Assembly: GCF_027706745.1 (NCBI RefSeq) | Contig: NZ_JAQFWP010000022.1 | Location: forward strand, 1 to 64,000 | DNA: 64,000 nt | Direction: 5' to 3' | From: Nocardiopsis suaedae | GTDB lineage: Bacteria; Actinomycetota; Actinomycetes; Streptosporangiales; Streptosporangiaceae | Part shown: positions 1-64,000 of the stretch, one piece after another | How the letters are laid out: the number at the start of each line of letters is the position of its first letter | Numbering within the stretch: the stretch's first letter is position 1 | Notes under the pieces: generated by a model | Seen by the model: the letters and a program-made list of their open reading frames with translations, nothing else | The model's database searches: none | Told to the model about the DNA's origin: nothing | Position numbers and translations under genes: made by a program

Positions 1-1731
1 ACTCCCTTCGAGGCCGACCGCCTCCCCGGCGGTCTCCGACACGGCGGTCACCAGGTGGGCGAAGGAGGTGGCACCCGGGTCAGGGTGACCGTGGCTGCGG
101 GCGGCCAAGCGGGCCGCGCGCCCCTTGGCCGGGGTGAGGTCGGCGGTGGCGCGCGCTGCCTGCTGGGCCTGCTCGGCGGCCTGGGCCCAGCAGCCGGCGG
201 CCTCGGCGGGGCCCGCTCCGGGCGCTGCCGCGTCGGCACCCTCCCTCAGGGTTCGGCGGAACGGCTCGATCGCGTCGAGCATCGTCTTGTCCCCCAGGCG
301 GGCCCCGCCCAGGGCGATGAAGGCGCGCACGGCCCCGTCGAAGGCGTCGGCGAGGGCCGCAGGGCCGATGTCGCCGACGCCCCTCCCCTCCAGCCCGGCG
401 CCGGTCTCGGCGAGCAGGACCCCGTACAGCGCCCCGGAGGCGCCGCCCGCCGCGTCGGCGAAGGCGGTCCCGGCCGCCAGCAGCGCCCCGGAGACGGGTT
501 CGCCCGCCTCCTCTGCTCCGCGTGCGGCGGCGACCGCGGCGCGGATGCCGCGCGTCATCCCGAGGCCGTGGTCGCCGTCGGCGGCGACCGCGTCGAGACG
601 GCCCAGCTCGTCCTCGGCCTCTTCGAGCCGCACCATGGCCGCGCTCAGCGCGCGGTCGACCGGCCCTGCGGCGGCCCCGGGAGCGGGGCGCTCCAGTCCG
701 GCGTCGGCGGTGCGCACGGGTTCGACCGGCTCCAAGCGGGCCCCGGTGCTGCGGTAGCCCGGGGTGTCGCAGGGGGCGGCGTAGAGCTCGGCCAGCTCGT
801 CGTCGAGCACCATGACCGACAGCGACAGGCCCGCCATGTCCAGGGAGGTGACGAACTCCCCGGCCTCGGTGTGCACGGGGGTGAGCCCGGCGGCGGCCAG
901 GCGCTCGTGCACTCGGGTGGAGACGGTGAACATCTCCTCGTACTTGGTGCGGCCCAGGCCGTTGAGGAGGACGGCCACACGCCCCTGGCAGGGCAGTTCG
1001 GGCAGGAGCCCGTCGACGAGCTCGTCGGCCAGCGCCTCGGGGCCCAGCCGCCCGACGGTGCGCACCCCGGGTTCGCCGTGGATGCCCAGTCCCAGCTCCA
1101 TCGCGCCGTCGTCGACCGTGAACAGCGGGTCGTGCGCCCCGGGGAGCGTGCACCCGCCGAAGGCGACCCCGAACGTGCGGGTGGCGGCGTTGGCCTTCTG
1201 TGCGGCGGCGTGCACGGCGGCGAGGTCGTCGCCGCGCTCTGCGGCCGCACCGGCGACCTTGAAGACGAGGAAGTCGCCCGCGACGCCGCGGCGGCGCGCG
1301 GTGTCGTCGGCCGGCCCGCTGGCCACGTCGTCGGTGACCAGGACGGTGCGCGAGTCGATCCCTTCGGCGGCCAGGCGGCGCGCGGCCAGGCCGAAGTGGA
1401 GGACGTCGCCCTGGTAGTTGCCGTAGCCGAAGAGGACGCCGCCGCCGTTGTCGGCTTCGCGGGCGGTGCGGTACACCTGCTCGGCGCTGGGGCTGGTGAA
1501 GACGTCGCCCACCACGGCGCCTCCGGCGAGGCCGGGGCCCACGAGCCCGGCGAAGGCCGGGTAGTGCCCGCAGCCGCCGCCGATGACCACCGCGACCTTG
1601 CCCTGGCGGGGGCGGTCGCGGGTGACCACGCCGTAGGCGCCGGGGACCTTGCGGACCAGGCGCCCGTAGGTGGTGGCGAACCCGTCGAGCCAGTCCCGCT
1701 TGAAGGTCGCGGCCTCTCCCAGGACCGTCAT
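1..1731 (-). CDS. DhaK-DhaL-type ketose kinase (dihydroxyacetone/erythrulose kinase), 3' end off the edge
   Basis: Dihydroxyacetone-kinase-family enzyme that phosphorylates a short ketose with ATP in the cytosol. The N-terminal DhaK half has GGGCGHYPAF (residues 51-60) and the covalent substrate-binding His218 in MELGLGIHGE. The C-terminal DhaL half (from about 380) has the nucleotide/Mg motif DGDHGLGM and GDKTMLDAIEPF. 577 residues are visible without a stop, so the last few residues lie beyond the left edge; family members are about 550-590 aa. Its ATG overlaps the stop of the upstream HAD gene (ATGA), indicating translational coupling. GHYPAF in place of the common GHEPAH resembles what I recall of erythrulose kinases in actinobacterial tetritol catabolism; together with the polyol permease nearby this suggests a tetrulose substrate, which is inference. 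Confidence 0.88.
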   Translation of the reverse strand, partial: MTVLGEAATFKRDWLDGFATTYGRLVRKVPGAYGVVTRDRPRQGKVAVVIGGGCGHYPAFAGLVGPGLAGGAVVGDVFTSPSAEQVYRTAREADNGGGVLFGYGNYQGDVLHFGLAARRLAAEGIDSRTVLVTDDVASGPADDTARRRGVAGDFLVFKVAGAAAERGDDLAAVHAAAQKANAATRTFGVAFGGCTLPGAHDPLFTVDDGAMELGLGIHGEPGVRTVGRLGPEALADELVDGLLPELPCQGRVAVLLNGLGRTKYEEMFTVSTRVHERLAAAGLTPVHTEAGEFVTSLDMAGLSLSVMVLDDELAELYAAPCDTPGYRSTGARLEPVEPVRTADAGLERPAPGAAAGPVDRALSAAMVRLEEAEDELGRLDAVAADGDHGLGMTRGIRAAVAAARGAEEAGEPVSGALLAAGTAFADAAGGASGALYGVLLAETGAGLEGRGVGDIGPAALADAFDGAVRAFIALGGARLGDKTMLDAIEPFRRTLREGADAAAPGAGPAEAAGCWAQAAEQAQQAARATADLTPAKGRAARLAARSHGHPDPGATSFAHLVTAVSETAGEAVGLEGS

Positions 1732-2417
1732 CGCCGTGCTCCTTCGGTCTCGCGCTCGCCGTCCAGGCGGGCCAGCAGCAGGCCGCGCGCGGCGACCGCC
1801 CCGTCGGCGACCTCGGCGGCCAGCTCCAGGGCGTCGGGCTTGGGCGGGTAGGCGGGGTTGGGCACCGCGATCACGGTCAGCCCCGCGGCGGCCGCCGCGC
1901 GGATGCCGTTGCTGGAGTCCTCGACCCCGAGGCATTCGGCGCCGGTGCGGCCCAGTCGGGCGGCGGCCTCCTGGTACACGTCCGGGCTCGGCTTCCCGCG
2001 GGCCACCTCGGCGCTGGAGACGGTGGCGGTGAAGGCGTCGGCCAGGCCGTGCGCGGACAGCGCGGCGTCGATGACCGGGCGGGCGGCCGATGAGGCCAGG
2101 GCGACCGGGACCCGGGCGGCGGCGTCGCGGACCATGGCGGCCGCGCCCTCCAGCAGCGGTGCGCGGCCCTCGGCGACCGCCGCGACGAGCCCGTCGACCA
2201 CCGCCTTCTCGGCCTCGGCGGCGCCCTCGGGCACGCCGCAGGCCTCGGCCAGGTAGGCCGCCCACTCGGGGGCGCTCTTGCCCTGGCATGCGGCGGTGTC
2301 CTCAGGCGACCACTCCACGCCGTGCCGGGCGGCGTAGGCCGTCCAGTTCTCCTCCCATAGGTGTTCGCTCTCCACGAGCACCCCGTCCATGTCGAACACC
2401 ACGGCGGCGAAGGCCAT
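1728..2417 (-). CDS. HAD-superfamily phosphatase (beta-phosphoglucomutase-like)
   Basis: Haloacid-dehalogenase-fold hydrolase of 229 aa, probably dephosphorylating a sugar or polyol phosphate in the cytosol. Motif I is DMDGVLVES near the N-terminus, motif II is the ASS segment in ALASSAARPV, motif III Lys is in ARGKPSPDVY and motif IV is GVEDSSNG. The ATG start is chosen because GAGAGGGG lies 8 nt upstream; an in-frame GTG 18 nt earlier would overlap that RBS. It is first in a two-gene unit with the kinase and diverges from the DeoR gene across a short region holding a palindromic operator candidate. The substrate cannot be read from the sequence; a role in the same polyol pathway or in removing a toxic phosphorylated by-product is inference. 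Confidence 0.85.
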   Translation of the reverse strand: MAFAAVVFDMDGVLVESEHLWEENWTAYAARHGVEWSPEDTAACQGKSAPEWAAYLAEACGVPEGAAEAEKAVVDGLVAAVAEGRAPLLEGAAAMVRDAAARVPVALASSAARPVIDAALSAHGLADAFTATVSSAEVARGKPSPDVYQEAAARLGRTGAECLGVEDSSNGIRAAAAAGLTVIAVPNPAYPPKPDALELAAEVADGAVAARGLLLARLDGERETEGARR

Positions 2418-2450
2418 GTCAGCAACCCCTCTCACAAACTCACCGGGAAA

Positions 2451-2468
2451 TTAACATGGACACTGTTA
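2451..2468. promoter_or_regulatory. Candidate DeoR operator (inverted repeat TAACA-N7-TGTTA)
   Basis: The divergent region between the HAD/kinase unit and the deoR-type gene contains a perfect inverted repeat, TAACA and TGTTA separated by 7 nt (2452-2468). Read on the minus strand, TAACAnnGTCCATG also occurs ahead of the permease gene. A motif shared by two promoter regions beside one regulator gene is the evidence; binding is inferred. Confidence 0.5.
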
Positions 2469-2533
2469 TTTGTCACGACCGATCTGATGCCCTTCCGAGC
2501 AGGACCCCGCCCCGATGCGCGATCCTGGTGCGC

Positions 2534-3328
2534 ATGAACAAGGAGACGCCGAGCGGCGGCAGCACCCGCTCCCGCAACATCCGGCAGCAGCGGATCACGG
2601 ACCACGTCATCAGCCGGGGGTCCGCGTCGGCCGCCGAGCTGGTCGAGCTGACCGGGGTCAGCCTGATGACGGTCCACCGCGACCTGGACGAGCTGGCCCG
2701 GCGCGGGCTGCTGCGCAAGTTCCGCGGCGGGGTGTCGGCCCTGCCCTCGACGGTGTTCGAGAGCAACGAGGAGTACCGGCGCCAGGTGCACGTGGAGGCC
2801 AAGGCGGCGATCGCGCGCAAGGCCGCCGAGCTGGTCGAGCCCGGGATGTCGGTGATGCTCGACGACTCCACCACCGCCCTGGAGGTGGCCCGCCTGCTGC
2901 CCTCCGCGGGGCCGCTGACCGTGGCCACCAACTACCTGCAGGCCATCGAGGCGCTCAAGGGCGCCGAGGAGGTGCGGCTGATCTGCCTGGGCGGGGACTA
3001 CTCCTCCACCCACGACTCCTTCAACGGCATGGCCTGCATCGAGGCGGTCGAGCGGCTGACCGTGGACGCCGCGTTCCTGTCGACCTCGTCGATGACCGCG
3101 CAGACCACCTACCACCAGGAGCCGGAGATCATCATGGTCAAGCGGGCCATGATGGCCGCCTCGCGCACCCGGGTGCTGCTGATGGACTCCAGCAAGATGC
3201 CGCGCCCCGCCCTGCACCGGCTGGCGCCGCTGGCCGAGTACGACCGGCTGGTCGTGGACGAGGGCGTCCCCGACGACCTGGTCGAGGAGGCCCGCCAGCA
3301 CCTCCCGGTGGACGTCGCCGCCCTCTGA
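2534..3328 (+). CDS. DeoR-family transcriptional regulator of the polyol/sugar locus
   Basis: DeoR-family repressor, 264 aa. The N-terminal winged helix-turn-helix (about residues 14-70) has the family pattern RQQRITDHVISRGSASAAEL and the recognition segment VSLMTVHRDLDEL. The rest is the DeoR C-terminal sensor domain (isomerase-like fold) with the DDSTTALEVARLL segment that in this family contacts phosphorylated sugars. The ATG is used because the domain begins right after it; no clear Shine-Dalgarno is visible and an in-frame GTG lies 6 nt upstream. It diverges from the HAD/kinase unit and precedes the permease, so it most likely controls both. The inducer is probably a phosphorylated intermediate, as is usual in the family. 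Confidence 0.9.
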   Translation: MNKETPSGGSTRSRNIRQQRITDHVISRGSASAAELVELTGVSLMTVHRDLDELARRGLLRKFRGGVSALPSTVFESNEEYRRQVHVEAKAAIARKAAELVEPGMSVMLDDSTTALEVARLLPSAGPLTVATNYLQAIEALKGAEEVRLICLGGDYSSTHDSFNGMACIEAVERLTVDAAFLSTSSMTAQTTYHQEPEIIMVKRAMMAASRTRVLLMDSSKMPRPALHRLAPLAEYDRLVVDEGVPDDLVEEARQHLPVDVAAL

Positions 3329-3431
3329 GTCCGGGCCCCGGCCGGCGGGGTCCGCGGGGCGGCCCGCGATGCCGGTCGGCGGGGGCGGTCGCCGGGGCGG
3401 CCCACACGGATTTTCCATTCACATATTGCGC

Positions 3432-3454
3432 GTTAAGTTAACAAGGTCCATGAT
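3432..3454. promoter_or_regulatory. Candidate DeoR operator ahead of the permease
   Basis: The palindrome GTTAAGTTAAC (3432-3442) runs into TAACAAGGTCCATGAT (3439-3454), which matches the minus-strand reading of the divergent-promoter element (TAACAGTGTCCATGTT) at all but a few positions. It lies 28-50 nt before the permease start codon, a typical repressor position. Confidence 0.45.
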
Positions 3455-3481
3455 GTGCTCCGGATCTCACCTGGAGGACAC

Positions 3482-4867
3482 ATGACCGCAACTTCACCGA
3501 CGGCGGACTCCCGCGCGCCGAGCGCGCTCTCCCGGTGGCTGGACCGGGTGGGCGTCCCCGTCCCCCTGGCCCTGGGCTACCTGGGCCTGCTGATCTTCAT
3601 GATCGGCGACGGCATCGAGTCCGGCTTCATCACCCCGTTCATGGCCGCCAACGGCGCCGGCGACGACGTGCACGCCTCCTACGCCGTCACCGTCTACGGC
3701 GTGGCGGTCATGGTCGCCTCGTGGCTGTCCGGGGCGCTGTCCCAGCTCTGGGGGCCGCGCCGGGTCATGATGATCGGCCTGGGGATCTGGCTGGTGTTCC
3801 ACGTCGCCTTCCTGGCGGCGGCAGCGGCGCAGAACTACCCGATGATGCTGGCCGCCTACGGCCTGCGCGGCTTCGGCTACCCCATGTTCGCCTTCGGCTT
3901 CCTGGTCTGGATCACCGCGGTGGCGCCCACCGCGCGGCTCGGCGCGGCCGTCGGCTGGTTCTACTTCGCCTTCACCGGAGGCCTGCCGACGCTCGGCTCG
4001 CTCGTCGCCAGCGGCACCAACCCGATCCTCGGCCACTACGGCACGCTGTGGCTCTCCCTGGGTGTGATCGCCCTGGGCGGCGCCATCTGCCTGCTGGGCG
4101 TGCGCGAGCGCACCGGATTCACCCGGATGGCCCCCGAGGGCGTCAAGCCGGTGCAGAGCCTGATGTCGAGCATGTCCCTGGCCTGGCGCAACCCGCGCGT
4201 GGGCATGGGCACGGTGGTGCGCATCATCAACACCGCGCCGCAGTTCGGCATGCTGGTGCTGTTCCCGACCATCTTCGCCCAGCAGATCGGCTTCGGCGAG
4301 GCCCGCTGGCTGCTGCTGGTGTCGGTCATCTACGGCACCAACATCTTCTTCAACCTGATCTTCGGCGTGGTCAGCGACAAGATGGGCTGGCGGAACACCA
4401 TCTTCTGGTTCGGCGCCCTCGGGTGCTCGGTCTCCATCCTGCTGCTGTACTTCGTGCCGGTGGCCTTCGGCGCCGACTACTACTGGCTGGCGCTGATCGT
4501 GGGGGCCCTGTACGGCGCGACGCTCGCCGGGTTCGTGCCGATCTCCGCGCTTCTGCCGTCCCTGGCCCCGGAGAACAAGGGCGGCGCGATGGCGCTGCTG
4601 AACTTCGGCGCGGGCGGCGCCACGTTCGTAGGCCCCGCCCTGGTGAGCCTGCTGCTGGTGCCGTTCGGCGCGGGCGGCGTGGTGATCTCCTTCGCGGTGC
4701 TCTACCTGATCGCGGCGGCGATGACCTGGTTCCTGAAGACGCCGGCCGACCCCGCCCATGCGGCTGCGGCGGCCGACGGCTCCGCCGACAGGGCACAGGG
4801 CGGCGACCGATCGGCAACGGATGTGACACGGGAGGCGCCCCCGGCCGAATCGGCCTCCCCCCGCTGA
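3482..4867 (+). CDS. MFS transporter, polyol-permease-like
   Basis: Inner-membrane major facilitator of 461 aa with about 12 hydrophobic helices and a charged, disordered tail. The segment MIGDGIESGFITPF in helix 1 followed by VTVYGVAVMVASWLSG resembles the ribitol/arabitol permease branch (polyol permease family), and the loop between helices 2 and 3 has the MFS motif-A-like GPRRV. The ATG has a GGAGG RBS 4 nt upstream; an upstream in-frame codon lacks one. It follows the DeoR gene by about 150 nt with an operator candidate between. Import of a sugar alcohol for the neighbouring kinase is the likely role; the exact polyol is unknown. Confidence 0.85.
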   Translation: MTATSPTADSRAPSALSRWLDRVGVPVPLALGYLGLLIFMIGDGIESGFITPFMAANGAGDDVHASYAVTVYGVAVMVASWLSGALSQLWGPRRVMMIGLGIWLVFHVAFLAAAAAQNYPMMLAAYGLRGFGYPMFAFGFLVWITAVAPTARLGAAVGWFYFAFTGGLPTLGSLVASGTNPILGHYGTLWLSLGVIALGGAICLLGVRERTGFTRMAPEGVKPVQSLMSSMSLAWRNPRVGMGTVVRIINTAPQFGMLVLFPTIFAQQIGFGEARWLLLVSVIYGTNIFFNLIFGVVSDKMGWRNTIFWFGALGCSVSILLLYFVPVAFGADYYWLALIVGALYGATLAGFVPISALLPSLAPENKGGAMALLNFGAGGATFVGPALVSLLLVPFGAGGVVISFAVLYLIAAAMTWFLKTPADPAHAAAAADGSADRAQGGDRSATDVTREAPPAESASPR

Positions 4868-4949
4868 CCAGCATCGACGCCGATCGGGGCGGAGAAACGG
4901 CGGCGAGGTGCGCGGCGGAGTCCGGCAAAGAGTGTAAAAATCGACCTAC

Positions 4950-5852
4950 ATGAAGCAGCCGCCGCACATCCTCGTCGTCAACGGGACGAAGGTCAGGCGC
5001 CCGGTGTTCGTGCTGGGCGCCCCCCACTCGGGTGCCGACCTCCTCGCCCGCGCGCTCGGCCGTGCGCCCGGCTTCCTGGTGAGGGCCGGGCACGCGGCCG
5101 TTCTCAATGCCGTCTACACGGTGGCGCGGCGCCCGTCCCTGGCCGAAGAACGCGCCTCGGGCACATCCGCCCTCCTGCGGGACGCGTTCGCCGAGGCGTG
5201 GAGCCTGACGCCGCCCAACTGCCCGTTCTGCCCGGGCGTGCGCTTCCCCGCGCGGGAGGCGGCCGCCCCGTGCCGCCACGCGGGCGGGATCAACGCCTAT
5301 GGCGACGCGAGCCCGGACCTCTTGTACAGCGCCCCCGCACTGAGCGCGGCCTTCCCCGATGCGGCGTTCGTGCAGATCATCCGGGACGGCCGGGACGTGG
5401 TCGCGGAGATGCTGGAGGACGAGCGCTCGATGGCCTGGTTCCGCCCGGGCGCCGTCCGCCTGGAGGGCGAGCTGCCCCATCCCTTCTACGGGGTGGAGGA
5501 CGAGGAGGAGCGTGACGGGTACACGTCGCTCTCCGACACCGCCAAGTGCGCGATGCGCTGGCGGGGCGCGGTGCGGCTGTCGGCCCGCCTGCGGGGCGAG
5601 ATGGACGCCGAGCGGCTTATGACGCTGCGCTACGAGGATGTGGCGGGCAAGGAGGTCGAAACGGCGGAACAGCTGCGGGCGTTCACCGGGGCTCGGGTGT
5701 CGGCCGTGGAACTCATCCGCGAGGAGTCGGCCGGTCCGCCGTCCCGCACCCGCCTGACGACCGACCAGCACACGGAGATCCGCTCGGTCGCCGGAACCGA
5801 ACTGTCCCGCCTGGGCTACGGAGAGAAGAAGTCCCGCTCGGCACGGGCGTGA
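4950..5852 (+). CDS. Sulfotransferase-family protein
   Basis: PAPS-dependent sulfotransferase-like protein, 300 aa. The 5'-phosphosulfate loop appears as GAPHSGADLLARAL (residues about 22-35; usual form PRSGTTLL), the 3'-phosphate motif as IIRDGRDVVAEML, and a late RYEDV motif is present. Four cysteines and a histidine in a CPFCPG...CRH segment are a local peculiarity that could bind metal. No signal peptide is visible, so it should be cytosolic. It stands alone between the polyol locus and a reductase gene, so its acceptor cannot be inferred. The degenerate first motif (H-S-G-A-D) lowers certainty of activity. Confidence 0.75.
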   Translation: MKQPPHILVVNGTKVRRPVFVLGAPHSGADLLARALGRAPGFLVRAGHAAVLNAVYTVARRPSLAEERASGTSALLRDAFAEAWSLTPPNCPFCPGVRFPAREAAAPCRHAGGINAYGDASPDLLYSAPALSAAFPDAAFVQIIRDGRDVVAEMLEDERSMAWFRPGAVRLEGELPHPFYGVEDEEERDGYTSLSDTAKCAMRWRGAVRLSARLRGEMDAERLMTLRYEDVAGKEVETAEQLRAFTGARVSAVELIREESAGPPSRTRLTTDQHTEIRSVAGTELSRLGYGEKKSRSARA

Positions 5853-6026
5853 ACGGCGCTTCGGTCCGCCGTTCGCCCCGCGGCCACAGGATCTGGTCGG
5901 CCCCTGCCCCGCCGACGCCCGTGAGGACCCGCCGCCAGGGCCCATCCGATGAGTTCGGTCCGCCAGGGGAGTCCTACCTGGCTGACGGAACGATTCTCCT
6001 TCTACGACGCAGTATGGAGGCCCACC

Positions 6027-6587
6027 GTGCGGACACTCGCGGTAACGCAGAACATCACTGTCGACGGCTCGATCGAGATGCTGGGAGACTGGTTCGACCC
6101 GCAGGCGCAGGGCGACGCGGACGGCTCAGACCACTCCGAAGAGGTGCACCGTCAGGCCGGCAAGGCCGACGCCCTGGTTCTCGGCCGCAATACCTTCGAG
6201 GACTTCCGCGGCTACTGGCCCGAGCAGTCCGATGACACCACGGGTGTCACCGACTACCTCAACAAGGTCCACAAGTACGTCGTCTCCTCGACCATGACCG
6301 ACCCGCAGTGGCAGAACTCCACGGTCCTGTCCGGCGACCCCGCCGAGGAGGTCCGCGCACTGAAAGAGCAGCCGGGCGGGGACATCGTGGTCACCGGCAG
6401 CATCACGCTGTGCCACACCCTGATCGGGGCCGGACTGGTCGACGAGTTCCGGCTCTTCGTGTATCCCGTTGTGCAAGGCCGCGGCCGTCGCCTGTTCCCG
6501 GAGGGGGGCGAAGTGCCGACGCTGAGGCTGCTCGAAACGAAGGAATTCCGCAGCGGCGTCACCTACTCGCGCTACGCCCGAACCTGA
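6027..6587 (+). CDS. RibD C-terminal/DHFR-like family reductase
   Basis: Dihydrofolate-reductase-fold protein of the RibD C-terminal family, 186 aa, widespread in actinomycetes and usually of unknown substrate. Seen are the N-terminal strand LAVTQNITVDGSIE, the NADPH-contacting VLGRNTFEDF segment, and the late GDIVVTGSITLCHTLI and DEFRLFVYPVVQGRG segments. The GTG start is chosen because GGAGG lies 6 nt upstream; the longer upstream reading has no RBS. It converges on the hydrolase gene across a strong hairpin. It is not a folate-pathway DHFR by length and motif, so a specific reaction should not be assumed. Confidence 0.85.
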   Translation: MRTLAVTQNITVDGSIEMLGDWFDPQAQGDADGSDHSEEVHRQAGKADALVLGRNTFEDFRGYWPEQSDDTTGVTDYLNKVHKYVVSSTMTDPQWQNSTVLSGDPAEEVRALKEQPGGDIVVTGSITLCHTLIGAGLVDEFRLFVYPVVQGRGRRLFPEGGEVPTLRLLETKEFRSGVTYSRYART

Positions 6588-6654
6588 CCCGGCACGAGGG
6601 GGCGGAACACGCCCCCGCCCGATCCAGGTCGGCTGCGGTGCCTGGATTCCTGCA

Positions 6655-6689
6655 CGTGCTCCCGGGGCCCGAAGGGCCCCGGGAGCACG
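6655..6689. terminator. Bidirectional hairpin terminator
   Basis: A perfect 16-bp stem, CGTGCTCCCGGGGCCC and its complement with a GAA loop, lies between two convergent genes, 68 nt after the reductase stop and 28 nt past the hydrolase stop. No long T tract is present, as is common in high-GC actinobacteria. Confidence 0.75.
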
Positions 6690-6716
6690 GTGGCCGGAAG
6701 CGGGCAGGGGCCCGGC

Positions 6717-7463
6717 TCAGGACCCCGAGCTGGACTCCATCCATGCGCGTGCCGCCGCCCAGGCTCGGTGGGACGGGTCGATCATCACGAAGTGGTCGGC
6801 ACCCGAGACCTCCTCGAAGTCGACCTCGTCCCCGGCCAGCCGCGCCTCCTGGACATAGGTCCTGCTCTGCTCGATCGGGACGCGCTGGTCCTGGTCCCCG
6901 TGCACGATCAACTGTGGGACGCCCACCGGCACCTGCCGCAGGGGCGAGGACTCGTGGAACGCCGAATGCGGTGCCTCCTCGCCCAGGAACGCGTCGACCG
7001 CGCCCTCCCCCAGCCCCCGTTCGGCGGTGTCGACCATGTCGGTGACGGGCGCCAGTCCGACCACCCCGCGCAGCGGGGACCCGGGGGCGGCCAGCAGTGC
7101 CAGGTGGCCTCCGGCCGAATGCCCCACGGCGACCACCTTGCCGGGCGCGGCCCCCTCCGGGTGCTCGGAGAGCTCCTCGGACAGCAGCACGAGCGCGGCC
7201 CGCACGTCGTCGAGGGTCTGCGGCCAGCCGCCGCCGTCGGCGCCGGTGCGGCGGTACTCCACGTTCCACACCTGCCACCCGGCCCGCACCAGGTCCTCGG
7301 CGATCGGCTCCATCAGCTCCATGCCGTGCCGGTCCCGCCAGAACCCCCCGTGCAGCAGGACCGCCACCGGCGCGGGGCCGTCCCCGCCCGACTCCGGCCC
7401 TAGAACGCGCACCCGCTGGCTCGGGTGGTCTCCGTACCGCAGTTCCCGCTCATCGCGCTCCAT
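6717..7463 (-). CDS. Alpha/beta-fold hydrolase (esterase/kynurenine-formamidase-like)
   Basis: Soluble serine hydrolase of 248 aa. The oxyanion motif HGGFW (about residue 38), nucleophile elbow GHSAGGH, acid in HGDQDQRVP and the late histidine in GADHFVMIDP give a full Ser-Asp-His triad. The HGGFWR and EYRRTG segments resemble bacterial esterases related to arylformamidase. The start is the inner ATG, because GGAGG sits about 9 nt upstream, whereas it abuts the ATG 9 nt earlier. It lies just downstream of the aryl-CoA cluster on the same strand (30 nt gap), so it may be co-transcribed. A kynurenine-formamidase role would feed anthranilate into that pathway, but this is only a suggestion from context. 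Confidence 0.82.
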   Translation of the reverse strand: MERDERELRYGDHPSQRVRVLGPESGGDGPAPVAVLLHGGFWRDRHGMELMEPIAEDLVRAGWQVWNVEYRRTGADGGGWPQTLDDVRAALVLLSEELSEHPEGAAPGKVVAVGHSAGGHLALLAAPGSPLRGVVGLAPVTDMVDTAERGLGEGAVDAFLGEEAPHSAFHESSPLRQVPVGVPQLIVHGDQDQRVPIEQSRTYVQEARLAGDEVDFEEVSGADHFVMIDPSHRAWAAARAWMESSSGS

Positions 7464-7493
7464 GACTCCCATCCTCCGTCACCGGACGCCCGG

Positions 7494-9863
7494 TCAAGCG
7501 GTGCGCGGGCCTCCGGCGTGTTGGGGCCGCCACCGCCGGTGCGCGGGCCCGGGGTCGGGACTGCGCAGCAGTTCCAGGCGGGGGCGCGGGCCGTCGGTGC
7601 GCCCGGTGGGCGGGCGCCGGGACCCCGCCTTGAATTGCACCGGCCACTGCGCGCCCGGCCCTGAGTACTCCTGCTCGGCGGCGGCGTGCAGGGTCCACTG
7701 CGGGTCGTACAGGTGCGTGCGCCCCAGGGCGCAGAGGTCGGCGCGCCCCGCCAGCAGCAGCGAATTGACGTCGTCATAGGAGGAGATGGCCCCCACCGCG
7801 ACGACGGGCACGTCCACGCGCGCGCGGATGCGCTCGGCGAAGGGCACCTGGAAGCTGCGCCCATAAGCCGGCTGTTCGTCCGGTGTCACCTGGCCGGTGG
7901 ACACGTCGATGGCGTCGGCCCCGGCCTCGGCGAACGCGCGCGCGATCTCCACCGCGTCCTCGCCGGTGGTGCCGCCCTCGACCCAGTCGGTGGCCGAGAT
8001 CCGCACCGTCAGCGGCTTGTGGTCCGGCCACACCTCGCGCACCGCCGCGAACACCTCCAGCGGGTAGCGCAGGCGGCCCTGGAGGTCGCCGCCGTAGCGG
8101 TCGGTGCGCCGGTTGGTGACCGGCGACAGGAACGACGACAGCAGGTAGCCGTGGGCGCAGTGCAGCTCCAGCAGGTCGAATCCGGCGCGGTCGGCCTCGC
8201 GCGCGCTGTGCACGAACGCGTCGCGGATCCGGTCCATGCCGTCATGTGTCAGCTCTTCGGGCACCTGGTTGACGCCCTCGCGGTACGGCAGCGGCGAGGG
8301 GGCGACGATCGGCCACTCCCCCTCCTCCAGGGGCTCGTCGATGCCCTCCCACATCAGGCGTGTGGCACCCTTGCGGCCCGAGTGCCCGAGCTGCACCCCG
8401 ATCGCCGCGGTGGAGCGTTCGTGCACGAAGTCGGTGACGCGCCGCCAGGCCTCGGTGTGCTCAGGTGCGTACAGCCCCGCGCACCCGGGGGTGATGCGGC
8501 CCGGCGCCGACACGCACACCATCTCGGTCATCACCAGGCCCGCACCGCCGAGCGCCTTGGAGCCCAGGTGGACCAGGTGGAAGTCGCCGGGGGTGCCGTC
8601 CTCGGAGGAGTACATGTCCATCGCCGAGACCACGACCCGGTTCTTCAGTTCCAGGCCGCGAAGGCGGAACGGGTGGAACATGGGGGGCCGCGCCTCGCCG
8701 CCGCCGTTGGCCCGGCCGAACCAGTCGTCCACCGCGTCGGCGAAGTCGGGGTCCCGCAGCCGGAGGTTGTCCCGACCGACACGGCGGCTGCGGGTGAGCA
8801 GGTTGAAGGCGAACTGCTTCGGCTCCTGGCCGACGTGCATCGCCATGTCCTCGAACCACTCAAGGCTCGCCTGCGCCGCGCGCTGGACGCTCTCGGCGAC
8901 GGGCCGCCGCTCCTCCTCATAGGCGGCCAGCGCCTCCTTCACCCCATCGTGCTCGTGCAGGCACGCCGCCAGCGCCAGGGCGTCCTCCATCGCCAGTTTG
9001 GTGCCCGAACCGATGGAGAAGTGCGCGGTGTGCGCGGCGTCCCCCAGGAGCACGGTGGCGCCCCGCCTCCAGGTGCGGTTGCGGACCGTGGTGAAAGACC
9101 GCCACCGCGAGGCGTTGGGGATGAGGGTGTGGCCCTCCAGGGCGTCGGCGAACAGGTCGGCACAGCGCTCCACGGCCTCCAGGTCGGTGCCGTCGGGGGC
9201 GGTCGGCCGCCCCGGCGCGTCGAACCCTGCGGCGCGCCACACGTCCTCGTGCATCTCCGCGATGAACGTCGAGGCGCCGTCGGAGTAGGGGTAGGCGTGC
9301 GCCTGCATCACCCCGTAAGGCGTCTCGACGACGTGGAAGTTGAAGGCGTCGAAGACCTTGTCGGTGGCCAGCCACATGTAGCGGCAGTGCCGCCGCTCCA
9401 GGGTTGTGCCGAAGTCGCCCGCGAACGCGGTGCGGGTGGCGCTCCCGGCGCCGTCGCAGGCCACCACCACGTCGTGGGTGCGCTCCAGCTCCTCGGCCGG
9501 CGGGGCCTCGGTGCGCAGGCGCAGGTCCACGCCGAGCGCCGTGCACCGGTCGCGCAGGATGCCCAGCAGGCGGCGGCGGTCGACCGCGGAGAACCCGTGC
9601 CCGCCCGAGGTCGTCACGGTGCCCCGGTAGTGCACGTCGATGTCGTCCCAGCGGGCGAACTCGGCCGAGAGCGCCGCGTACACCTCGGGGTCGGCGTGCT
9701 CGATGCCGCCGAGCGTCTCGTCGGAGAGCACGACGCCGAACCCGAAGGCGTCCCCGGGGGCGTTGCGCTCGTAGACGGTGACCTCGTGTCCGGGGCCGAG
9801 CCCCTTCATCAGGGCGGCGAAGTACAGCCCTCCCGGGCCGCCGCCGACGCAGGCGATGCGCAT
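7494..9863 (-). CDS. Bifunctional aryl-CoA monooxygenase/reductase (2-aminobenzoyl-CoA or salicylyl-CoA type)
   Basis: Two-domain flavoenzyme of 789 aa. Residues about 1-390 are a class-A FAD monooxygenase with GGGPGGLYFA at 7-16, the DG motif in VACDGAGSATR, and GDAAHTAHFSIGSGTK. Residues from about 400 are an Old-Yellow-Enzyme domain (FHPFRLRGLELKNRVVVSAM, then the ELHCAHGYLLSSFLSP and NRRTDRYGG barrel segments). This fusion matches 2-aminobenzoyl-CoA monooxygenase/reductase, which hydroxylates and then reduces the ring of anthraniloyl-CoA, and the related salicylyl-CoA 5-hydroxylases. The preceding ligase gene ends 8 nt upstream. Anthranilate is favoured over salicylate because RidA and beta-oxidation-type genes are clustered here; that preference is inference. 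Confidence 0.88.
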   Translation of the reverse strand: MRIACVGGGPGGLYFAALMKGLGPGHEVTVYERNAPGDAFGFGVVLSDETLGGIEHADPEVYAALSAEFARWDDIDVHYRGTVTTSGGHGFSAVDRRRLLGILRDRCTALGVDLRLRTEAPPAEELERTHDVVVACDGAGSATRTAFAGDFGTTLERRHCRYMWLATDKVFDAFNFHVVETPYGVMQAHAYPYSDGASTFIAEMHEDVWRAAGFDAPGRPTAPDGTDLEAVERCADLFADALEGHTLIPNASRWRSFTTVRNRTWRRGATVLLGDAAHTAHFSIGSGTKLAMEDALALAACLHEHDGVKEALAAYEEERRPVAESVQRAAQASLEWFEDMAMHVGQEPKQFAFNLLTRSRRVGRDNLRLRDPDFADAVDDWFGRANGGGEARPPMFHPFRLRGLELKNRVVVSAMDMYSSEDGTPGDFHLVHLGSKALGGAGLVMTEMVCVSAPGRITPGCAGLYAPEHTEAWRRVTDFVHERSTAAIGVQLGHSGRKGATRLMWEGIDEPLEEGEWPIVAPSPLPYREGVNQVPEELTHDGMDRIRDAFVHSAREADRAGFDLLELHCAHGYLLSSFLSPVTNRRTDRYGGDLQGRLRYPLEVFAAVREVWPDHKPLTVRISATDWVEGGTTGEDAVEIARAFAEAGADAIDVSTGQVTPDEQPAYGRSFQVPFAERIRARVDVPVVAVGAISSYDDVNSLLLAGRADLCALGRTHLYDPQWTLHAAAEQEYSGPGAQWPVQFKAGSRRPPTGRTDGPRPRLELLRSPDPGPAHRRWRPQHAGGPRTA

Positions 9864-9871
9864 GTCCCCCC

Positions 9872-11536
9872 TCAGCCGTTCTCGCGCAGCTTGTAGCGCT
9901 GGAGCTTGCCCGTCTCGGTGCGGGGCAGCGCCGCGGTGAACTCGACCAGCCGCGGCGTCTTGTACGGCGCCACGCTCTGCTTGACGAAGGCCTTCAGCTC
10001 CTCGGCGGTGGCCTCGTCCGAGCGTGTTCCCTCGGCGGGGACCACCACCGCCTTGACGATCTGGCCCCGGCCGGGGTCGGGCACCCCCACCACCGCCGCC
10101 TCGCGCACGAGGGGCGAGCGCATCAGGACCTCTTCGACCTCCATGGCGGCGATGTTGTACCCGGCGGAGACGATGATGTCGTCCGAGCGCGACCGGTACC
10201 AGAAGTAGCCGTCGGCGTCGCGGACGTAGGTGTCGCCGGTGATGTTCCAGCCGTCCTGCACGTAGCGGCGCTGGCGCTCGTCGGCCAGGTAGCGGCACCC
10301 CACGGGGCCGCGCACGGCCAGGCGGCCGGGGACGCCGTCCGGGGCCGGGCGGCCTTCCTCGTCGAGCACCTCGGCGGTGAACCCGGGCACCGGCCTGCCG
10401 GTGGACCCGGGGCGGATGTCGTCGTCGGAGGCGGAGATGAAGATGTGCAGCATCTCGGTGGCGCCGATGCCGTCGATCAGCTTCACCCCGGTGGCCTCGT
10501 ACCAGGCGGCCCATACCGCCTCGGGCAGGTGCTCCCCGGCCGATACGCACCTCCTGAGCGAGGACAAGGCGTGCGCCCGGGGGTCGGACAGCATCGCCCG
10601 GTACGCGGTGGGGGCGGTGAACAGGACGGTGACGCGCTCCTCCTCCACCGCGCGCGCGAGGCGGTCGGGCCCGGCCTTCTCCAGCAGGAGCGTCTCGGCT
10701 CCGGCCCGCATCGGGAAGATGAGCAGCCCGCCCAGGCCGAAGGTGAACGCGAACGGCGGGCTCCCGGCGAACAGGTCGTCCGGGCGCGGTTTGAGGATGT
10801 GGGCCGAGAAGGTGTCGGCGATGGCGGTGACGTCGCGGTGGAAGTGCACGCACCCCTTGGGGCGGCCGGTGGTCCCCGACGTGTAGGCGATGAGGGCGAC
10901 GTCGTCCGCGGCCGTCCGCACCGCGGGGAACGGGGGTTCCCCCTCGGCGGCGGCGCGCTCCGCGAGGACCGCCGGGTCGTGCGGTCCGCCGCCGCCGTAG
11001 AGCGCGATCGCTGTGCGCTCCCCGACCTGCGGGGCAGCGCGGTCGGCCGCCTCCTCCAGGTCGTCGGCGAACCGGGCGTCGCACAACGCGTGGGAGACGC
11101 GCGCCGAGCGGAGGATCGCCTCCAGCTCCTCGGTGCGGAGCACGTGGAGCACGGTCACCACGACGCCCCCGGCCTTGAGGACCGCCAGCCAGCAGGCGGC
11201 CAGCCACGGCGAGTTGGGGCCGCGCAGCAGGACGCGGTTGCCGGGGCGCACCCCCATGTCCTCGGTGAGCATCCGGGCGATGCGGTCCACGCGCGCGCGG
11301 AGCTGGCCGAAGCTCCAGGCGTGGCGCGCGCCGTCGTGCTCGCCGCGCACGCACGGGCGGTCGGCGCCGAAGCGCTCCAGGCCGCCGTCGAGCAGTTCCT
11401 CGGCGCAGTTGAGGTGCCGGCCGGTGCGGTCGAGCTCAGGCAGGGTGAAGCGGAGTTCGGGCCATTCCTCCGGTGGGGGAAGGCGGTCTCGGGCGAATGT
11501 GTCGGTGTAGGCGGACGGGGAAAGGGTCGGCTCCAT
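9872..11536 (-). CDS. Aryl-CoA ligase (2-aminobenzoate/benzoate-CoA ligase type)
   Basis: ANL-superfamily acid:CoA ligase, 554 aa, activating an aromatic acid to its CoA thioester through an acyl-AMP. The P-loop-like AMP motif is YTSGTTGRPKG (about residue 213), the adenine motif is GIGATEMLHIF, the hinge region has DGWNITGD and YRSRSDDIIVSAGYNI, and the C-terminal catalytic lysine lies in PRTETGKLQRYKL. The N-terminal LNCAEELLD and the GIGATEMLHIFIS signature are typical of benzoate/2-aminobenzoate CoA ligases. GGAGGAGGA precedes the ATG. It lies between the acyl-CoA dehydrogenase and the bifunctional monooxygenase and supplies that enzyme's substrate. Confidence 0.88.
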   Translation of the reverse strand: MEPTLSPSAYTDTFARDRLPPPEEWPELRFTLPELDRTGRHLNCAEELLDGGLERFGADRPCVRGEHDGARHAWSFGQLRARVDRIARMLTEDMGVRPGNRVLLRGPNSPWLAACWLAVLKAGGVVVTVLHVLRTEELEAILRSARVSHALCDARFADDLEEAADRAAPQVGERTAIALYGGGGPHDPAVLAERAAAEGEPPFPAVRTAADDVALIAYTSGTTGRPKGCVHFHRDVTAIADTFSAHILKPRPDDLFAGSPPFAFTFGLGGLLIFPMRAGAETLLLEKAGPDRLARAVEEERVTVLFTAPTAYRAMLSDPRAHALSSLRRCVSAGEHLPEAVWAAWYEATGVKLIDGIGATEMLHIFISASDDDIRPGSTGRPVPGFTAEVLDEEGRPAPDGVPGRLAVRGPVGCRYLADERQRRYVQDGWNITGDTYVRDADGYFWYRSRSDDIIVSAGYNIAAMEVEEVLMRSPLVREAAVVGVPDPGRGQIVKAVVVPAEGTRSDEATAEELKAFVKQSVAPYKTPRLVEFTAALPRTETGKLQRYKLRENG

Positions 11537-11584
11537 TGCGTGCTCCTCCTCCGGTCTTCCTCATCCGGTGCCGGACCGGCGTGG

Positions 11585-12838
11585 TCAGCCGACGCCGGTG
11601 CGGTGCGTCCGGGAGGCGTCCGCGCGGCGGTACATCTCGCGCGCGATGATCCCGCGCTGGACCTCCGAGGCGCCCTCGTAGATGCGCGGGGCGCGCACCT
11701 CGCGGTAGAGGTGTTCGAGCAGGTGTCCGCGGCGCAGGGCGCGGGCGCCGTGGATCTGGACGGCGGCGTCGACGACGAACTGCGCCGTCTCGGTGGCGTA
11801 GAGCTTGGCCATGGCGGCGCGCTCGGTGGCGCCGGGGCCGGGTGCGGTACTCGGCGGAGCGCCGTTCTCTGCGCCGGAGGGGCCGCCCTCTCCGCCGCCC
11901 TGGGCGTCGAGGGCGTCGGCGGCCCAGTAGACGAGCAGGCGGGCCGCCTCGGTGCGGGTGGCCATGTCGGCCAGCGTGTGCGCGACCGCCTGCTGGTCGC
12001 GCAGGGGGCCGCCGAAGGCCTGGCGGCGGTCGGCGTGCCCTCGGGCGGCGTCCAGCGCCGCCTGGGCCATGCCCACGGCGAACGCGCCCACGCTGGGGCG
12101 GAAGAGGTCGAGGGTGCGCATGGCGGCGCGGAACCCCCGGCCCTCCTCGCCCAGCAGGTCGCCGCGCCGAACCGGGGCGCCGTCGAAGCGCAGCGTGCCC
12201 AGGGCGTGCTCGCCGAGCATGTCGATGGGCTCGGCCGACAGGCCGGGGCGGTCGGCGGGCACGAGGAACGCCGTGACGCCCTTGGCGCCCTGTTCGGGCC
12301 CGGTGCGGGCGAAGACGGTGATGATGTCGGCGTGGGGGGCGTTGGAGATCCACGTCTTCTCACCGTGCAGGGTCCACCCCCCGCCGACCGGGTCGCGGCG
12401 GGCCTCCAGCCTCAGGGCGGCCGCGTCGGATCCGGCCTCGGGCTCGCTCAGCGCGAAGGCCGCCGCGGCGCGCCCCGAGGCGACCTCCGGGATCCAGCGC
12501 TCGACCTGTTCGGGGGTGCCCGACTGGAGGATCGGGTAGGCGCCGAGGCCCTGCAGGGCCAGGGCCGTCTCGGCGGCGGTGCTCACGCCCGCGACGGCCT
12601 CGCGGAGCAGGCAGATCTCGATGGCGGGGGCGGGGCCGCCGGGGAAGAGGCGGCCCAGCAGCCCGGAGCGCGCCAGTCGCCGCAGGAGGTCGCGCTCGCC
12701 TCCGCCGGGCCCATCGCCCCGGTCCGATGTGCGTGGGGCGGGCGCCGTCTCCGGGCCGTCGCGGCCGAACTCCCGCTCGGCCGCGGTCCGCGCCCAATCG
12801 GCGAAGCCGCGGTGGTGCGGGCTGAGCGAGAACGCCAT
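11585..12838 (-). CDS. Acyl-CoA dehydrogenase
   Basis: FAD-dependent acyl-CoA dehydrogenase of 417 aa. The flavin/substrate motifs FALSEPEAGSDAAA and GEKTWISNAPHAD are present, and the catalytic base is Glu388 in RIYEGASEVQRGIIAREM. A Gly/Pro-rich insertion of about 30 residues interrupts the C-terminal helical domain (around 310-340), which is unusual but lies in a loop. First gene of the minus-strand unit with the ligase and monooxygenase, it diverges from the PaaX-type regulator. In a 2-aminobenzoyl-CoA-type pathway it would oxidise the alicyclic CoA intermediate before hydration and ring opening; the step is inferred from context. Confidence 0.87.
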   Translation of the reverse strand: MAFSLSPHHRGFADWARTAAEREFGRDGPETAPAPRTSDRGDGPGGGERDLLRRLARSGLLGRLFPGGPAPAIEICLLREAVAGVSTAAETALALQGLGAYPILQSGTPEQVERWIPEVASGRAAAAFALSEPEAGSDAAALRLEARRDPVGGGWTLHGEKTWISNAPHADIITVFARTGPEQGAKGVTAFLVPADRPGLSAEPIDMLGEHALGTLRFDGAPVRRGDLLGEEGRGFRAAMRTLDLFRPSVGAFAVGMAQAALDAARGHADRRQAFGGPLRDQQAVAHTLADMATRTEAARLLVYWAADALDAQGGGEGGPSGAENGAPPSTAPGPGATERAAMAKLYATETAQFVVDAAVQIHGARALRRGHLLEHLYREVRAPRIYEGASEVQRGIIAREMYRRADASRTHRTGVG

Positions 12839-12887
12839 GTGCCCTCCCCGAGTGACCGGTGGCTCCCTCCCGAATATACAGAGTTGG

Positions 12888-12899
12888 TGACGCTCGTCA
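12888..12899. promoter_or_regulatory. Candidate operator between acyl-CoA dehydrogenase and PaaX genes
   Basis: The divergent region holds the inverted repeat TGACG-CT-CGTCA about 50 nt from both start codons, the expected place for an autoregulatory aryl-CoA-responsive repressor site. Function is inferred from position and symmetry. Confidence 0.4.
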
Positions 12900-12928
12900 A
12901 TGGGACGACACGGGACCCCGTCCGCCGG

Positions 12929-12934
12929 TATCGT
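12929..12934 (+). promoter_or_regulatory. -10 box of a probable leaderless paaX-type transcript
   Basis: TATCGT fits the actinobacterial TANNNT -10 consensus and ends 6 nt before the GTG start codon of the regulator, so transcription would start at or next to that codon; no Shine-Dalgarno is visible there. Confidence 0.45.
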
Positions 12935-12940
12935 GCCGGT

Positions 12941-13987
12941 GTGACGACCCCATCGAACGCGGCCGGGGGCGGGTGGGCCCCGCGCACGGGCGGCGAGCGG
13001 CGCAACCGCCGCCCCCGGTCGCTCATCGTGTCCTTCTTCGGCGCCCACGGCCGCCGCATCGGCGGCTGGGTCTCGGTCTCGGGCCTCATCGGCCTGATGG
13101 GCGGGCTCGACGTGGACCCGCCCGCGGTGCGCTCGGCGGTCTCCCGCCTCAAGCGGCGCGGGCTGCTGGAGGCCGAGCGGCGCGGCGGGGCCGCCGGGTA
13201 CCGCCTGTCGGAGGAGGGGGTGCGCATCCTGGCCGACGGCGACCGCCGGATCTTCGACCGCCGCCCGGCCGACCTGGCCGACGGGTGGGTGCTGGTGGTG
13301 TTCTCCATCCCCGAGTCCGAGCGCGGCAAGCGGCACCTGCTGCGCACACGCCTGGCCTGGCTGGGGTTCGGAGCCACGGCGGCGGGGGTGTGGATCGCCC
13401 CGGCCCACTTGGCGGGCGAGGCGCGCCGGGCCCTGGGCGAGCTCGGCGTGAGCGAATACGCCCAACTGTTCAGCGGGCACCGCATCGGCTTCGGGGAACT
13501 GTCGGACGCCGTCGCCGACTGGTGGGACCTGGACGCGCTGCAGGAGATGTACCAGGGCTTCCTGGACGAGTTCGAGCCCGTCCTCGCGCGCTGGCGCGCC
13601 GTGCTGCACAGCGGCCACGGCGGGGCCGCGCATGAGCGGCCCCAGGAGCGGGCGGCGGACGCGCCTTCAGCTTTCGCCGACCACCTGCGGGCCGTGGACG
13701 CCTGGCGGCGCATGCCCTTCCTCGACCCGGGGCTGCCGCCGGAGGTGCTGCCCGCCGAATGGTCGGGGGTGCGTGCGGGCCGGGTCTTCACCGACCTGCA
13801 CGCCCTGTTGCGGGAACCGGCGCTGCGCCACGTCGAGGACGTCGCGGGGCCGTTCCCCGATCCGGCCGTCCCCGGCGCGGCGCCCTCCGGCTCCGGTCAG
13901 CCCGAACCGGCCGCCGGATCCCCTGAGGGCCCAGACGGCGCGTCCTCAGGGACGACGGCGATGCCCACCAGCTCCACCCTCGCCTGA
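12941..13987 (+). CDS. PaaX-family transcriptional regulator
   Basis: PaaX-type repressor, 348 aa, of the family that senses aryl-CoA thioesters such as phenylacetyl-CoA. The N-terminal PaaX winged helix (about 20-95) starts with RPRSLIVSFFGAHGRRIGGW and includes VRSAVSRLKRRGLLEAER; the central domain has the family pattern GWVLVVFSIPESERGKRH followed by LRTRLAWLGFGATAAGVWIAP. A C-terminal domain runs to about 300 and then a disordered Gly/Pro/Ser tail. The GTG start fits a leaderless transcript; no RBS supports an earlier one. Its last 91 nt overlap the opposite-strand ridA gene, which is notable. It most likely represses the surrounding aromatic cluster until the CoA ester forms. Confidence 0.88.
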   Translation: MTTPSNAAGGGWAPRTGGERRNRRPRSLIVSFFGAHGRRIGGWVSVSGLIGLMGGLDVDPPAVRSAVSRLKRRGLLEAERRGGAAGYRLSEEGVRILADGDRRIFDRRPADLADGWVLVVFSIPESERGKRHLLRTRLAWLGFGATAAGVWIAPAHLAGEARRALGELGVSEYAQLFSGHRIGFGELSDAVADWWDLDALQEMYQGFLDEFEPVLARWRAVLHSGHGGAAHERPQERAADAPSAFADHLRAVDAWRRMPFLDPGLPPEVLPAEWSGVRAGRVFTDLHALLREPALRHVEDVAGPFPDPAVPGAAPSGSGQPEPAAGSPEGPDGASSGTTAMPTSSTLA

Positions 13988-14481
13988 GGGTCGAACAGCT
14001 CGGTCACGCCGAACAGCGCCATCGCCGGGTAGTGGCGCCCGAGGTGGCGGCGGTACACCCGGCCGATGTGCTTGAGGTCGGCACGGTAGGCCGGGACGTC
14101 GGTGGTGTACACGGTCAGCGAGACCAGGTCGCCCGGGGCGCCGCCCGCCGCCCGCAGCGCGGTCACCAGGTTGCCCAGCGCCAGGTGGAACTGGCCGGGC
14201 AGGTCCGGGGCGCCGATGGTGCCGTCGGGGAGCTGCGCGGTCTGCCCCGCCAGGTGGACCGTGCGGCCGGGGGCGGCCGCCACCGCGTGGGCGAACCCCA
14301 CGGCGGGCGCCAGCCCCGGCGGGTCGACCATGCGGTGGCGGGTGGCCGCACTCGCCTCCTCGGGGCCGCCGCCCCCGGTCCCCGCACCGTCACCGGCGCC
14401 CGCGGTGCGCCCGGACCCCGCGTCGCCCTCGGTCTCCGCGCCGTCACCGGCGCGCCCGGCACCGTCCGCATCCGCCGTCAT
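13897..14481 (-). CDS. RidA-family enamine/imine deaminase-like protein
   Basis: RidA/YjgF domain at residues about 52-178 of 194. The invariant arginine that binds the carboxylate of enamine/imine substrates is Arg168 in ARVELVGIAVVPE. The first 45 residues are a Gly/Ala/Asp/Thr low-complexity stretch with no counterpart in ordinary RidA (about 130 aa); an internal start is possible but none has a clear RBS. The gene lies 4 nt after the enoyl-CoA hydratase stop and its 3' end overlaps the convergent PaaX gene. Within a 2-aminobenzoyl-CoA pathway, a RidA enzyme could hydrolyse the enamine intermediate and release ammonium; this is inference from chemistry and context. Confidence 0.85.
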   Translation of the reverse strand: MTADADGAGRAGDGAETEGDAGSGRTAGAGDGAGTGGGGPEEASAATRHRMVDPPGLAPAVGFAHAVAAAPGRTVHLAGQTAQLPDGTIGAPDLPGQFHLALGNLVTALRAAGGAPGDLVSLTVYTTDVPAYRADLKHIGRVYRRHLGRHYPAMALFGVTELFDPQARVELVGIAVVPEDAPSGPSGDPAAGSG

Positions 14482-14485
14482 CGCA

Positions 14486-15313
14486 CTACCTCCCCTTCCA
14501 CTCGGGGTCCCGCTTGCCGGTGAAGGCGGCGTGGAACTCCCGGTAGTCCTCGCTCTTCATCAGCAGGGCCTGGGTGACCGCCTCCAGCTCCACCGAGCCG
14601 GACAGGCCCATGTCCAGCTCGCGGGAGAGCAGCGCCTTGGTCTGGGCGTAGGCGAAGGCGGGGCCGTCGGCCAGGCGGCGGGCCAGGCGCTGCGCGGCAT
14701 CGGCCGCCCCGCCCTCCCCCACCGCCTCGCTGACCAGGCCGCACCGGTCGGCCTCCGCGGCGTCCACCGTGTCGCCCAGCATCAGCAGCCGGGTGGCGTG
14801 GCCCAGCCCGGCGATGCGCGGCAGCAGGTAGGCCGCGCCCATGTCGCCCCCGGCCAGGCCCACCCGGGTGAACAGGAAGGCGAACCGGGCGGTGCTCTCC
14901 ACCACCCGGAAGTCGGCGGCCAGGGCCAGCACCGCGCCGGCCCCGGCGGCGATCCCGTGCACGGCGGCGACGACGGGGACCGGGCACTCGCGCATCGCCC
15001 GCACGGTCTCGCCCGTCATGCGGGTGAAGGCCAGCAGGTCGTCGGGGGCCATGTCGAGGGTGGCGCCGATGATCGCGTCGACGTCGCCGCCCGAGCAGAA
15101 CCCGCGGCCGCGCCCGCGCAGCACCAGGGCGCGCACGTCGTCCCGGTGGGGCAGCTCCAGCAGCAGGTCGCGCAGGTCGGCGTAGGCCTCGAAGGTGAGG
15201 GCGTTGAGGCGGTCGGGGCGGTCGAAGGCGACCGTGGCCACCCCGTCGTCGACCGTGAAGCCGAAGTGCTTCCACTCCGGGGTGAAGGGCGCCGAGGCGC
15301 GGAACGGGCTCAC
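14486..15313 (-). CDS. Enoyl-CoA hydratase/isomerase family protein
   Basis: Crotonase-fold enzyme of 275 aa that binds CoA thioesters in the cytosol. The oxyanion-hole segments are ALVLRGRGRGFCSGGDVDAI and PVVAAVHGIAAGAGAVLALAAD, and the catalytic-acid region is FLFTRVGLAGGDMGAAYLLPR. A GTG start overlaps the stop of the upstream SDR gene (GTGA), and ridA starts 4 nt after its stop, so the three are translationally linked. Expected role: hydration or ring cleavage of an unsaturated alicyclic CoA intermediate of the aromatic pathway. Confidence 0.87.
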   Translation of the reverse strand: MSPFRASAPFTPEWKHFGFTVDDGVATVAFDRPDRLNALTFEAYADLRDLLLELPHRDDVRALVLRGRGRGFCSGGDVDAIIGATLDMAPDDLLAFTRMTGETVRAMRECPVPVVAAVHGIAAGAGAVLALAADFRVVESTARFAFLFTRVGLAGGDMGAAYLLPRIAGLGHATRLLMLGDTVDAAEADRCGLVSEAVGEGGAADAAQRLARRLADGPAFAYAQTKALLSRELDMGLSGSVELEAVTQALLMKSEDYREFHAAFTGKRDPEWKGR

Positions 15314-16062
15314 GACTGGATTCCTCCTCCGTCGAGTACGAGGGACTGGCCGTTGACGCAGGCCGCGGCGCCGGAGGCGAGGTAGGCCACGGCCGCGGCG
15401 ACCTCATCGGGCTCCACCAGGCGGCCGAGCGGGGCGGATCGGGCCAGCGCCTCCTCCGCGGCGCGCGCGTCGCGGCCGGTCCGTTCGGCGATGCGGGCGG
15501 CGGAGCGCTCGGTCATGGGGGTGCGCACGAAGGCGGGGCATACGGCGTTGCTGGTCACGCCGCTTCCGGCGACCTCCGCCGCGACGACCCGGGCCAGGCC
15601 GAGGACGGCGTGCTTGGAGGCGGCGTAGGCGGCGGTGTAGGGGGTCCCGGCCAGGGCGGCGGTCGAGGCGACGAAGACGATCCGGCCGCGGTCGCGCTCG
15701 CGCATGCCGGGCAGCAGGGCGCGGGTGAGGAGGAAGGCGGTGGTGGCGTTGGCGGCGAAGTGGGCGTTCCAGGAGTCCAGGCCGGTGCGGTGCAGCGGGG
15801 CCGACTCGGCCGCGCCCGCGTTGTTGACCAGCACGTCGACCGGGCCGGGGAGGGCGTCGGCGGCGGCCGCCACCTGGTCCTCGTCGGCGGCGTCGCAGAC
15901 CAGGGTGCGCACCGGGAGGTCACGGGAGAGCGCGTCCAGCCTCTGTGCGTCCCGCCCGAGGGCGACGACGTCGAGACCGGCGCGGACCAGCTCGGCGCAG
16001 ACGGCGCGGCCGATTCCACCGGCCCCGCCGGACACCAGGGCGCGTCGGGGGGCAGCCTCCAT
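15310..16062 (-). CDS. Short-chain dehydrogenase/reductase (3-hydroxyacyl-CoA dehydrogenase-like)
   Basis: Classical SDR, 250 aa. The cofactor motif SGGAGGIGRAV at about 11-21, NNAGAAES at about 90, and the catalytic Ser-Tyr-Lys set in STAALAGTPYTAAYAASKHA are all present; CPAFVRTPM follows the active site. It is the first gene of the three-gene unit with the enoyl-CoA hydratase and RidA, overlapping the former by 4 nt. Paired with a hydratase and a dehydrogenase it probably oxidises a 3-hydroxyacyl-CoA (or its alicyclic equivalent) in the aryl-CoA pathway; the precise substrate is inference. Confidence 0.87.
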   Translation of the reverse strand: MEAAPRRALVSGGAGGIGRAVCAELVRAGLDVVALGRDAQRLDALSRDLPVRTLVCDAADEDQVAAAADALPGPVDVLVNNAGAAESAPLHRTGLDSWNAHFAANATTAFLLTRALLPGMRERDRGRIVFVASTAALAGTPYTAAYAASKHAVLGLARVVAAEVAGSGVTSNAVCPAFVRTPMTERSAARIAERTGRDARAAEEALARSAPLGRLVEPDEVAAAVAYLASGAAACVNGQSLVLDGGGIQS

Positions 16063-16196
16063 GGAGGCAAGGTATCACTCGATCATGACCGCCGTCACGA
16101 ATACGACACACTTGATTCGAACGGCGACCCCCCCGGACACCGCTTCTGCCGTGTGGCCCCACAAGAGCGTTCGAGGGCGGCGGTTCAACCGCCCGA

Positions 16197-16331
16197 TCGC
16201 CCCTGACGAGGCCTTTTCACCACGCCAGACATTCGAACCGGCGTTCCCACACCCGGCAGACGCTCGGGTGGCACACCCCGGCCCAGCGCCTGGCCGAGCT
16301 GATCGCCCCTGCCCCGGCACCCGGCCCGTAG
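16197..16331 (+). pseudogene. IS30-family transposase, C-terminal remnant
   Basis: One frame reads through a short peptide ending NRRSHTRQTLGWHTPAQRLA plus a few residues and a stop. It matches the conserved C-terminal pattern of IS30 transposases, in which RPRKTLGW(x)TPAE precedes a LxELI-type end. No upstream catalytic DDE domain is found, so this is a decayed tail of about 40 codons. It marks past transposition beside the aromatic cluster. Recognition rests on a short motif, so confidence is moderate. Confidence 0.55.
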
Positions 16332-16398
16332 TCGCACTCACCACGTGCTCCGGCCGACGGATCGACAGCATCTTCGTTGAGATCATCGGCAGGAAGGG

Positions 16399-16534
16399 CG
16401 CGCCCGGACCACGAGCGGCTCGACGGGCGGCAAGCAGGGCCTGGGAACCGCCCCGCTCCCCCGTCACCGCCCGCAACGGTGACCACGCACACGCCCGACA
16501 GCCGACGACCCCCCCGAAAGGAACGCCGACGACA
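16399..16534 (+). repeat. Dispersed intergenic repeat, copy A
   Basis: About 130 bp closely related to intergenic stretches near 43.4-43.6 kb and 44.4-44.5 kb. The most conserved core is GGTGACCACGCACACGCCCG (16478-16497), preceded by CCCGGACC, a GGCAAGCAGGGCCTGGGAAC block and GCTCCCCCGTCACCG. Copies share order and spacing of these blocks but differ by scattered substitutions. Confidence 0.6.
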
Positions 16535-16616
16535 CCTCGCCGCCACCGGGCACGAGGACACCGGCTCGCCTCTCCCCCCTTCCCCTCCCCGCTGCTCGGG
16601 GGCGGGTATCGGCGCT

Positions 16617-16622
16617 TAGGAT
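16617..16622 (+). promoter_or_regulatory. -10 box for a leaderless small gene
   Basis: TAGGAT fits TANNNT and ends 7 nt before the ATG of the small membrane-protein gene, which has no Shine-Dalgarno. This spacing puts the transcript start at or beside that ATG. Confidence 0.5.
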
Positions 16623-16629
16623 GGACCCC

Positions 16630-16788
16630 ATGGGTGAACTCGGAATCGCCGGCCTGATCATGCTGGCCGTCATCATGGCGATCCCCGTCAGCATCTTCGG
16701 GGGTTTCGCCTTCTACACCGCGCGCGTGGCGCGCATGGGCCCTGAGGCCACGCTGGCCGCTGCGCGCAAGCGCCGCGAGCTGGCCTGA
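16630..16788 (+). CDS. Small single-span membrane protein, 52 aa
   Basis: Reads MGELGIAGLIMLAVIMAIPV, continues through one hydrophobic helix (about residues 5-32) and ends in a basic RKRRELA tail, the pattern of a small inner-membrane protein with its tail in the cytosol. The inner ATG is chosen over one 9 nt upstream because a TANNNT box 7 nt before it suggests leaderless expression. It stands alone, with the repeat and IS remnant upstream and the aldo/keto reductase convergent downstream. I do not recognise a named family; function unknown. Confidence 0.65.
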   Translation: MGELGIAGLIMLAVIMAIPVSIFGGFAFYTARVARMGPEATLAAARKRRELA

Positions 16789-16920
16789 CCGGCCGCGCCC
16801 GGCGGGACGGCCGCGCCTCAGCGGCCGGGACCCGCAGGGGCACATGAGCGTGGCGGTGGGCGGCTCCCCGGTACGGGGTCGCCGCCCACCGCCGCATTTC
16901 GTCCTGCCGGTCAGCGCACG

Positions 16921-17754
16921 TCAGTCGGCCACGTCGAAGGTGTCCGGATCGGGGCCGAAGCGCTGGTCGGCGTTGAGGGCGGTGATCGCCTCCATGTCGC
17001 CGCTGGACAGCTCGAAGTCGAAGACGTCGATGTTGGCGCGGATCCGCTCCGGGGTCACCGACTTGGGGATCACCACGTTGCCGAGCTGCAGGTGCCAGCG
17101 GATGATCACCTGCGCCGGGGCCTTGCCGTAGGCCTCGGCGATCTTCACGATGGCCGGGTCCTGCAGCAGGTTCCCCTGCCCCAGAGGGCTCCACGCCTCG
17201 GTGATGATGCCGTGCTCGGCGTCGAACCGGCGCAGCTCCTCCTGGACGAGTCTGGGGTGCAGCTCGATCTGGTTGACCATCGGCGTGATGCCGCCCTCGT
17301 CCATCACCCGCTCGAGGTGGGACGCGTGGAAGTTGGAGACGCCGATGGCGTGCACTCGCCCGTCGGCGTAGAGCCGCTCCAGCGCCTTCCACGTGCTGAC
17401 GTAGGCGTCCCGGGCGGGAAGCGGCCAGTGGATCAGGTACAGGTCGAGCTGCTCCAGGCCGAGGCGCTGCATGGAGGCGTCGAAGGCCCTCATCGTCGCG
17501 TCGTACCCCTGGTCGCTGTTCCACAGCTTGGACGTGATGAACAGGTCGTCGCGCGCGATGCCCGAGCGGCGCACCGCCTCGCCGACGCCGTCTTCGTTGC
17601 CGTAGGCGGCGGCCGTGTCGATGCTGCGGTACCCCGCCTGCAGTGCGGTGCCGACGGCGTCGGTCGCCTCCGCCGAGCCCACCTGCCAGACCCCGAAGCC
17701 CAGCTGCGGCATGCGCACGCCGTTGTTGAGAGTGACCTCAGGCACCTCGAACAT
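16921..17754 (-). CDS. Aldo/keto reductase (2,5-diketo-D-gluconate reductase type)
   Basis: NADPH-dependent AKR of 277 aa. The catalytic tetrad is visible: Asp and Tyr in SIDTAAAYGNE, Lys in FITSKLWNSD, and His in YLIHWPLP; IGVSNFHASHL and the late cofactor motif IPKSVTPERIRANIDVFDF are typical of the AKR5-like bacterial enzymes. GGGGAGAG precedes the ATG. It is monocistronic by spacing. Such enzymes reduce small carbonyls broadly, so detoxification or sugar-ketone reduction are both possible. Confidence 0.9.
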   Translation of the reverse strand: MFEVPEVTLNNGVRMPQLGFGVWQVGSAEATDAVGTALQAGYRSIDTAAAYGNEDGVGEAVRRSGIARDDLFITSKLWNSDQGYDATMRAFDASMQRLGLEQLDLYLIHWPLPARDAYVSTWKALERLYADGRVHAIGVSNFHASHLERVMDEGGITPMVNQIELHPRLVQEELRRFDAEHGIITEAWSPLGQGNLLQDPAIVKIAEAYGKAPAQVIIRWHLQLGNVVIPKSVTPERIRANIDVFDFELSSGDMEAITALNADQRFGPDPDTFDVAD

Positions 17755-18104
17755 GTCTCTCCCCCGTTGCGGTCATTCGCGTCCTCCGCGGCTGAACCCC
17801 GAGCCCCGGAAGATCATTCCGGCGGGAGGCGCGCTGTGCCCAGCGCCACTCCCGATTCCCCTCATACCCGGTCCGTCGCGTCGGACCGGGCCCGCCGCCC
17901 GAGCATGCGGCACGGAGGCGCCGACCGCAAGCGGACGTGCGCTAACACACTCCGGACGACGCTTCCGGGGCACGATCGGCCGCCCCGGGGCCGCACGTGG
18001 CCGAAGAGTCGGCGCCCTTCCGGCTCACGGCGCCCCGCCGATCCGCACTCGCGGAACTCCCAGCGCTCCCGGAGCGGCGCCCCACACGCCCTTGAGGCCC
18101 CGGA
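17755..18104. other. Gene-free interval
   Basis: No supported gene. A 9-bp hairpin (CCCGGTCCG paired with CGGACCGGG, 17867-17890) may be a terminator or mRNA structure; nothing else stands out. Confidence 0.5.
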
Positions 18105-18452
18105 TCACTCCCCGGCCGAGGGCCAACCGACCCGGTACACGATGCCGATGACGACCTCGTCCCCGTGGGCGGCCTGGGGCACAGCCCCGGGGAAGTCCTC
18201 GGCGGGGCCGTGGCGGACCACGTAGGGGGCGCCGGGCCAGCGCTCCTCGATCTCCTCGGCGACGGCGGTGCGCGCGGCCGCGTCGGCGGTCTCCCGCTGA
18301 CCCCGGGTCTCGAGCTCGGCGGGGCGGTAGGTGCGGGCGACGACCCCGACCGCACGGGCCTGCCCGGGGACGAGCCCCGCCATGCGCCCGACGACGTCGA
18401 CGACCTCGGGCGGAACCCGGCGTCCGGCCTGTTCGGCCTGTCTGTGCTCCAT
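18105..18452 (-). CDS. Hypothetical protein, 115 aa
   Basis: A small acidic soluble protein without signal peptide or membrane segment. It has a predicted helical N-terminal half (PPEVVDVVGRMAGLV, TADAAARTAVAEEIEERW) and a strand-rich end (DEVVIGIVYRVGWP). No family is recognised. No Shine-Dalgarno is clear at the ATG. It lies upstream of, and divergent from, the tRNA-Pro gene. Codon third positions are G/C rich as expected for a real gene, but the call rests mainly on frame quality. Confidence 0.55.
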   Translation of the reverse strand: MEHRQAEQAGRRVPPEVVDVVGRMAGLVPGQARAVGVVARTYRPAELETRGQRETADAAARTAVAEEIEERWPGAPYVVRHGPAEDFPGAVPQAAHGDEVVIGIVYRVGWPSAGE

Positions 18453-18619
18453 GGTTCATGGTGCATCACGGATCGCCGGTTGTCACCAGCACATACACGC
18501 AGAGCGACGAAAGTCCCGGGATCGCCTGCGGGCCGGGAAACCTGTCCCGACCACGGCCGCGAGTGCGATAGAGTTTCATCCGTCGCCGGGGGCGCGGATT
18601 CCGGCCCAGCGGCAGGACA

Positions 18620-18693
18620 CGGGACGTAGCGCAGTTTGGCAGCGCACTTGACTGGGGGTCAAGGGGTCGTGGGTTCAAATCCCGCCGTCCCGA
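18620..18693 (+). tRNA. tRNA-Pro (anticodon GGG)
   Basis: Cloverleaf folds fully: acceptor CGGGACG/CGTCCCG with discriminator A, D arm GCGC/GCGC, anticodon stem CTTGA/TCAAG around the loop CTGGGGG (anticodon GGG), and T arm GTGGG-TTCAAAT-CCCGC. CCA is not encoded. It differs at only two positions from the inverted copy near 28.9 kb. Confidence 0.97.
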
Positions 18694-18706
18694 CATATCA
18701 GAGCAG

Positions 18707-18749
18707 TTCAGGAGCCCGACCTCCGGAGACCGGCGGTCGGGCTCCTGAA
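18707..18749 (+). terminator. Hairpin terminator of tRNA-Pro
   Basis: TTCAGGAGCCCGACC pairs perfectly with GGTCGGGCTCCTGAA across a 13-nt loop, 13 nt downstream of the tRNA. Confidence 0.75.
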
Positions 18750-18884
18750 TGTCCGCCCCCTGCCGCCACGTGATGGCGCGGGGAGACGTTCGTCCGGCGT
18801 CCCACAGTGCTCAAACGGGGCCCAGACGAGGCGCCGTGCGCCGCTCCCCCAACACCTGGCCCCTGCCGCGGCGGTCGGCGGCGG

Positions 18885-20069
18885 CTACCGGATGAGGCCG
18901 TCGGACGGGGGCAGTTCCCCCGACCCCCGCACGATCAGGCGTGTCTCCAGGCGCTCCTCCCACACCGGGGACGCGTCCCCCGCGATCCGGCTGAACAGGC
19001 GGCGGATGGCCAGCGTGCCGATCCCGAAGACGTCCTGGGCCACCACGGTCACCCGGGGGTCCAGGAGGTCGGCGGCCGGGAAGTCGTCGAACCCGACCAC
19101 CGCGACACGGTGGTGCAGGCCCATCGCCTGGAGGGTCTCGATCGCCCCCATGGTGACCAGGTTCTGGCTGGTGAACAGTGCCGTCGGCGGGTTCGGCAGC
19201 CGCATCAGCCCTTGCGTGGCCCGGGCCGCGGCGGCCGCATCGGAGAGGTCACAGGCCACGATCTCCTCCCGGCGCGGCAGCCCCTGGTCCGCCAAGGCCC
19301 GCTCATAGCCCTCGTACCGTTCCACGACGGTACGGATCGACCAGTCGTCGCCCAGGAAGGCGATGTCGCGATGGCCGTAGGCCGCCAAATGCGCCGTCGC
19401 ACGGTAGGCGCCCCCGGTGTTGTCGGAGAGCACCGCATCGGCCACGAGGCCCCGCGGCGGCCGGTCGACGAACACGACCGGGGTTCCGGTGTGCATCTCG
19501 CGGTGCAGATACCCGTGGTCGGACGACGCGGGGACGATGATGATGCCGTCCATGCGGTGCTGCACCGCCGCGCGCACCAGTTCCAGTTCCCGCTGGGGGT
19601 CCTCGTCGAGGCTCCCGGCGAACACCAGGGTGTCGTGCGTGTTGGCGACATCCTCGATCGCGCGGTGCAGGGTGGCCGAGAACGGGTTCGCGACGTCCTC
19701 GATCAGCAGCGCGACCTGCCGCGTCTTGCCGTCTCTGCGGCGCAGGCTGCTCGCGGCCAGATTGGGATGGAACTCCAACTGGGCACTCGCCTGGGATACC
19801 CGCTGCCGCAGCTCCGCGGAGACCTCCGGGGACCCGTTGACCACCCGGGACACGGTCTTGATGCTCACGCCCGCCAGGGCGGCCACGTCCCGCATCGTCG
19901 GCCGACGGGCCGGGGGGTCCGCCTTCGAGCCGAGCGTCCCGTCCTGCCCAGCGCTGCCCGCCGCCACGCCCTGTCTCCCCCGGTTCTTCGCCCTGGCCGC
20001 CTGTGTGGTCCGGCCCGCGCCGGACCCGGGACTCGCCTCCCGTCTCCCCGGCGCGGGCCGATATCGCAT
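18885..20069 (-). CDS. LacI-family regulator of fructan use
   Basis: LacI/GalR-type repressor, 394 aa. The helix-turn-helix is MRDVAALAGVSIKTVSRVVN at residues about 59-78, followed by the hinge and a periplasmic-binding-protein-like sensor domain. The 58-residue basic Gly/Ala/Arg extension before the HTH is unusual; the far start is chosen because it lies 3 nt after the GH32 stop with AGGA beside it, suggesting coupling, whereas the inner ATG has no RBS. Two near-palindromes TGACAACGTTGTCA-like in the GH32/ABC divergent promoter are the likely operators. Ligand is presumably fructose or a fructo-oligosaccharide (inference). Confidence 0.88.
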   Translation of the reverse strand: MRYRPAPGRREASPGSGAGRTTQAARAKNRGRQGVAAGSAGQDGTLGSKADPPARRPTMRDVAALAGVSIKTVSRVVNGSPEVSAELRQRVSQASAQLEFHPNLAASSLRRRDGKTRQVALLIEDVANPFSATLHRAIEDVANTHDTLVFAGSLDEDPQRELELVRAAVQHRMDGIIIVPASSDHGYLHREMHTGTPVVFVDRPPRGLVADAVLSDNTGGAYRATAHLAAYGHRDIAFLGDDWSIRTVVERYEGYERALADQGLPRREEIVACDLSDAAAAARATQGLMRLPNPPTALFTSQNLVTMGAIETLQAMGLHHRVAVVGFDDFPAADLLDPRVTVVAQDVFGIGTLAIRRLFSRIAGDASPVWEERLETRLIVRGSGELPPSDGLIR

Positions 20070-20072
20070 GTC

Positions 20073-22154
20073 CTATTGTGCCGTACCGTCGCGATAGGGG
20101 TTCAGCGGACGGACCGAGAGGTCACGGGCGTAGCCGCGCCCGCCCTCGGCGTACAGGGAGATCCCCGTCGCCTCGGCGCCGGGGAAGATGCGGTGGGTCA
20201 GGACCCTGGAGCCGCCCTCGGCGAACACCTCGACCGAGGACGTGTCGACGACCACGCGGAGTTCCAGCGTCGCGCCGGGGTCCACGGCCACCGAGCTACG
20301 GCTGGGGAACGCGCTGTTGAAGCCGACGTCGCCGGACCGCTCGCGGTCCACGAACAACCGCGAGCGCCGCGCGTCGTAGCCGATGACGGTCCCCGTGGTC
20401 CCGTCCTGCCGCACCGTGAGGCCGATCTCGTCGGCCGTTTCGGGGTCGAGCTCCACGTCGAGCTCGAAGACCTCCCCCTCGGCTCTGGGCGGGAGCCGCC
20501 GCTCCCCGCCGTCGAGGGGCAGGGCGTCGTGGGAGTAGGCGATGTCCCCGCGCAGGGACGCCAGTTGGTCCACCGGACGCTGCACCAGCTGGGGCCGCCC
20601 GTCGAGGGTCGCCAGCTCCAGCCGGCGGGGCAGGCTCATCGCGCCCCGCCACGGCGACGTCGGGATGTCGCCGGCGTAGTCCCAGTTGTTCATCCACCCG
20701 AGCATGATCCGCTCATCGTCGGGCGCGTCGTTGTAGGACACGGCGGCGTAGTAGTCGCGGCCGTGGTCGAGCCAGTCGTAGTTCTCCAACCCGCTGCGCG
20801 CCGGTGCGTCGGAGAACATGATGTGGTCGAGGAGCACGTGCCCCCAGCCGTCCGAAGCGTCGTCGCGGACCCGGATATGCGCGGTCCTCCCGCGGTATTC
20901 GCTGACGTTCCAGGCGGTCCAGTCGAGGTGTTCGGAGTCGCGCCCCGTGGCGGTGCGCACCACCTCGCCGTCGACCACCAGGTTCACGGAGGTGTCGCCG
21001 GTGTCGGAGCGGGGGTTGTCGCCGCCGCCCACCAGCAGGTTGATGTAGTCGCGTTCGATCGTGAACGCGGGTGAGGCCGCCTCGCCGCGCGGAGCGTCCC
21101 CGTCGACGAAGCCGTTCATCAGGTGCCCGCCCCGGTGGCCGTCGACGGGCTGCTGGCCCGGCAGGGTTCCCGCGGCGGGCGCGGAGCCGAAGGGCCCCTC
21201 GGTCCCGGTCCCGTCGAGGTCGTTGGTGATCTCCCAGTCGCCGTAGCCGTTCTCGAAGTCGGCGAACACCTCCCCCTCGGGCGGATCGTCCCCGGTGACG
21301 AGGCGGTCGGGGGTGAACTCGACGCCGTCGAAGTCGCCGACGAAGTACTGGGCGCCGGAGCCGCCGGCCACGGCCCCGGGGTTCAGGTTGACGACCAGGA
21401 CCCACTTGCTCCCGCCCGCGCCGCCGTCGACCGGGAGCTCGAACAGGTCGGGCACCTCCCATACGCCGCCCGTGGCATGGGCGGGGCCGAACTCGCTGAG
21501 CTTGGTCCAGTCGAGGAGGTCGTCCGAGCGGTAGAAGTGGACCACCCGCTCGTCGGCGACGACGACCGCCATCACCCAGTAGCCGCCCTCCTCATACCAG
21601 AACACCTTGGGGTCCCGGAACTCCCCGGAGCCGATGTCCAGGACGGGGTTGCCCTCGTACTTGGTCCAGGTCTCGCCGCCGTCGTTGCTGTAGGCCAGCG
21701 ACTGCGCCTGGATGCCGGCGTGTTCGGACCGCTCGGTGTAGGCGCTGGTGTAGACGGCCACCATCGGGGCCTCGCCGTCTGTTCCCAGGCCGCTGGAGTT
21801 GTCGTGGTCGACCACGACGCCGCCGGAGAAGATGTGCTCCTCCTCGGTGTAGGGGATCGCCAGCGGGCGCTCCTCCCAATGGACGAGATCAGGGCTCACG
21901 GCGTGGCCCCACGACATGTTGCCCCACGCGTTCCCCTCGGGATTGTGCTGGTAGTAGAGGTGGTATTCGCCGTCGTGGTAGACGAGCCCGTTCGGATCGT
22001 TCATCCAGTTCTCCGCGGGCGTGTAGTGCACTCGGGGTCGGTGCGGGTGCTCGGCCGCCAGTGCCGGCGGGGAGATCATCGGCACGGTGCAGGCCGCCGC
22101 CGCCAGTGCGGCGCAGCAGCGGACGATGCCCCGGGCCGCCCGGGTTCCGATCAT
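20073..22154 (-). CDS. Secreted GH32 beta-fructosidase (levanase/inulinase type)
   Basis: Exported glycoside hydrolase of 693 aa that releases fructose from fructans or sucrose. A signal peptide (first ~34 residues, ending PPALAA) precedes the five-bladed propeller. The nucleophile Asp53 is in WMNDPNG, the RDP motif is at 180-182 (FRDPK), and the acid/base Glu233 is in GGVWEVPDLF. Residues about 296-452 (from FADFENGYGDWEI to HVLLDHIMFS) interrupt the propeller with a beta-rich module resembling carbohydrate-binding jelly rolls, a layout known from levanase-like enzymes. The C-terminal GH32 beta-sandwich ends in VEVFAEGG. The start has GGAGG 7 nt upstream; longer readings lack one. It diverges from the sugar ABC importer. 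Confidence 0.9.
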   Translation of the reverse strand: MIGTRAARGIVRCCAALAAAACTVPMISPPALAAEHPHRPRVHYTPAENWMNDPNGLVYHDGEYHLYYQHNPEGNAWGNMSWGHAVSPDLVHWEERPLAIPYTEEEHIFSGGVVVDHDNSSGLGTDGEAPMVAVYTSAYTERSEHAGIQAQSLAYSNDGGETWTKYEGNPVLDIGSGEFRDPKVFWYEEGGYWVMAVVVADERVVHFYRSDDLLDWTKLSEFGPAHATGGVWEVPDLFELPVDGGAGGSKWVLVVNLNPGAVAGGSGAQYFVGDFDGVEFTPDRLVTGDDPPEGEVFADFENGYGDWEITNDLDGTGTEGPFGSAPAAGTLPGQQPVDGHRGGHLMNGFVDGDAPRGEAASPAFTIERDYINLLVGGGDNPRSDTGDTSVNLVVDGEVVRTATGRDSEHLDWTAWNVSEYRGRTAHIRVRDDASDGWGHVLLDHIMFSDAPARSGLENYDWLDHGRDYYAAVSYNDAPDDERIMLGWMNNWDYAGDIPTSPWRGAMSLPRRLELATLDGRPQLVQRPVDQLASLRGDIAYSHDALPLDGGERRLPPRAEGEVFELDVELDPETADEIGLTVRQDGTTGTVIGYDARRSRLFVDRERSGDVGFNSAFPSRSSVAVDPGATLELRVVVDTSSVEVFAEGGSRVLTHRIFPGAEATGISLYAEGGRGYARDLSVRPLNPYRDGTAQ

Positions 22155-22259
22155 GCGCAAGCCTCCATTCCACGGCCCGGCGAGTGGCCCGGTCGCGCGC
22201 CGTGGCGCTGGCGCCACTGGGGGCACCGGCCCTGTGGTGAGGAACACCATCACCCGATA

Positions 22260-22273
22260 TGTCAACGTTGTCA
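22260..22273. promoter_or_regulatory. LacI-type operator 1
   Basis: TGTCAACGTTGTCA differs by one base from the perfect palindrome TGACAACGTTGTCA. It lies in the GH32/ABC divergent region, about 106 nt before the GH32 start. Confidence 0.6.
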
Positions 22274-22291
22274 ATGACTGCATCAGCGACA

Positions 22292-22297
22292 TTGACA
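22292..22297 (+). promoter_or_regulatory. -35 element of the ABC importer operon
   Basis: TTGACA, a perfect -35 hexamer, lies between the two operators; the matching -10 at about 22315-22321 is weak. A repressor at operator 2 would block this promoter. Confidence 0.35.
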
Positions 22298-22325
22298 GGC
22301 GATCCGCGGATGGATGAGACTCACC

Positions 22326-22339
22326 TGACATCGTTGTCA
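22326..22339. promoter_or_regulatory. LacI-type operator 2
   Basis: TGACATCGTTGTCA differs by one base from the same palindrome as operator 1 and sits 33 nt ahead of the substrate-binding-protein start, over the expected transcription start. Confidence 0.6.
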
Positions 22340-22371
22340 TCTGTGATGTCCCGCACAGGAGAGAGGGCACC

Positions 22372-23424
22372 ATGCGCCACCGTCGCCCGGACCATCGGAG
22401 CCGCTACGCCGCCGGTATCGGGGTGGTGCTGTCGCTCGCCCTGACGTCCTGCTCCTCACCCGGGGAGCAGGACGGACAGGTCGTCGTCGGCCTGGTCACC
22501 AAGACCGACACGAACCCCTTCTTCGTCAAGATGCGCGAGGGCGCGGAGGAGGCCGCCGAGGAGCACGGCGTGGAGCTGCAGACCTTCGCCGGCGACTACG
22601 ACGGCGACAACGACACCCAGGTGCGGGCCGTCGAGAACCTCGTGGCGCAGGGGGCGGACGGCATCCTCATCACCCCCAACGACTCCGAGGCCATCGTTCC
22701 CGCGCTGGAGGCGGCCCGCAGCCAGGGGGTCACGGTGCTCGCCCTGGACACGCCGACGCGGCCGGCGGACGCCGTCGACGCCACATTCGCCACCGACAAC
22801 TTCCTCGCCGGCGAACTCATCGGCGAGTGGTCCCAGAAGCACTCCGCCGCCGAGGGCGTGGAGCCGTCCATCGCGATGCTCGACCTCAACCCCAACCAGA
22901 TCGCCGTCGACGTCGACCGCGACCAGGGATTCCTGCAGGGCTTCGGCATCGACACGGGAGACCCCGCGGTGATCGGCGACGAGGAGGACCCCCGGATCGC
23001 CGGGCACGAGGAGACCGAGGGCGCCGAGGAGGGCGGCCGCACCGCCATGGAGAACCTGCTGCAGCGCGAGCCCGGCATCAACCTCGTCTACACCGTCAAC
23101 GAGCCCGCGGCGGCCGGGGCCCACGAGGCGCTCCAAGCCGCCGGAAAGGCGGACGACGTCACCATCGTCTCGGTCGACGGCGGCTGCCCCGGGGTGCAGA
23201 ACGTGGCCGACGGCGTCATCGGCGCCACATCGATGCAGTTCCCCCTGGAGATGGCCCGGCAGGGGGTCGCGGCCGTCGCCGACCACGCCGAGAACGGGAC
23301 CGTGCCCGAGCCCGATGAAGGCGAGCAGATCGTCAACACGGGCGTGGAGCTCATCACCGACGAGCCGCAGGAAGGGCTGGACTCCAAGGACACCGACTGG
23401 GGCCTGGAGAACTGCTGGGGCTGA
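22372..23424 (+). CDS. Sugar ABC transporter substrate-binding lipoprotein (FrcB-like)
   Basis: Periplasmic-binding-protein-type lipoprotein of 350 aa on the outer face of the membrane. The signal peptide ends in the lipobox LTSC (Cys27), after which the mature protein is a ribose/fructose-type binding fold: VVVGLVTKTDTNPFFVKM, then GADGILITPNDSEAIVPAL, and a late IVSVDGGCPGV hinge segment. AGGAGAGAGGG precedes the ATG. It heads an operon with a permease and an ATPase and faces the secreted fructosidase gene, so fructose uptake is the natural role; specificity is inferred. Confidence 0.9.
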   Translation: MRHRRPDHRSRYAAGIGVVLSLALTSCSSPGEQDGQVVVGLVTKTDTNPFFVKMREGAEEAAEEHGVELQTFAGDYDGDNDTQVRAVENLVAQGADGILITPNDSEAIVPALEAARSQGVTVLALDTPTRPADAVDATFATDNFLAGELIGEWSQKHSAAEGVEPSIAMLDLNPNQIAVDVDRDQGFLQGFGIDTGDPAVIGDEEDPRIAGHEETEGAEEGGRTAMENLLQREPGINLVYTVNEPAAAGAHEALQAAGKADDVTIVSVDGGCPGVQNVADGVIGATSMQFPLEMARQGVAAVADHAENGTVPEPDEGEQIVNTGVELITDEPQEGLDSKDTDWGLENCWG

Positions 23425-23466
23425 CGCCCACCCGAAACGCCGCCCCCCACCCTGAGGAACCTGAAC

Positions 23467-24528
23467 GTGACTGCATCCAACTCCCTCACGCCCCACCGCG
23501 GAGAACACGAGCCGGGGGCGATCACCGAACCGGACGTCCCCGGCTCCGGCACGCCGACCCTGCTGGACCGGGTGCAGCGGGTGATGCACGCCCAGGCGAC
23601 GCTCGGCCCCGCCGTCGTGCTGCTGATCGCCGTGATCGCATTCGCGATCGTGTCGGACCGCTTCCTCTCCGCCGCCAACATCTCCCTGATCCTTCAGCAG
23701 ACCGCCGTCATCGGTACGCTCGCCCTCGGCCAGACGCTCATCATCCTCACCGCGGGCATCGACCTGTCGGTGGGGGCGGTGATGGTGCTGTGCTCGATCG
23801 TCATGGCCCGCGCCTCCAGTGAGCTGGGCCTGCCCGGCCCCCTGGCGCTCGTGGCCGGCTTCGTCTGCGGCGCCCTGTGCGGCCTGCTGAACGGGACGCT
23901 GGTCACCAGGATCAAACTGCCGCCGTTCATCGTCACTCTGGGGTCGATGAACATCTTCTTCGCCCTGAACCTCTGGCTCTCCCGGGGCGAGACGATCCGC
24001 GGCTCCGACATGTCCCCGCTGCTGCTGTGGACCGGCAGGGTGATCACCATCGGGGACACCCGCCTCACCTACGGCTCGGTCATGATGCTGGCCCTCGTCG
24101 CGGTCCTCGGCTACTGCCTCCACCGGACCGCCTGGGGCCGCCACGTCTACGCCGCGGGCGACGCCCGTGAGGCGGCACGGCTCTCGGGGATCCGCGTCGA
24201 CCGCCTGCTCCTGAGCGTCTACATCACCGCCGGGCTCGTCTACGCGCTCACCGCGTGGATCCTCATCGGCCGTGTCGGCTCCGCGAGCCCGCAGGCCGGA
24301 ATCATGAACAACCTGGAGAGCATCACCGCGGTGGTACTCGGCGGGACCAGCCTGTTCGGCGGGCGCGGCCTCATCGTCGGGACCATCGTCGGCGCGCTCA
24401 TCGTCGGCGTCTGCCGCAACGGCCTGTCCCTGGCCGGCGTCGACGTGCTGTGGCAGGACCTCGCCGTCGGCGTCCTCGTCATCGTCGCCGTCGCCCTCGA
24501 CCAGTGGATTCGGAAGGTGCGCCGGTGA
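23467..24528 (+). CDS. Sugar ABC transporter permease (FrcC/RbsC-like)
   Basis: Integral membrane permease of 353 aa with a hydrophilic N-terminal 35 residues and 8-10 hydrophobic spans. The motif GQTLIILTAGIDLSVGAVM and the late TAVVLGGTSLFGGRGLIVG coupling segment are hallmarks of ribose/fructose-class permeases. GTG start with GAGGAA 8 nt upstream. The downstream ATPase start overlaps the stop (GTGA). Forms the membrane channel of the fructose importer. Confidence 0.92.
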   Translation: MTASNSLTPHRGEHEPGAITEPDVPGSGTPTLLDRVQRVMHAQATLGPAVVLLIAVIAFAIVSDRFLSAANISLILQQTAVIGTLALGQTLIILTAGIDLSVGAVMVLCSIVMARASSELGLPGPLALVAGFVCGALCGLLNGTLVTRIKLPPFIVTLGSMNIFFALNLWLSRGETIRGSDMSPLLLWTGRVITIGDTRLTYGSVMMLALVAVLGYCLHRTAWGRHVYAAGDAREAARLSGIRVDRLLLSVYITAGLVYALTAWILIGRVGSASPQAGIMNNLESITAVVLGGTSLFGGRGLIVGTIVGALIVGVCRNGLSLAGVDVLWQDLAVGVLVIVAVALDQWIRKVRR

Positions 24529-25355
24529 ACGACACGGCCGAACCCGTCCTCAGCGCCCATGGCCTGGTGAAGCGCTACGGCAGCGTCACCGCGCTCGCCG
24601 GAGCCGACCTGGAACTGTATCCGGGGGAGATCCTCGCGGTCATCGGTGACAACGGCGCGGGCAAATCGAGTCTGATCAAATGCCTGTCCGGTGCGATCAC
24701 CCCGGATTCCGGCGAGGTCCGGGTCCACGGGCGGCCGGTCCGGTTGACGTCCCCGATCGCGGCCCGTGACGCGGGCATCGAGACCGTCCACCAGAGCCTC
24801 GCGGTCGCCCCGTCCCTGGACATCGCCACCAATCTCTTCTTGGGGCGCGAGCTGCGCAGGGGCGGACTGCTCGGGTCGGTGTCGCGGTCACTGGACCACG
24901 GGCGCATGCGCGCCGAGGCCCGCAGGCACCTCGACGACCTGGGCATCATGACCATCCAGAACCCCAAGCAGTCGGTGGAGACGCTCTCCGGCGGCCAGCG
25001 CCAAGCGGTCGCCGTCGCCCGCGCCGCCGCGTTCGGCAACGAGGTGGTGATCATGGACGAACCCACGGCCGCCCTGGGGGTGCGCGAGTCCCGCGCCGTA
25101 CTGGACCTGATCCTGCGCGTCCGGGCCAAGGGCCTGCCCGTCATCCTGATCAGCCACAACATGCCCCATGTCTTCGAGGTCGCCGACCGCGTCCACGTGC
25201 AGCGCCTCGGACGGCGCACGGCCTGCCTGAATCCCGCGGTGTGCACCATGGCCGACGCCGTCGCGGTCATGACCGGGGCGGTCTCCCCCGACGACCTTCC
25301 CGCCTCGGCCCTCGCCCAGGGGCCGACGGCGGCCGCACGGCAGGCGGACGGGTGA
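24525..25355 (+). CDS. Sugar ABC transporter ATPase (FrcA-like)
   Basis: Cytosolic ATP-binding subunit, 276 aa, with a single nucleotide-binding domain as in FrcA rather than the doubled RbsA form. Walker A is GDNGAGKSS, the signature is LSGGQRQ, Walker B is VVIMDEPTAALG and the switch histidine lies in LISHNMPHVF. The GTG start overlaps the permease stop. It ends the importer operon and is followed by a convergent CobW gene. No fructokinase gene is linked. Confidence 0.92.
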   Translation: MNDTAEPVLSAHGLVKRYGSVTALAGADLELYPGEILAVIGDNGAGKSSLIKCLSGAITPDSGEVRVHGRPVRLTSPIAARDAGIETVHQSLAVAPSLDIATNLFLGRELRRGGLLGSVSRSLDHGRMRAEARRHLDDLGIMTIQNPKQSVETLSGGQRQAVAVARAAAFGNEVVIMDEPTAALGVRESRAVLDLILRVRAKGLPVILISHNMPHVFEVADRVHVQRLGRRTACLNPAVCTMADAVAVMTGAVSPDDLPASALAQGPTAAARQADG

Positions 25356-25502
25356 TCGTCGTCCGCGGGCGGGCACCGGCCGAGTCGGACACCCGGCGTG
25401 CGGTCCCCGGCGGCGGACCGGCCGACCGCCCTGCGCCCGACGGGGCCCTCCCCCGGCCCGCCGGGCGATCTCCCCCGATCGTCCGCGGCGGCTCCCGGGA
25501 GG

Positions 25503-26510
25503 TCACTCGCTGAGGCGTCGCAGTCGGGTCAGGCGGCGGAGGCCGTCGCCTTCCGCCGCCTGACCCGCGGGGCTCAGGGCCTCCCTCAGGCGGCGCCCCA
25601 CCTCGGCCGTGTCCAGGTGCATGCCGATGGCCACCAGGCCGTCCCGTCCGCCGCCCTGCGGGTGCGATTCCACATGGAGCTGCCTTCCGACCATGCTCAC
25701 CGCGAACCGCCGCGTCCCCCGGCCCGCCGCCACCGCGACCGTCCCCTTCAGCCGGTAGACACCCTCCGGCGGGTCCTCCAGCAAATCGACGAGGCGCCCC
25801 GGGTCGGCCGGGGCCTCCGCGGCGACGGTCACGCCGTCGGCGTGCACGTGCGGCGCGTGGTCCTCCCCGTCCGCCGCGGCGAACGGCAGCTCGGGCTGGG
25901 CGGACTCCTCCGCGGCCGCGTCGAACACCAGGGCCGGGTCGATGCGCCCGCGCTCGGCCGCCACGACGTGCGCCCGCGGGTTGCGCTCCTTGATCCGCCC
26001 GGTGATGCGCGCCCGCACCGCGTCCCGGTCCGCCTCGGCGATCCGGTCGATCTTGTTGATGACGACCAGGGTGGCCGCCGCGTACCGCTCGGGCGGCAGC
26101 ACCCCGGTGTCGACGGTCGCGAAGTGCTCCCCGGCGTCGACCACGTCGACGACCCCGCCCGAGCGCACGCCCTTGACCTCGCTGAAGCGGATCAGCCGCG
26201 CCAGCGAGGACGGATCGGCGACGCCGCTGGCCTCGACGATCACCGCGTCCAGGCGCAGCCGGGGCCGGGCGAGCTTCTCCAGCGCCTCGTCCAGACCGCC
26301 CGCGTCGGGCAGGCAGCACACGCAGCCGCCGCTGATCGCCTCGGCGTCGTCGACCTGGCCGGTCACCAGCCCCGCGTCGACGTTGATGGACCCGAAGTCG
26401 TTGACGACCACGCCCAGCCGCGCCCCGGGGGCGCGCAGGAGCCGGTTGAGGAGGGTCGTCTTGCCCGCGCCGAGGTGCCCGGTCAGCGCGATGACGGGGA
26501 GCTGCCGCAT
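25503..26510 (-). CDS. CobW/P47K-family GTPase (metallochaperone)
   Basis: COG0523 GTPase of 335 aa that helps deliver metal to client proteins in the cytosol. Walker A is GHLGAGKTT (residues 11-19; usually GFLGAGKTT), the metal-binding motif is GGCVCC (61-66), Walker B lies in [11 protein letters not shown] and the guanine motif is VINKID. A His/Asp-rich stretch [13 protein letters not shown] precedes the CobW C-terminal domain. The ATG is chosen because GAGAGG lies 9 nt upstream. It diverges from a metal-receptor-like gene, suggesting metal homeostasis, but no Zur- or riboswitch-like element is obvious between them. Confidence 0.88.
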
Positions 26511-26716
26511 GCCGTCACGCCTCTCGCAATCGTCCGTTGGATCGGTCGGTGCCACGATTGTCTTACGGCTCCGGGAGGCCGGGCCGCGTGAACCCGTGGG
26601 ACGGAGCGTGATCTGGGCCTCGAAGGGGCCGGGGGCGGGGCCCACCGGAGGCCGTTGGGAGGATCGCCCCGGGCGCCGGTCCGCGGCGCCGCACGATCTC
26701 GTCCCACGGAGGGCTC

Positions 26717-27499
26717 GTGAGCGTTGGTGAACCGTACGACGGCACAGGGGCGCCCGTCGCCCTGCGCCGTCCCGTGCGCCGGGTGGTCTCGCTGGTGCCG
26801 TCCCTGACCGAGACCGTCGCGGCCACGGCGCCCGGCACGCTGGTCGGGGCGACCCGGTGGTGCACGCACCCGCCGGGGCTCGAGGCCGAACGGGTGCGCG
26901 GGACGAAGAACCCGGACGTGCGCCGCATCCGGGACCTTGGTCCCGACCTCGTCATCGCCAACAAGGAGGAGAACCGCGAGCTGGACGTGCGGCGCCTGAG
27001 GGAGGCGGGCACACCCGTGTGGGTCACCGTCATCGAGAACGTCGAGCAGGCGCTGCGCTCCATGCGCCGCCTCTTCGAGGAGGCGTTGGGCGTCCCGGTG
27101 CCCGGCTGGTGGGAGGGCGCCCGCGCGGCTTTCGCGGCGCCGCCGCCCGCTCCCCTCGCGCGCGCGGCGGTGTGCGTCTGGCGCGACCCCTGGATGGTGG
27201 TCGGCCGGAGCAATTTCGCCTCGGACGTGCTGCGGCACGCCGGCGCGGCGAACGTGTTCCAGGAGCACGAGGGCCGGTACCCGCGCGTGGGGCTCGACGA
27301 GATCCGCGATTCCGGAGCCGACCTGGTGGTGCTGCCGGACGAGCCTTACCCGTTCTCGGCGGACGACGGCCCGGAGGAGTTCGGGGAGCGGGCCCGGCTG
27401 GTGACCGGACGACTGCTCACCTGGTACGGCCCGTCCCTCACCAGCGCGCTGCCCCTCCTGAGGGGCGAACTGGGGTTCGGGGACCGCCCCGCCGTATAA
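26717..27499 (+). CDS. Helical-backbone metal-receptor-family protein lacking a signal peptide (BtuF-like)
   Basis: A 260-aa protein with the fold pattern of cobalamin/siderophore-binding proteins: [16 protein letters not shown] at the start, [51 protein letters not shown] and a final [12 protein letters not shown]. The N-terminus is hydrophilic with no signal peptide or lipobox, and GGAGG precedes the GTG start, so the product appears cytosolic, unlike canonical BtuF. No transporter subunits are adjacent; the CobW gene is divergent. It could be an intracellular corrinoid/metal binder, or a secreted protein whose export signal was lost. Confidence 0.75.
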
Positions 27500-27514
27500 G
27501 GGGCCGGGGCGCGG

Positions 27515-27901
27515 CTACTCCAGCCGGAGCCGCCCGGGGGCCTGGGCCTCGATGATGTCCACCAGCCAGTCGAACACGGTCGGCCCCTCGCCCGCCGCCG
27601 CGCGGTCGCGGTCGGCCTGCACCGCGGGCCGGTTGGAGGGGTGGGCCTTCTGGAGCCGTTCATCGAGGCGGCGCACGGTCTCGTCGTGTCCCAGGGCCCG
27701 GCGGGACGCCTCGTGGTGCCGCCATTCGATGACGAAGTCCCCGTCCGGCGGGGTGCCGTACCCTCCGCTCAGGCAGTCGGCGAACGCGTCGAGGTTCGTG
27801 CCGAAGTAGCCGCCCGGGCCGTTCACGGCTTCGCCGATCACCTGCCAGAAGCGGTCGAGGCCGGTCACCTCGCGGCCGTCGATCACGTAGGTCGCCGTCA
27901 T
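27515..27901 (-). CDS. Barstar-family ribonuclease inhibitor
   Basis: Barstar-fold protein of 128 aa expected to bind and block a guanyl-specific RNase in the cytosol. The diagnostic stretch is YVIDGREVTGLDRFWQVIGE, followed by GPGGYFGTNLDAFADCLSGG, where Asp and aromatic residues contact RNase active sites in the family. The C-terminal ~40 residues (FDWLVDIIEAQ) form the last helix and strand. A secreted RNase of the Sa/barnase type lies immediately upstream on the same strand, separated by a hairpin, making a toxin-like enzyme/inhibitor pair. Confidence 0.9.
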   Translation of the reverse strand: MTATYVIDGREVTGLDRFWQVIGEAVNGPGGYFGTNLDAFADCLSGGYGTPPDGDFVIEWRHHEASRRALGHDETVRRLDERLQKAHPSNRPAVQADRDRAAAGEGPTVFDWLVDIIEAQAPGRLRLE

Positions 27902-27961
27902 GGGCGGAGGGTACCCGGCCTTTCCTCGTCGGTGGGGTTCCTCAGGGGGTGTTCCGTCGGA

Positions 27962-27998
27962 GGCACGGCCCCGCGGACGCCGCCCGCGGGGCCGTGCC
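27962..27998 (-). terminator. Strong hairpin between the RNase and barstar genes
   Basis: GGCACGGCCCCGCGG pairs perfectly with CCGCGGGGCCGTGCC around a 7-nt loop, 9 nt after the RNase stop. It may stop or attenuate transcription so that RNase and inhibitor are made at different levels. Confidence 0.75.
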
Positions 27999-28006
27999 CC
28001 GGTGGG

Positions 28007-28396
28007 TCAGCAGCCGTAGTCGACCAGGCGGAACGAGGCGTAGTGGTCGGCGGTGTAGTAGTCCTCCTGGTAGGAGTCGCCGGTGACGATGCGGCGGGCA
28101 CCGCGGTCGGGCGAGCCCGGGGTCTCGACGGTGTACTCGTGGTAGTAGCCGGTCTCCTGGTCCGGGAGGAGGCCTTCCCGGTTGTAGAAGGTCCCTCCGT
28201 CCTGCGGGTAGGGGTAGGGACCGCCGTCCTCGATCAGGTCGAGGGTGTCGTGGGCCTCCGGGGGCAGGGCGGTGTAGCAGACGTGACCGACGGCGGCCAC
28301 GGCCGGGGCGGTCGCACCGCCGACGAAGAGCGCCGCCATGAGGACGGCTGCGGTACCGATACGCGAAAACAGCGGGGAGATTCGCATGGCCACCAT
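28007..28396 (-). CDS. Secreted guanyl-specific ribonuclease (RNase Sa/barnase family)
   Basis: Secreted RNase of 129 aa closely resembling RNase Sa. A signal peptide of about 35 residues ends APAVAA. Catalytic residues align with RNase Sa Glu54, Arg65 and His85 as Glu87 (YYHEYTV), Arg98 (PDRGARRIVTG) and His118 (TADHYASF); Cys40 and Cys129 would form the single disulfide. It cleaves RNA after guanosine outside the cell. The start may instead be the ATG 9 nt downstream; neither RBS is strong. The downstream barstar gene fits intracellular protection from premature folding. Confidence 0.93.
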   Translation of the reverse strand: MVAMRISPLFSRIGTAAVLMAALFVGGATAPAVAAVGHVCYTALPPEAHDTLDLIEDGGPYPYPQDGGTFYNREGLLPDQETGYYHEYTVETPGSPDRGARRIVTGDSYQEDYYTADHYASFRLVDYGC

Positions 28397-28851
28397 TGAG
28401 CGGCCCGAACCACCGATGCGTCAACGGCCGTCGAACGGATTTCTCCATGGCGTGGGCATCCCGTCACCCGACAGATGACCGGGCGCCCATCTGCCGCCGG
28501 TGTGATGGGCCGGCTCCGCTGCCGACAGCCGCGGTGCTCCGCTCCCGCCGCCACAGAGGAACCCGGTGGTCCAAGCCTTCGAGTTCAGGAAGCGCCCTCG
28601 GAACCCGTCGCATCACGAGGAGCGTGCCAGCGTTCGGTTCCGGTGTGATGGCGCGCGGAAACCGCAGGGCTTTCCCAAGAGAGCCCAAGGGGCGACACCG
28701 GTCACCTCCGGTACGGGTCCGCGTCGTTCAGCGTGGACCGGGGGCACTGGAATCCCTCGGTGGAACCCGCCATCAAGCGATACCGCTCCCGATACGTGCC
28801 CTCACCGGAAACGCAAAAGGGGCGCCCACCAAGGTGAGCACCCCTCATCTG
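28397..28851. other. Gene-free interval between RNase and tRNA genes
   Basis: Apart from the tRNA terminator at its right end, I see no supported gene, repeat or operator. Frames that stay open here run into the antisense of the tRNA. Confidence 0.45.
28815..28845 (-). terminator. Terminator of the minus-strand tRNA-Pro
   Basis: On the minus strand AGGGGTGCTCACC pairs with GGTGGGCGCCCCT (two G:U pairs) and is followed by TTTT, directly after the tRNA: a canonical intrinsic terminator. Confidence 0.8.
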
Positions 28852-28925
<74 letters not shown>

Positions 28926-29088
28926 GTGCCCCCGTGGGCCTCCGGCTCTTCGGCCGGTTCCCTTGGGGCGTTGGGAAGCTTATCGCATCTCCGGCCTGTC
29001 GGCACATCGGAGACGGCCCACCAGCGCCTCCCGGTGCGAGTGGGCCCCGTCGGCCGCGCCCGGCGGGCCGGCTCCGGACCCCGGCGTC

Positions 29089-30108
29089 TCAGCCGATGGG
29101 CGGCACCTGCTCGCCCTCCGGGACCGGGCCGGGCGCCGTCCCCCCGCCGAAGGGGCTGCCTCCCAGTTCTTCCCTGTAGTGCGGGGTCAGCCAGCCCCGC
29201 GGGTCCGGGCCCGCCGCGACGACGCCGGTCGGGTTGATGCCCGTCATCACCCGGTAGTAGTGCGCCCGGATGTGGTCCAGGTTCGCGGTGTCGCCGAACC
29301 CCGGCGTCTGGAACAGGTCGCGCGCGTACGCCCACAGCGCCGGATACTCGCTGATCTTGCGCACGTTGCACTTGAACAGGCCGTGGTAGGCCGCGTCGAA
29401 GCGGAGCAGCGTCGACCACAGGCGCACGTCGGCCAGCGTGATGTGGTCGCCGACGAGGTACCGCCGAGCGCTCAGCCGCTCCTCCAGTTCGTCCAAGCGC
29501 GCGAACAGGCGGCCGACCGCCGCGTCGTAGCGCTCCTGGTCGGGGGCGAACCCGGTGCGGTACACGCCGTTGTTGACGTCGTTGTAGACGCCTTCCCCGA
29601 TCTCCTCGATCTCCTCCCGCAGCCCCTCGGGGTACAGATCGGGCGCCCCCGGGCGGGCCAGCGGCCCCCACTCGGCGGCCATGTCGGTCGAGAGCCGGTC
29701 GTAGTCGTTGGACACCACGTGCCCGGTCCCGGTGTCGACCAGGGCGGGCACGCTGACCCCGCCGTCGTAGCCGGGGGCGGCGGCGAGGTAGGCCTCGCGC
29801 AGGGCGTGGACGCCCAGCACCGGGTCCCGGCCGCCGGGACTGCCCGTCTCCTCGGTGAACACCCAGTGCGGGTCGCCCTCGATGATCTCCTGAACGGGGT
29901 CGGCGACAGCGAGCGAGACCGCGTCCTCCAGGCCCATGAGCCTGCGGACCATGACGACACGGTGCGCCCACGGGCAGGCCCTGCTGACCACCAGGCGGTA
30001 CCGGCCGGGCTCGGCGGCCCTCCCGAACCGCCCGTCGGAGGTGACCCGGTCGGCGAAGGCCGCCGGTTCGCGCTTGATCTCCTCGGTCGGGACCTTGTTG
30101 GCCCGCAT
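29089..30108 (-). CDS. Xi-class glutathione-transferase-like (glutathionyl-hydroquinone-reductase family) protein
   Basis: Omega/Xi-class GST-fold protein, 339 aa. The redox motif CPWAH is in VVSRACPWAHRVVMVRRL, and the C-terminal helical domain has GVYNDVNNGVYRTGFAPDQ and LVGDHITLADVRLWSTLLRF, as in bacterial glutathionyl-hydroquinone reductases. Actinomycetes normally use mycothiol, so the thiol partner may be mycothiol rather than glutathione (inference). GAGGAGG precedes the ATG. Probable role: reductive removal of thiol adducts from quinones in the cytosol. The gene follows the GntR gene on the same strand. Confidence 0.88.
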   Translation of the reverse strand: MRANKVPTEEIKREPAAFADRVTSDGRFGRAAEPGRYRLVVSRACPWAHRVVMVRRLMGLEDAVSLAVADPVQEIIEGDPHWVFTEETGSPGGRDPVLGVHALREAYLAAAPGYDGGVSVPALVDTGTGHVVSNDYDRLSTDMAAEWGPLARPGAPDLYPEGLREEIEEIGEGVYNDVNNGVYRTGFAPDQERYDAAVGRLFARLDELEERLSARRYLVGDHITLADVRLWSTLLRFDAAYHGLFKCNVRKISEYPALWAYARDLFQTPGFGDTANLDHIRAHYYRVMTGINPTGVVAAGPDPRGWLTPHYREELGGSPFGGGTAPGPVPEGEQVPPIG

Positions 30109-30204
30109 GGCGCCTCCTCGACGGCCGGAACGCACTCTCCCCCGATCCTAAGGAGGGTGGGGGCGCGGTGGTCGGACCGGGGCGGCCGCGCGGCGAGCGC
30201 GTCG

Positions 30205-30909
30205 TCAGCGCTCTGGAGCATGGACCCCGTCCGCCGTCGGCGCCTGCCCGTCCTCCGACCGCGTGACCACGTCGAAAGCGACGCGGCGGTGCTCAGCGAA
30301 CAGTTCCAGCGCACGCCCGGCGTCCCGCGCGCGCAGCGCCGCGGCCAGTTCCCGGTGCTCTCCGGGGATGTGCGCGAGGTAGCCGTCGGTGTCCCGGCCG
30401 ATCCGTGTCAGAAGGAACAGGTGCACCTGGGAGCGGATCGCCTGCCAGGCCTCTTGGAGCCGCCGGTGGCCGGAGGCGGCGTACACCGCGTCGTGGAAGG
30501 CGATGTCGCACCGCACCATGGCGTGGCCGTCCTCGGCCCGCGCCATCCGGTCGGCGGCCGCCTCCACCGCGTCCAGGTCCTCCTCGGCGGCCCCGGCGAC
30601 GACGGTGCGCACGGCCAGGCCGTCGAGGGCGTCGCGCAAGGTGTCGAGCTCGGCGACGTCTCCGGGGGCCAGCTCGGTGACGGTCACGCCGCGGTGCCAG
30701 GCGCTGTGCACCAGTCCTTCGCGTTCGAGGAGCAGCAGCGCCTCACGGACCGGTCCGCGGCTGACGTCCAGTGCCGTGGAGAGCTCCACCTCGCGCAGCT
30801 GCGCCCCCGGGGCATAGGCGCCGTTGAAGATCGCCTCCCGAATGCGGTCGGCGACCTCACCGGCCAGTCCCCGCCGCCTGGCGGGGGCCACCTTGCCCTG
30901 TTCAGCCAT
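30205..30909 (-). CDS. GntR-family (FadR-like) transcriptional regulator
   Basis: GntR regulator of 234 aa. N-terminal winged helix: GLAGEVADRIREAIFNGAY then VSRGPVREALLLLEREGLV. The all-helical FCD sensor domain (about 90-215) has the metal-ligand pattern DIAFHDAVYAASGH and ends GEHRELAAALRARD...HRRVAFD, typical of FadR-subfamily regulators of organic-acid metabolism. GGGAGAGGGG precedes the ATG. It diverges from threonine ammonia-lyase and precedes the GST gene; either may be a target. Confidence 0.9.
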   Translation of the reverse strand: MAEQGKVAPARRRGLAGEVADRIREAIFNGAYAPGAQLREVELSTALDVSRGPVREALLLLEREGLVHSAWHRGVTVTELAPGDVAELDTLRDALDGLAVRTVVAGAAEEDLDAVEAAADRMARAEDGHAMVRCDIAFHDAVYAASGHRRLQEAWQAIRSQVHLFLLTRIGRDTDGYLAHIPGEHRELAAALRARDAGRALELFAEHRRVAFDVVTRSEDGQAPTADGVHAPER

Positions 30910-31252
30910 GGACGACTGCCCCTCTCCCTTGTCGCAATGTTAACGACCCGGCATCCGCGTTCCTGGGCCGAGCACGGCGCCGCGCGGCGCCCGGTGCCTG
31001 CGCCCCGGCCCACGGCGGCCGCCTGCACCGGACCCCGCCGATTCCCATTGAACGATCGCGGGGGCGTCCCATCGAAGCGGTTTTCCGGGCTTAGCGCAAA
31101 ACGCCGCACACTCCCCGTATCGGCCCAGGGGGCGTTCCGGGCGGCCACCGTCCCATTCGGGGATCACGCTGTTCTCCACCGGGTCCGCCCGCATGACGGT
31201 GTGCACCGCTGTACGGTCGTTGCGACCCCGCCCAGTGGAAAGAAGGATCGCG
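30910..31252. other. Divergent promoter region, gntR / threonine ammonia-lyase
   Basis: No gene is supported. No T-box, attenuator peptide or clear palindrome is visible, so regulation of the downstream genes cannot be read from this stretch. Confidence 0.4.
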
Positions 31253-32542
31253 TTGACCGAGAACGGCACGGACGAGCGCACGGCCCCTACCACGGTGACC
31301 GCGGCCGACGTGGCCGCGGCCGCCTCCCGGATCTCCGGCGTCATCCCGCCCACGCCCCTGCAACGCAGCGAGCGCCTGTCGGTCCAGTACGGCCTCGACG
31401 TCCGCCTCAAGCGTGAGGACCTCACTCCGATGCGCTCCTACAAGGGGCGCGGCGCCCTCAACTTCGCGCGCTTGCTCGACGAGGAGCAGCGCAGGCGCGG
31501 CGTGGTCTGCGCGAGCGCGGGCAACCACGCCCAAGGGGTGGCGTTCGCCTGCGCCTCGCTGGGCATTCGGGCCCGGGTCTACCTGCCGCGCACCACACCG
31601 CGCCAGAAGCGCGACCGCGTCGCGGCCCTGGGCGGGTCCTTCGTGGATCCCATCGTCACCGGGGAGACCTATGACGACGCGGCCGCCGCGGCCCGCGCCG
31701 ACGCCGAAGGTCTCGGCATGACGCTGCTTCCGGCCTTCGACGACCCGCGCACGGTCGCCGGCCAGGGGACGGTGGTCCGCGAGGCCGTCGAGCAGTTGGG
31801 GCACGCCCCCGACGCCGTGGTGGTGCCGGTGGGCGGCGGCGGCCTCCTGGCGGGGACCCTGGCGTGGCTGCGCGAGGCCCACCCCGAGGTGCCGGTGGTC
31901 GGGGCCGAGCCGCTGGGCGCGGCGAGCATGGCCGCCGCCCTGGAGGCCGGGCACCCGGTGGGGCTGGAGCAGATCGACCCGTTCGTGGACGGGGCGGCGG
32001 TGCGCCGGGTGGGGCGGCTGACCCACGCCATCGCGGCGGCCGGGGCCCCGCACACGGCCGCCGTCCCGGAAGGCCGGATCTGCGTTGAGATGCTGGACCT
32101 CTACCAGACCGACGGGATCATCAGCGAGCCCGCCGGTGCGCTGGCCCCGGCCGCCCTGGGTCCCGCGGCCGCGGCGGCGGACCTGCCGCAGGGGGCGACG
32201 GTGGTGTGCGTGCTCTCGGGCGGCAACAACGACGTGAGCCGGTACTCCGAGATCGTGGAGCGGGCCCTGATCCATCAGGGCCGCAAGCACTACTTCCTGG
32301 TGGAGTTCCCGCAGGAGCCGGGGGCGCTGCGCCGGTTCCTCGACGACGTGCTGGGGCCCGACGACGACATCACCCGGTTCGAGTACGTGAAGCGCAACAA
32401 CCGGGAGACCGGCCCGGCGCTGGTGGGCGTCGAACTGGGGGCGCCGGAGAACCTGGAGCCGCTGCTGAAGCGGATGGAGGCCGCACCGCCGCGCATCGAG
32501 CGGGTGTCGCCGGACAGCCCGCTGTTCGGCTTCCTGGTCTGA
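31253..32542 (+). CDS. ilvA: Threonine ammonia-lyase (threonine deaminase)
   Basis: PLP enzyme converting threonine to 2-oxobutanoate, first step of isoleucine synthesis. The PLP lysine is Lys64 in TPMRSYKGRGALNF; the phosphate-binding loop is VPVGGGGLLAGTL, and SAGNHAQGVAFAC lines the active site. The last ~85 residues (KHYFLVEFPQEPGALRRFLD onward) form an ACT-like regulatory domain, indicating the biosynthetic, feedback-controlled form of about 430 aa rather than the short catabolic one. The TTG start is chosen because AGAAGGA lies 5 nt upstream; an ATG 60 nt earlier has no RBS. Confidence 0.92.
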   Translation: MTENGTDERTAPTTVTAADVAAAASRISGVIPPTPLQRSERLSVQYGLDVRLKREDLTPMRSYKGRGALNFARLLDEEQRRRGVVCASAGNHAQGVAFACASLGIRARVYLPRTTPRQKRDRVAALGGSFVDPIVTGETYDDAAAAARADAEGLGMTLLPAFDDPRTVAGQGTVVREAVEQLGHAPDAVVVPVGGGGLLAGTLAWLREAHPEVPVVGAEPLGAASMAAALEAGHPVGLEQIDPFVDGAAVRRVGRLTHAIAAAGAPHTAAVPEGRICVEMLDLYQTDGIISEPAGALAPAALGPAAAAADLPQGATVVCVLSGGNNDVSRYSEIVERALIHQGRKHYFLVEFPQEPGALRRFLDDVLGPDDDITRFEYVKRNNRETGPALVGVELGAPENLEPLLKRMEAAPPRIERVSPDSPLFGFLV

Positions 32543-32591
32543 CCGGCCGCGCGGACAGGCCGCGCCGGCCCCGGCTCACCCCGGCCCCGGA

Positions 32592-32621
32592 ACCGGCCCG
32601 GCGGCGTGCCGCCGGACCGGT
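32592..32621. terminator. Bidirectional hairpin terminator
   Basis: ACCGGCCCGGCGGC pairs with GCCGCCGGACCGGT (one mismatch) between the convergent ilvA and quinone-reductase genes. Confidence 0.65.
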
Positions 32622-32656
32622 CCTCGAGGAGACGAGGGCGCACGCCCAGAGCGGCC

Positions 32657-33520
32657 TCAGCCTGAGACGGCGGCACGCAGCGTCTCAGCGAGCGGCGTGG
32701 TCGGACGCCCGATGAGCCGCCGCAGAGTGTCGGTGACCTCCCCCAGCTCGCCGTCGCGCGTGTTCGCGTCCAGGGCGGCCACGAATCCGGCCGTGTCCGC
32801 GTCCAGACCCGCCTGCTGCAGCGCGGCGACGTGCTCCTCCGTGGTCACGTCCTGGTAGACGACCTCCCGCCCCAGCACCTCGGACAGGGTCCGGGCCAGG
32901 TCCGCCCGCGTCCACGCGGTGTCGCCCGAGAGCTCGTACACGGCGCCCGCGTGCGCCTCGGGCTCCAGGAGGACCGCGGCGGCGGCCTCCGCGAAGTCCC
33001 GCAGGGCGGCGCTCGCCGTGAGCCCCTCCCCCGCGCTGCCGACGATCCGGCCCGTCGCTTGGGCCTCCTCCAGCTGCGGGAGGAAGTTCTCGTTGTACCA
33101 GCCGTTGCGCAGGATCGTGGAGGTCAGACCGGAGGCGGCGATGATCTTCTCGGTGGCCGCGTGCTCGGGAGCCAGCACCAGCGTCGTGTCGGTCGCCTTG
33201 GGCGCACTGGTGTAGACGATGTGCCGGACCCCGGCCCCGGACGCGGCCTCGACGGCGTTGCGGTGCTGGGCCGCTCTCTGGCCGATCTCGCTGCCGGAGA
33301 CCAGCAGCAGCAGGTCGGCGCCGGTGAAGGCCGCCTTGAGGGAGGCAGGGTCGCCGTAGTCGGCGCGCGCCGTGCGGACTCCCCGCTCGGCCAGTCCCGA
33401 CAGCCGTTCGGGGTCGCGGCCCACGGCGGTGACCGACCCGGCGGGGAGGCCTCGGCCGAGGAGTGTTTCGACGGCGGCTTGGCCGAGCCGGCCGGTTGCT
33501 CCGGTGACGACGACGGACAT
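32657..33520 (-). CDS. NAD(P)H:quinone oxidoreductase type 2 (QOR2/NmrA-like)
   Basis: Atypical SDR of 287 aa reducing quinones with NAD(P)H. The N-terminal cofactor motif is VVVTGATGRLGQAAV; LLLVSGSEIGQRAAQHRNAV, VRHIVYTSAPKATDT and STILRNGWYNENFLPQ match the YtfG/QOR2 family. GAGAGAGGA lies 8 nt before the ATG. In several bacteria such genes are controlled by a neighbouring HxlR regulator; none is adjacent here, although two palindromes occur about 100 nt upstream. Likely function: protection from quinones and electrophiles. Confidence 0.9.
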   Translation of the reverse strand: MSVVVTGATGRLGQAAVETLLGRGLPAGSVTAVGRDPERLSGLAERGVRTARADYGDPASLKAAFTGADLLLLVSGSEIGQRAAQHRNAVEAASGAGVRHIVYTSAPKATDTTLVLAPEHAATEKIIAASGLTSTILRNGWYNENFLPQLEEAQATGRIVGSAGEGLTASAALRDFAEAAAAVLLEPEAHAGAVYELSGDTAWTRADLARTLSEVLGREVVYQDVTTEEHVAALQQAGLDADTAGFVAALDANTRDGELGEVTDTLRRLIGRPTTPLAETLRAAVSG

Positions 33521-33833
33521 GGGCGGTCCTCTCTCGGTCGCGGCCGAGCCTGTCCCGGCCGTCAGCCCCTCCAACCACCGCCCATTCCCGCACATTCCGA
33601 ATCTCTGGTACCCACTTATAAGTAAGTGCTGATACCTAGGTAAGTGCCCGTGGCCGCCCGAACCGCCCACGGCCCTGCTGCATCCCGCGTACGCGGGCTA
33701 TCTTGGGCGCAACCGCTCCCCGCCGACCGGCCGAACGAGGAGGCGCGTTGCCCCACCCCCCGCACCGCACACCCCGCCCACGCCCCCGCCCGGGTGCCGG
33801 TCCGGCGCCCGGCCGCCCAGCGGCCCACCCCTC
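33521..33833. other. Intergenic region with palindromes, no gene
   Basis: About 310 nt between divergent genes. The left part holds the two palindromes listed separately; the rest is Pro/Arg-biased GC-rich sequence with no convincing frame. Confidence 0.4.
33613..33642. promoter_or_regulatory. Paired palindromes upstream of the quinone reductase
   Basis: CACTTA-TAAG-TAAGTG (33613-33628) is a perfect inverted repeat, followed 4 nt later by the perfect palindrome TACCTAGGTA (33633-33642). TAAGTG recurs just after it. The AT-rich block stands out in GC-rich DNA and resembles HxlR-type control regions of qor genes. The regulator is not adjacent. Confidence 0.5.
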
Positions 33834-34319
33834 GTGAACCGGCCCGCCGACGCCGTCCCCGGCGATGTCCCGGCCGCCGTGCTGCGCCTGCGCGACGAGT
33901 ACCGGCGCCGCGCCGACCGGGCCCTGCTCCTGTTCCGCCTCTCGGGGACCGCGCTCATCCTGCTCGGCGCGGCGATGCCGCTGTTCGCCATCGCCGAGTA
34001 CCCCTACAAGGCCGCGGCGGTCTCGGTGGCCGGTGTGGCGATGTCCCTGTCGGCGAGCCTGCACGCCTTCTTCCGCTGGGACCGGCAGTGGCAGCTCCTG
34101 CGCGGCGCCCAACTGGACCTGGAGGACGCGCACCTGGAGTGGTCGCTGGCGACCGCCGACCCGGGGACGGCCGGTCCCGGGCGGGACGCCCGCCTCGCCG
34201 AGGCCGACCGGTCGCTCTTCGAGCGGTACCGGGCCATCAGGGGCGCCGAGACCGAGAAGTTCTTCACCCTCGTGGAGTTCCCCGGGCGTCCCGCGGAGAA
34301 GGTCGGCCCTCCGGAGTGA
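33834..34319 (+). CDS. DUF4231-like two-span membrane protein
   Basis: Inner-membrane protein of 161 aa. After a hydrophilic N-terminal 30 residues come two closely spaced hydrophobic helices (LSGTALILLGAAMPLFAIAE and AAVSVAGVAMSLSASLHAFF), then a basic/aromatic segment RWDRQWQLLRGAQLDLEDA and an acidic helical tail. This is the layout of DUF4231 proteins, whose function is unknown. GTG start. It ends 75 nt before the receptor kinase gene on the same strand and may be co-expressed. Confidence 0.7.
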   Translation: MNRPADAVPGDVPAAVLRLRDEYRRRADRALLLFRLSGTALILLGAAMPLFAIAEYPYKAAAVSVAGVAMSLSASLHAFFRWDRQWQLLRGAQLDLEDAHLEWSLATADPGTAGPGRDARLAEADRSLFERYRAIRGAETEKFFTLVEFPGRPAEKVGPPE

Positions 34320-34394
34320 CCCGGGGCCCGGATCACGCCGCGCGCGGCGTACCGGCATGATCGGTACACCCGCCCGCCGCCCGACAGGAGAACC

Positions 34395-36677
34395 GTGAAC
34401 ATCCCCCTTCCCCCCGAACTGGCGGCGCTGGAGCCGGGAGACCCCCGCGCGATCGGACCGTTCCGCCCGGTCGGCAGGCTCGGCTCCGGCGGCATGGGCG
34501 CGGTGTACGGGGCGCTCGACGCTCGGGGCAGGTGCGTGGCGGTGAAGGTGGTCCACCCGCGCCATGCGGCGGCCCCGGAGTACCGCGCCGCGTTCGCCCG
34601 CGAGGCCGACCTGATGCGCTCCCTGGACGCCGAGTGCGCCCCGGCCTTCCTCGGGGCCGCCCCCTCGGCCGAACCGCCCTGGCTGGCGATCGAGTTCGTC
34701 CCCGGACGCACGCTGCGCGCCCGGGTGCGGGAATCGGGCCCGCTGGAGCCCCCGGCGCTCGCCGCCTTCGCGGCCGGGACCGCCGAGGCGCTGGAGGCGC
34801 TGCACCGGCTGGGCGTCGTCCACTGCGACATCAAGCCGGGCAACGTGGTGCTCTCCCCCACCGGCCCGCGGGTGCTGGACTTCGGCATCGCCCGCGCAGC
34901 GGGACGCCCCGGCCCCGAGAGGATCGAGGGGACCCCCGGGTACCTCGCGCCGGAACGCCTCAGAGGGGCGCCCCCGTCCCCGGCCGTCGACGTGTTCGCC
35001 TGGGGAGCGATGGTCGCCTATGCCGCAACGGGGCGGCCGCCGTTCGGCGGCGGCGAGGTGGACACGGTTCTCGCCCGCACGCGCGCGGGCGATCGCGACC
35101 TGGAAGGGGTGCCGGAGGAACTCCTCGGCATCGTCACGGCCGCCCTTGATCCCGACCCGGGTCTGCGTCCGAGCGCGCGCGACTGCTTCGCCGCCGCGCT
35201 CCACGTGGCCGCGCCCGCAGGGGGCGGTGACGCCGCGCCCGTGGGCGCCGAGCCCTTCCACGAGGAGGCGGACGCGTCGCCGCGCTCGCGCCTGCGTTCG
35301 GCCCTCGCCTCCGTCTGGCGCGGGTTCGACGCCGCCGGGCACAGCCCCGAGGCTTGGATGGCCGCGGGGACGGCCCTGGCAGGGACGGCCGCCGCTGCCA
35401 CCGCGACCTCCGGCATCGGCGCGGGTGCCGGGGCCGCGGGATCGGCAGGCGGCGGAGCCGCCTCCGCCACCGGGGCGGGAACGGCGGCCGGGAGCGGAGC
35501 CGTCTCCGCAGGGGCGGGGAGCGGGGCAGTCGGTGCGGGCGCCGGGGGCGGCCTCGGCGGGGCCGCGGCGACCGGGGGCGGTTCGGCCCTTCTCGGCGCC
35601 AAGGGCATCGCGATCGCCTCCGCCGCCGTCGTTGCGGCGGGTGCCGCCGGGATCGGCGGCTACTTCGGGTACGAGTCCTATGCCGCCGCCCAGCGCGCGG
35701 AGCTGGCCGGGCAGGCGGCCGCGGTGGTGGAGAACGGCGCCGGGTTCACCGCGAGCCTGGTGCGCGAACCGGCGGACGGAGGCTCCGGAGGCGGCGAGCC
35801 CTTCACCGCCGAACTGCTCTATGCCCCCGACCGGCAGGACACGCTGGTCTACCGTCTCCCGCCCGAGCAGGGCGGCGAGACCGTCGCCAATGTCGGGGGC
35901 CGCGTCCTCGCCTACGCTCCGCGCGCGGCCGTCGTGGACGACCCGGTGGGGTGGTACGCCGAAGCGGACCGGTTCACGGCCGACGCCTACAGCCGGGACG
36001 CGGTGCTCGGCGCCGTGGCGGCGCTGGCGGGGGCCGCGGACCTGGACAGCGGCGAGACCGAGGCGGAGGGCGCCCAGGCGACCCGCCTGACCGGGACCTT
36101 CACGGTCGACGGCCCCGACGGCGAGGAGATGGAAGCGCGCGGGGAGATGGATCTGGACGACGACGGGCTGCCGCTGCGGCTGGCCTACTCCTCGGCCGAC
36201 TGGACGACGACCGTGGACTTCGCTTCCGTCGACGAGGCGCCTTCGGTCGAGGAGCCGGAGGGCGCCATGTTCGCACCGGAGACGCAGGTCTTCGAGGTGC
36301 CCTACGACACGCTCATGTACACGCCCCCGTGCGGCCGGGTGTCCGTGGGCGGGAGGGACTGGAACGTACACGCCGTGTCGTGGGGGACGGGCTGCAGGGA
36401 CGCGATGGACCTCGTCGAGAGGTACGCATCGGGTGAGGGAGAGGTCATGACCGGGTGGGCCGGGACCGGGGTGCAGCGCCTGTACTTGGGCGGCGTTTCG
36501 TGCCAACAATTGGCAGCGCACGACCCCGAGGGCGGACCGGGCGACGGGCGGCTTCCGATGTCGTGCGAGGAGACCCGGCAGAACCCCGATGCCACCTCGC
36601 CCTTGGACGAGTACGAGGTCGGAGGGACGGTCGTCAGGTTCACCGAGGCCGAAGAGGGTCGGCGCCCCGGCCGGTGA
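34395..36677 (+). CDS. Receptor-type Ser/Thr protein kinase, non-RD, with extracytoplasmic domain
   Basis: Membrane kinase of 760 aa. The cytosolic domain (about 1-272) has the G-loop GRLGSGGMGAVY (28-39), Lys51 in VAVKVV, the catalytic loop HCDIKPGNV (Asp145), DFG at 162-164 and APER. The catalytic Asp is preceded by Cys, not Arg, so it is a non-RD kinase. Residues 325-400 are a Gly/Ala linker, then one transmembrane helix (about 402-424). The outer ~330 residues show lipoprotein-like strands (VVDDPVGWYAEADRFTADAY, LPLRLAYSSADWTTTVDF) reminiscent of the LprG/LppX fold, and a Cys-containing tail. An external lipid or ligand may control it (inference). Confidence 0.88.
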   Translation: MNIPLPPELAALEPGDPRAIGPFRPVGRLGSGGMGAVYGALDARGRCVAVKVVHPRHAAAPEYRAAFAREADLMRSLDAECAPAFLGAAPSAEPPWLAIEFVPGRTLRARVRESGPLEPPALAAFAAGTAEALEALHRLGVVHCDIKPGNVVLSPTGPRVLDFGIARAAGRPGPERIEGTPGYLAPERLRGAPPSPAVDVFAWGAMVAYAATGRPPFGGGEVDTVLARTRAGDRDLEGVPEELLGIVTAALDPDPGLRPSARDCFAAALHVAAPAGGGDAAPVGAEPFHEEADASPRSRLRSALASVWRGFDAAGHSPEAWMAAGTALAGTAAAATATSGIGAGAGAAGSAGGGAASATGAGTAAGSGAVSAGAGSGAVGAGAGGGLGGAAATGGGSALLGAKGIAIASAAVVAAGAAGIGGYFGYESYAAAQRAELAGQAAAVVENGAGFTASLVREPADGGSGGGEPFTAELLYAPDRQDTLVYRLPPEQGGETVANVGGRVLAYAPRAAVVDDPVGWYAEADRFTADAYSRDAVLGAVAALAGAADLDSGETEAEGAQATRLTGTFTVDGPDGEEMEARGEMDLDDDGLPLRLAYSSADWTTTVDFASVDEAPSVEEPEGAMFAPETQVFEVPYDTLMYTPPCGRVSVGGRDWNVHAVSWGTGCRDAMDLVERYASGEGEVMTGWAGTGVQRLYLGGVSCQQLAAHDPEGGPGDGRLPMSCEETRQNPDATSPLDEYEVGGTVVRFTEAEEGRRPGR

Positions 36678-36899
36678 TCGTAGGCGGTCGACCACCACTC
36701 GACCGGGGCACCGGTCCGCCGGTCGTTCCTGGTCGCTGCGCCGTACGCCGCGATCCTCCGGCGCGCCCGACCACCGGCCTCCGGTGCGCGCGGCGTGGCC
36801 GTCGCGGAACGCGCCTGGACCGACGGACCACCGGCGGGCCTGGCGGGTTCCGCCCGCCCTGAGTCCCTGCCCGGCCCCGCGCCCCGGATCAGCGCCGGT

Positions 36900-37946
36900 T
36901 CAGCGCCGGTTGACCGCCGTCGAGCCGCGCACCACCAGTTCCGGGGTATAGCGCACCCGCTCGTGTGTGTGGTCGGGGTCGTGCAGCTCCCCGAGGAGCA
37001 GGCGCATCGCCGCGCAGCCCAGCTCGTACTTGGGCTGGGCCACCGTGGTCAGCCCCGGATGCACCAGGGAGGCGGGCGCCACATCGTCGTACCCGACCAC
37101 CGACAGGTCGCTCGGCGCGCTCAGGCCGCGCTCCCCCAGCCCCTTCAGGACGCCGAGCGCGAGCTGGTCGTTGGCGCAGAACACGGCGGTCGGGCGCCGC
37201 CCCGGCCCTCCGGCCAGGACCTCCTCCACCGCCTTCTCCCCGGACTCGGCGTTGAGCTGGGCCGTGTGCACCACGCGCACGGCCGCCTCCGGGTCGATGC
37301 CCACCTCGGCCAGGCCCTCGCGCAGGCCCTGGAGCCGGGTGCGGCACTGCTCCAGCCCCTCGGGCCCGCTCAGGAAGGTGATGCGCTCGTGCCCCAGACC
37401 GATCAGGTGGCGCGCCGCGGCCGCCCCGCCGGCGAGGTTGTCGACCGAGACGCTGCACGCCACTTCGGGGCCGACGTCGCCGCGGTCCAGAAGGACCCCG
37501 CTCACCCCCTGCTTGCGCAGCCACAACAGGTCGGCGGTGTCACCGTCGACGGGCATGACCACCGCTCCGGCGGCCCGCTGCTCGGCAAGCAGGCGGGCCG
37601 AGCGCCGCTGCCGGTCGCTGCGCTCGGCCGAATTCAGCAGCACGACCGCCAGGCCGTCCTCGGCGGCGACGTCCTCGACCCCTTGGGCGACCTCGGTGAA
37701 GAACGGGTTGGTGACGTCGAGGACGACGAGGCCGATGGAGTCGCTGCGCCCCGAGCGCAGGTTGCGCCCGGAGGAGTTGCGCACGTAGTCGAGCTCCTCG
37801 ATGGCGCGCTCGACCCGGCGGCGGGTCGCCTCGGAGACGCGCTCGGGGCGGTTGAGCACGTTGGAGACGGTCCCGGCGGACACGCCCGCGCGGGCCGCGA
37901 CGTCGTTGATGCCGACGGGCCGGTCGGCGCGTTCGCTCGGTTCCAC
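36900..37946 (-). CDS. LacI-family transcriptional regulator
   Basis: LacI-type repressor of 348 aa. HTH: VGINDVAARAGVSAGTVSNV (about 11-30), hinge NSSGRNLRSGRS, then a sugar-binding-protein-like sensor domain with GLVVLDVTNPFFTEVAQGV, IGLGHERITFLSGPEG and SVVGYDDVAPASLVHPGLT. GTG start with GGAAGGG 6 nt upstream. The likely autoregulatory operator ATTGAAACGTGTCAAT lies 65 nt upstream. No transporter or glycosidase gene is next to it, so its regulon must be elsewhere or was lost. Confidence 0.9.
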   Translation of the reverse strand: MEPSERADRPVGINDVAARAGVSAGTVSNVLNRPERVSEATRRRVERAIEELDYVRNSSGRNLRSGRSDSIGLVVLDVTNPFFTEVAQGVEDVAAEDGLAVVLLNSAERSDRQRRSARLLAEQRAAGAVVMPVDGDTADLLWLRKQGVSGVLLDRGDVGPEVACSVSVDNLAGGAAAARHLIGLGHERITFLSGPEGLEQCRTRLQGLREGLAEVGIDPEAAVRVVHTAQLNAESGEKAVEEVLAGGPGRRPTAVFCANDQLALGVLKGLGERGLSAPSDLSVVGYDDVAPASLVHPGLTTVAQPKYELGCAAMRLLLGELHDPDHTHERVRYTPELVVRGSTAVNRR

Positions 37947-38010
37947 CGCTGCCCTTCCCAGGAGTCACGGCCAGAGGTCACGAGTGTGCCCGTTCATCCT
38001 TTCAGGCGGT

Positions 38011-38026
38011 ATTGAAACGTGTCAAT
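38011..38026. promoter_or_regulatory. LacI-type operator candidate
   Basis: ATTGAAACGTGTCAAT is a palindrome with one mismatched pair around a central CG, the usual LacI-family operator form, 65 nt before the LacI gene. Confidence 0.55.
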
Positions 38027-38140
38027 GGCGGTGCGGCAACGGGGCTTGCGAGGGGAGTGGTGTGTGTGCGACGCCGGTCCACCGAGCCGCATTCCCCAGG
38101 CGGTGGCCGCAGGGACACTTCATCGTTCGACGAGACGGGA

Positions 38141-38154
38141 ATTGAAACGTTTTT
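38141..38154. promoter_or_regulatory. Second, degenerate LacI-type half site
   Basis: ATTGAAACG recurs exactly here, followed by TTTTT instead of the second arm. It may be a weaker site for the same regulator on the far side of the promoter. Confidence 0.35.
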
Positions 38155-38747
38155 CCCCACGCCGCACCCGCTCCGCCCCCCGTCCCCGCCGCGCGTGAGC
38201 CACCCAACATACAGAGGCGGCCCACCGGCGGCGCGCGGCCGCACCGGCGTCCGGTTCGGGACGGGTGCTCCGGCGGGCCGGGACCTCCGGCCCGCCTTGC
38301 GATCAATTCACGGAAACCGCTGCGTGGGCCCCCGGCGCGTGACAGCATGCATCTGTGCCTCCCACCGGGACCTCTCGGTGGCCGAGCCGACGACGGCCGA
38401 CTCCCCCCTGCAGGCCTGGCGGCACGGTCCCCCGACCCCCCGGGGACTCCCACGGGAGCGTGCGCACGGTCGTCGCCGCGGCCGCGCCACCCGGCGCGGT
38501 GTCCGCCGTCGGTTTCGCCCTATGGAACGGGCGGCGCGGCATGGCCACGGGCCCTCTTGGCCGACGCCGCCGCGGTGCGGGTCCTCCGCTTCCGCCGCGG
38601 ACGCCGACCTTGCGGGGTGTTCCCAGGGCGGGGGCGCCGTTCCCCAGGGCGTCCCCGCCCGCCCCGCTCCGGCCGTGCACTGGCCCTCCCTCGCCTGCCG
38701 CTTCCTGGCCCCCGGCGGGCCGCGTCACCCCCACGGCGCCGCCGCGC

Positions 38748-39494
38748 TCACGAGGCGCGCCGGACCGCGGAGAGATCCGGCTCCAGGCCCATCAGGCCGC
38801 ACCCGTACGCCTTGGCCCTGCCGATGCCCTCCTTGACCGCCTCGGAGAAGGCCCCGGGGTCGGTGACGATCAGCCGACCGGCGAAGGCCGCGGGAAGGAT
38901 CGAGATCTTCAGGCGGGAGTCTCCGCGCGCCTTGGAGCGCTGGTCCACCTTCCTGCCGACGAGCGCGGGACGCGGCTCGGCGGCCGCGTCCGGGGCGCCG
39001 TCGGAGGCCGTGGGGATGACGAAGCCGTGCCGTTCGCCCTGGCGGATCAGCCAGGCCACCTGCTCCTCGGGATCGTGGATCGGCCGCCGCTTCCCGCGCG
39101 CCCGGCCGCCCGGCGCTCCGCCGACCGGCGGGGTGCTGCGGGTCGGATTGGCGACCAGGCGGAAGGCGAACCGCCCGCCCGGGACGGCCGCCGCCAGGAC
39201 CGGTTGCAGGCACGTCACCTTGATCCGCCCGGAGGCGTAGCCGTGGGGCAGGCGGGTCCAGTCGGGCCGCACCCGGCTCTGCACGAGCAGAGAGCGGGCG
39301 GCGGTGCCCTCTCCCACGCGGGCGACGCCGACCTCGTCCATGCGCCAGAGCAGGCCGTGGTGGCGGCGCGCGGCCGCGTCCACGCCGGCCTCGCCGAAGA
39401 CGCTCATCAGTGTGCGGTGCATGTCGTGGACATCGGCGTAGTCGCGCCGGAAGGCGCGCGACATCTCGTTGACGGGGACCCGGCTCAGGAACAA
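38748..39494 (-). CDS. cas6e: Solitary type I-E CRISPR endoribonuclease Cas6e (Cse3/CasE)
   Basis: Cas6e cuts pre-crRNA in its repeat and caps the crRNA in Cascade. This 248-aa protein has the family start MFLSRVPVN, a histidine at position 26 (ADVHDMHRTLMSVF) that aligns with the catalytic His20 of E. coli Cas6e, the core FRLVANPTRS and EEQVAWLIRQGERHGF segments, and the C-terminal glycine-rich RNA-binding loop GIGRAKAYGCGL (223-234). TTG start with GGAG 7 nt upstream. No cas3, cas8e, cse2, cas7, cas5, cas1 or cas2 gene and no array is found within this window; neighbours are LacI regulators. It looks intact rather than decayed. Assignment is from motif recognition. Confidence 0.85.
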   Translation of the reverse strand: MFLSRVPVNEMSRAFRRDYADVHDMHRTLMSVFGEAGVDAAARRHHGLLWRMDEVGVARVGEGTAARSLLVQSRVRPDWTRLPHGYASGRIKVTCLQPVLAAAVPGGRFAFRLVANPTRSTPPVGGAPGGRARGKRRPIHDPEEQVAWLIRQGERHGFVIPTASDGAPDAAAEPRPALVGRKVDQRSKARGDSRLKISILPAAFAGRLIVTDPGAFSEAVKEGIGRAKAYGCGLMGLEPDLSAVRRAS

Positions 39495-40117
39495 CGATCC
39501 GCTCCAGTCATCTCACCGACGGCGGCCGACGGGCGCGCGGCCGGTCACGCTTCGCGCGGCGTCGTCGGCCGTCGGGCACACGGCGGAGAAGCCGCGCCGT
39601 CGCATGGACGGATCGTCGCCGACCGCTCGGCGGAACCGCCGTTCGAGCGCCCGAGCCCCGGCCGTCGTCGGACGGCACGGAGAGCGATACTAACGCCCGC
39701 CGACGGCGATCCGCGGCGGAGCACCAGGGCTGGCCGATTGAGGACACGACCCACCGGAGATCGCCGCAAGGACGAGTCCGCCCATGCTCCCGTCACACCC
39801 CGGACGGCGGCCATGACCACCGCAAGTCCCACCGCTCGGGCGGACACGACCAGTGTCCGCCGGGGTGGCGTGGTCCGCGTTCGGGTAGGTCGGCGGTTTC
39901 GTTACGCCCCCGGACCAGACCGCCGCCGGGGAGCTGACCGGCGAGCCGCTTTCGGGCGGCGGCCGGCCGCCTCCACCGGAAGGGCGGGGCACCGACCAGG
40001 AGACCCGAGTGCGGCACCGGGCGGTCCCAGCGCCGTAACGGTCGGGCCGACCTCGCCGAACGGGGCATCCACCGCTCACCGCTCCAAGGCGCGCACCACG
40101 GCCGAAGTGAGCGCCCT
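39495..40117. other. Gene-free interval upstream of cas6e
   Basis: The place where cas5e would sit in a normal type I-E operon. No frame resembles Cas5, Cas7 or Cse2 and no direct-repeat array is present; nothing else is recognisable. Confidence 0.45.
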
Positions 40118-41113
40118 TCACCCCTCCAGCACATCGGCGAAGCCCGGCTCGGGGCATCCGCAGCTCCGGCGGGGGATCAGGCGGCCGCACGGCCGCTCCC
40201 TCGGCTCCTCGCCGCCGAGGAGGACCGCGACCGCCCTTTCGGCGACCTCCTCGAAAGGCTGCTCCACCGCGGTCAGGGACGGCACGGTGAACGCCGCGTC
40301 CGGTGTCCCGTCGCAGGCCGCCACCGCCAGCCGCTCCGGCACCGCCACACCGGCGGCGGCCGCCGCGGCGAGCACGCCCACCGCCTGCTCGTCGGTGGCG
40401 GCGAGCAGCGCGCGCGGCAGCTCCCCCCGCGCCGCCAGACCGGCGGTCAGGCGCGCCGCCGACCCGCGCGCATACCCGCAGCGCAGGAGCTCCCCCGCGG
40501 CGGGCGACTCGCGCCAGGCGCGCATCCGCTCGGCCACCGGCCCATCGTCGGCCGGCCCCGCCAGGAACGCGATGCGCTCGTGGCCGTGCCCGCGCAGGTG
40601 CTCCAGGGCCGCGTGTACCCCCGCACGGTCGTCCGCGGCGACCAGCACCGCCCGCGCCCCCTCGGGGCGGTGGTGGACCGCGACCACCGGCACGCCGGCG
40701 TCAGCGGCCGCCGGCGCCGGGTCGTCGGCCCCGTCCGCGGAGGCGACGACGAGCCCGTCGGGCTGGGCGGCGAGGATGCGCTCGACGGCCTCCGCCTGCC
40801 GCTCGGCGTCGTAGCCGGTGGTGGCGACGACCGTGAGCCGCCCCGACCGGGAGAGCGCCGCCTCCAGCGCCCGGCCGAGCGCGGCGAAGTACGGGTTGGC
40901 GGCGTCCGGCAGCACGACCCCGACCAGCCCCGACGACCCCGAGCGCAGCGCCGCCGCCACCCGGTTGCGGCGATAGCCCAGTTCGGCGGCGGCGGCGAGC
41001 ACCCGCTCCCGGGTGCGCGCCGCGACCGGCCGGGGACCGCCGTTCACCACGTAGCTGACCACCGCGACCGAGGTCCCGGCCCTGCGGGCCACGTCGGCCA
41101 TGGTCACCGCCAT
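40118..41113 (-). CDS. LacI-family regulator of the nucleoside operon
   Basis: LacI-type repressor, 331 aa. HTH: TMADVARRAGTSVAVVSYVV (4-23), followed by VVLPDAANPYFAALGRALE, LRGHGHERIAFLAGPADDG and a C-terminal VEQPFEEVAERAVAVLLGGE typical of the sensor domain, ending in a Cys/Arg-rich tail. It diverges from the nucleoside hydrolase/adenosine deaminase operon; the palindrome TCTAATCGTTTAGA lies in between. It probably represses that operon and itself; the effector is likely a nucleoside or base (inference). Confidence 0.9.
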   Translation of the reverse strand: MAVTMADVARRAGTSVAVVSYVVNGGPRPVAARTRERVLAAAAELGYRRNRVAAALRSGSSGLVGVVLPDAANPYFAALGRALEAALSRSGRLTVVATTGYDAERQAEAVERILAAQPDGLVVASADGADDPAPAAADAGVPVVAVHHRPEGARAVLVAADDRAGVHAALEHLRGHGHERIAFLAGPADDGPVAERMRAWRESPAAGELLRCGYARGSAARLTAGLAARGELPRALLAATDEQAVGVLAAAAAAGVAVPERLAVAACDGTPDAAFTVPSLTAVEQPFEEVAERAVAVLLGGEEPRERPCGRLIPRRSCGCPEPGFADVLEG

Positions 41114-41171
41114 GAGCGCCGTCCCCCCTCTCCCGGGCGGCGTCCGGCGCGCCCGCCCGCCGCGCCCGGCC

Positions 41172-41201
41172 TTGACACCGCCGGGGCGCGCGGTTCATCG
41201 T
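41172..41201 (+). promoter_or_regulatory. Promoter of the nucleoside operon
   Basis: TTGACA (41172-41177) followed after 18 nt by CATCGT (41196-41201) as a plausible -10. The operator candidate lies 12-25 nt further downstream, so a bound repressor would block elongation or initiation. Confidence 0.45.
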
Positions 41202-41212
41202 AACGGGGTCAC

Positions 41213-41226
41213 TCTAATCGTTTAGA
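41213..41226. promoter_or_regulatory. LacI-type operator of the nucleoside operon
   Basis: TCTAATCGTTTAGA matches the palindrome TCTAAACGTTTAGA with one mismatch and has the central CG of LacI-family sites. It lies 28 nt before the nucleoside hydrolase start. Confidence 0.6.
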
Positions 41227-41253
41227 CTCCTCCCCGGACGCACCGGAGGCCGC

Positions 41254-42198
41254 ATGCCCGACCTGCTCATCGACACCGACACCGGCTCCGACGACGCGGT
41301 GGCGCTGCTGCTCGCCGCGCTCGACCCGTCGGTGCGCATCAGCGCCGTCACCACCGTCGCCGGGAACGTCCCCCTCCCGCTGGCCACCCGCAACGCCCTG
41401 ATCAGCCTCGAACGCGCCGACGCGGGCGCCGTGCCCGTCCACGAAGGGTGCGGCCGGCCGATCCTCCGCCCCCTGCACACCGGCCAGGAGGTACACGGCG
41501 AGGACGGCATGGGCGACATCGGCCTGCCCGACCCCGCCGCCGCCCCGAGCGGGCAACACGCGGTGGACGCCATCCTCGACCTGGCCCGGCGCCGCCCGGG
41601 CGAGCTCACCCTCGTCGCCCTCGGGCCGCTGACCAACATCGCCGCCGCGCTCCTGCGCGACCGGTCGCTGCTCACCCGGTTCCGGCACGTCGTGTGCATG
41701 ATCGGCGCCCCGGACATGGTGGGCAACATCAGCGCCACCGCCGAGTTCAACGCCTGGGCCGACCCCGAGGCCGCGCAGATCGTGGCCGAGGCCGCGACCC
41801 CCGACCGGGTCACCTGGGTCGGCTGGGACGTCTCCCGGAAGGACGCCGTGATCACCCCCGCCGACCAGGAGCGGCTGCGGGGCCTCGGGACACCCGTCGC
41901 CGCCTTCGCCCACGAGATCAACCGCAAGGTCGCCGAGTGGGCCACCACGGTCACCGGACTGGCCGGATACGACCTGCCCGACCCGGTCGCCATGGCCGTC
42001 GCGCTCCGGCCCGAGCTGGTCACCGACTCCGAGGAGGCGCACGTCCAGGTCAGCCTCGCCCCCGGAACACGCGGCCAGACCAGCCCCGACCGCCGGGGCG
42101 TCGCCGACGCGCCGAACCTGGCCCTGGTGCGCCGCGTGGACGAGGACGGCTTCAAGGCCCTGCTCATGGACGCACTGGGCCGGGGAGGCCGCTCATGA
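41254..42198 (+). CDS. Inosine/uridine-preferring nucleoside hydrolase
   Basis: Calcium-dependent N-ribohydrolase, 314 aa, splitting nucleosides into base and ribose. The N-terminal metal cluster DTDTGSDDA (7-15), the middle ALGPLTNIAAAL, and the ribose-binding AEFNAWADPEAA with a late DLPDPVAMAVAL segment (Asp ligand) match the family. ATG just after a GGAGG-like stretch. Its stop overlaps the adenosine deaminase start (ATGA). With the deaminase it would salvage purine nucleosides: adenosine to inosine, then hypoxanthine plus ribose. Confidence 0.92.
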   Translation: MPDLLIDTDTGSDDAVALLLAALDPSVRISAVTTVAGNVPLPLATRNALISLERADAGAVPVHEGCGRPILRPLHTGQEVHGEDGMGDIGLPDPAAAPSGQHAVDAILDLARRRPGELTLVALGPLTNIAAALLRDRSLLTRFRHVVCMIGAPDMVGNISATAEFNAWADPEAAQIVAEAATPDRVTWVGWDVSRKDAVITPADQERLRGLGTPVAAFAHEINRKVAEWATTVTGLAGYDLPDPVAMAVALRPELVTDSEEAHVQVSLAPGTRGQTSPDRRGVADAPNLALVRRVDEDGFKALLMDALGRGGRS

Positions 42199-43124
42199 CC
42201 GGCCGCGTCGAACTCCACTGCCACCTGGACGGGTCCGTGCGCCCGGCCACCGTCGCCGAGCTGGCCCGCGAGCAGGGCGTCGTATTCGACCGCCCGGTCG
42301 GACAGATGGTCACCGCACCCCGCGACTGCGGCGACCTGATGGCCTACATCTCCTACATCGACCCGGTGCTGGAGGTGCTGCAGAGCCCCGAAGCGCTGCA
42401 GCGCGGCGCCCGTGAGCTGGTCGAGGACTGGCATGCCGACGGCGTCGCCCTCGGGGAGGTGCGCTTCGCCCCGCAGCTCCACACGCGCAAGGGCATGGAC
42501 ATGGACGGCGCGGTCGCGGCCGCCGCCCGCGGGCTGGAGGAGGGAGCCGCGGCGACGGGCGTGGAGACCGGTCTTCTGCTGTGCTGCCTGCGCCACCAGT
42601 CCCCCGGGGTCAGCGAGGAGGTCGCCGATGCGGCCGTGCGCCACATGGGGACCGTGTCCGGCCTGGACCTGGCCGGCGACGAGAGCCGCCCGGGGACGCC
42701 GCACCGCGCCGCGTTCGAGGCGGCACACGCCGCGTCGCTGCCGGTCACGGTGCACGCCGGGGAGGCCGCAGGCCCGGAGAGCGTGTGGGAGGCACTGGAG
42801 GTGCTCGGCGCGCGGAGGATCGGGCACGGGGTCCGATCGGTCGAGGAGCACGCGCTGCTCGACCGTCTGAAGGCGGACGCGGTGACACTTGAGATGTGCC
42901 CGGTCAGCAACGTGCAGACGGGCGCTGTGGCCCACCGGTCGGTGCACCCGGCCGACCGCCTCCTGTCCGAGGGGTTCGCCGTGACGGTGTCCACCGACGC
43001 CCGCACGACGTCGGCGACCAGCCTCGACCGCGAGTTCCGGGAACTGCGCGAGGAATTCGGCTGGGACCGGCCCGAGGAGACCCGCTGCCACGAGAACGCC
43101 CGCGCCGGAGCGTTCACCGTTTGA
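42195..43124 (+). CDS. Adenosine deaminase
   Basis: Zinc-dependent adenosine deaminase, 309 aa. Metal ligands are in VELHCHLDGSVRP (His8, His10); the catalytic histidine/glutamate motif is VTVHAGEAAGPESVW, the next histidines are in RIGHGVRSVEE, and the late aspartate in VTVSTDARTTSAT. The usual S(L)NTDDP appears as VSTDART, a mild departure that could alter substrate range (for example adenosine versus modified purine nucleosides). Start overlaps the nucleoside hydrolase stop, so the pair is translationally coupled under the LacI-type operator. Confidence 0.88.
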   Translation: MTGRVELHCHLDGSVRPATVAELAREQGVVFDRPVGQMVTAPRDCGDLMAYISYIDPVLEVLQSPEALQRGARELVEDWHADGVALGEVRFAPQLHTRKGMDMDGAVAAAARGLEEGAAATGVETGLLLCCLRHQSPGVSEEVADAAVRHMGTVSGLDLAGDESRPGTPHRAAFEAAHAASLPVTVHAGEAAGPESVWEALEVLGARRIGHGVRSVEEHALLDRLKADAVTLEMCPVSNVQTGAVAHRSVHPADRLLSEGFAVTVSTDARTTSATSLDREFRELREEFGWDRPEETRCHENARAGAFTV

Positions 43125-43344
43125 CGGCCCATCCTGTTTGACGCCTCACCTTGCGGCTCGCGGGCACGCCGGTGGACGACCACGCCGGGGCGTCGAACCA
43201 CGGTGGGGCCCCGGACCACGCTGGGGCGCACGCCCATCCGGCGATCCCCCCGAGGAGCGGCGCCCGGTCAGGTGGTTCCCCGCTTTCGGCCCCGGTCAGC
43301 CGCCCGGCCACCGGGATGCCAGGCGAGGAGCAGCGACGGCCGAG

Positions 43345-43404
43345 CCGGACGGTTCCCCGGGCCTGCCTTCCGGGTGGCGGGTTCCCCGCGGTCCGGGTGG
43401 GCGG
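43345..43404 (-). repeat. Dispersed intergenic repeat, partial copy B'
   Basis: About 60 bp matching only the first blocks of the repeat (on the minus strand CGCCCACCCGGACCGCG..., then the CAGGCCCGGGGAACCG block). It lies in the same orientation as, and just beside, the full copy B, giving a truncated tandem. Confidence 0.5.
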
Positions 43405-43430
43405 CGGGTCGCCGGGGTGTAGGGCGGAGG

Positions 43431-43575
43431 GCGGCGACGAGGAAAGGTCCACGGCTCTTGCGGTGGCGCTGTCGGCCGCCGGGCGTGTGCGTGGTCACCG
43501 TGATGGGCGGCGACGGCGGAAGCGGGGTGGTTCCCTGGGCCTGCTTGCCGGGCGGCGGGCTCCTTGCGGTCCGGG
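43431..43575 (-). repeat. Dispersed intergenic repeat, copy B
   Basis: Minus-strand copy. The core GGTGACCACGCACACGCCCG is identical to copy A, and the following GGCGGCCGACAGCGCC block is identical to copy C. It ends in a TCGTCGCCGC block also shared with copy C. Confidence 0.6.
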
Positions 43576-43897
43576 GGCGGCGCCGTCGGGGAGCGGGCGC
43601 GCGCCCGTGCTCCTGATGGGGCGACCCAGTCCCGCATTCCGGGCATATCGGTCACAAGGGGGAGGTTCCGGCGGTGATGTGTGGCGGATTCGCCACGCGA
43701 TCACACGGAAAGCGCCTCTTTCGCCGCACGGGACGGTCCCGGGCCCGGCGTGGCGCCCGGAAGGCGGGTTCCGATCCGGCCGCTACCCGCCCGGCGTCCG
43801 GTTCGTCCGCTTCCTGGGCCGCGGAAGCTCCTCCCTCACCCTGTTCGAGGCCCGGGGCGGCGGCGCGGGCAGCGGGGGTGCGCGGTCATCACGACTC

Positions 43898-43911
43898 CAG
43901 AACACGTTCTG
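43898..43911. promoter_or_regulatory. Palindrome CAGAACACGTTCTG
   Basis: Perfect inverted repeat with 6-bp arms. The AACnnGTT core is like that of KstR-type TetR regulator sites. The same AGAACnnGTTCT core recurs about 190 bp downstream; no gene start lies close by. Confidence 0.35.
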
Positions 43912-44090
43912 CCTCCAGAAGGACCCCAAGCGGCACACCGGGACCGTTTGCTACCCCTGTCGTCACTGCGTGTAGGCGACATCGGCCGGGAGCGACCCCC
44001 CGGGCGCCCAGCGGGGACGCCCGGGCTGCCGCGCCCCCGCTTCGGTGCCCCACCGGGACCGCCCGGACGGGCACGAACCGGGCATTCCAG

Positions 44091-44110
44091 TTCCAGAACC
44101 TGTTCTGGAA
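44091..44110. promoter_or_regulatory. Palindrome TTCCAGAAC-CT-GTTCTGGAA
   Basis: Perfect 9-bp arms around CT, an unusually long palindrome for this genome, sharing CAGAACnnGTTCTG with the upstream site. It could be an operator for a gene not recognised here or a remnant. Confidence 0.4.
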
Positions 44111-44385
44111 TCGTCGACTTCGCACGCCCGGAGCCCTCGCGGGCGTCGCTGAGCACGTTTCCCGCTCCCGCCCACCCTTAACGCGGAGTGTTCGCCCAGG
44201 TCAGCGTGCTGCCGGATTCGGGGCGGGCCCGGCGGGGGCGGGCCCGGGCGCCGGAGAGGGCGAACCCCGGCCCCTCCGTCGCACCATGCGGGACCCTCCC
44301 GCCCCGGACGGCCCTGCCCGAGGCCCCGAGGCTCAGACCCGGCGGCCGCCACGAACACGAACAAGCCCCACCTTCCCGGCCGCAC

Positions 44386-44535
44386 CGCCCACCCGGACCG
44401 CGAGGAGCCCGGCGCCCGGCGAGCAGGCCCCGGGGAACCGCCCGCCGACTCCGTCGCCGCCGATCACGGCGACCACGCACACGCCCGGCGGCCGACAGCG
44501 CCGCCGCAAGGGCCGGTGCCCTTCTTCGTCGCCGC
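44386..44535 (+). repeat. Dispersed intergenic repeat, copy C
   Basis: About 150 bp, the longest match to copy B: CGCCCACCCGGACCGC, GGAGCCCGGCGCCCGG, GGCGACCACGCACACGCCCG, GGCGGCCGACAGCGCC and TCGTCGCCGC blocks occur in the same order. It lies 150 nt before the MOSC gene. Confidence 0.6.
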
Positions 44536-44671
44536 AAGATACCCGGCACCCCGCCCACCCGCCGGACGGTCGGGGCCCGGAGAAGGGGACCATCCCTTTC
44601 CTCGGTGCCACTCCCGTCGACGGCACCGGTGGCCGCCTCGGGAACGGCGGGCGGTCGATGATCACTCCCAC

Positions 44672-44677
44672 TAGGCT
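44672..44677 (+). promoter_or_regulatory. -10 box for a leaderless MOSC transcript
   Basis: TAGGCT fits TANNNT, 6 nt before the ATG, and no Shine-Dalgarno is present, so a leaderless mRNA is likely. Confidence 0.5.
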
Positions 44678-44683
44678 TCCCCC

Positions 44684-45400
44684 ATGCACAGCGAGGGGAC
44701 GATCGCATCGGTCAATACGGGACCCGTCATCGAGGCCGACTGGGCCGGGAGGATGAAACGGACGGCGATCGACAAACGGTCCGCCGCCGGGGCGGTGGTC
44801 GTCGGGCTGCTCGGGCTCGACGGGGACGACCAGGCCGACCGGGAGCACCACGGCGGGCCCGACAAGGCCGTCTACGCCTACGCCCGCGAAGACCTCGACG
44901 CCTGGCAGGCACGCCTCGGGCGCCCCCTCCGCGACGGGGCCTTCGGGGAGAACCTCACCACCGTCGGGGTCGACGTCACCGGCGCCGTGATCGGCGAGCA
45001 GTGGCGCGTCGGCACCACGCTCCTCGAGGTCACCCTGCCGCGCACCCCCTGCCGGGTGTTCCAGGCCTGGATCGGTGAGAACCACTGGGTCACGTCCTTC
45101 ACCGAGGAGGGGCGCTTCGGCGTCTACCTCCGCGTCCTCGACGAAGGGCGGGTGCGCGCCGGCGACCCCGTGGAGGTGGTGCACCGGCCCGACCACGGGA
45201 TCACCTCCGCCGCCGGGTTCGCCGCCGGGCGCGCGGCCGACGTCGGCCTGCTGGAGCGGATCGTCGCCCTGCCCGATGCCGCGACCGCCTGGAAGGAGGT
45301 CCTGGACCGCGCACGTGCCCGGCGGGCGCGCTCCGGTGCGGACGGAGGGGAGAGCAGGGCGCCGGGCACAGGCCCGACCGGGGATGAGATCGGGCTCTAG
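44684..45400 (+). CDS. MOSC-domain protein (YiiM-like)
   Basis: MOSC-fold protein of 238 aa, a relative of the molybdenum-cofactor sulfurase C-terminal domain. Typical segments: DREHHGGPDKAVYAYAREDL, GAFGENLTTVGVDVTGAVIG, then LPRTPCRVFQAWIGENHW, which carries the conserved cysteine. The final 30 residues are disordered. Proteins of this type reduce N-hydroxylated bases or handle sulfur on molybdenum sites; no molybdoenzyme is linked here. Expression appears leaderless. Confidence 0.88.
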   Translation: MHSEGTIASVNTGPVIEADWAGRMKRTAIDKRSAAGAVVVGLLGLDGDDQADREHHGGPDKAVYAYAREDLDAWQARLGRPLRDGAFGENLTTVGVDVTGAVIGEQWRVGTTLLEVTLPRTPCRVFQAWIGENHWVTSFTEEGRFGVYLRVLDEGRVRAGDPVEVVHRPDHGITSAAGFAAGRAADVGLLERIVALPDAATAWKEVLDRARARRARSGADGGESRAPGTGPTGDEIGL

Positions 45401-45442
45401 GGCAGGCGAGCCGCGAGCAGGCGGGGGCACGGCCCGTGCCGG

Positions 45443-45693
45443 TCACCAGCGCACGGGCAGCTCCCCCGGGCCCTCGTCCACCATCGACGCCTCCCGCGGG
45501 ATGTTCGCCGGCTCGACCGCCAGAGCCAACCCCGGCAAGCGCGACTCCGACTCCGCGCCGCCGACCGTACGGGCGGCGGCGACGGGGGCATTCCGCGTAG
45601 GGCGGCGTAGGCGCTCGGCGGCGCTAGCGGGCCGGGGCGTTACAGCGGCAGGCGGATCATGGATTCCGGCACGGGTGCGGCCTCATCGGGCAT
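45443..45693 (-). pseudogene. Cytochrome P450 remnant (N-terminal and C-terminal scraps)
   Basis: A strong RBS (GAGGAG, 7 nt) precedes an ATG that opens only MPDEAAPVPESMIRLPL and stops. After about 100 nt, another frame gives SRLPGLALAVEPANIPREAS, then a short stretch ending ELPVRW and a stop, which matches the usual end of actinobacterial P450s (LPxLxLAV...ELPVRW). The heme-binding FGxGxHxCLG core is absent. The best reading is a P450 gene reduced by internal deletion, still facing its TetR-type neighbour. Identification is by short motif and is tentative. Confidence 0.5.
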
Positions 45694-45737
45694 GGGCGGG
45701 CTCCTCAGAGGGGGTGCCGTCGGTTTTTCCAGTACGA

Positions 45738-45748
45738 TTGCAATGCAA
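45738..45748. promoter_or_regulatory. Candidate TetR operator
   Basis: TTGCAATGCAA is a perfect odd palindrome in AT-rich sequence between the P450 remnant and the TetR gene, 53 nt before the latter. Confidence 0.45.
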
Positions 45749-45800
45749 AAACCCCACCCCTCGGGTGTCATTGCGTCCGCATCGTGAAAAACTGGCGGCC

Positions 45801-46418
45801 ATGCCGAAGACGGTCGACCACCACGCCCGCCGGACCCGCATCGCCGACGCCCTCATCCGCGTCGCCGCCCGCCAGGGACTGGAGGCGGTGAGCCTGCGCC
45901 AGGTCGCCGCCGAGGCCGGTGTCTCCACCGGCATGGTCCAGCACTACTTCCGCGACAAGAACGCGATGATGGCCTTCGCCCTGCGGGCCGTGGCCGAACG
46001 CGTGCAAGACCGGCTCGAACAGGCCCGCCCGGACACCCTCCCGCCCAAAGAGAGCGTGCGCGGGTTCCTCATGCAGCTCCTCCCCCTGGACGGCGAACGC
46101 GCAGTGGAAGGCAAGGCCGCCCTCGCCTTCCAGGCCCACGCCGCCGTGCACTCGGATGTGGCCGGGGCCGTGCTGCCCGACCCCGAGCCCCTGCGCGCGC
46201 ACATCGCCGACCTCATCCGTTCAGCGCGCGCGGAAGGGGCGAAGCAGGCGGGCGCAGGTGGGGCCCCGGCGCGCTCGAAAGTCCCCGCCCCCTACCCTGC
46301 GGCCGTAGCGCTTCTGGCCCTCGCCGAGGGCCTGGGCACGCAGATTCTCACCCGGGAATGCAGCCCCGAGGACGCCGTCACCGCCCTGGACGCCCAACTC
46401 GACACCGCCTTCGGGTGA
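45801..46418 (+). CDS. TetR-family transcriptional regulator
   Basis: TetR/AcrR-type regulator, 205 aa. The N-terminal three-helix DNA-binding domain reads RRTRIADALIRVAARQGLEA, SLRQVAAEAGVSTGMVQHYF and RDKNAMMAFALRAVAERV, close to the BetI-like subgroup. The C-terminal domain (about 75-205) is helical and binds an unknown ligand. The ATG is preceded only by a weak GGCGG. A palindrome upstream suggests autoregulation. Its presumed divergent target, the P450, is a remnant, so the regulator may be an orphan. Confidence 0.9.
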   Translation: MPKTVDHHARRTRIADALIRVAARQGLEAVSLRQVAAEAGVSTGMVQHYFRDKNAMMAFALRAVAERVQDRLEQARPDTLPPKESVRGFLMQLLPLDGERAVEGKAALAFQAHAAVHSDVAGAVLPDPEPLRAHIADLIRSARAEGAKQAGAGGAPARSKVPAPYPAAVALLALAEGLGTQILTRECSPEDAVTALDAQLDTAFG

Positions 46419-46630
46419 CCCGGACGAGCGTCGACACGAATGAGTGTTGACGCGGATGACCGTTTCGGAAGGCGCCTGCCGAACTTCCGACGGACAGGAG
46501 CCTCCAAGGACGGCAGGCGCCGCCCCGAGACCGACTGCAGTACCGGGCCGATCCGGGGCCACGCAGTACCAAGGAGCGGAGCCAGCGGCCCCCTGACGAG
46601 CCCTGCAGCCCACCCAAGCACCGACACCGG

Positions 46631-47815
46631 TCAGCTGCGGGCGGTGCCCGCGAGGAACTCCTCGAACGAGACCAGGCCCGCTTGCAGGCCGAAGAACTCG
46701 GCCACGCGGTCCGGGTCCCCGGCCGCCTCCTTCATCGCCTCCGGCAGCCCTTCGGGCATCTCCCCCTTGGCCAGTCCTGAGCACGTGCGGAAGGACACCG
46801 ACGTGCGCCGGTCGCGCTCGGCCGCGTAGTCGGCCGTCGCACGGTCGACCGCCTCGGGCCCCTCCCCCAGGGCTCCGATGAGCCGCTCGCCCAGCAGCTC
46901 GGCCTGGACGAACGCGTCGGTGATGCCCAGCGCGCACAGCGGGTCCTTCACGTGCCCGGCGTCCCCCACCAGCGCCCACCCCGGGCCGGAGGAGGTGCGG
47001 TACCGGTTGGCCAGCCCGCCGTCGCCGACGATGCGGCTCTCCCGCTCCCCCTGCGCCAGCGCCGCGTACAGGCCCGGGACGGCCTCCCGCAGCGCCTCGG
47101 TGTAGTGCCCCTCCACGTCCGCCCTGACCCGCCCGAACGCCTCACGGGGCCAGCCAACGGCGACCACCGTGCGGCCGTCGTTGGTCGGGATGACGATGAC
47201 GGTGCACCCCGTCCCCGTGTACACACGGAACCCCTCGTCGGGCAGCCCGCTCCAGTACGCGTAGTACATGCACCCCTGGACGCCCTCGTCCGCGTAGGTC
47301 TCGGCCCCCACCACGCGCGCCAGTGTGGAGTGCTTGCCGTCCGCTCCGATGACCACGCGCGCGCGGGCGCTGAACTCGCGCCCTCCGGCGGCGCAGGTCA
47401 CTCCCGCGACACGGTCTCCCTGGTAGAGCGGCGCACGGAACGACGCCCCCTGGCGCACCTCTGCCCCCGCGTGCGCCGCGGCCTCGACGAGGATCGTGTC
47501 CAGCACCGTCCGGCGCGGCGCGTAGCCGGTGCGGACCCCGTCGACCTCGGGCGGCAGGCCGTCGAGGACGGTCCCGGCGACGTGGAAGGCGACGCGCTCG
47601 ATCGGCGGGCACCCCGAGGCGCGCAGTTCGTCCAACAGCCCCCAGGCCGCCAGGCGCGCCACCCCGGCGTGGTGGATGTAGTGGGTGGACACGGTGTCGC
47701 TGGGGAAGGTCGCCCGGTCGAGCAGCAGGACCCTGGCGCCGGAGCGGGCGAGCAGCATCGCGAGCGGGGATCCCGCGCAGCGCGCGCCGATGATTATGGC
47801 GTCGTAGTCGTCCAT
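46631..47815 (-). CDS. FAD-dependent oxidoreductase (geranylgeranyl-reductase/halogenase-like fold)
   Basis: Flavoprotein of 394 aa in the class-A monooxygenase superfamily. The dinucleotide motif is AIIIGARCAGSPLAMLLARS at the N-terminus, with DRATFPSDTVSTHYIH next; RARVVIGADGKHSTLAR is the GD-containing motif and WALVGDAGHVKDP the second FAD motif. The C-terminal part lacks a clear substrate domain signature. GAAGGA lies about 11 nt before the ATG. No partner reductase or biosynthetic neighbour is present, so substrate is unknown. Confidence 0.87.
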   Translation of the reverse strand: MDDYDAIIIGARCAGSPLAMLLARSGARVLLLDRATFPSDTVSTHYIHHAGVARLAAWGLLDELRASGCPPIERVAFHVAGTVLDGLPPEVDGVRTGYAPRRTVLDTILVEAAAHAGAEVRQGASFRAPLYQGDRVAGVTCAAGGREFSARARVVIGADGKHSTLARVVGAETYADEGVQGCMYYAYWSGLPDEGFRVYTGTGCTVIVIPTNDGRTVVAVGWPREAFGRVRADVEGHYTEALREAVPGLYAALAQGERESRIVGDGGLANRYRTSSGPGWALVGDAGHVKDPLCALGITDAFVQAELLGERLIGALGEGPEAVDRATADYAAERDRRTSVSFRTCSGLAKGEMPEGLPEAMKEAAGDPDRVAEFFGLQAGLVSFEEFLAGTARS

Positions 47816-48073
47816 GGGATCGATCGTCCTTCGGGGGTGAGGGCTCGGGTGCGGCCTGCGCTCCAGGGCGTCCGCATGGCAGGCAACTGTAGTGGCCGAC
47901 CCGCCGCCGCGCGTGGGCCTTCGTGAGAAACGCCCACATCGCCACCTTTACGAGGTAGATTCCCGAATGCCCGGTTCCCGAGTGGACCCCCGGTACCGCG
48001 CCGCCCCGTTTCCCCTGGCAGAGGCGTGGCCCGGCGGAGCACCGGGGGGCGGTCGGCAGAGCCGATGAGCCCT

Positions 48074-48892
48074 TCAGGCCTTGCGCGCCATCCCGCCGAA
48101 CCCGTCCACCTCGGGCGGCTCGACAGCGAAGGGCCCCTCCCCCGCCTCGGGCCGCCAGCGCGTCACCATCACCACGCCGGGCTCGACGGGCTTCAGCCCT
48201 TCGAAGAAGGACGCGATCTCCTCAGGGCTGCGCTGCACATACGGGACCGCGCCGCTCTGGTTGTAGCGCTCGTGCGCCTCGACGTTGGCGTCGCTGAGCA
48301 CGTTGGTGCCGTCGTTGACCGTCAGGTGGCTCCCGCGCGGCAGCCCCGCCAGCAGGCGCCGGACGATGCCCCGGGCCTCCTCCAGGTCGGCGACGTGCCC
48401 GAGGATGCCCATGAGCATCAGCCCGACGGGGCGGTCGAGGTCCAGCGTCGCGGCCGCCCCCTTCAGGATGGCCTCCGGCTCGCGCAGGTCGGCGTGGATG
48501 TAGTCGGTCGCCCCTTCCGGAGTGCCGGTCATCAGCGCGCGGGCGTGTGTGAGCACCAGCGGGTCGTTGTCGACGTAGACCACCCTGCACTCCGGCGCGC
48601 AGGCCTGGGCGACCTCGTGGGTGTTGTCGTGCGTGGGCAGCCCCGTCCCGACGTCGAGGAACTGGCGTATCCCTGCCTCCTCGACCAGGTACCGCACGGT
48701 CCGCTTCAGGAACGCGCGCGATTCCCGGGCGCCCTGCGCCATGCCGGGGAAGACCTCCAGGAAGCGGTCCCCCGCCTCACGGTCGACCGGGTAGTTGTCC
48801 TTGCCGCCCAACCAGTAGTTCCAGATGCGCGCGCTGTGCGGGACACTCGTGTCGATCGCTCCGCCGCCGGGCGTGGGGGGTGTGTTCGTCAT
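48074..48892 (-). CDS. SAM-dependent methyltransferase, DUF574 family
   Basis: Actinobacteria-specific class I methyltransferase of 272 aa. The family start TSVPHSARIWNYWLGGKDNY, the next RAFLKRTVRYLVEEAGIRQF, the SAM motif FLDVGTGLPTHDNTHEVAQ and VVYVDNDPLVLTHARAL are diagnostic. AGGAG precedes the ATG at 10 nt. These proteins are numerous in actinomycetes and none of the general members has a settled substrate; many sit near secondary-metabolism or regulator genes. No clear partner here. Confidence 0.92.
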   Translation of the reverse strand: MTNTPPTPGGGAIDTSVPHSARIWNYWLGGKDNYPVDREAGDRFLEVFPGMAQGARESRAFLKRTVRYLVEEAGIRQFLDVGTGLPTHDNTHEVAQACAPECRVVYVDNDPLVLTHARALMTGTPEGATDYIHADLREPEAILKGAAATLDLDRPVGLMLMGILGHVADLEEARGIVRRLLAGLPRGSHLTVNDGTNVLSDANVEAHERYNQSGAVPYVQRSPEEIASFFEGLKPVEPGVVMVTRWRPEAGEGPFAVEPPEVDGFGGMARKA

Positions 48893-49076
48893 CGCCGTGG
48901 CACTCCTGATCCTTATAGCCGAGCGCCATTCTGGTCCGGCCGCAGCAGCCCCGCAAATGGCGAGGGAGAGCGCGAGAGGAGGGTGGGAACGCCTGCGCCG
49001 CTGGCGTTCCCGCCCGCTTCCGAGAGCGTCCACGAGAACGCCGGAGGCGCGGTCTCGGGCATGCCGCAGAGCGCCG

Positions 49077-49622
49077 TCAGGAATCGGCCCCGAGCCCCCA
49101 GAAGGGAATCTCCGGCTCCTCGGGTTCCTCGTGCTCCAGGGACTTCAAGTAGGCCTCGGCGGCGTCGATCTCGTCCTCGGTGAAGACCGGGATGCCGCTG
49201 TCGCTCAACAGGTACGACGTCACCCCCGGGCCCGTGACCTTCGCCCCCGTGAAGCTCCCGTCGTAGACCGACCGGGTCCCGCAGCTCGGGCTGCCGTCCT
49301 TCAGGACCGCCAGGCGCACCCCCTGGCTCCGGGCGGTCTCCAGGGCCGCGCGCGCTCCGGAGACGAATTGGCCGGTCACGTCCTGTCCCTCGGGGGTGAC
49401 GATCGCCGCCGCGCCGTCGAGCACCGCCTCGGCCCCCGCCGCACCCGCGATCTCGGCGGGCGGGCGCGGGACCGCCAGCCCCCCGGCGATCTCCGGGCAG
49501 TGCGGGACGAGGCGCCGCTCCGCACGCCAGCGCTCCAGCACCGGGTGCCCCGACGTCTTCGCCCTGCCGTCGAAACGGACCTTGCGCCCCATCAGGCAGG
49601 CGCTCACCAGCACCTTGTACAC
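49077..49622 (-). CDS. DUF523-domain protein
   Basis: A 181-aa protein with the DUF523 pattern: KVLVSACLMGRKVRFDGRAK at the start (conserved Cys), LVPHCPEIAGGLAVPRPPAE, and AVLKDGSPSCGTRSVYDGSF with a Pro-Ser-Cys-Gly motif. The conserved cysteines suggest a redox or metal site, but function is unknown in the family. The inner GTG is chosen because ACGAGG precedes it; a GTG 21 nt earlier lacks an RBS. It lies after der on the same strand beyond a strong terminator. Confidence 0.85.
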   Translation of the reverse strand: MYKVLVSACLMGRKVRFDGRAKTSGHPVLERWRAERRLVPHCPEIAGGLAVPRPPAEIAGAAGAEAVLDGAAAIVTPEGQDVTGQFVSGARAALETARSQGVRLAVLKDGSPSCGTRSVYDGSFTGAKVTGPGVTSYLLSDSGIPVFTEDEIDAAEAYLKSLEHEEPEEPEIPFWGLGADS

Positions 49623-49678
49623 GGCCGACCTCGTTTCCCGCACCCCGGGCGGGGTGCGAACGGACCGGCGGGAAGGCG

Positions 49679-49716
49679 ACCGGCGGGGGCGGCGGCACGC
49701 CGCCGCCCCCGCCGGT
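49679..49716 (-). terminator. Terminator after der
   Basis: ACCGGCGGGGGCGGCGGC pairs perfectly with GCCGCCGCCCCCGCCGGT, starting 2 nt after the der stop. Confidence 0.8.
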
Positions 49717-49718
49717 GG

Positions 49719-51167
49719 TCAGCGCCGCCAGTCGGGGCGGACGCTGCCCTTGGACGCCTTGGTCCCGCCCTTCTTCTCGCGGATGCGCATGCTGACCTTG
49801 ATCGGGCTGCCCTCGAACCCGAAGTCCTCGCGCAGCCGCCGCTCGATGAACCGCCGGTAGTTGTCCTCCAGGAACCCCGTGGTGAACAGCACGAAGTGCG
49901 GCGGCCGCACGTCGGCCTGGGTCGCGAAGAGGATCTTGGGCTGGCGCCCGCCCCGCACCGGCGGCGGGGTCGCCGCGACCAGCTCCTTGAGCCAGCTGTT
50001 CAGCCTCCCGGTCGGGATCCGCGCGTCCCAGGAGTCCAGCCCGGCCTCGATGGCCGGGACCAGCTTCTCCATGTGCCGCCCGGTCTTGGCCGAGATGTTC
50101 ACCCGCGGCGCCCAGGACACCCGGGACAGCTGCCGGTCGATCTCCTTCTCCAGGTAGTAGCGCCGGTCCTCGTCCAGCGTGTCCCACTTGTTGAAGGCCA
50201 GCACCAGCGCCCGGCCCGACTCCATGACCTGCTCGACCACCCGGATGTCCTGTTCGGCCAGCGGCTCGGACACGTCCATCAGCACCACCGCCACCTCGGC
50301 GCGCTCCAGCGCCGTGGAGGTGCGCACGGTGGCGTAGTAGTCGGCGCCCTGCAGGCGGCGGAACCGGCGGCGGATGCCCGCGGTGTCGATGAACTTCCAG
50401 GTGGTGCCGCCCAGCTCGATCAGCTCGTCCACGGCGTCGCGGGTGGTCCCGGCGGTGGGGTCGACCACCACCCGGTCCTCCCCCGCCAGCCGGTTCAGCA
50501 GGCTGGACTTGCCCACGTTGGGCCGCCCCAGCAGGGCGATGCGGCGCGGCCCCTCGTCCTCGGCGGCGGCCCGCTGCCCGGCCTCCTCCCGGTCGGGGAA
50601 GTGCGCGGCCACCGCGTCCAGCAGGTCGCCGGTGCCGCGCCCGTGCAGCGCCGACACCGCGACGGGCTCGCCCACACCGAGGTTCCACAGCGCCATCGCC
50701 TCGGCCTCCTGGGCCGGGCCGTCCACCTTGTTGGCGGCCAGCACCACCGGGCGGCGGGTGGAGCGCAGCACCCGGGTGACCGCGGCGTCGGCGTCGGTGA
50801 CCCCGACGGTGGCGTCCACCACGAACAGCACGACGTCGGCGGCCTGGGCCGCGTACTCGGCCTGCCGGGCGACGCTGGCCGCCATCCCCTCGGCATCGGT
50901 CTCCCAGCCACCGGTGTCGACCAGGGTGAAGGGCCGCCCCTGCCAGGAGGCGTCGTAGGCCACCCGGTCCCGGGTCACCCCCGGCACGTCCTCCACGACC
51001 GCCTCACGCCGTCCGAGGACCCTGTTGACCAGGGACGACTTTCCGACATTGGGGCGTCCGACGACGGCGACGACCGGTACGACCGCCGCCTGCTCACCCG
51101 CTTCGGCCGCCTGGGCTGCCTCTTCCGTGGCCTCCCACGCCTCGCCGGCGGGGCTCTTCTCGCTCAT
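49719..51167 (-). CDS. der: Ribosome biogenesis GTPase Der (EngA)
   Basis: Tandem-GTPase factor for 50S subunit assembly, 482 aa. First GTPase domain: [15 protein letters not shown] (36-50), [20 protein letters not shown]. Second: [15 protein letters not shown] (about 214 on), [22 protein letters not shown]. The C-terminal KH-like domain has [20 protein letters not shown] and ends in a basic tail. Start is the ATG after GGAGAGG. It follows cmk by about 200 nt on the same strand, the standard actinobacterial order. Confidence 0.97.
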
Positions 51168-51365
51168 GCCTCTCCGAACCTTCTCCCGGTTCCGTATCCC
51201 CCGCGCGCCCGGGACGCGTGCCGCGGGGGTGGTCGTGTACTGCGTGCGGTGCGCCCGGGCCGGGCGCACGCGTCCTCCGGCCCCGACCGGCCCACGGCCG
51301 ACCGGGGAGGCGCCCCTGGAGCGGGGCGCGATGCCCTCCCGGAGGACGATGGCGGTACGGCGCCG

Positions 51366-52112
51366 CTACTGCGCGGCCGCCTGCGCCTGCGCGCCGTCGG
51401 CCGCCTCGTCGGCAAGGCCGACGACGATGTCGATGACCTCCTGCAGGCCCAGCCCGCTGGTCTCCAGCTCCAGGGCGTCCTCGGTCTGCGTGAGCGGCGA
51501 GTCCTCCCGCGAGGAGTCCAGCCGGTCGCGCAGCGCCAGCGCGCGCTTGGTGGCCTCGACGTCGTCGGTGCGCACCTCCTTGCTGCGGCGCGCGGCCCGC
51601 GCCTCCGCGCTGGCCGTCAGGTAGATCTTCACGGCGGCGTCGGGGGCCACCACGGTGGTGATGTCGCGCCCCTCGACGACGATTCCGCCCGACTCGCGCC
51701 GTGCCCGCGCGATCGTGTCGCGCTGCATGGCCACCAGCCGTTCACGCACCGCCGGTACGGCGCTGACGGCGCTGACGCCGGAGGTGACCTCCTGCGTCCT
51801 GATCGCCTGGGCCACGTCCGTGCCGTCCACCTGGACGGTGGGGGCCGACGGATCGGTGCCCATGGTGATGACCGGCCGCGACGCGGCGGTGGCGACGGCC
51901 TCCGCGTCGCCGACGTCGACCTGGTGGTGCATCATCCACCAGGTCATGGCGCGGTACATCGCCCCCGTGTCGAGATACGCGAAGCCGCGCGCGGCGGCCA
52001 CGCCCTTGGAGGTGCTGGACTTGCCCGACCCGGACGGCCCGTCGATGGCGATCACCATGCCCGGCCCGGCCGCGCCCTCGGCGCCCGCTCCGGCGTTGCC
52101 CTGCGCGCTCAC
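51366..52112 (-). CDS. cmk: Cytidylate kinase
   Basis: CMP/dCMP kinase of 248 aa. The P-loop is IDGPSGSGKSSTSKG (after about 22 residues of Gly/Ala-rich leader), followed by YLDTGAMYRAMTWWMMHH, VEGRDITTVVAPDAAVKIYL and the LID segment RAARRSKEV. GTG start with GGGGAGAGA 7 nt upstream; an in-frame ATG 36 nt earlier has only a weak RBS. Located between tyrA and der as in other actinobacteria; provides CDP for nucleic-acid and lipid synthesis. Confidence 0.96.
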   Translation of the reverse strand: MSAQGNAGAGAEGAAGPGMVIAIDGPSGSGKSSTSKGVAAARGFAYLDTGAMYRAMTWWMMHHQVDVGDAEAVATAASRPVITMGTDPSAPTVQVDGTDVAQAIRTQEVTSGVSAVSAVPAVRERLVAMQRDTIARARRESGGIVVEGRDITTVVAPDAAVKIYLTASAEARAARRSKEVRTDDVEATKRALALRDRLDSSREDSPLTQTEDALELETSGLGLQEVIDIVVGLADEAADGAQAQAAAQ

Positions 52113-52588
52113 GTCGGTTCTCTCCCCAGGGGTTGGGTTCCATCTCATCTCAACGAAACAGGTTACAGCCGTAGTCCCCCTCTTCCGCCCGGATCGCCGG
52201 GCGGTCGGAACAGCCCGGAGCGGCACGGGCGCGCCCGTGATCCCTGGTGGCGGTGGCATCCGCCGGACCGCTGCGGCTCCCGGCCGCCGTGGGGCCGTGG
52301 TCGGCGCCACGGCGGCATGCCAGGTGCGGACCTGAGCGGTGGCGGCCCCGCCGACCGGGCCGAACGCACGTTCCGCGTACACGGTCCCATCGGCGGACAC
52401 GGACACTGCGCCGAAGGCAGACCGTTCCCGAGCCTGTGCCGTCCCGCCGCCCCCGGCCGGACGGAGGCCGCACGATTCCGACGGTCGGTCCCCGTGGCGG
52501 CCTGGGCGGTCGGTCTCAGGGTGATCGACGCCCCAGCGGCGCCCGCCGGACCGGTGGCCCGTCCGTCACCCGCGGCCCGCCGCAGCGG
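52113..52588. other. Gene-free interval, cmk-tyrA
   Basis: About 475 nt with no supported gene, repeat or operator. A promoter for cmk is expected here but no convincing -10/-35 pair stands out on the minus strand. Confidence 0.4.
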
Positions 52589-53671
52589 TCAGATGTGCAC
52601 CGACCATCCGCCCTCGCGCAGCGCCCCCACCAGGCCCTCGGCGGCCTCGGGCAGCACCGCCAACTGCGCCAGCCCCAGCGGCTGGCCCGGCGAGTGGTCC
52701 ATGCGCACGTCCTCGATGTTGACCCCGGCCTCGCCGACCGCCGAGAACAGGCGGCCCAGCGCCCCCGGCTCGTCGGGCAGCACCACCGGGACCTCGGTGT
52801 AGCGGGGGATGGTCGGCGACGGCTCCCCGTGCTTTCCGGGGATCCGCCCGCGGCCCTCCACCCCGCGCTCCAGCAGCGCGCGCACCCCCCCCAGGCCCGC
52901 TCCGCCCTCCTCGCGCAGGCGGCCGGCGGCCGCGGACAGGTCGGCGGCCATGGCCTCCAGCACCTCGGCCACCGGGCCCGGGTTGCCCCCGAGGATCTCG
53001 GTCCACAGCGCGGGGTCGCCCCCGGCGATGCGGGTGACGTCGCGCACCCCCTGCCCGGCCAGCCGCATCGCCTGCGCGTCCCCGCCGGCCAGGCGGGCGG
53101 CCACCGCGGAGGAGGCCAGGTGGGGGGCGTGGGAGACCAGGGCCACCGCGCGGTCGTGCGCGGCGGCGTCCATCACCACCGGGTCGGCGCCGCACAGCCG
53201 CGCCAGCTCGGTGACGGCGGCCACCGCCTTGGTCCCCGCCTCGGCGGTCGGGCACACCGCCCAGGAGCGCCCCTGGAACAGGTAGGAGCGGGCGGCGCCG
53301 GGGCCGCTCTTCTCCCGGCCTCCCATGGGGTGGCCCGGCACGAACACCGACATGTCGCATCCGGCGCGCTCGGCACCCTCGGCCACCCGCGCCTTGACGC
53401 TGGCGGCGTCGGTGTAGACGTGGGCCAGGTGCCGGCGCTGGGCCCGCAGGAGGGCCGCCGGCACGGCGGCCGGGGGCGCGGCGATCACGGCGACGTCGGC
53501 GGGTGGGCCGGGGTCCGCCCCGAGCTCCTCACCGGCGCCCATGTCGCGGGCGATGCGCAGGTTGCGCGGGTCGGGGTCGTCCAGGTGGACCCGCACGCCC
53601 TGCCCGCGCAGCGCCAGCGCGACCGAGGTGCCGATCAGCCCGGCCCCGATGACGACGGCGCGGTCGATCAT
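52589..53671 (-). CDS. tyrA: Prephenate dehydrogenase with ACT domain
   Basis: Tyrosine-pathway dehydrogenase, 360 aa, oxidising prephenate to 4-hydroxyphenylpyruvate. The NAD(P) motif is VVIGAGLIGTSVAL at the N-terminus; YTDAASVKARV, FVPGHPMGGREKSG (with substrate-contacting His and Arg/Lys), and DRAVALVSHAPHLASS follow. Residues about 290-360 (YTEVPVVLPDEPGALGRLFS...) form an ACT domain for amino-acid feedback. It precedes cmk and follows aroH, so the locus combines aromatic amino-acid steps with nucleotide and ribosome genes. Confidence 0.95.
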   Translation of the reverse strand: MIDRAVVIGAGLIGTSVALALRGQGVRVHLDDPDPRNLRIARDMGAGEELGADPGPPADVAVIAAPPAAVPAALLRAQRRHLAHVYTDAASVKARVAEGAERAGCDMSVFVPGHPMGGREKSGPGAARSYLFQGRSWAVCPTAEAGTKAVAAVTELARLCGADPVVMDAAAHDRAVALVSHAPHLASSAVAARLAGGDAQAMRLAGQGVRDVTRIAGGDPALWTEILGGNPGPVAEVLEAMAADLSAAAGRLREEGGAGLGGVRALLERGVEGRGRIPGKHGEPSPTIPRYTEVPVVLPDEPGALGRLFSAVGEAGVNIEDVRMDHSPGQPLGLAQLAVLPEAAEGLVGALREGGWSVHI

Positions 53672-54220
53672 GGGTGTGCGTTCCCTCCGAGTTCCGGCGC
53701 GCCCGCAGGTCAGGGGCGCACTTCAAGCGTATCGGGCGTCCGGTCGGGCCGGAGGGCCCCCGCGGCGCCGTGTCACGTCGCGGCGGGAAGCCCCGCACGG
53801 GCCGCGGCCCAGCGGGCAGGTCCGCGGGCCGGTGCCCTGCCCCCGGGAGGCCGTGCCGAGCGTATCGGTATCCGGCACTGCGCTCCGCCGCCCCGCCCGT
53901 CGGACGAGGTGCCGGCCAGGGCTCTGGGGGCAGGCCGCCCCAGCGGCGTATCGACTGCTGTGACCTGGTCCGATGGGGTTTCCGAGGACGCGCCCCAGGG
54001 GTGGTGCCCGGGGCGTCGGCGACGGCCGACCGGCCTAGAAGAGCGGGGCGCACCTGCCCCCGACCGGGGGTCTGGGACTCGCCCGCCGCATTGGTCCCGG
54101 ACGGATGGGCCTGCTGCCGACCGCCCCCAGGGAGATGACACCGCTTCAGAAGGTACGACCGAACCGGCCGCGGGACCGCCCCTCAACCGCGCGGGGCGGC
54201 CGCCGGTTCCCGGGCCGGGG
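53672..54220. other. Gene-free interval, tyrA-aroH
   Basis: About 550 nt; open frames on both strands look like composition artefacts (Arg/Gly/Pro bias, no family pattern). No repeat or palindrome noticed. Confidence 0.4.
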
Positions 54221-54583
54221 TCACTGGGCGATGTCGAGCCGTAGCGCCTGGGCCCCGCGCAGGTAGACGTGGTGCAGGTCGGAGCGGGGAAGATCGGTCT
54301 CCACGTGCGCCATGAGGCGGACCACCCGGGGCATGCCGTGCGGCACGGCGATCTCGCTCGCGCACATCAGCGGCACGTCGGCGAACCCCACCTTGCGCGC
54401 GGCGAGCGCGGGGAACTCCGAGGTCAGGTCCGGTGTGGCGGTGAACAGGACGCTGATCACGTCATCGGTGGACAGGCCGTTGCGGCGCATCACCTCCGCC
54501 ACCAGCTCGGCGGTCGCCTCGATGACGAGCTCGCGCTCGTCGGCGTCGACCTGAACCGCCCCACGGATCGCTCGCACTGCCAC
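54221..54583 (-). CDS. aroH: Chorismate mutase, AroH class
   Basis: Monofunctional AroH-type chorismate mutase, 120 aa, the pseudo-alpha/beta-barrel trimer that converts chorismate to prephenate. Active-site residues line up with the Bacillus enzyme: Arg7 (VRAIRGAV), Glu77 (MCASEIAVPHGM), Arg89 (MPRVVRLMAH) and Tyr107 (HHVYLRGAQALR). GTG start with GAGG 5 nt upstream; a longer reading would add a disordered N-terminus. Its product is the substrate of the adjacent tyrA, so two successive steps are clustered. Confidence 0.95.
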   Translation of the reverse strand: MAVRAIRGAVQVDADERELVIEATAELVAEVMRRNGLSTDDVISVLFTATPDLTSEFPALAARKVGFADVPLMCASEIAVPHGMPRVVRLMAHVETDLPRSDLHHVYLRGAQALRLDIAQ

Positions 54584-55026
54584 TGTCGCCTCGTCCCTCT
54601 CCCGCTCTTCTGCGGCGTCCCGAGAACCACCGGCTCCCGTCCCGCGTTCTGCCCGCTCCACCGTACTCCTTGTGGTGCGGGGCCTCGGCCTTCCCGCCTG
54701 GTGAATCGGGCCCGAGGAGACGCAATGACGACCGGATCCGGGATTGCGCCCCCAGGCTCCCTAGCGGTCCGCACGCGGCCCCGGGTCCCCCCAAGAGCTG
54801 GGGACGGACCGGTGCCGCCAGGAATGCTCGTGTCCGCTGGAGCGGTGTCGTCTCCTCCGAGACCATCGGGGAGCCGGGCCAGAGGTGCCCGCAACGGCGG
54901 CCAGGGCCGGCGAAAGTTCCACCACTCCAGCGGCGCCCAGGAATCCCCCGCCGCGCACAGGCGGAGCACACGACGGCGCCGCGGGGCCCAGACAGTGGGC
55001 CCCGCGGCGCTCGACGGGTGCGGGGG
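54584..55026. other. Gene-free interval, aroH-rluB
   Basis: About 440 nt. It holds the rluB terminator hairpin at its left-strand end; otherwise no gene, repeat or operator is recognised. Confidence 0.4.
54976..55010 (-). terminator. Terminator after rluB
   Basis: GCGCCGCGGGGCCC pairs perfectly with GGGCCCCGCGGCGC around a 7-nt loop, 16 nt after the rluB stop; closes the parA-scpA-scpB-rluB unit. Confidence 0.8.
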
Positions 55027-56538
55027 CTACATGCCCGCCGCCGTGTACAGCTCGCTCACCTCTTGCGCCGTCAAGGCGCGCATGGTGCCCGTCTTCAGGT
55101 TGCCCAGGCCGATCGGCCCCACCTGGGTGCGGGCCAGGTCGGCCACCGGGTGGTCGACCGCCTCCATCAGGCGCCGCACGATGTGCTTGCGCCCCTCGTG
55201 CAGGCGGATCTCCACCAGCGCCCGGGGCTCCAGGTTCTCCACCACGCGGAAGGAGTCCACCTCGACAGGGCCGTCGTCCAGCTCCACGCCCTTGCGGACC
55301 TCCCGCACCACCTCGCGCGGCACCGGCCCCGGCACCTTCGCGATGTAGGTCTTGACGACCTTGTAGCGGGGGTGGGTCAGCCGGTTCGCCAGCTCGCCGT
55401 CGTTGGTGAGCAGGATGAGGCCCTCGGTCTCGGTGTCCAGCCGCCCCACGTGGAACAGGCGCTCCTCGGTCTGCCCGGCGTAGTCGGACAGCGTCGGGCG
55501 CCCCTCGGGGTCCCACATGGTGCTGACCACGCCCCGCGGCTTGTTCAGCGCGTAGTACAGCCGGTCGGGGGCGGTGTTGACGAGCATCCCGTCGACCCGG
55601 ATCTCCGAGCGCTCGGGGTCCACGCGGGCGCCGAAGCGGCGCACCACCTGGCCGTCGACCGTGACCCTGCCGTCGGCGATCAGCTCCTCGCTGGCCCTGC
55701 GGCTCGCCACACCGGCCTGGGCCAGGGCCTTCTGGAGCCGGATGCCGCCGGGCACGCCCTGGTAGGAGTCGCGGTCCCCGTCGGACCGGTGGTCCTCGTC
55801 GCCGGGGTCGAACTCCGAGCGGAGCGCCTTCAGGCGGGCGCGGGCCTCGCGCGAGAGTTCGCGCTCGGAACCGCGGCCCTTCTGCGGCGCCCGGCCGCCG
55901 TCCCCGCGGTCGGGGCCTCCCCGCCCGGCAGGACGCCCGGAACGCTCGGGACGCCCGGACCGTTCAGGGCCTCCGGACCTCTCGGGACGCCCGGACCTCC
56001 CAGGGCGTCCGCCGCGCTCCGGGCGGCCCGACCGCTCGGGGCGCCCGCTCCGCTCCTGGCGGGGCGAGTCCTGGCGCGCGGAACGTTCAGGACGGCCCGA
56101 ACGCTCGGGACGGCCGGACCGTTCAGGGCGGCCACCGCGCTCCGGACGGCCAGCGCGCTCCTGGCGGCCGGAGCGGTCCCCCCGCTCCGGGGCGCCGCGG
56201 TCGCCGCCGCCGCGTCCGCCTTCGCGCGCGCCGCCGCGGGCCGCGCCCTGGCGGCCGCCGCGCTCGGGACGCTCCTCGTAGCGGCGCCCTTCGCGCCGCT
56301 CGGGGCGGTCCTCGCGCCCTTCGCGCCTGTCGCCCCCGCGGCCGCCGCGTTCGGCCCGCTCGGAACGGGGCTCGGACCGGTGCTCGGTGCGCCGCCCTTC
56401 GCGGCGCTGGGAACGCTCGTGCTTGTCGTCGCCGCGCTCACCGCGCGGGGCCCGGCCGCGCTCACCGCGCGGTCCGGTCGAGTCCCGCCCACCGCGGGAC
56501 CTGTCGTTCTTACGTGGTGTGTTCACCGGTTTCGTCAA
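55027..56538 (-). CDS. rluB: 23S rRNA pseudouridine synthase (RluB/RsuA family) with long RG-rich N-terminal domain
   Basis: The enzyme proper is residues about 262-503: an S4 RNA-binding domain (GIRLQKALAQAGVASRRASE) and the RsuA/RluB catalytic domain with the aspartate in FHVGRLDTETEGLILLTND; it isomerises a uridine in large-subunit rRNA. The first ~250 residues are disordered and basic, dominated by tandem GRPERSG-type heptads and RGG-like runs, far longer than in typical RluB (about 250-300 aa total) and probably RNA-binding. The start is uncertain: a TTG overlapping scpB by 29 nt or a GTG 12 nt later; neither has a good RBS. Confidence 0.9.
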   Translation of the reverse strand: MTKPVNTPRKNDRSRGGRDSTGPRGERGRAPRGERGDDKHERSQRREGRRTEHRSEPRSERAERGGRGGDRREGREDRPERREGRRYEERPERGGRQGAARGGAREGGRGGGDRGAPERGDRSGRQERAGRPERGGRPERSGRPERSGRPERSARQDSPRQERSGRPERSGRPERGGRPGRSGRPERSGGPERSGRPERSGRPAGRGGPDRGDGGRAPQKGRGSERELSREARARLKALRSEFDPGDEDHRSDGDRDSYQGVPGGIRLQKALAQAGVASRRASEELIADGRVTVDGQVVRRFGARVDPERSEIRVDGMLVNTAPDRLYYALNKPRGVVSTMWDPEGRPTLSDYAGQTEERLFHVGRLDTETEGLILLTNDGELANRLTHPRYKVVKTYIAKVPGPVPREVVREVRKGVELDDGPVEVDSFRVVENLEPRALVEIRLHEGRKHIVRRLMEAVDHPVADLARTQVGPIGLGNLKTGTMRALTAQEVSELYTAAGM

Positions 56539-57148
56539 TACCTTCGATGTCGTCAGGCAGGAACGGGGCCAGATCCGGAAGATCGTCGAGGCTCAACAGG
56601 CCCAGACGCTCGAGGAAATAGCTGGTCGTGCGGTACAGGTGCGCCCCGGACTCGGGGTCCTGTCCCGCCTCCTCGATGAGCCCTCGCAGTACGAGGGTAC
56701 GCATAACCCCGTCGCAGTTCACACCCCGGACCGCTGAGACCCTTCCCCGGGAGACCGGCTGCCGGTAGGCGACGACCGCGAGTGTCTCCAGCGCCGCCTG
56801 CGTCAGCCGGACCTCCTGGCCCTCTTTAAGGAAATGCTCGACGACCTCCGCGCATTCCGGGCGCGTGTAGAAACGCCACCCCTCGGCGACCTGGCGCAGG
56901 TCGAAGCCGCGGTCCTGGCGGGTGTACTCCTCGGCCAGCTCCTCCAGCGCGGCGGCCACGTCGTCCAGCGGGCGGCCGAGCCCGCGCGCGATGTCGAAGG
57001 CGGCCACCGGCTGGTCCACCACCATGAGCACGGCCTCCAGGTCGCGCCGCAGGGCCGGGTCGGCGCCGGTGCGCGCGCCGTCGGCTCCCCCGGCGCCGTC
57101 CGCGCCCACCGTTCCGGCGCCTCCGGCCGTGTCCTGTCCCACCGTCAC
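56510..57148 (-). CDS. scpB: Segregation and condensation protein B
   Basis: ScpB partner of SMC-ScpA, 212 aa, with two winged-helix domains: residues about 30-110 (LRRDLEAVLMVVDQPVAAFD) and 115-190 (LTQAALETLAVVAYRQPVSR, VRGVNCDGVMRTLVLRGLIE). A Gly/Ala-rich leader of 30 residues is extra. The GTG start overlaps the scpA stop (GTGA) and its end overlaps rluB, so it is embedded in a tightly coupled operon. Acts at the kleisin complex on the chromosome. Confidence 0.95.
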   Translation of the reverse strand: MTVGQDTAGGAGTVGADGAGGADGARTGADPALRRDLEAVLMVVDQPVAAFDIARGLGRPLDDVAAALEELAEEYTRQDRGFDLRQVAEGWRFYTRPECAEVVEHFLKEGQEVRLTQAALETLAVVAYRQPVSRGRVSAVRGVNCDGVMRTLVLRGLIEEAGQDPESGAHLYRTTSYFLERLGLLSLDDLPDLAPFLPDDIEGIDETGEHTT

Positions 57149-57996
57149 CCGCGCTCCCCTCCGCCGTCCTGCCCGTCCCCGGGGGCGGCGTCGTCGTACT
57201 CGTCGCTCACGTCCACCTCGCCGCTGGTGCCGCCGGTCCAGCTCACCAGCAGCTCCCCCAGCGGCTCGGGCTGGTCGAAGCCGACGTTGGACGCCCGGTA
57301 CAGCTCCAGCAGCGCCAGGAAGCGGGCGACCACCTCGAAGGTACCGGTGCAGTCGGCCGTCAGCTCGGCGAAGGTCATCTCCCCCGCCGCGCGCAGCGCC
57401 TCCACCACCAGCGCCCCCTGCTCGCGCACCGAGGTCTTGGGCTGGTGGATGTGGGTCACCGGGACGCTCGGCGGCTCCTTCGGGGTGAACACCTTCGCCG
57501 CCAGGGCGGCGAACTCCTGGGGACCGAGCTTGAGCATCACGTCCGGCCGCGCGTCGGCGAACCGCGGCTCCAGCGGCACCGCGCGCGCGAACCGGCGCCC
57601 CTGGGCGGAGATGCGCTCCTGGAGCAGCGCGGCGACCTGCTTGTAGGCCCGGTACTGCAGCAGCCGGGCGAACAGCAGGTCGCGCGCCTCCAGGAGCGCG
57701 AGGTCCTCTTCGTCCTCCACGTCGCCCCGCGGCAGCAGCCGCGCCGCCTTCAGGTCCAGCAGCGTGGCCGCCACCAGCAGGAAGTGGCTCGCCTGGTCCA
57801 GGTCGAAGGAGCCCTCGTTCTCCTTGATGTAGGCGATGAACTCGTCGGTGACCTTGGACAGGGCGACCTCGGTGATGTCCAGTTTGTGCTTGGAGATCAA
57901 CCCGAGGAGGAGGTCGAACGGCCCCTCGAAGTTCTCCAGGTGCACCTGGAAGCCGCCCCCGTCCTCGGCCTCCTCGCCGGTGCGCTCGTCGGTCAT
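57145..57996 (-). CDS. scpA: Segregation and condensation protein A (kleisin)
   Basis: ScpA kleisin of 283 aa that bridges SMC heads. Typical start FQVHLENFEGPFDLLLGLIS, then KHKLDITEVALSKVTDEFIA, DLDQASHFLLVAATLLDLKA and the C-terminal winged helix TFEVVARFLALLELYRA. The C-terminal ~35 residues are acidic and disordered. It starts 85 nt after the RHH-like protein gene on the same strand and overlaps scpB by 4 nt. Confidence 0.96.
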   Translation of the reverse strand: MTDERTGEEAEDGGGFQVHLENFEGPFDLLLGLISKHKLDITEVALSKVTDEFIAYIKENEGSFDLDQASHFLLVAATLLDLKAARLLPRGDVEDEEDLALLEARDLLFARLLQYRAYKQVAALLQERISAQGRRFARAVPLEPRFADARPDVMLKLGPQEFAALAAKVFTPKEPPSVPVTHIHQPKTSVREQGALVVEALRAAGEMTFAELTADCTGTFEVVARFLALLELYRASNVGFDQPEPLGELLVSWTGGTSGEVDVSDEYDDAAPGDGQDGGGERG

Positions 57997-58081
57997 CCCT
58001 CTAGGGTGGCACCGCCCGGGCGGTGCCCGTCCCGCCTCCGCTCCCGTGCTCGCTCCTCCGGCCCCGCTCCGGGGCGGCGGG

Positions 58082-58648
58082 TCAGTCGGCCAGGCGCCGC
58101 ACCAGGACGCTGTCGCCGCCGTTCTCGTGGAAGTCGGCGAGCAGCACGGCCACGGCCTCGCGCACCAGGCGCCCCCGGTCGGCGGCCAGGCCGTGCTCGG
58201 CCCGCAGCGTCAGCCGGGTCTGCTCCAGCGCGAGCAGCTCCTGCGCCGAGATGTACACGGTGATCTTCTCGTCGTGCCGCTGCCGCCCGCTGGGCTGCGG
58301 CGCCGCCGGCGGGGCCTTGCGCCTGCGGGGCGCCTTGCGCTCCGGCCCGGCCGCCTCCGGGGCCCGCGGCTCCGGGGGCGGGGTGTCGGCCGACGCGTCC
58401 GGCACGTCCGCGGCGCCGGGCTCGTCCGGGGCGTCCGGGTCCGCCCGGCCGCCCCCGCCCGCATCACCACCGTCCGCACCCATTTCGCTACTCTGCGGAG
58501 TCGATGAACGCCGCACAGAACCCCCGGAGGCCGTGTCCTCGGCCCCCGTGGCCGGTGCGGGGATCTCCCCCGCGCGGTCGGGTGCGGGCTCTGGGGCGGG
58601 CGGCTCCGACGGGCGGAAGAACAGCTCGTCGGCGCCGGGCAGCGTCAC
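58082..58648 (-). CDS. ParA-partner protein with C-terminal ribbon-helix-helix-like domain
   Basis: A 188-aa protein whose GTG start overlaps the parA stop (GTGA). Residues 1-125 are Pro/Ala/Asp-rich and disordered with a basic patch (RKAPRRRKAP). Residues about 127-178 look like a ribbon-helix-helix DNA-binding unit: strand KITVYISA, helix QELLALEQTRLTLRAE, helix GRLVREAVAVLLADF. The position matches hypothetical genes found between parA and scpA in streptomycetes. I infer a DNA-binding adaptor for the orphan ParA, analogous to ParG/omega-type centromere binders, but no biochemical role is established by sequence alone. Confidence 0.75.
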   Translation of the reverse strand: MTLPGADELFFRPSEPPAPEPAPDRAGEIPAPATGAEDTASGGSVRRSSTPQSSEMGADGGDAGGGGRADPDAPDEPGAADVPDASADTPPPEPRAPEAAGPERKAPRRRKAPPAAPQPSGRQRHDEKITVYISAQELLALEQTRLTLRAEHGLAADRGRLVREAVAVLLADFHENGGDSVLVRRLAD

Positions 58649-59604
58649 ACGGCGTGATCGCTGTTTGCCCACCTGGCCAGCACCTCCTTCGCGAGATCCC
58701 GATAGGCGGTCGCCCCCGCCGACGAGGTGTCGAAGCGGGTGATGGGCTCCCCCGCGACGGTCGCGTCGGGGAAGCGGATGGTCCGGTTGATCACGGTGCC
58801 GTACACCTTGTCGCCGAAGCCCTCCACGATGGTGGACAGGACCTCGCGCGCGTGCAGCGTGCGCGGGTCGTACATGGTGCCCAGGAACCCGTCGATCACC
58901 AGTTCCTCGTTGAGGCGCTCCTGCACCTTCTCGATGGTGTCCATCAGCAGCGCCACCCCGCGCAGCGCGAAGAACTCGCACTCCAGCGGCACCACAACGC
59001 CGTCGGCGGCGGTGAGCGCGTTGACGGTGAGCAGGCCCAGCGACGGCTGGCAGTCGATGAGGACCACGTCGTAGTCGTCCAGCACCGGTCTCAGCGCGCG
59101 CTTGAGCATCTGCTCACGGGCGACCTCGCCGACCAGCTGCACCTCGGCGGCCGACAGGTCGATGTTGCTCGGGATCAGGTCCAGCCCGTCCACGTCCGTC
59201 TTGAGCAGCACGTCCTCGACGGTGACGTCGCGCTCCATGAGCAGGTTGTAAACGGTCAGGTCCAGCTCGCGCGGGTCCAGCCGCCCCAGGCCCACCGACA
59301 GCGCCCCCTGCGGGTCGAAGTCGACGAGCAGCACCCGCCGCCCGAACTCGGCGATGGCCGCCCCGAGGTTGATGGTGGTCGTGGTCTTGCCGACCCCGCC
59401 CTTCTGGTTGCACAGTGCCACGATCCGGGCCGGACCGTGGCGGTCCAGCGGCTCCGGATCCGGAAAGCTCGGCTTCGCTCGTGTCGTCTGCAGTTCGTCC
59501 CCCGTGCTGCGCGGTTCCCCCCACGGGCTGCTCGCCGCCGCGCCGTGCATGCCGTCGTCGATGGGGGCTCCCGCCTCCGCATCGTCGTATCGCGACCAGC
59601 TCAC
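58645..59604 (-). CDS. ParA/Soj-family ATPase
   Basis: Walker-type (deviant Walker A) ATPase, 319 aa. The motif KGGVGKTT is at 68-75 with the signature lysine, Walker A' LLVDFDPQGALSVGLG and Walker B DDYDVVLIDCQPSLGLLT follow. The first ~55 residues are an extra disordered leader. GTG start with GGAGG 10 nt upstream. This ParA lies beside scpAB and xerD, not beside parB at oriC, as is usual for the second chromosomal ParA in actinobacteria. It probably positions cargo or chromosome regions with the RHH-like partner. Confidence 0.93.
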   Translation of the reverse strand: MSWSRYDDAEAGAPIDDGMHGAAASSPWGEPRSTGDELQTTRAKPSFPDPEPLDRHGPARIVALCNQKGGVGKTTTTINLGAAIAEFGRRVLLVDFDPQGALSVGLGRLDPRELDLTVYNLLMERDVTVEDVLLKTDVDGLDLIPSNIDLSAAEVQLVGEVAREQMLKRALRPVLDDYDVVLIDCQPSLGLLTVNALTAADGVVVPLECEFFALRGVALLMDTIEKVQERLNEELVIDGFLGTMYDPRTLHAREVLSTIVEGFGDKVYGTVINRTIRFPDATVAGEPITRFDTSSAGATAYRDLAKEVLARWANSDHAV

Positions 59605-59802
59605 AACCCTTTGACCTCCCTACGGACCGGCTGCCCGGGCCCGGTGGGCCCACCGAGCGGCCGGCCGTCGGAAACAACTCGCCATGTCGACAGCGGCCTG
59701 CCGTCGTGCGGCGACTCTAGAACGTCCGCACGGGGTGATTCAACGCGACACTCTACGCGCTCAGGGCGCGCCCGTGCCGCACTTGTCGGACTCGGAAGCC
59801 CG

Positions 59803-60780
59803 TCAGCGGCGGGCCCTGGGGTGGCCGGCCGCGTACACCTCCCGCAGCCGGTCGACGGTCACCAGCGTGTAGACCTGCGTGGTGCTCACCGAGGCGTGCC
59901 CCAGCAGCTCCTGGACCACGCGCACGTCCGCGCCGCCGTCGATGAGGTGGGTGGCGAAGGAGTGGCGCAGGGTGTGCGGGGAGACGTCGCGCAGCCCGGC
60001 GCGCTCGGCCGCCGCGCGCAGCACCGCCCAGGCGCCCTGACGGGTCAGCCTGCCGCCGCGCGCGTTGAGGAACAGGGCCGGGGCGCCGCGGCCCGATGCG
60101 GCCAGCGCGGGCCGCCCCCGCACCAGGTAGGCCTGGACCGACTCCCGCGCGAACCGGCCGACCGGCACCACGCGCTCCTTGCCGCCCTTCCCGCGGAAGC
60201 GCACCACCCCGCCGTCCTCGGCCCCGGGCGGCGCCGGGCCGGTCACGTCGTCAACGTCCAGGCCCACCGCCTCGGAGATGCGGGCGCCCGTCCCGTAGAG
60301 CAGCTCCAGCAGGGCGCGGTCGCGCAGCGCGCGCGGGTCCCCTTCGGACCCGGCCGCCTCCAGCAGGGCCTCGATGTCCTCCAGCGGGACCGCCTTGGGC
60401 AGCCGACGCATCGGGCGCGGGGGGCTGACCTCCGCGGCCGGGTCGGCCGGGGCGAGCCCCTCCCGGAGCGCGAACCGGTGCAGGCCCCGGACCGCCACGA
60501 CCGCGCGGCCCGCCGAGTTCCCGCCGAGCGGGGGGTGCTCCTCGTCGCCCTCGCGCAGCGCGCGCAGGAACGCCGACACGTCCCCGGCCGCGACCCCGGC
60601 GAGCGACGCCAGCCCGCGCGACTCCAGGAACAGCACGTATCTTCGCAGGTCACGCCTGTAAGAGGCGAGAGTGTTGGCCGCCAGTCCGCGTTCGACGGCC
60701 AGGTGGTCGAGGTAGGTCCGCACCGCGGCGGCGGCGTCGCTCCGGTCCGCCACGGCCTCGTGCTCGGCGCTCGTCGTCAT
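59803..60780 (-). CDS. xerD: Tyrosine recombinase XerD
   Basis: Site-specific recombinase of 325 aa resolving chromosome dimers. N-terminal SAM-like core-binding domain ([20 protein letters not shown]), then the catalytic domain with Arg in [14 protein letters not shown], Lys in [14 protein letters not shown], His-x-x-Arg in [14 protein letters not shown], His in [12 protein letters not shown] and the nucleophile Tyr in TTQVYTLV. The inner ATG is used because GGGAAG lies 7 nt upstream. It lies 200 nt ahead of parA on the same strand. Confidence 0.95.
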
Positions 60781-60859
60781 CACCCGGCTTCCCGCGATTT
60801 CCGGGACAGATGATGCCATAAGGGTGCGCCGTCGGCGGGAAAGGCGCGCAAACGAAAGC

Positions 60860-60885
60860 GCCGCGGCCCCTTTCGGGACCGCGGC
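60860..60885 (-). terminator. Hairpin after the NUDIX gene
   Basis: On the minus strand GCCGCGGTCCC-GAAA-GGGGCCGCGGC forms an 11-bp stem with a GNRA loop and a T-containing tail, about 80 nt after the NUDIX stop and ahead of xerD. Confidence 0.6.
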
Positions 60886-60967
60886 ACCCTCCTCCGGACT
60901 CGGCGGCCCTACCGCGCCGCCGGCGCCATGCGCCCGGCCGCCCGGCGGGGCGGGGTCCGGGCTCCGG

Positions 60968-61593
60968 TCACTCGGCCGGGCGCAGCGAGGCGAACCCGTC
61001 GCGCTCGGCGGCGGCCGCCGCCAGCACGCCGACCACCGTCGCACCGTTGCGCACCCGGGCCTCCGACACCGCGCGCACCGCCTCTTCCAGCGGCACCCAC
61101 TCGGGGTGCAGGTCGGCCTCCTCGTGCAGGCGGACGAAGGTCTGCTCCGCCTCGGGGACCGGGCTCACGCCCCGCCCCAGGAACACCTGGATGCGCTCGC
61201 TGGAGAACCCCGGCGACGGGTAGAAGTCGGCCAGCTCGAACCAGCGCTCCGCGCGGTGCCCGGCCTCCTCCTCCAGCTCCCGCATGGCGGTGCGCACCGG
61301 GGCCTCGCCCTCCTCGTCGCGCACCCCCGCGGGCAGTTCCCACAGGCGCTCGCCCACCGCGTGCCGGTACTGGTGCACCATCAGCACCCGGCCGGCCTCG
61401 TCCAGGGCCAGCGCCGCCGCCGCGCCCGGGTGCACCAGGTACTCGCGGGACACCTCCTCGGGCCCGTCGGCGCCGGGCAGGGCCAGCCGGTCCACGTGCA
61501 CCCGCGTCTTGGCGCCCCGGAAGGGCACCTCGCGCGCGAGCGGGTCGCGCCGGTCGGGCACGTCGGCGGGCTTGCCGCCGTGGTGGGCGCCCA

Positions 61594-61594
<1 letters not shown>
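60968..61594 (-). CDS. NUDIX hydrolase, ADP-ribose pyrophosphatase type
   Basis: Nudix enzyme of 208 aa that hydrolyses ADP-ribose. The Nudix box appears as [20 protein letters not shown] plus EAG, with one extra residue before the first Glu, as I recall for the mycobacterial ADP-ribose pyrophosphatase Rv1700. [37 protein letters not shown] and [16 protein letters not shown] match the same subfamily. The ATG shares a base with the pyrG stop (TGATG), so the two are coupled. Confidence 0.93.

Positions 61595-64000
<2,406 letters not shown>

Follow-up and report, generated by a model that had tools for sequence, protein, structure and literature searches.

Cas6e of Thermus thermophilus and of Escherichia coli serves a cas operon and its array, and cleavage by Cas6e leaves an 8-nt handle. 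According to one article, E. coli Cas6e cleaves at specific repeat positions (PMC4499155). A study of T. thermophilus indicates that its Csm crRNAs likely derive from a Cas6 whose gene lies at another genomic site (PMC5256923), and one Cas6 shared by the I-A and III-B systems of Sulfolobus islandicus is cited in a third article (PMC12814883). Among the open-access literature matches listed, no title concerns a solitary cas6e or CRISPR in Nocardiopsis. Here we describe a solitary cas6e (the solo gene) in a 64-kb window of a Nocardiopsis genome, the window being the whole stretch of DNA analysed (64,000 nt).

Results

The solo gene (Table 1) is a real, full-length and apparently intact cas6e, as a first-pass annotation made from the sequence had held. 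That annotation had named the lack of a significant Cas6e profile match as evidence against itself; the match to PF08798 is strong (E value of 7.2e-53, 180.5 bits against a cut-off of 25) and spans all 223 model positions, and TIGR01907 scored 72.5 bits, above its curated cut-off of 45.2. An AlphaFold2 model of the protein (pLDDT 89.2 and pTM 0.84, from an input alignment of 22 sequences) found its best PDB matches by Foldseek in T. thermophilus Cse3 with RNA (2y9h, 2y8w and 3qrp; TM by target of 0.82-0.86), with an E value of 5.8e-20 for 2y8w and, for the same entry, a TM of 0.75 when normalised by query and of 0.86 when normalised by target, and the predicted model is that of a Cas6e fold. 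His26, which we take to be the catalytic residue of Cas6e, corresponds in the alignment to His26 of T. thermophilus 1wj9 and is unchanged in all 22 aligned Cas6e rows; like the glycine-rich loop, it had been correctly pointed out beforehand. The C-terminal stretch GIGRAKAYGCGL is present as well. The position of Thermus Cse3 Tyr23 is occupied by His, likewise in several operon-borne relatives. In line with the proposed TTG start and its putative ribosome-binding site, both the TTG and the preceding GGAG are the same in all three solo orthologues (see below). Further upstream, the block GCGTTAGTATCGCTC lies in a flank in which otherwise 36-42% of the aligned sites differ among the orthologues, and it is a possible promoter.

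Table 1. Positions of the features described (window coordinates, unless a locus handle precedes them)
Feature	Position	Strand	Remarks
tRNA-Pro gene	18620-18694	+	GGG anticodon
tRNA-Pro gene	28851-28925	-	GGG anticodon
lacI-family regulator, downstream	36900..37946	-	PF00356 + PF13377; adjoins solo cas6e in all three species
Conserved noncoding element	38303..38660	.	~360 nt; starts ~90 nt downstream of cas6e
Solo cas6e	38748..39494	-	248 aa; TTG start
GGAG stretch before TTG	39495..39516	-	Near-identical across three orthologues; putative ribosome-binding-like role
Conserved block GCGTTAGTATCGCTC	39682..39696	-	~190 nt upstream of start; identical in 3/3 orthologues
lacI-family regulator, upstream	40118..41113	-	PF00356 + PF13377; common to N. 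endophytica, not found at that place in N. chromatogenes
Orthologue of N. chromatogenes MOSC-like gene	44684-45343		
Same noncoding element, second listed locus	L086:5515-5909		
C48 fused ORF	L006:790-6036		1748 aa; reads as Cas3-Cse1-Cse2
AbiJ_NTD3-domain gene	L006:8710-10146		Directly 3' of the C48 operon cas6e

The earlier statement that neither an array nor a cas operon accompanies the gene holds for the 64-kb window and for its 88,373-base contig, and fails for the genome as a whole. When the window and the rest of the contig were searched by tblastn (E ≤ 1e-8) for type I-E genes, using as queries 11 Cas proteins and one AbiJ-like protein from the two I-E operons of this genome, the solo gene was the sole match, without adjacent cas3, cse1, cse2, cas7 or cas5, and an array scan of the contig found no CRISPR array. 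Because the gene lies more than 38 kb from either contig end, assembly truncation is unlikely, and an operon cut short in this way was rejected on that distance and on the absence of any other queried operon gene from the contig. The flanking LacI regulators were also confirmed, with gaps of 801 nt from the downstream lacI to cas6e and of 623 nt from cas6e to the upstream one. Elsewhere in the window, two tRNA-Pro genes with the same anticodon lie 10 kb apart on opposite strands.

Orthologues of the solo gene are carried by Nocardiopsis chromatogenes (88% identical) and N. endophytica (86%), in both cases beside the same downstream lacI, which is 99% identical in N. endophytica and, in N. chromatogenes, 100% identical for the 134 aa that the cas6e contig contains and 96% for the remainder, on another contig (C7 of that genome). 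The order lacI, cas6e, noncoding element, lacI is common to the window and N. endophytica; in N. chromatogenes the place of the upstream lacI is taken by a gene judged by eye to be MOSC-like. In a fourth species of the genus (G004), the MOSC-like gene adjoins the element with no cas6e between them, and a separate contig carries the orthologue of the downstream lacI; cas6e was therefore gained or lost at this place, and the element persisted. The annotation had also allowed that relatives might carry here a full cas operon, truncated in this assembly; the corresponding loci of N. chromatogenes, N. endophytica and G004, whose contig ends 52 nt past the element, showed no such operon.

When eight candidates were scored in each of 341 family genomes, 17 of these, the source genome included, had a match to the solo protein at E ≤ 1e-40. 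The surroundings were inspected for all 16 others: two have the gene solo at the same place (the two species above), eleven have it in operons, and in three the operon is lost or broken (G315, G292 and G068). The best match outside the genus in this set, 68% identical, is the Cas6e of an I-E operon in another genus of the family (G224), where the gene is preceded by cas3, cse1, cas7 and cas5 and has an array nearby. A two-peptide-pattern scan of genome contigs returned eight loci, namely the same two solos and six operon-borne relatives from Amycolatopsis (three), Dactylosporangium, Planobispora (apparently G197 of the 341-genome set) and Actinokineospora. In a tree of 25 Cas6e, in which 11 of 22 inner branches are left open and a long-branch warning applies, C48 included, the three solos form one clade (100/99), sister to the operon-borne G224 enzyme (100/99), and the enzymes of the genome's two operons, on contigs C3 and C48, are far from it. 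As the solo protein is only 32% and 28% identical to these two and sits on a separate branch, it is no copy of either, and duplication of the genome's own operon cas6e was rejected. A mobile-element origin was rejected too: at E ≤ 1e-15 the query matches 39 plasmid records, none of which reaches 60% identity (the best 20 of the 39 are all annotated cas6e), and the matches to two phage records are partial, covering 56% and 36% of the query. Among same-branch loci, three I-E operons seem to be in decay (L049, L054 and L059): cas5 fragments remain in the first two, in which cas6e is open, and the cas6e of L059 has no N-terminal part in frame.

The genome-wide search for I-E components that the annotation had called for brought to light two operon-borne cas6e, for a total of three in the 6.97-Mb genome, and arrays on at least six contigs. 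The C3 operon has cas3, cse1, cas7, cas5 and cas1 recognised by HMM, cse2 by similarity, and cas6e, and is flanked by arrays of 26 and 5 repeats, one per side. The C48 operon consists of one fused ORF, then cas7, cas5 and cas6e, with neither an array nor a cas1 match found on the contig; the fused ORF retains the HD motif and Walker A, and its helicase may be inactive because it reads EDPG, STA and ERIGR where the C3 Cas3 has DEAH, SAT and QRMGR. A gene with an AbiJ_NTD3 domain follows this operon (Table 1). Dispersed arrays were found on C7 (about 32 repeats), C11 (about 14), C14 (about 28), C17 (about 10) and C79 (about 6; the larger of two counts in each case), with no match to the operon proteins in a 20-kb stretch around each array, and five of the six known array contigs (these and C3) are without a cas match near the array. 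These counts cover repeats resembling known I-E repeats; a looser pattern gave 117 repeats genome-wide, about those of the listed arrays. In its position, apart from effector genes and with the arrays on other contigs, the solo gene is arranged as expected of a Cas6 that works in trans. No spacer was shared between different arrays among those parsed, in a parse that included reverse-strand readings and miscounted some repeats (12 against 14 for C11). Many dispersed I-E arrays with slightly differing repeats are likewise seen across the genus (N. chromatogenes, N. endophytica and G002, besides the present genome).

The last eight bases of the repeats, which would form the handle, differ between these groups of arrays. 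In the three species with the solo gene, operon arrays end in CTGTTCCC and dispersed arrays mostly in ATGGTCCC or ATGGACCC (ATGGWCCC), the exceptions being one N. chromatogenes array (C266), which ends in ATGTTCCC, and some N. endophytica repeats ending in ATGAACCC or ATGGACCG. In G002 and G005, where the solo gene is absent and dispersed arrays are present, operon arrays end in ATGGTCCC (for G002, judging by the first-listed of 125 matches), and the G005 operon contig additionally bears GTGAGCCC repeats; G004, also without the gene, gave three scattered repeat matches. Both the C7 array and the array beside the G224 operon end in ATGGTCCC. We read these endings as pointing to a second Cas6e kept for a second repeat class, in an association that is effectively one observation because the three solo-bearing species are one clade. 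Against this reading, C7 and C14 have leaders similar to the leader of one C3 operon array, and the hairpin stems are nearly alike in the arrays seen.

For the solo gene, dN/dS by the NG86 method in the three species pairs was 0.24, 0.30 and 0.15 (0.056/0.238, 0.071/0.236 and 0.045/0.294), lower values (0.05-0.11) were obtained with YN00, and variable sites were distributed 22/19/63 over the codon positions. The operon cas6e of the same species gave 0.23, 0.19 and 0.13 (0.030/0.132, 0.034/0.181 and 0.022/0.165), and for the neighbouring genes dN/dS between the window and N. endophytica was 0.005/0.180 (downstream lacI), 0.045/0.226 (upstream lacI) and 0.037/0.128 (a nucleoside hydrolase). Judged by these rates, the solo gene evolves somewhat faster than the operon copy, yet is clearly constrained.

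The noncoding element next to the gene has Jukes-Cantor distances of 0.058 (N. endophytica), 0.094 (N. chromatogenes) and 0.213 (G004), and evolves about 4 times (N. endophytica) or 2.5 times (N. chromatogenes) more slowly than the synonymous sites of cas6e (dS 0.24). With two candidates scored per genome, 181 of the 341 family genomes have some match at E ≤ 0.001; among the matches listed, long ones (395-461 bases) occur only in the present genome, N. chromatogenes, N. endophytica and G004, four species of the genus of which one has no cas6e beside the element, and the remainder do not reach 100 bases and resemble chance matches in DNA rich in G+C. The element is also listed at locus L086 (Table 1). 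A coding function was rejected, the 44 variable columns being split 17/14/13 by codon phase, as was a known RNA, nothing scoring above the Rfam gathering thresholds (five weak sub-threshold matches were obtained in a wider stretch).

Discussion

Our preferred reading, to which we assign a probability of about 0.45, is that the solo gene encodes a stand-alone functional Cas6e, kept as an extra pre-crRNA-processing enzyme for dispersed arrays in trans. The gene, from an I-E branch to which neither of the genome's two operons belongs, would be transcribed alone, its own operon having been lost or the gene having arrived by itself, and would then have been retained as an additional processor. On RNA transcribed from the dispersed arrays, its product would recognise the CCCCGC...GCGGGG hairpin and cleave it at the stem's 3' base, giving 8-nt 5' handles (AUGGWCCC), and the resulting crRNAs would be used in trans by an operon-encoded Cascade; expression, cleavage, the arrays served and Cascade loading are our inference. 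The solo enzyme probably still works, since two related species have kept it too. Of the three roles that the first-pass annotation had offered, the one with most support is the processing of a distant array in trans, given that other contigs of the genome carry at least five I-E arrays that have no cas match nearby. Against a need for the solo enzyme, the two other Cas6e of the genome could cut the same hairpin, and the C3 system may serve the C7 and C14 arrays by itself, given the resemblance of their leaders to a C3 array leader. G002 and G005, which have dispersed arrays and no solo gene, also count against this reading, as do the lack of uniformity among dispersed arrays, the His at the position of Thermus Tyr23 and the somewhat faster evolution of the solo gene.

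Relic status, the second of those roles, has to be divided between origin and present state. Operon loss may describe how the gene became solitary, because the genes nearest to it in other genera are operon-borne, and Cas6e can outlive its operon, three of the 16 other genomes keeping a cas6e of this branch with the operon gone or broken. That the gene is now a functionless survivor, still undecayed, is unlikely: dN/dS of 0.15-0.30 and third-position-biased change in three species are near the values of an operon gene, and, with the gene kept in two further species beside the same lacI, suggest that it is probably not a decaying relic. The flanks point the same way, as no cas5 or cas1 query was among the best 20 matches in a search for operon remnants reaching to about 1e-6, whereas the same search recovered the cas5 remnants of L054 (1e-39) and L049 (9e-12). 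It was run with composition correction off and loose statistics; the best true flank match (4.6e-11) was the G224 operon read out of frame, in the N. endophytica flank, and reversed flanks gave at best 2.2e-8.

An equally doubtful account is that of a redundant Cas6e, horizontally acquired alone, that raises the enzyme dosage of the C3 or C48 systems and treats all arrays alike. The near identity of the hairpin across arrays would suit it, as would the placing of the nearest non-solo relative in another genus, and the MOSC-like gene adjoining the element without cas6e in G004 is compatible with insertion in the other species. Purifying selection since the split of the three species tells against this account, and an identity of 68% to that nearest relative speaks against its having been the source of a recent transfer.

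We consider it quite improbable that the stand-alone Cas6e is a dedicated maturase for the second handle class, the crRNAs of one genome being split into two pools according to Cas6e and handle, or, more boldly, that it has left CRISPR and processes the adjacent noncoding RNA. A repurposed RNase that regulates a non-CRISPR RNA, such as a transcript of the element, would have in its favour the short distance and slow evolution of that element, and is very unlikely: the element survives without cas6e in G004, no I-E-like repeat was seen within it, its predicted folding is weakly better than that of shuffled sequences (z of -1.4 and -1.6), and covariation is scarce, with two-sided change in 7 of 141 predicted pairs among four sequences. 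The gene may also encode a general hairpin RNase, the annotation's third role, for which we found no positive evidence.

Single cas genes outside operons are readily set aside as debris, yet this one is intact, in place in three species and under a constraint similar to that of the operon copy, in a genome whose dispersed arrays have no cas match close by. With it one could test cleanly whether crRNA pools are partitioned by repeat class through stand-alone Cas6e, and whether 'orphan' I-E arrays are live.

In its profile matches, predicted fold, His26 and glycine-rich C-terminal loop, the solo protein is like the Cas6e (Cse3/CasE) of T. thermophilus (TTHB192; 2y8w, 3qrp) and E. coli CasE (4dzd), and unlike them it is encoded alone, on an 88-kb contig of a genome with two other, operon-borne cas6e. 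The operon-borne G224 enzyme, 68% identical to it, differs by the four cas genes before it and its nearby array. A parallel in arrangement is given by Cas6A and Cas6B of T. thermophilus, also encoded away from the effector and inferred to act in trans on several arrays (PMC5256923); these are other Cas6 proteins and feed a type III complex, whereas the Nocardiopsis case concerns a Cas6e of predicted activity and I-E arrays. The Cas6 of S. islandicus (PMC12814883) resembles the solo Cas6e in being a processing enzyme used across loci, as we propose here, and differs in that one enzyme there serves several systems, while the Nocardiopsis genome has three Cas6e. Cas6 acting in trans has thus already been reported in other systems, of which a selected, solitary Cas6e beside two operon-borne Cas6e is a variant.
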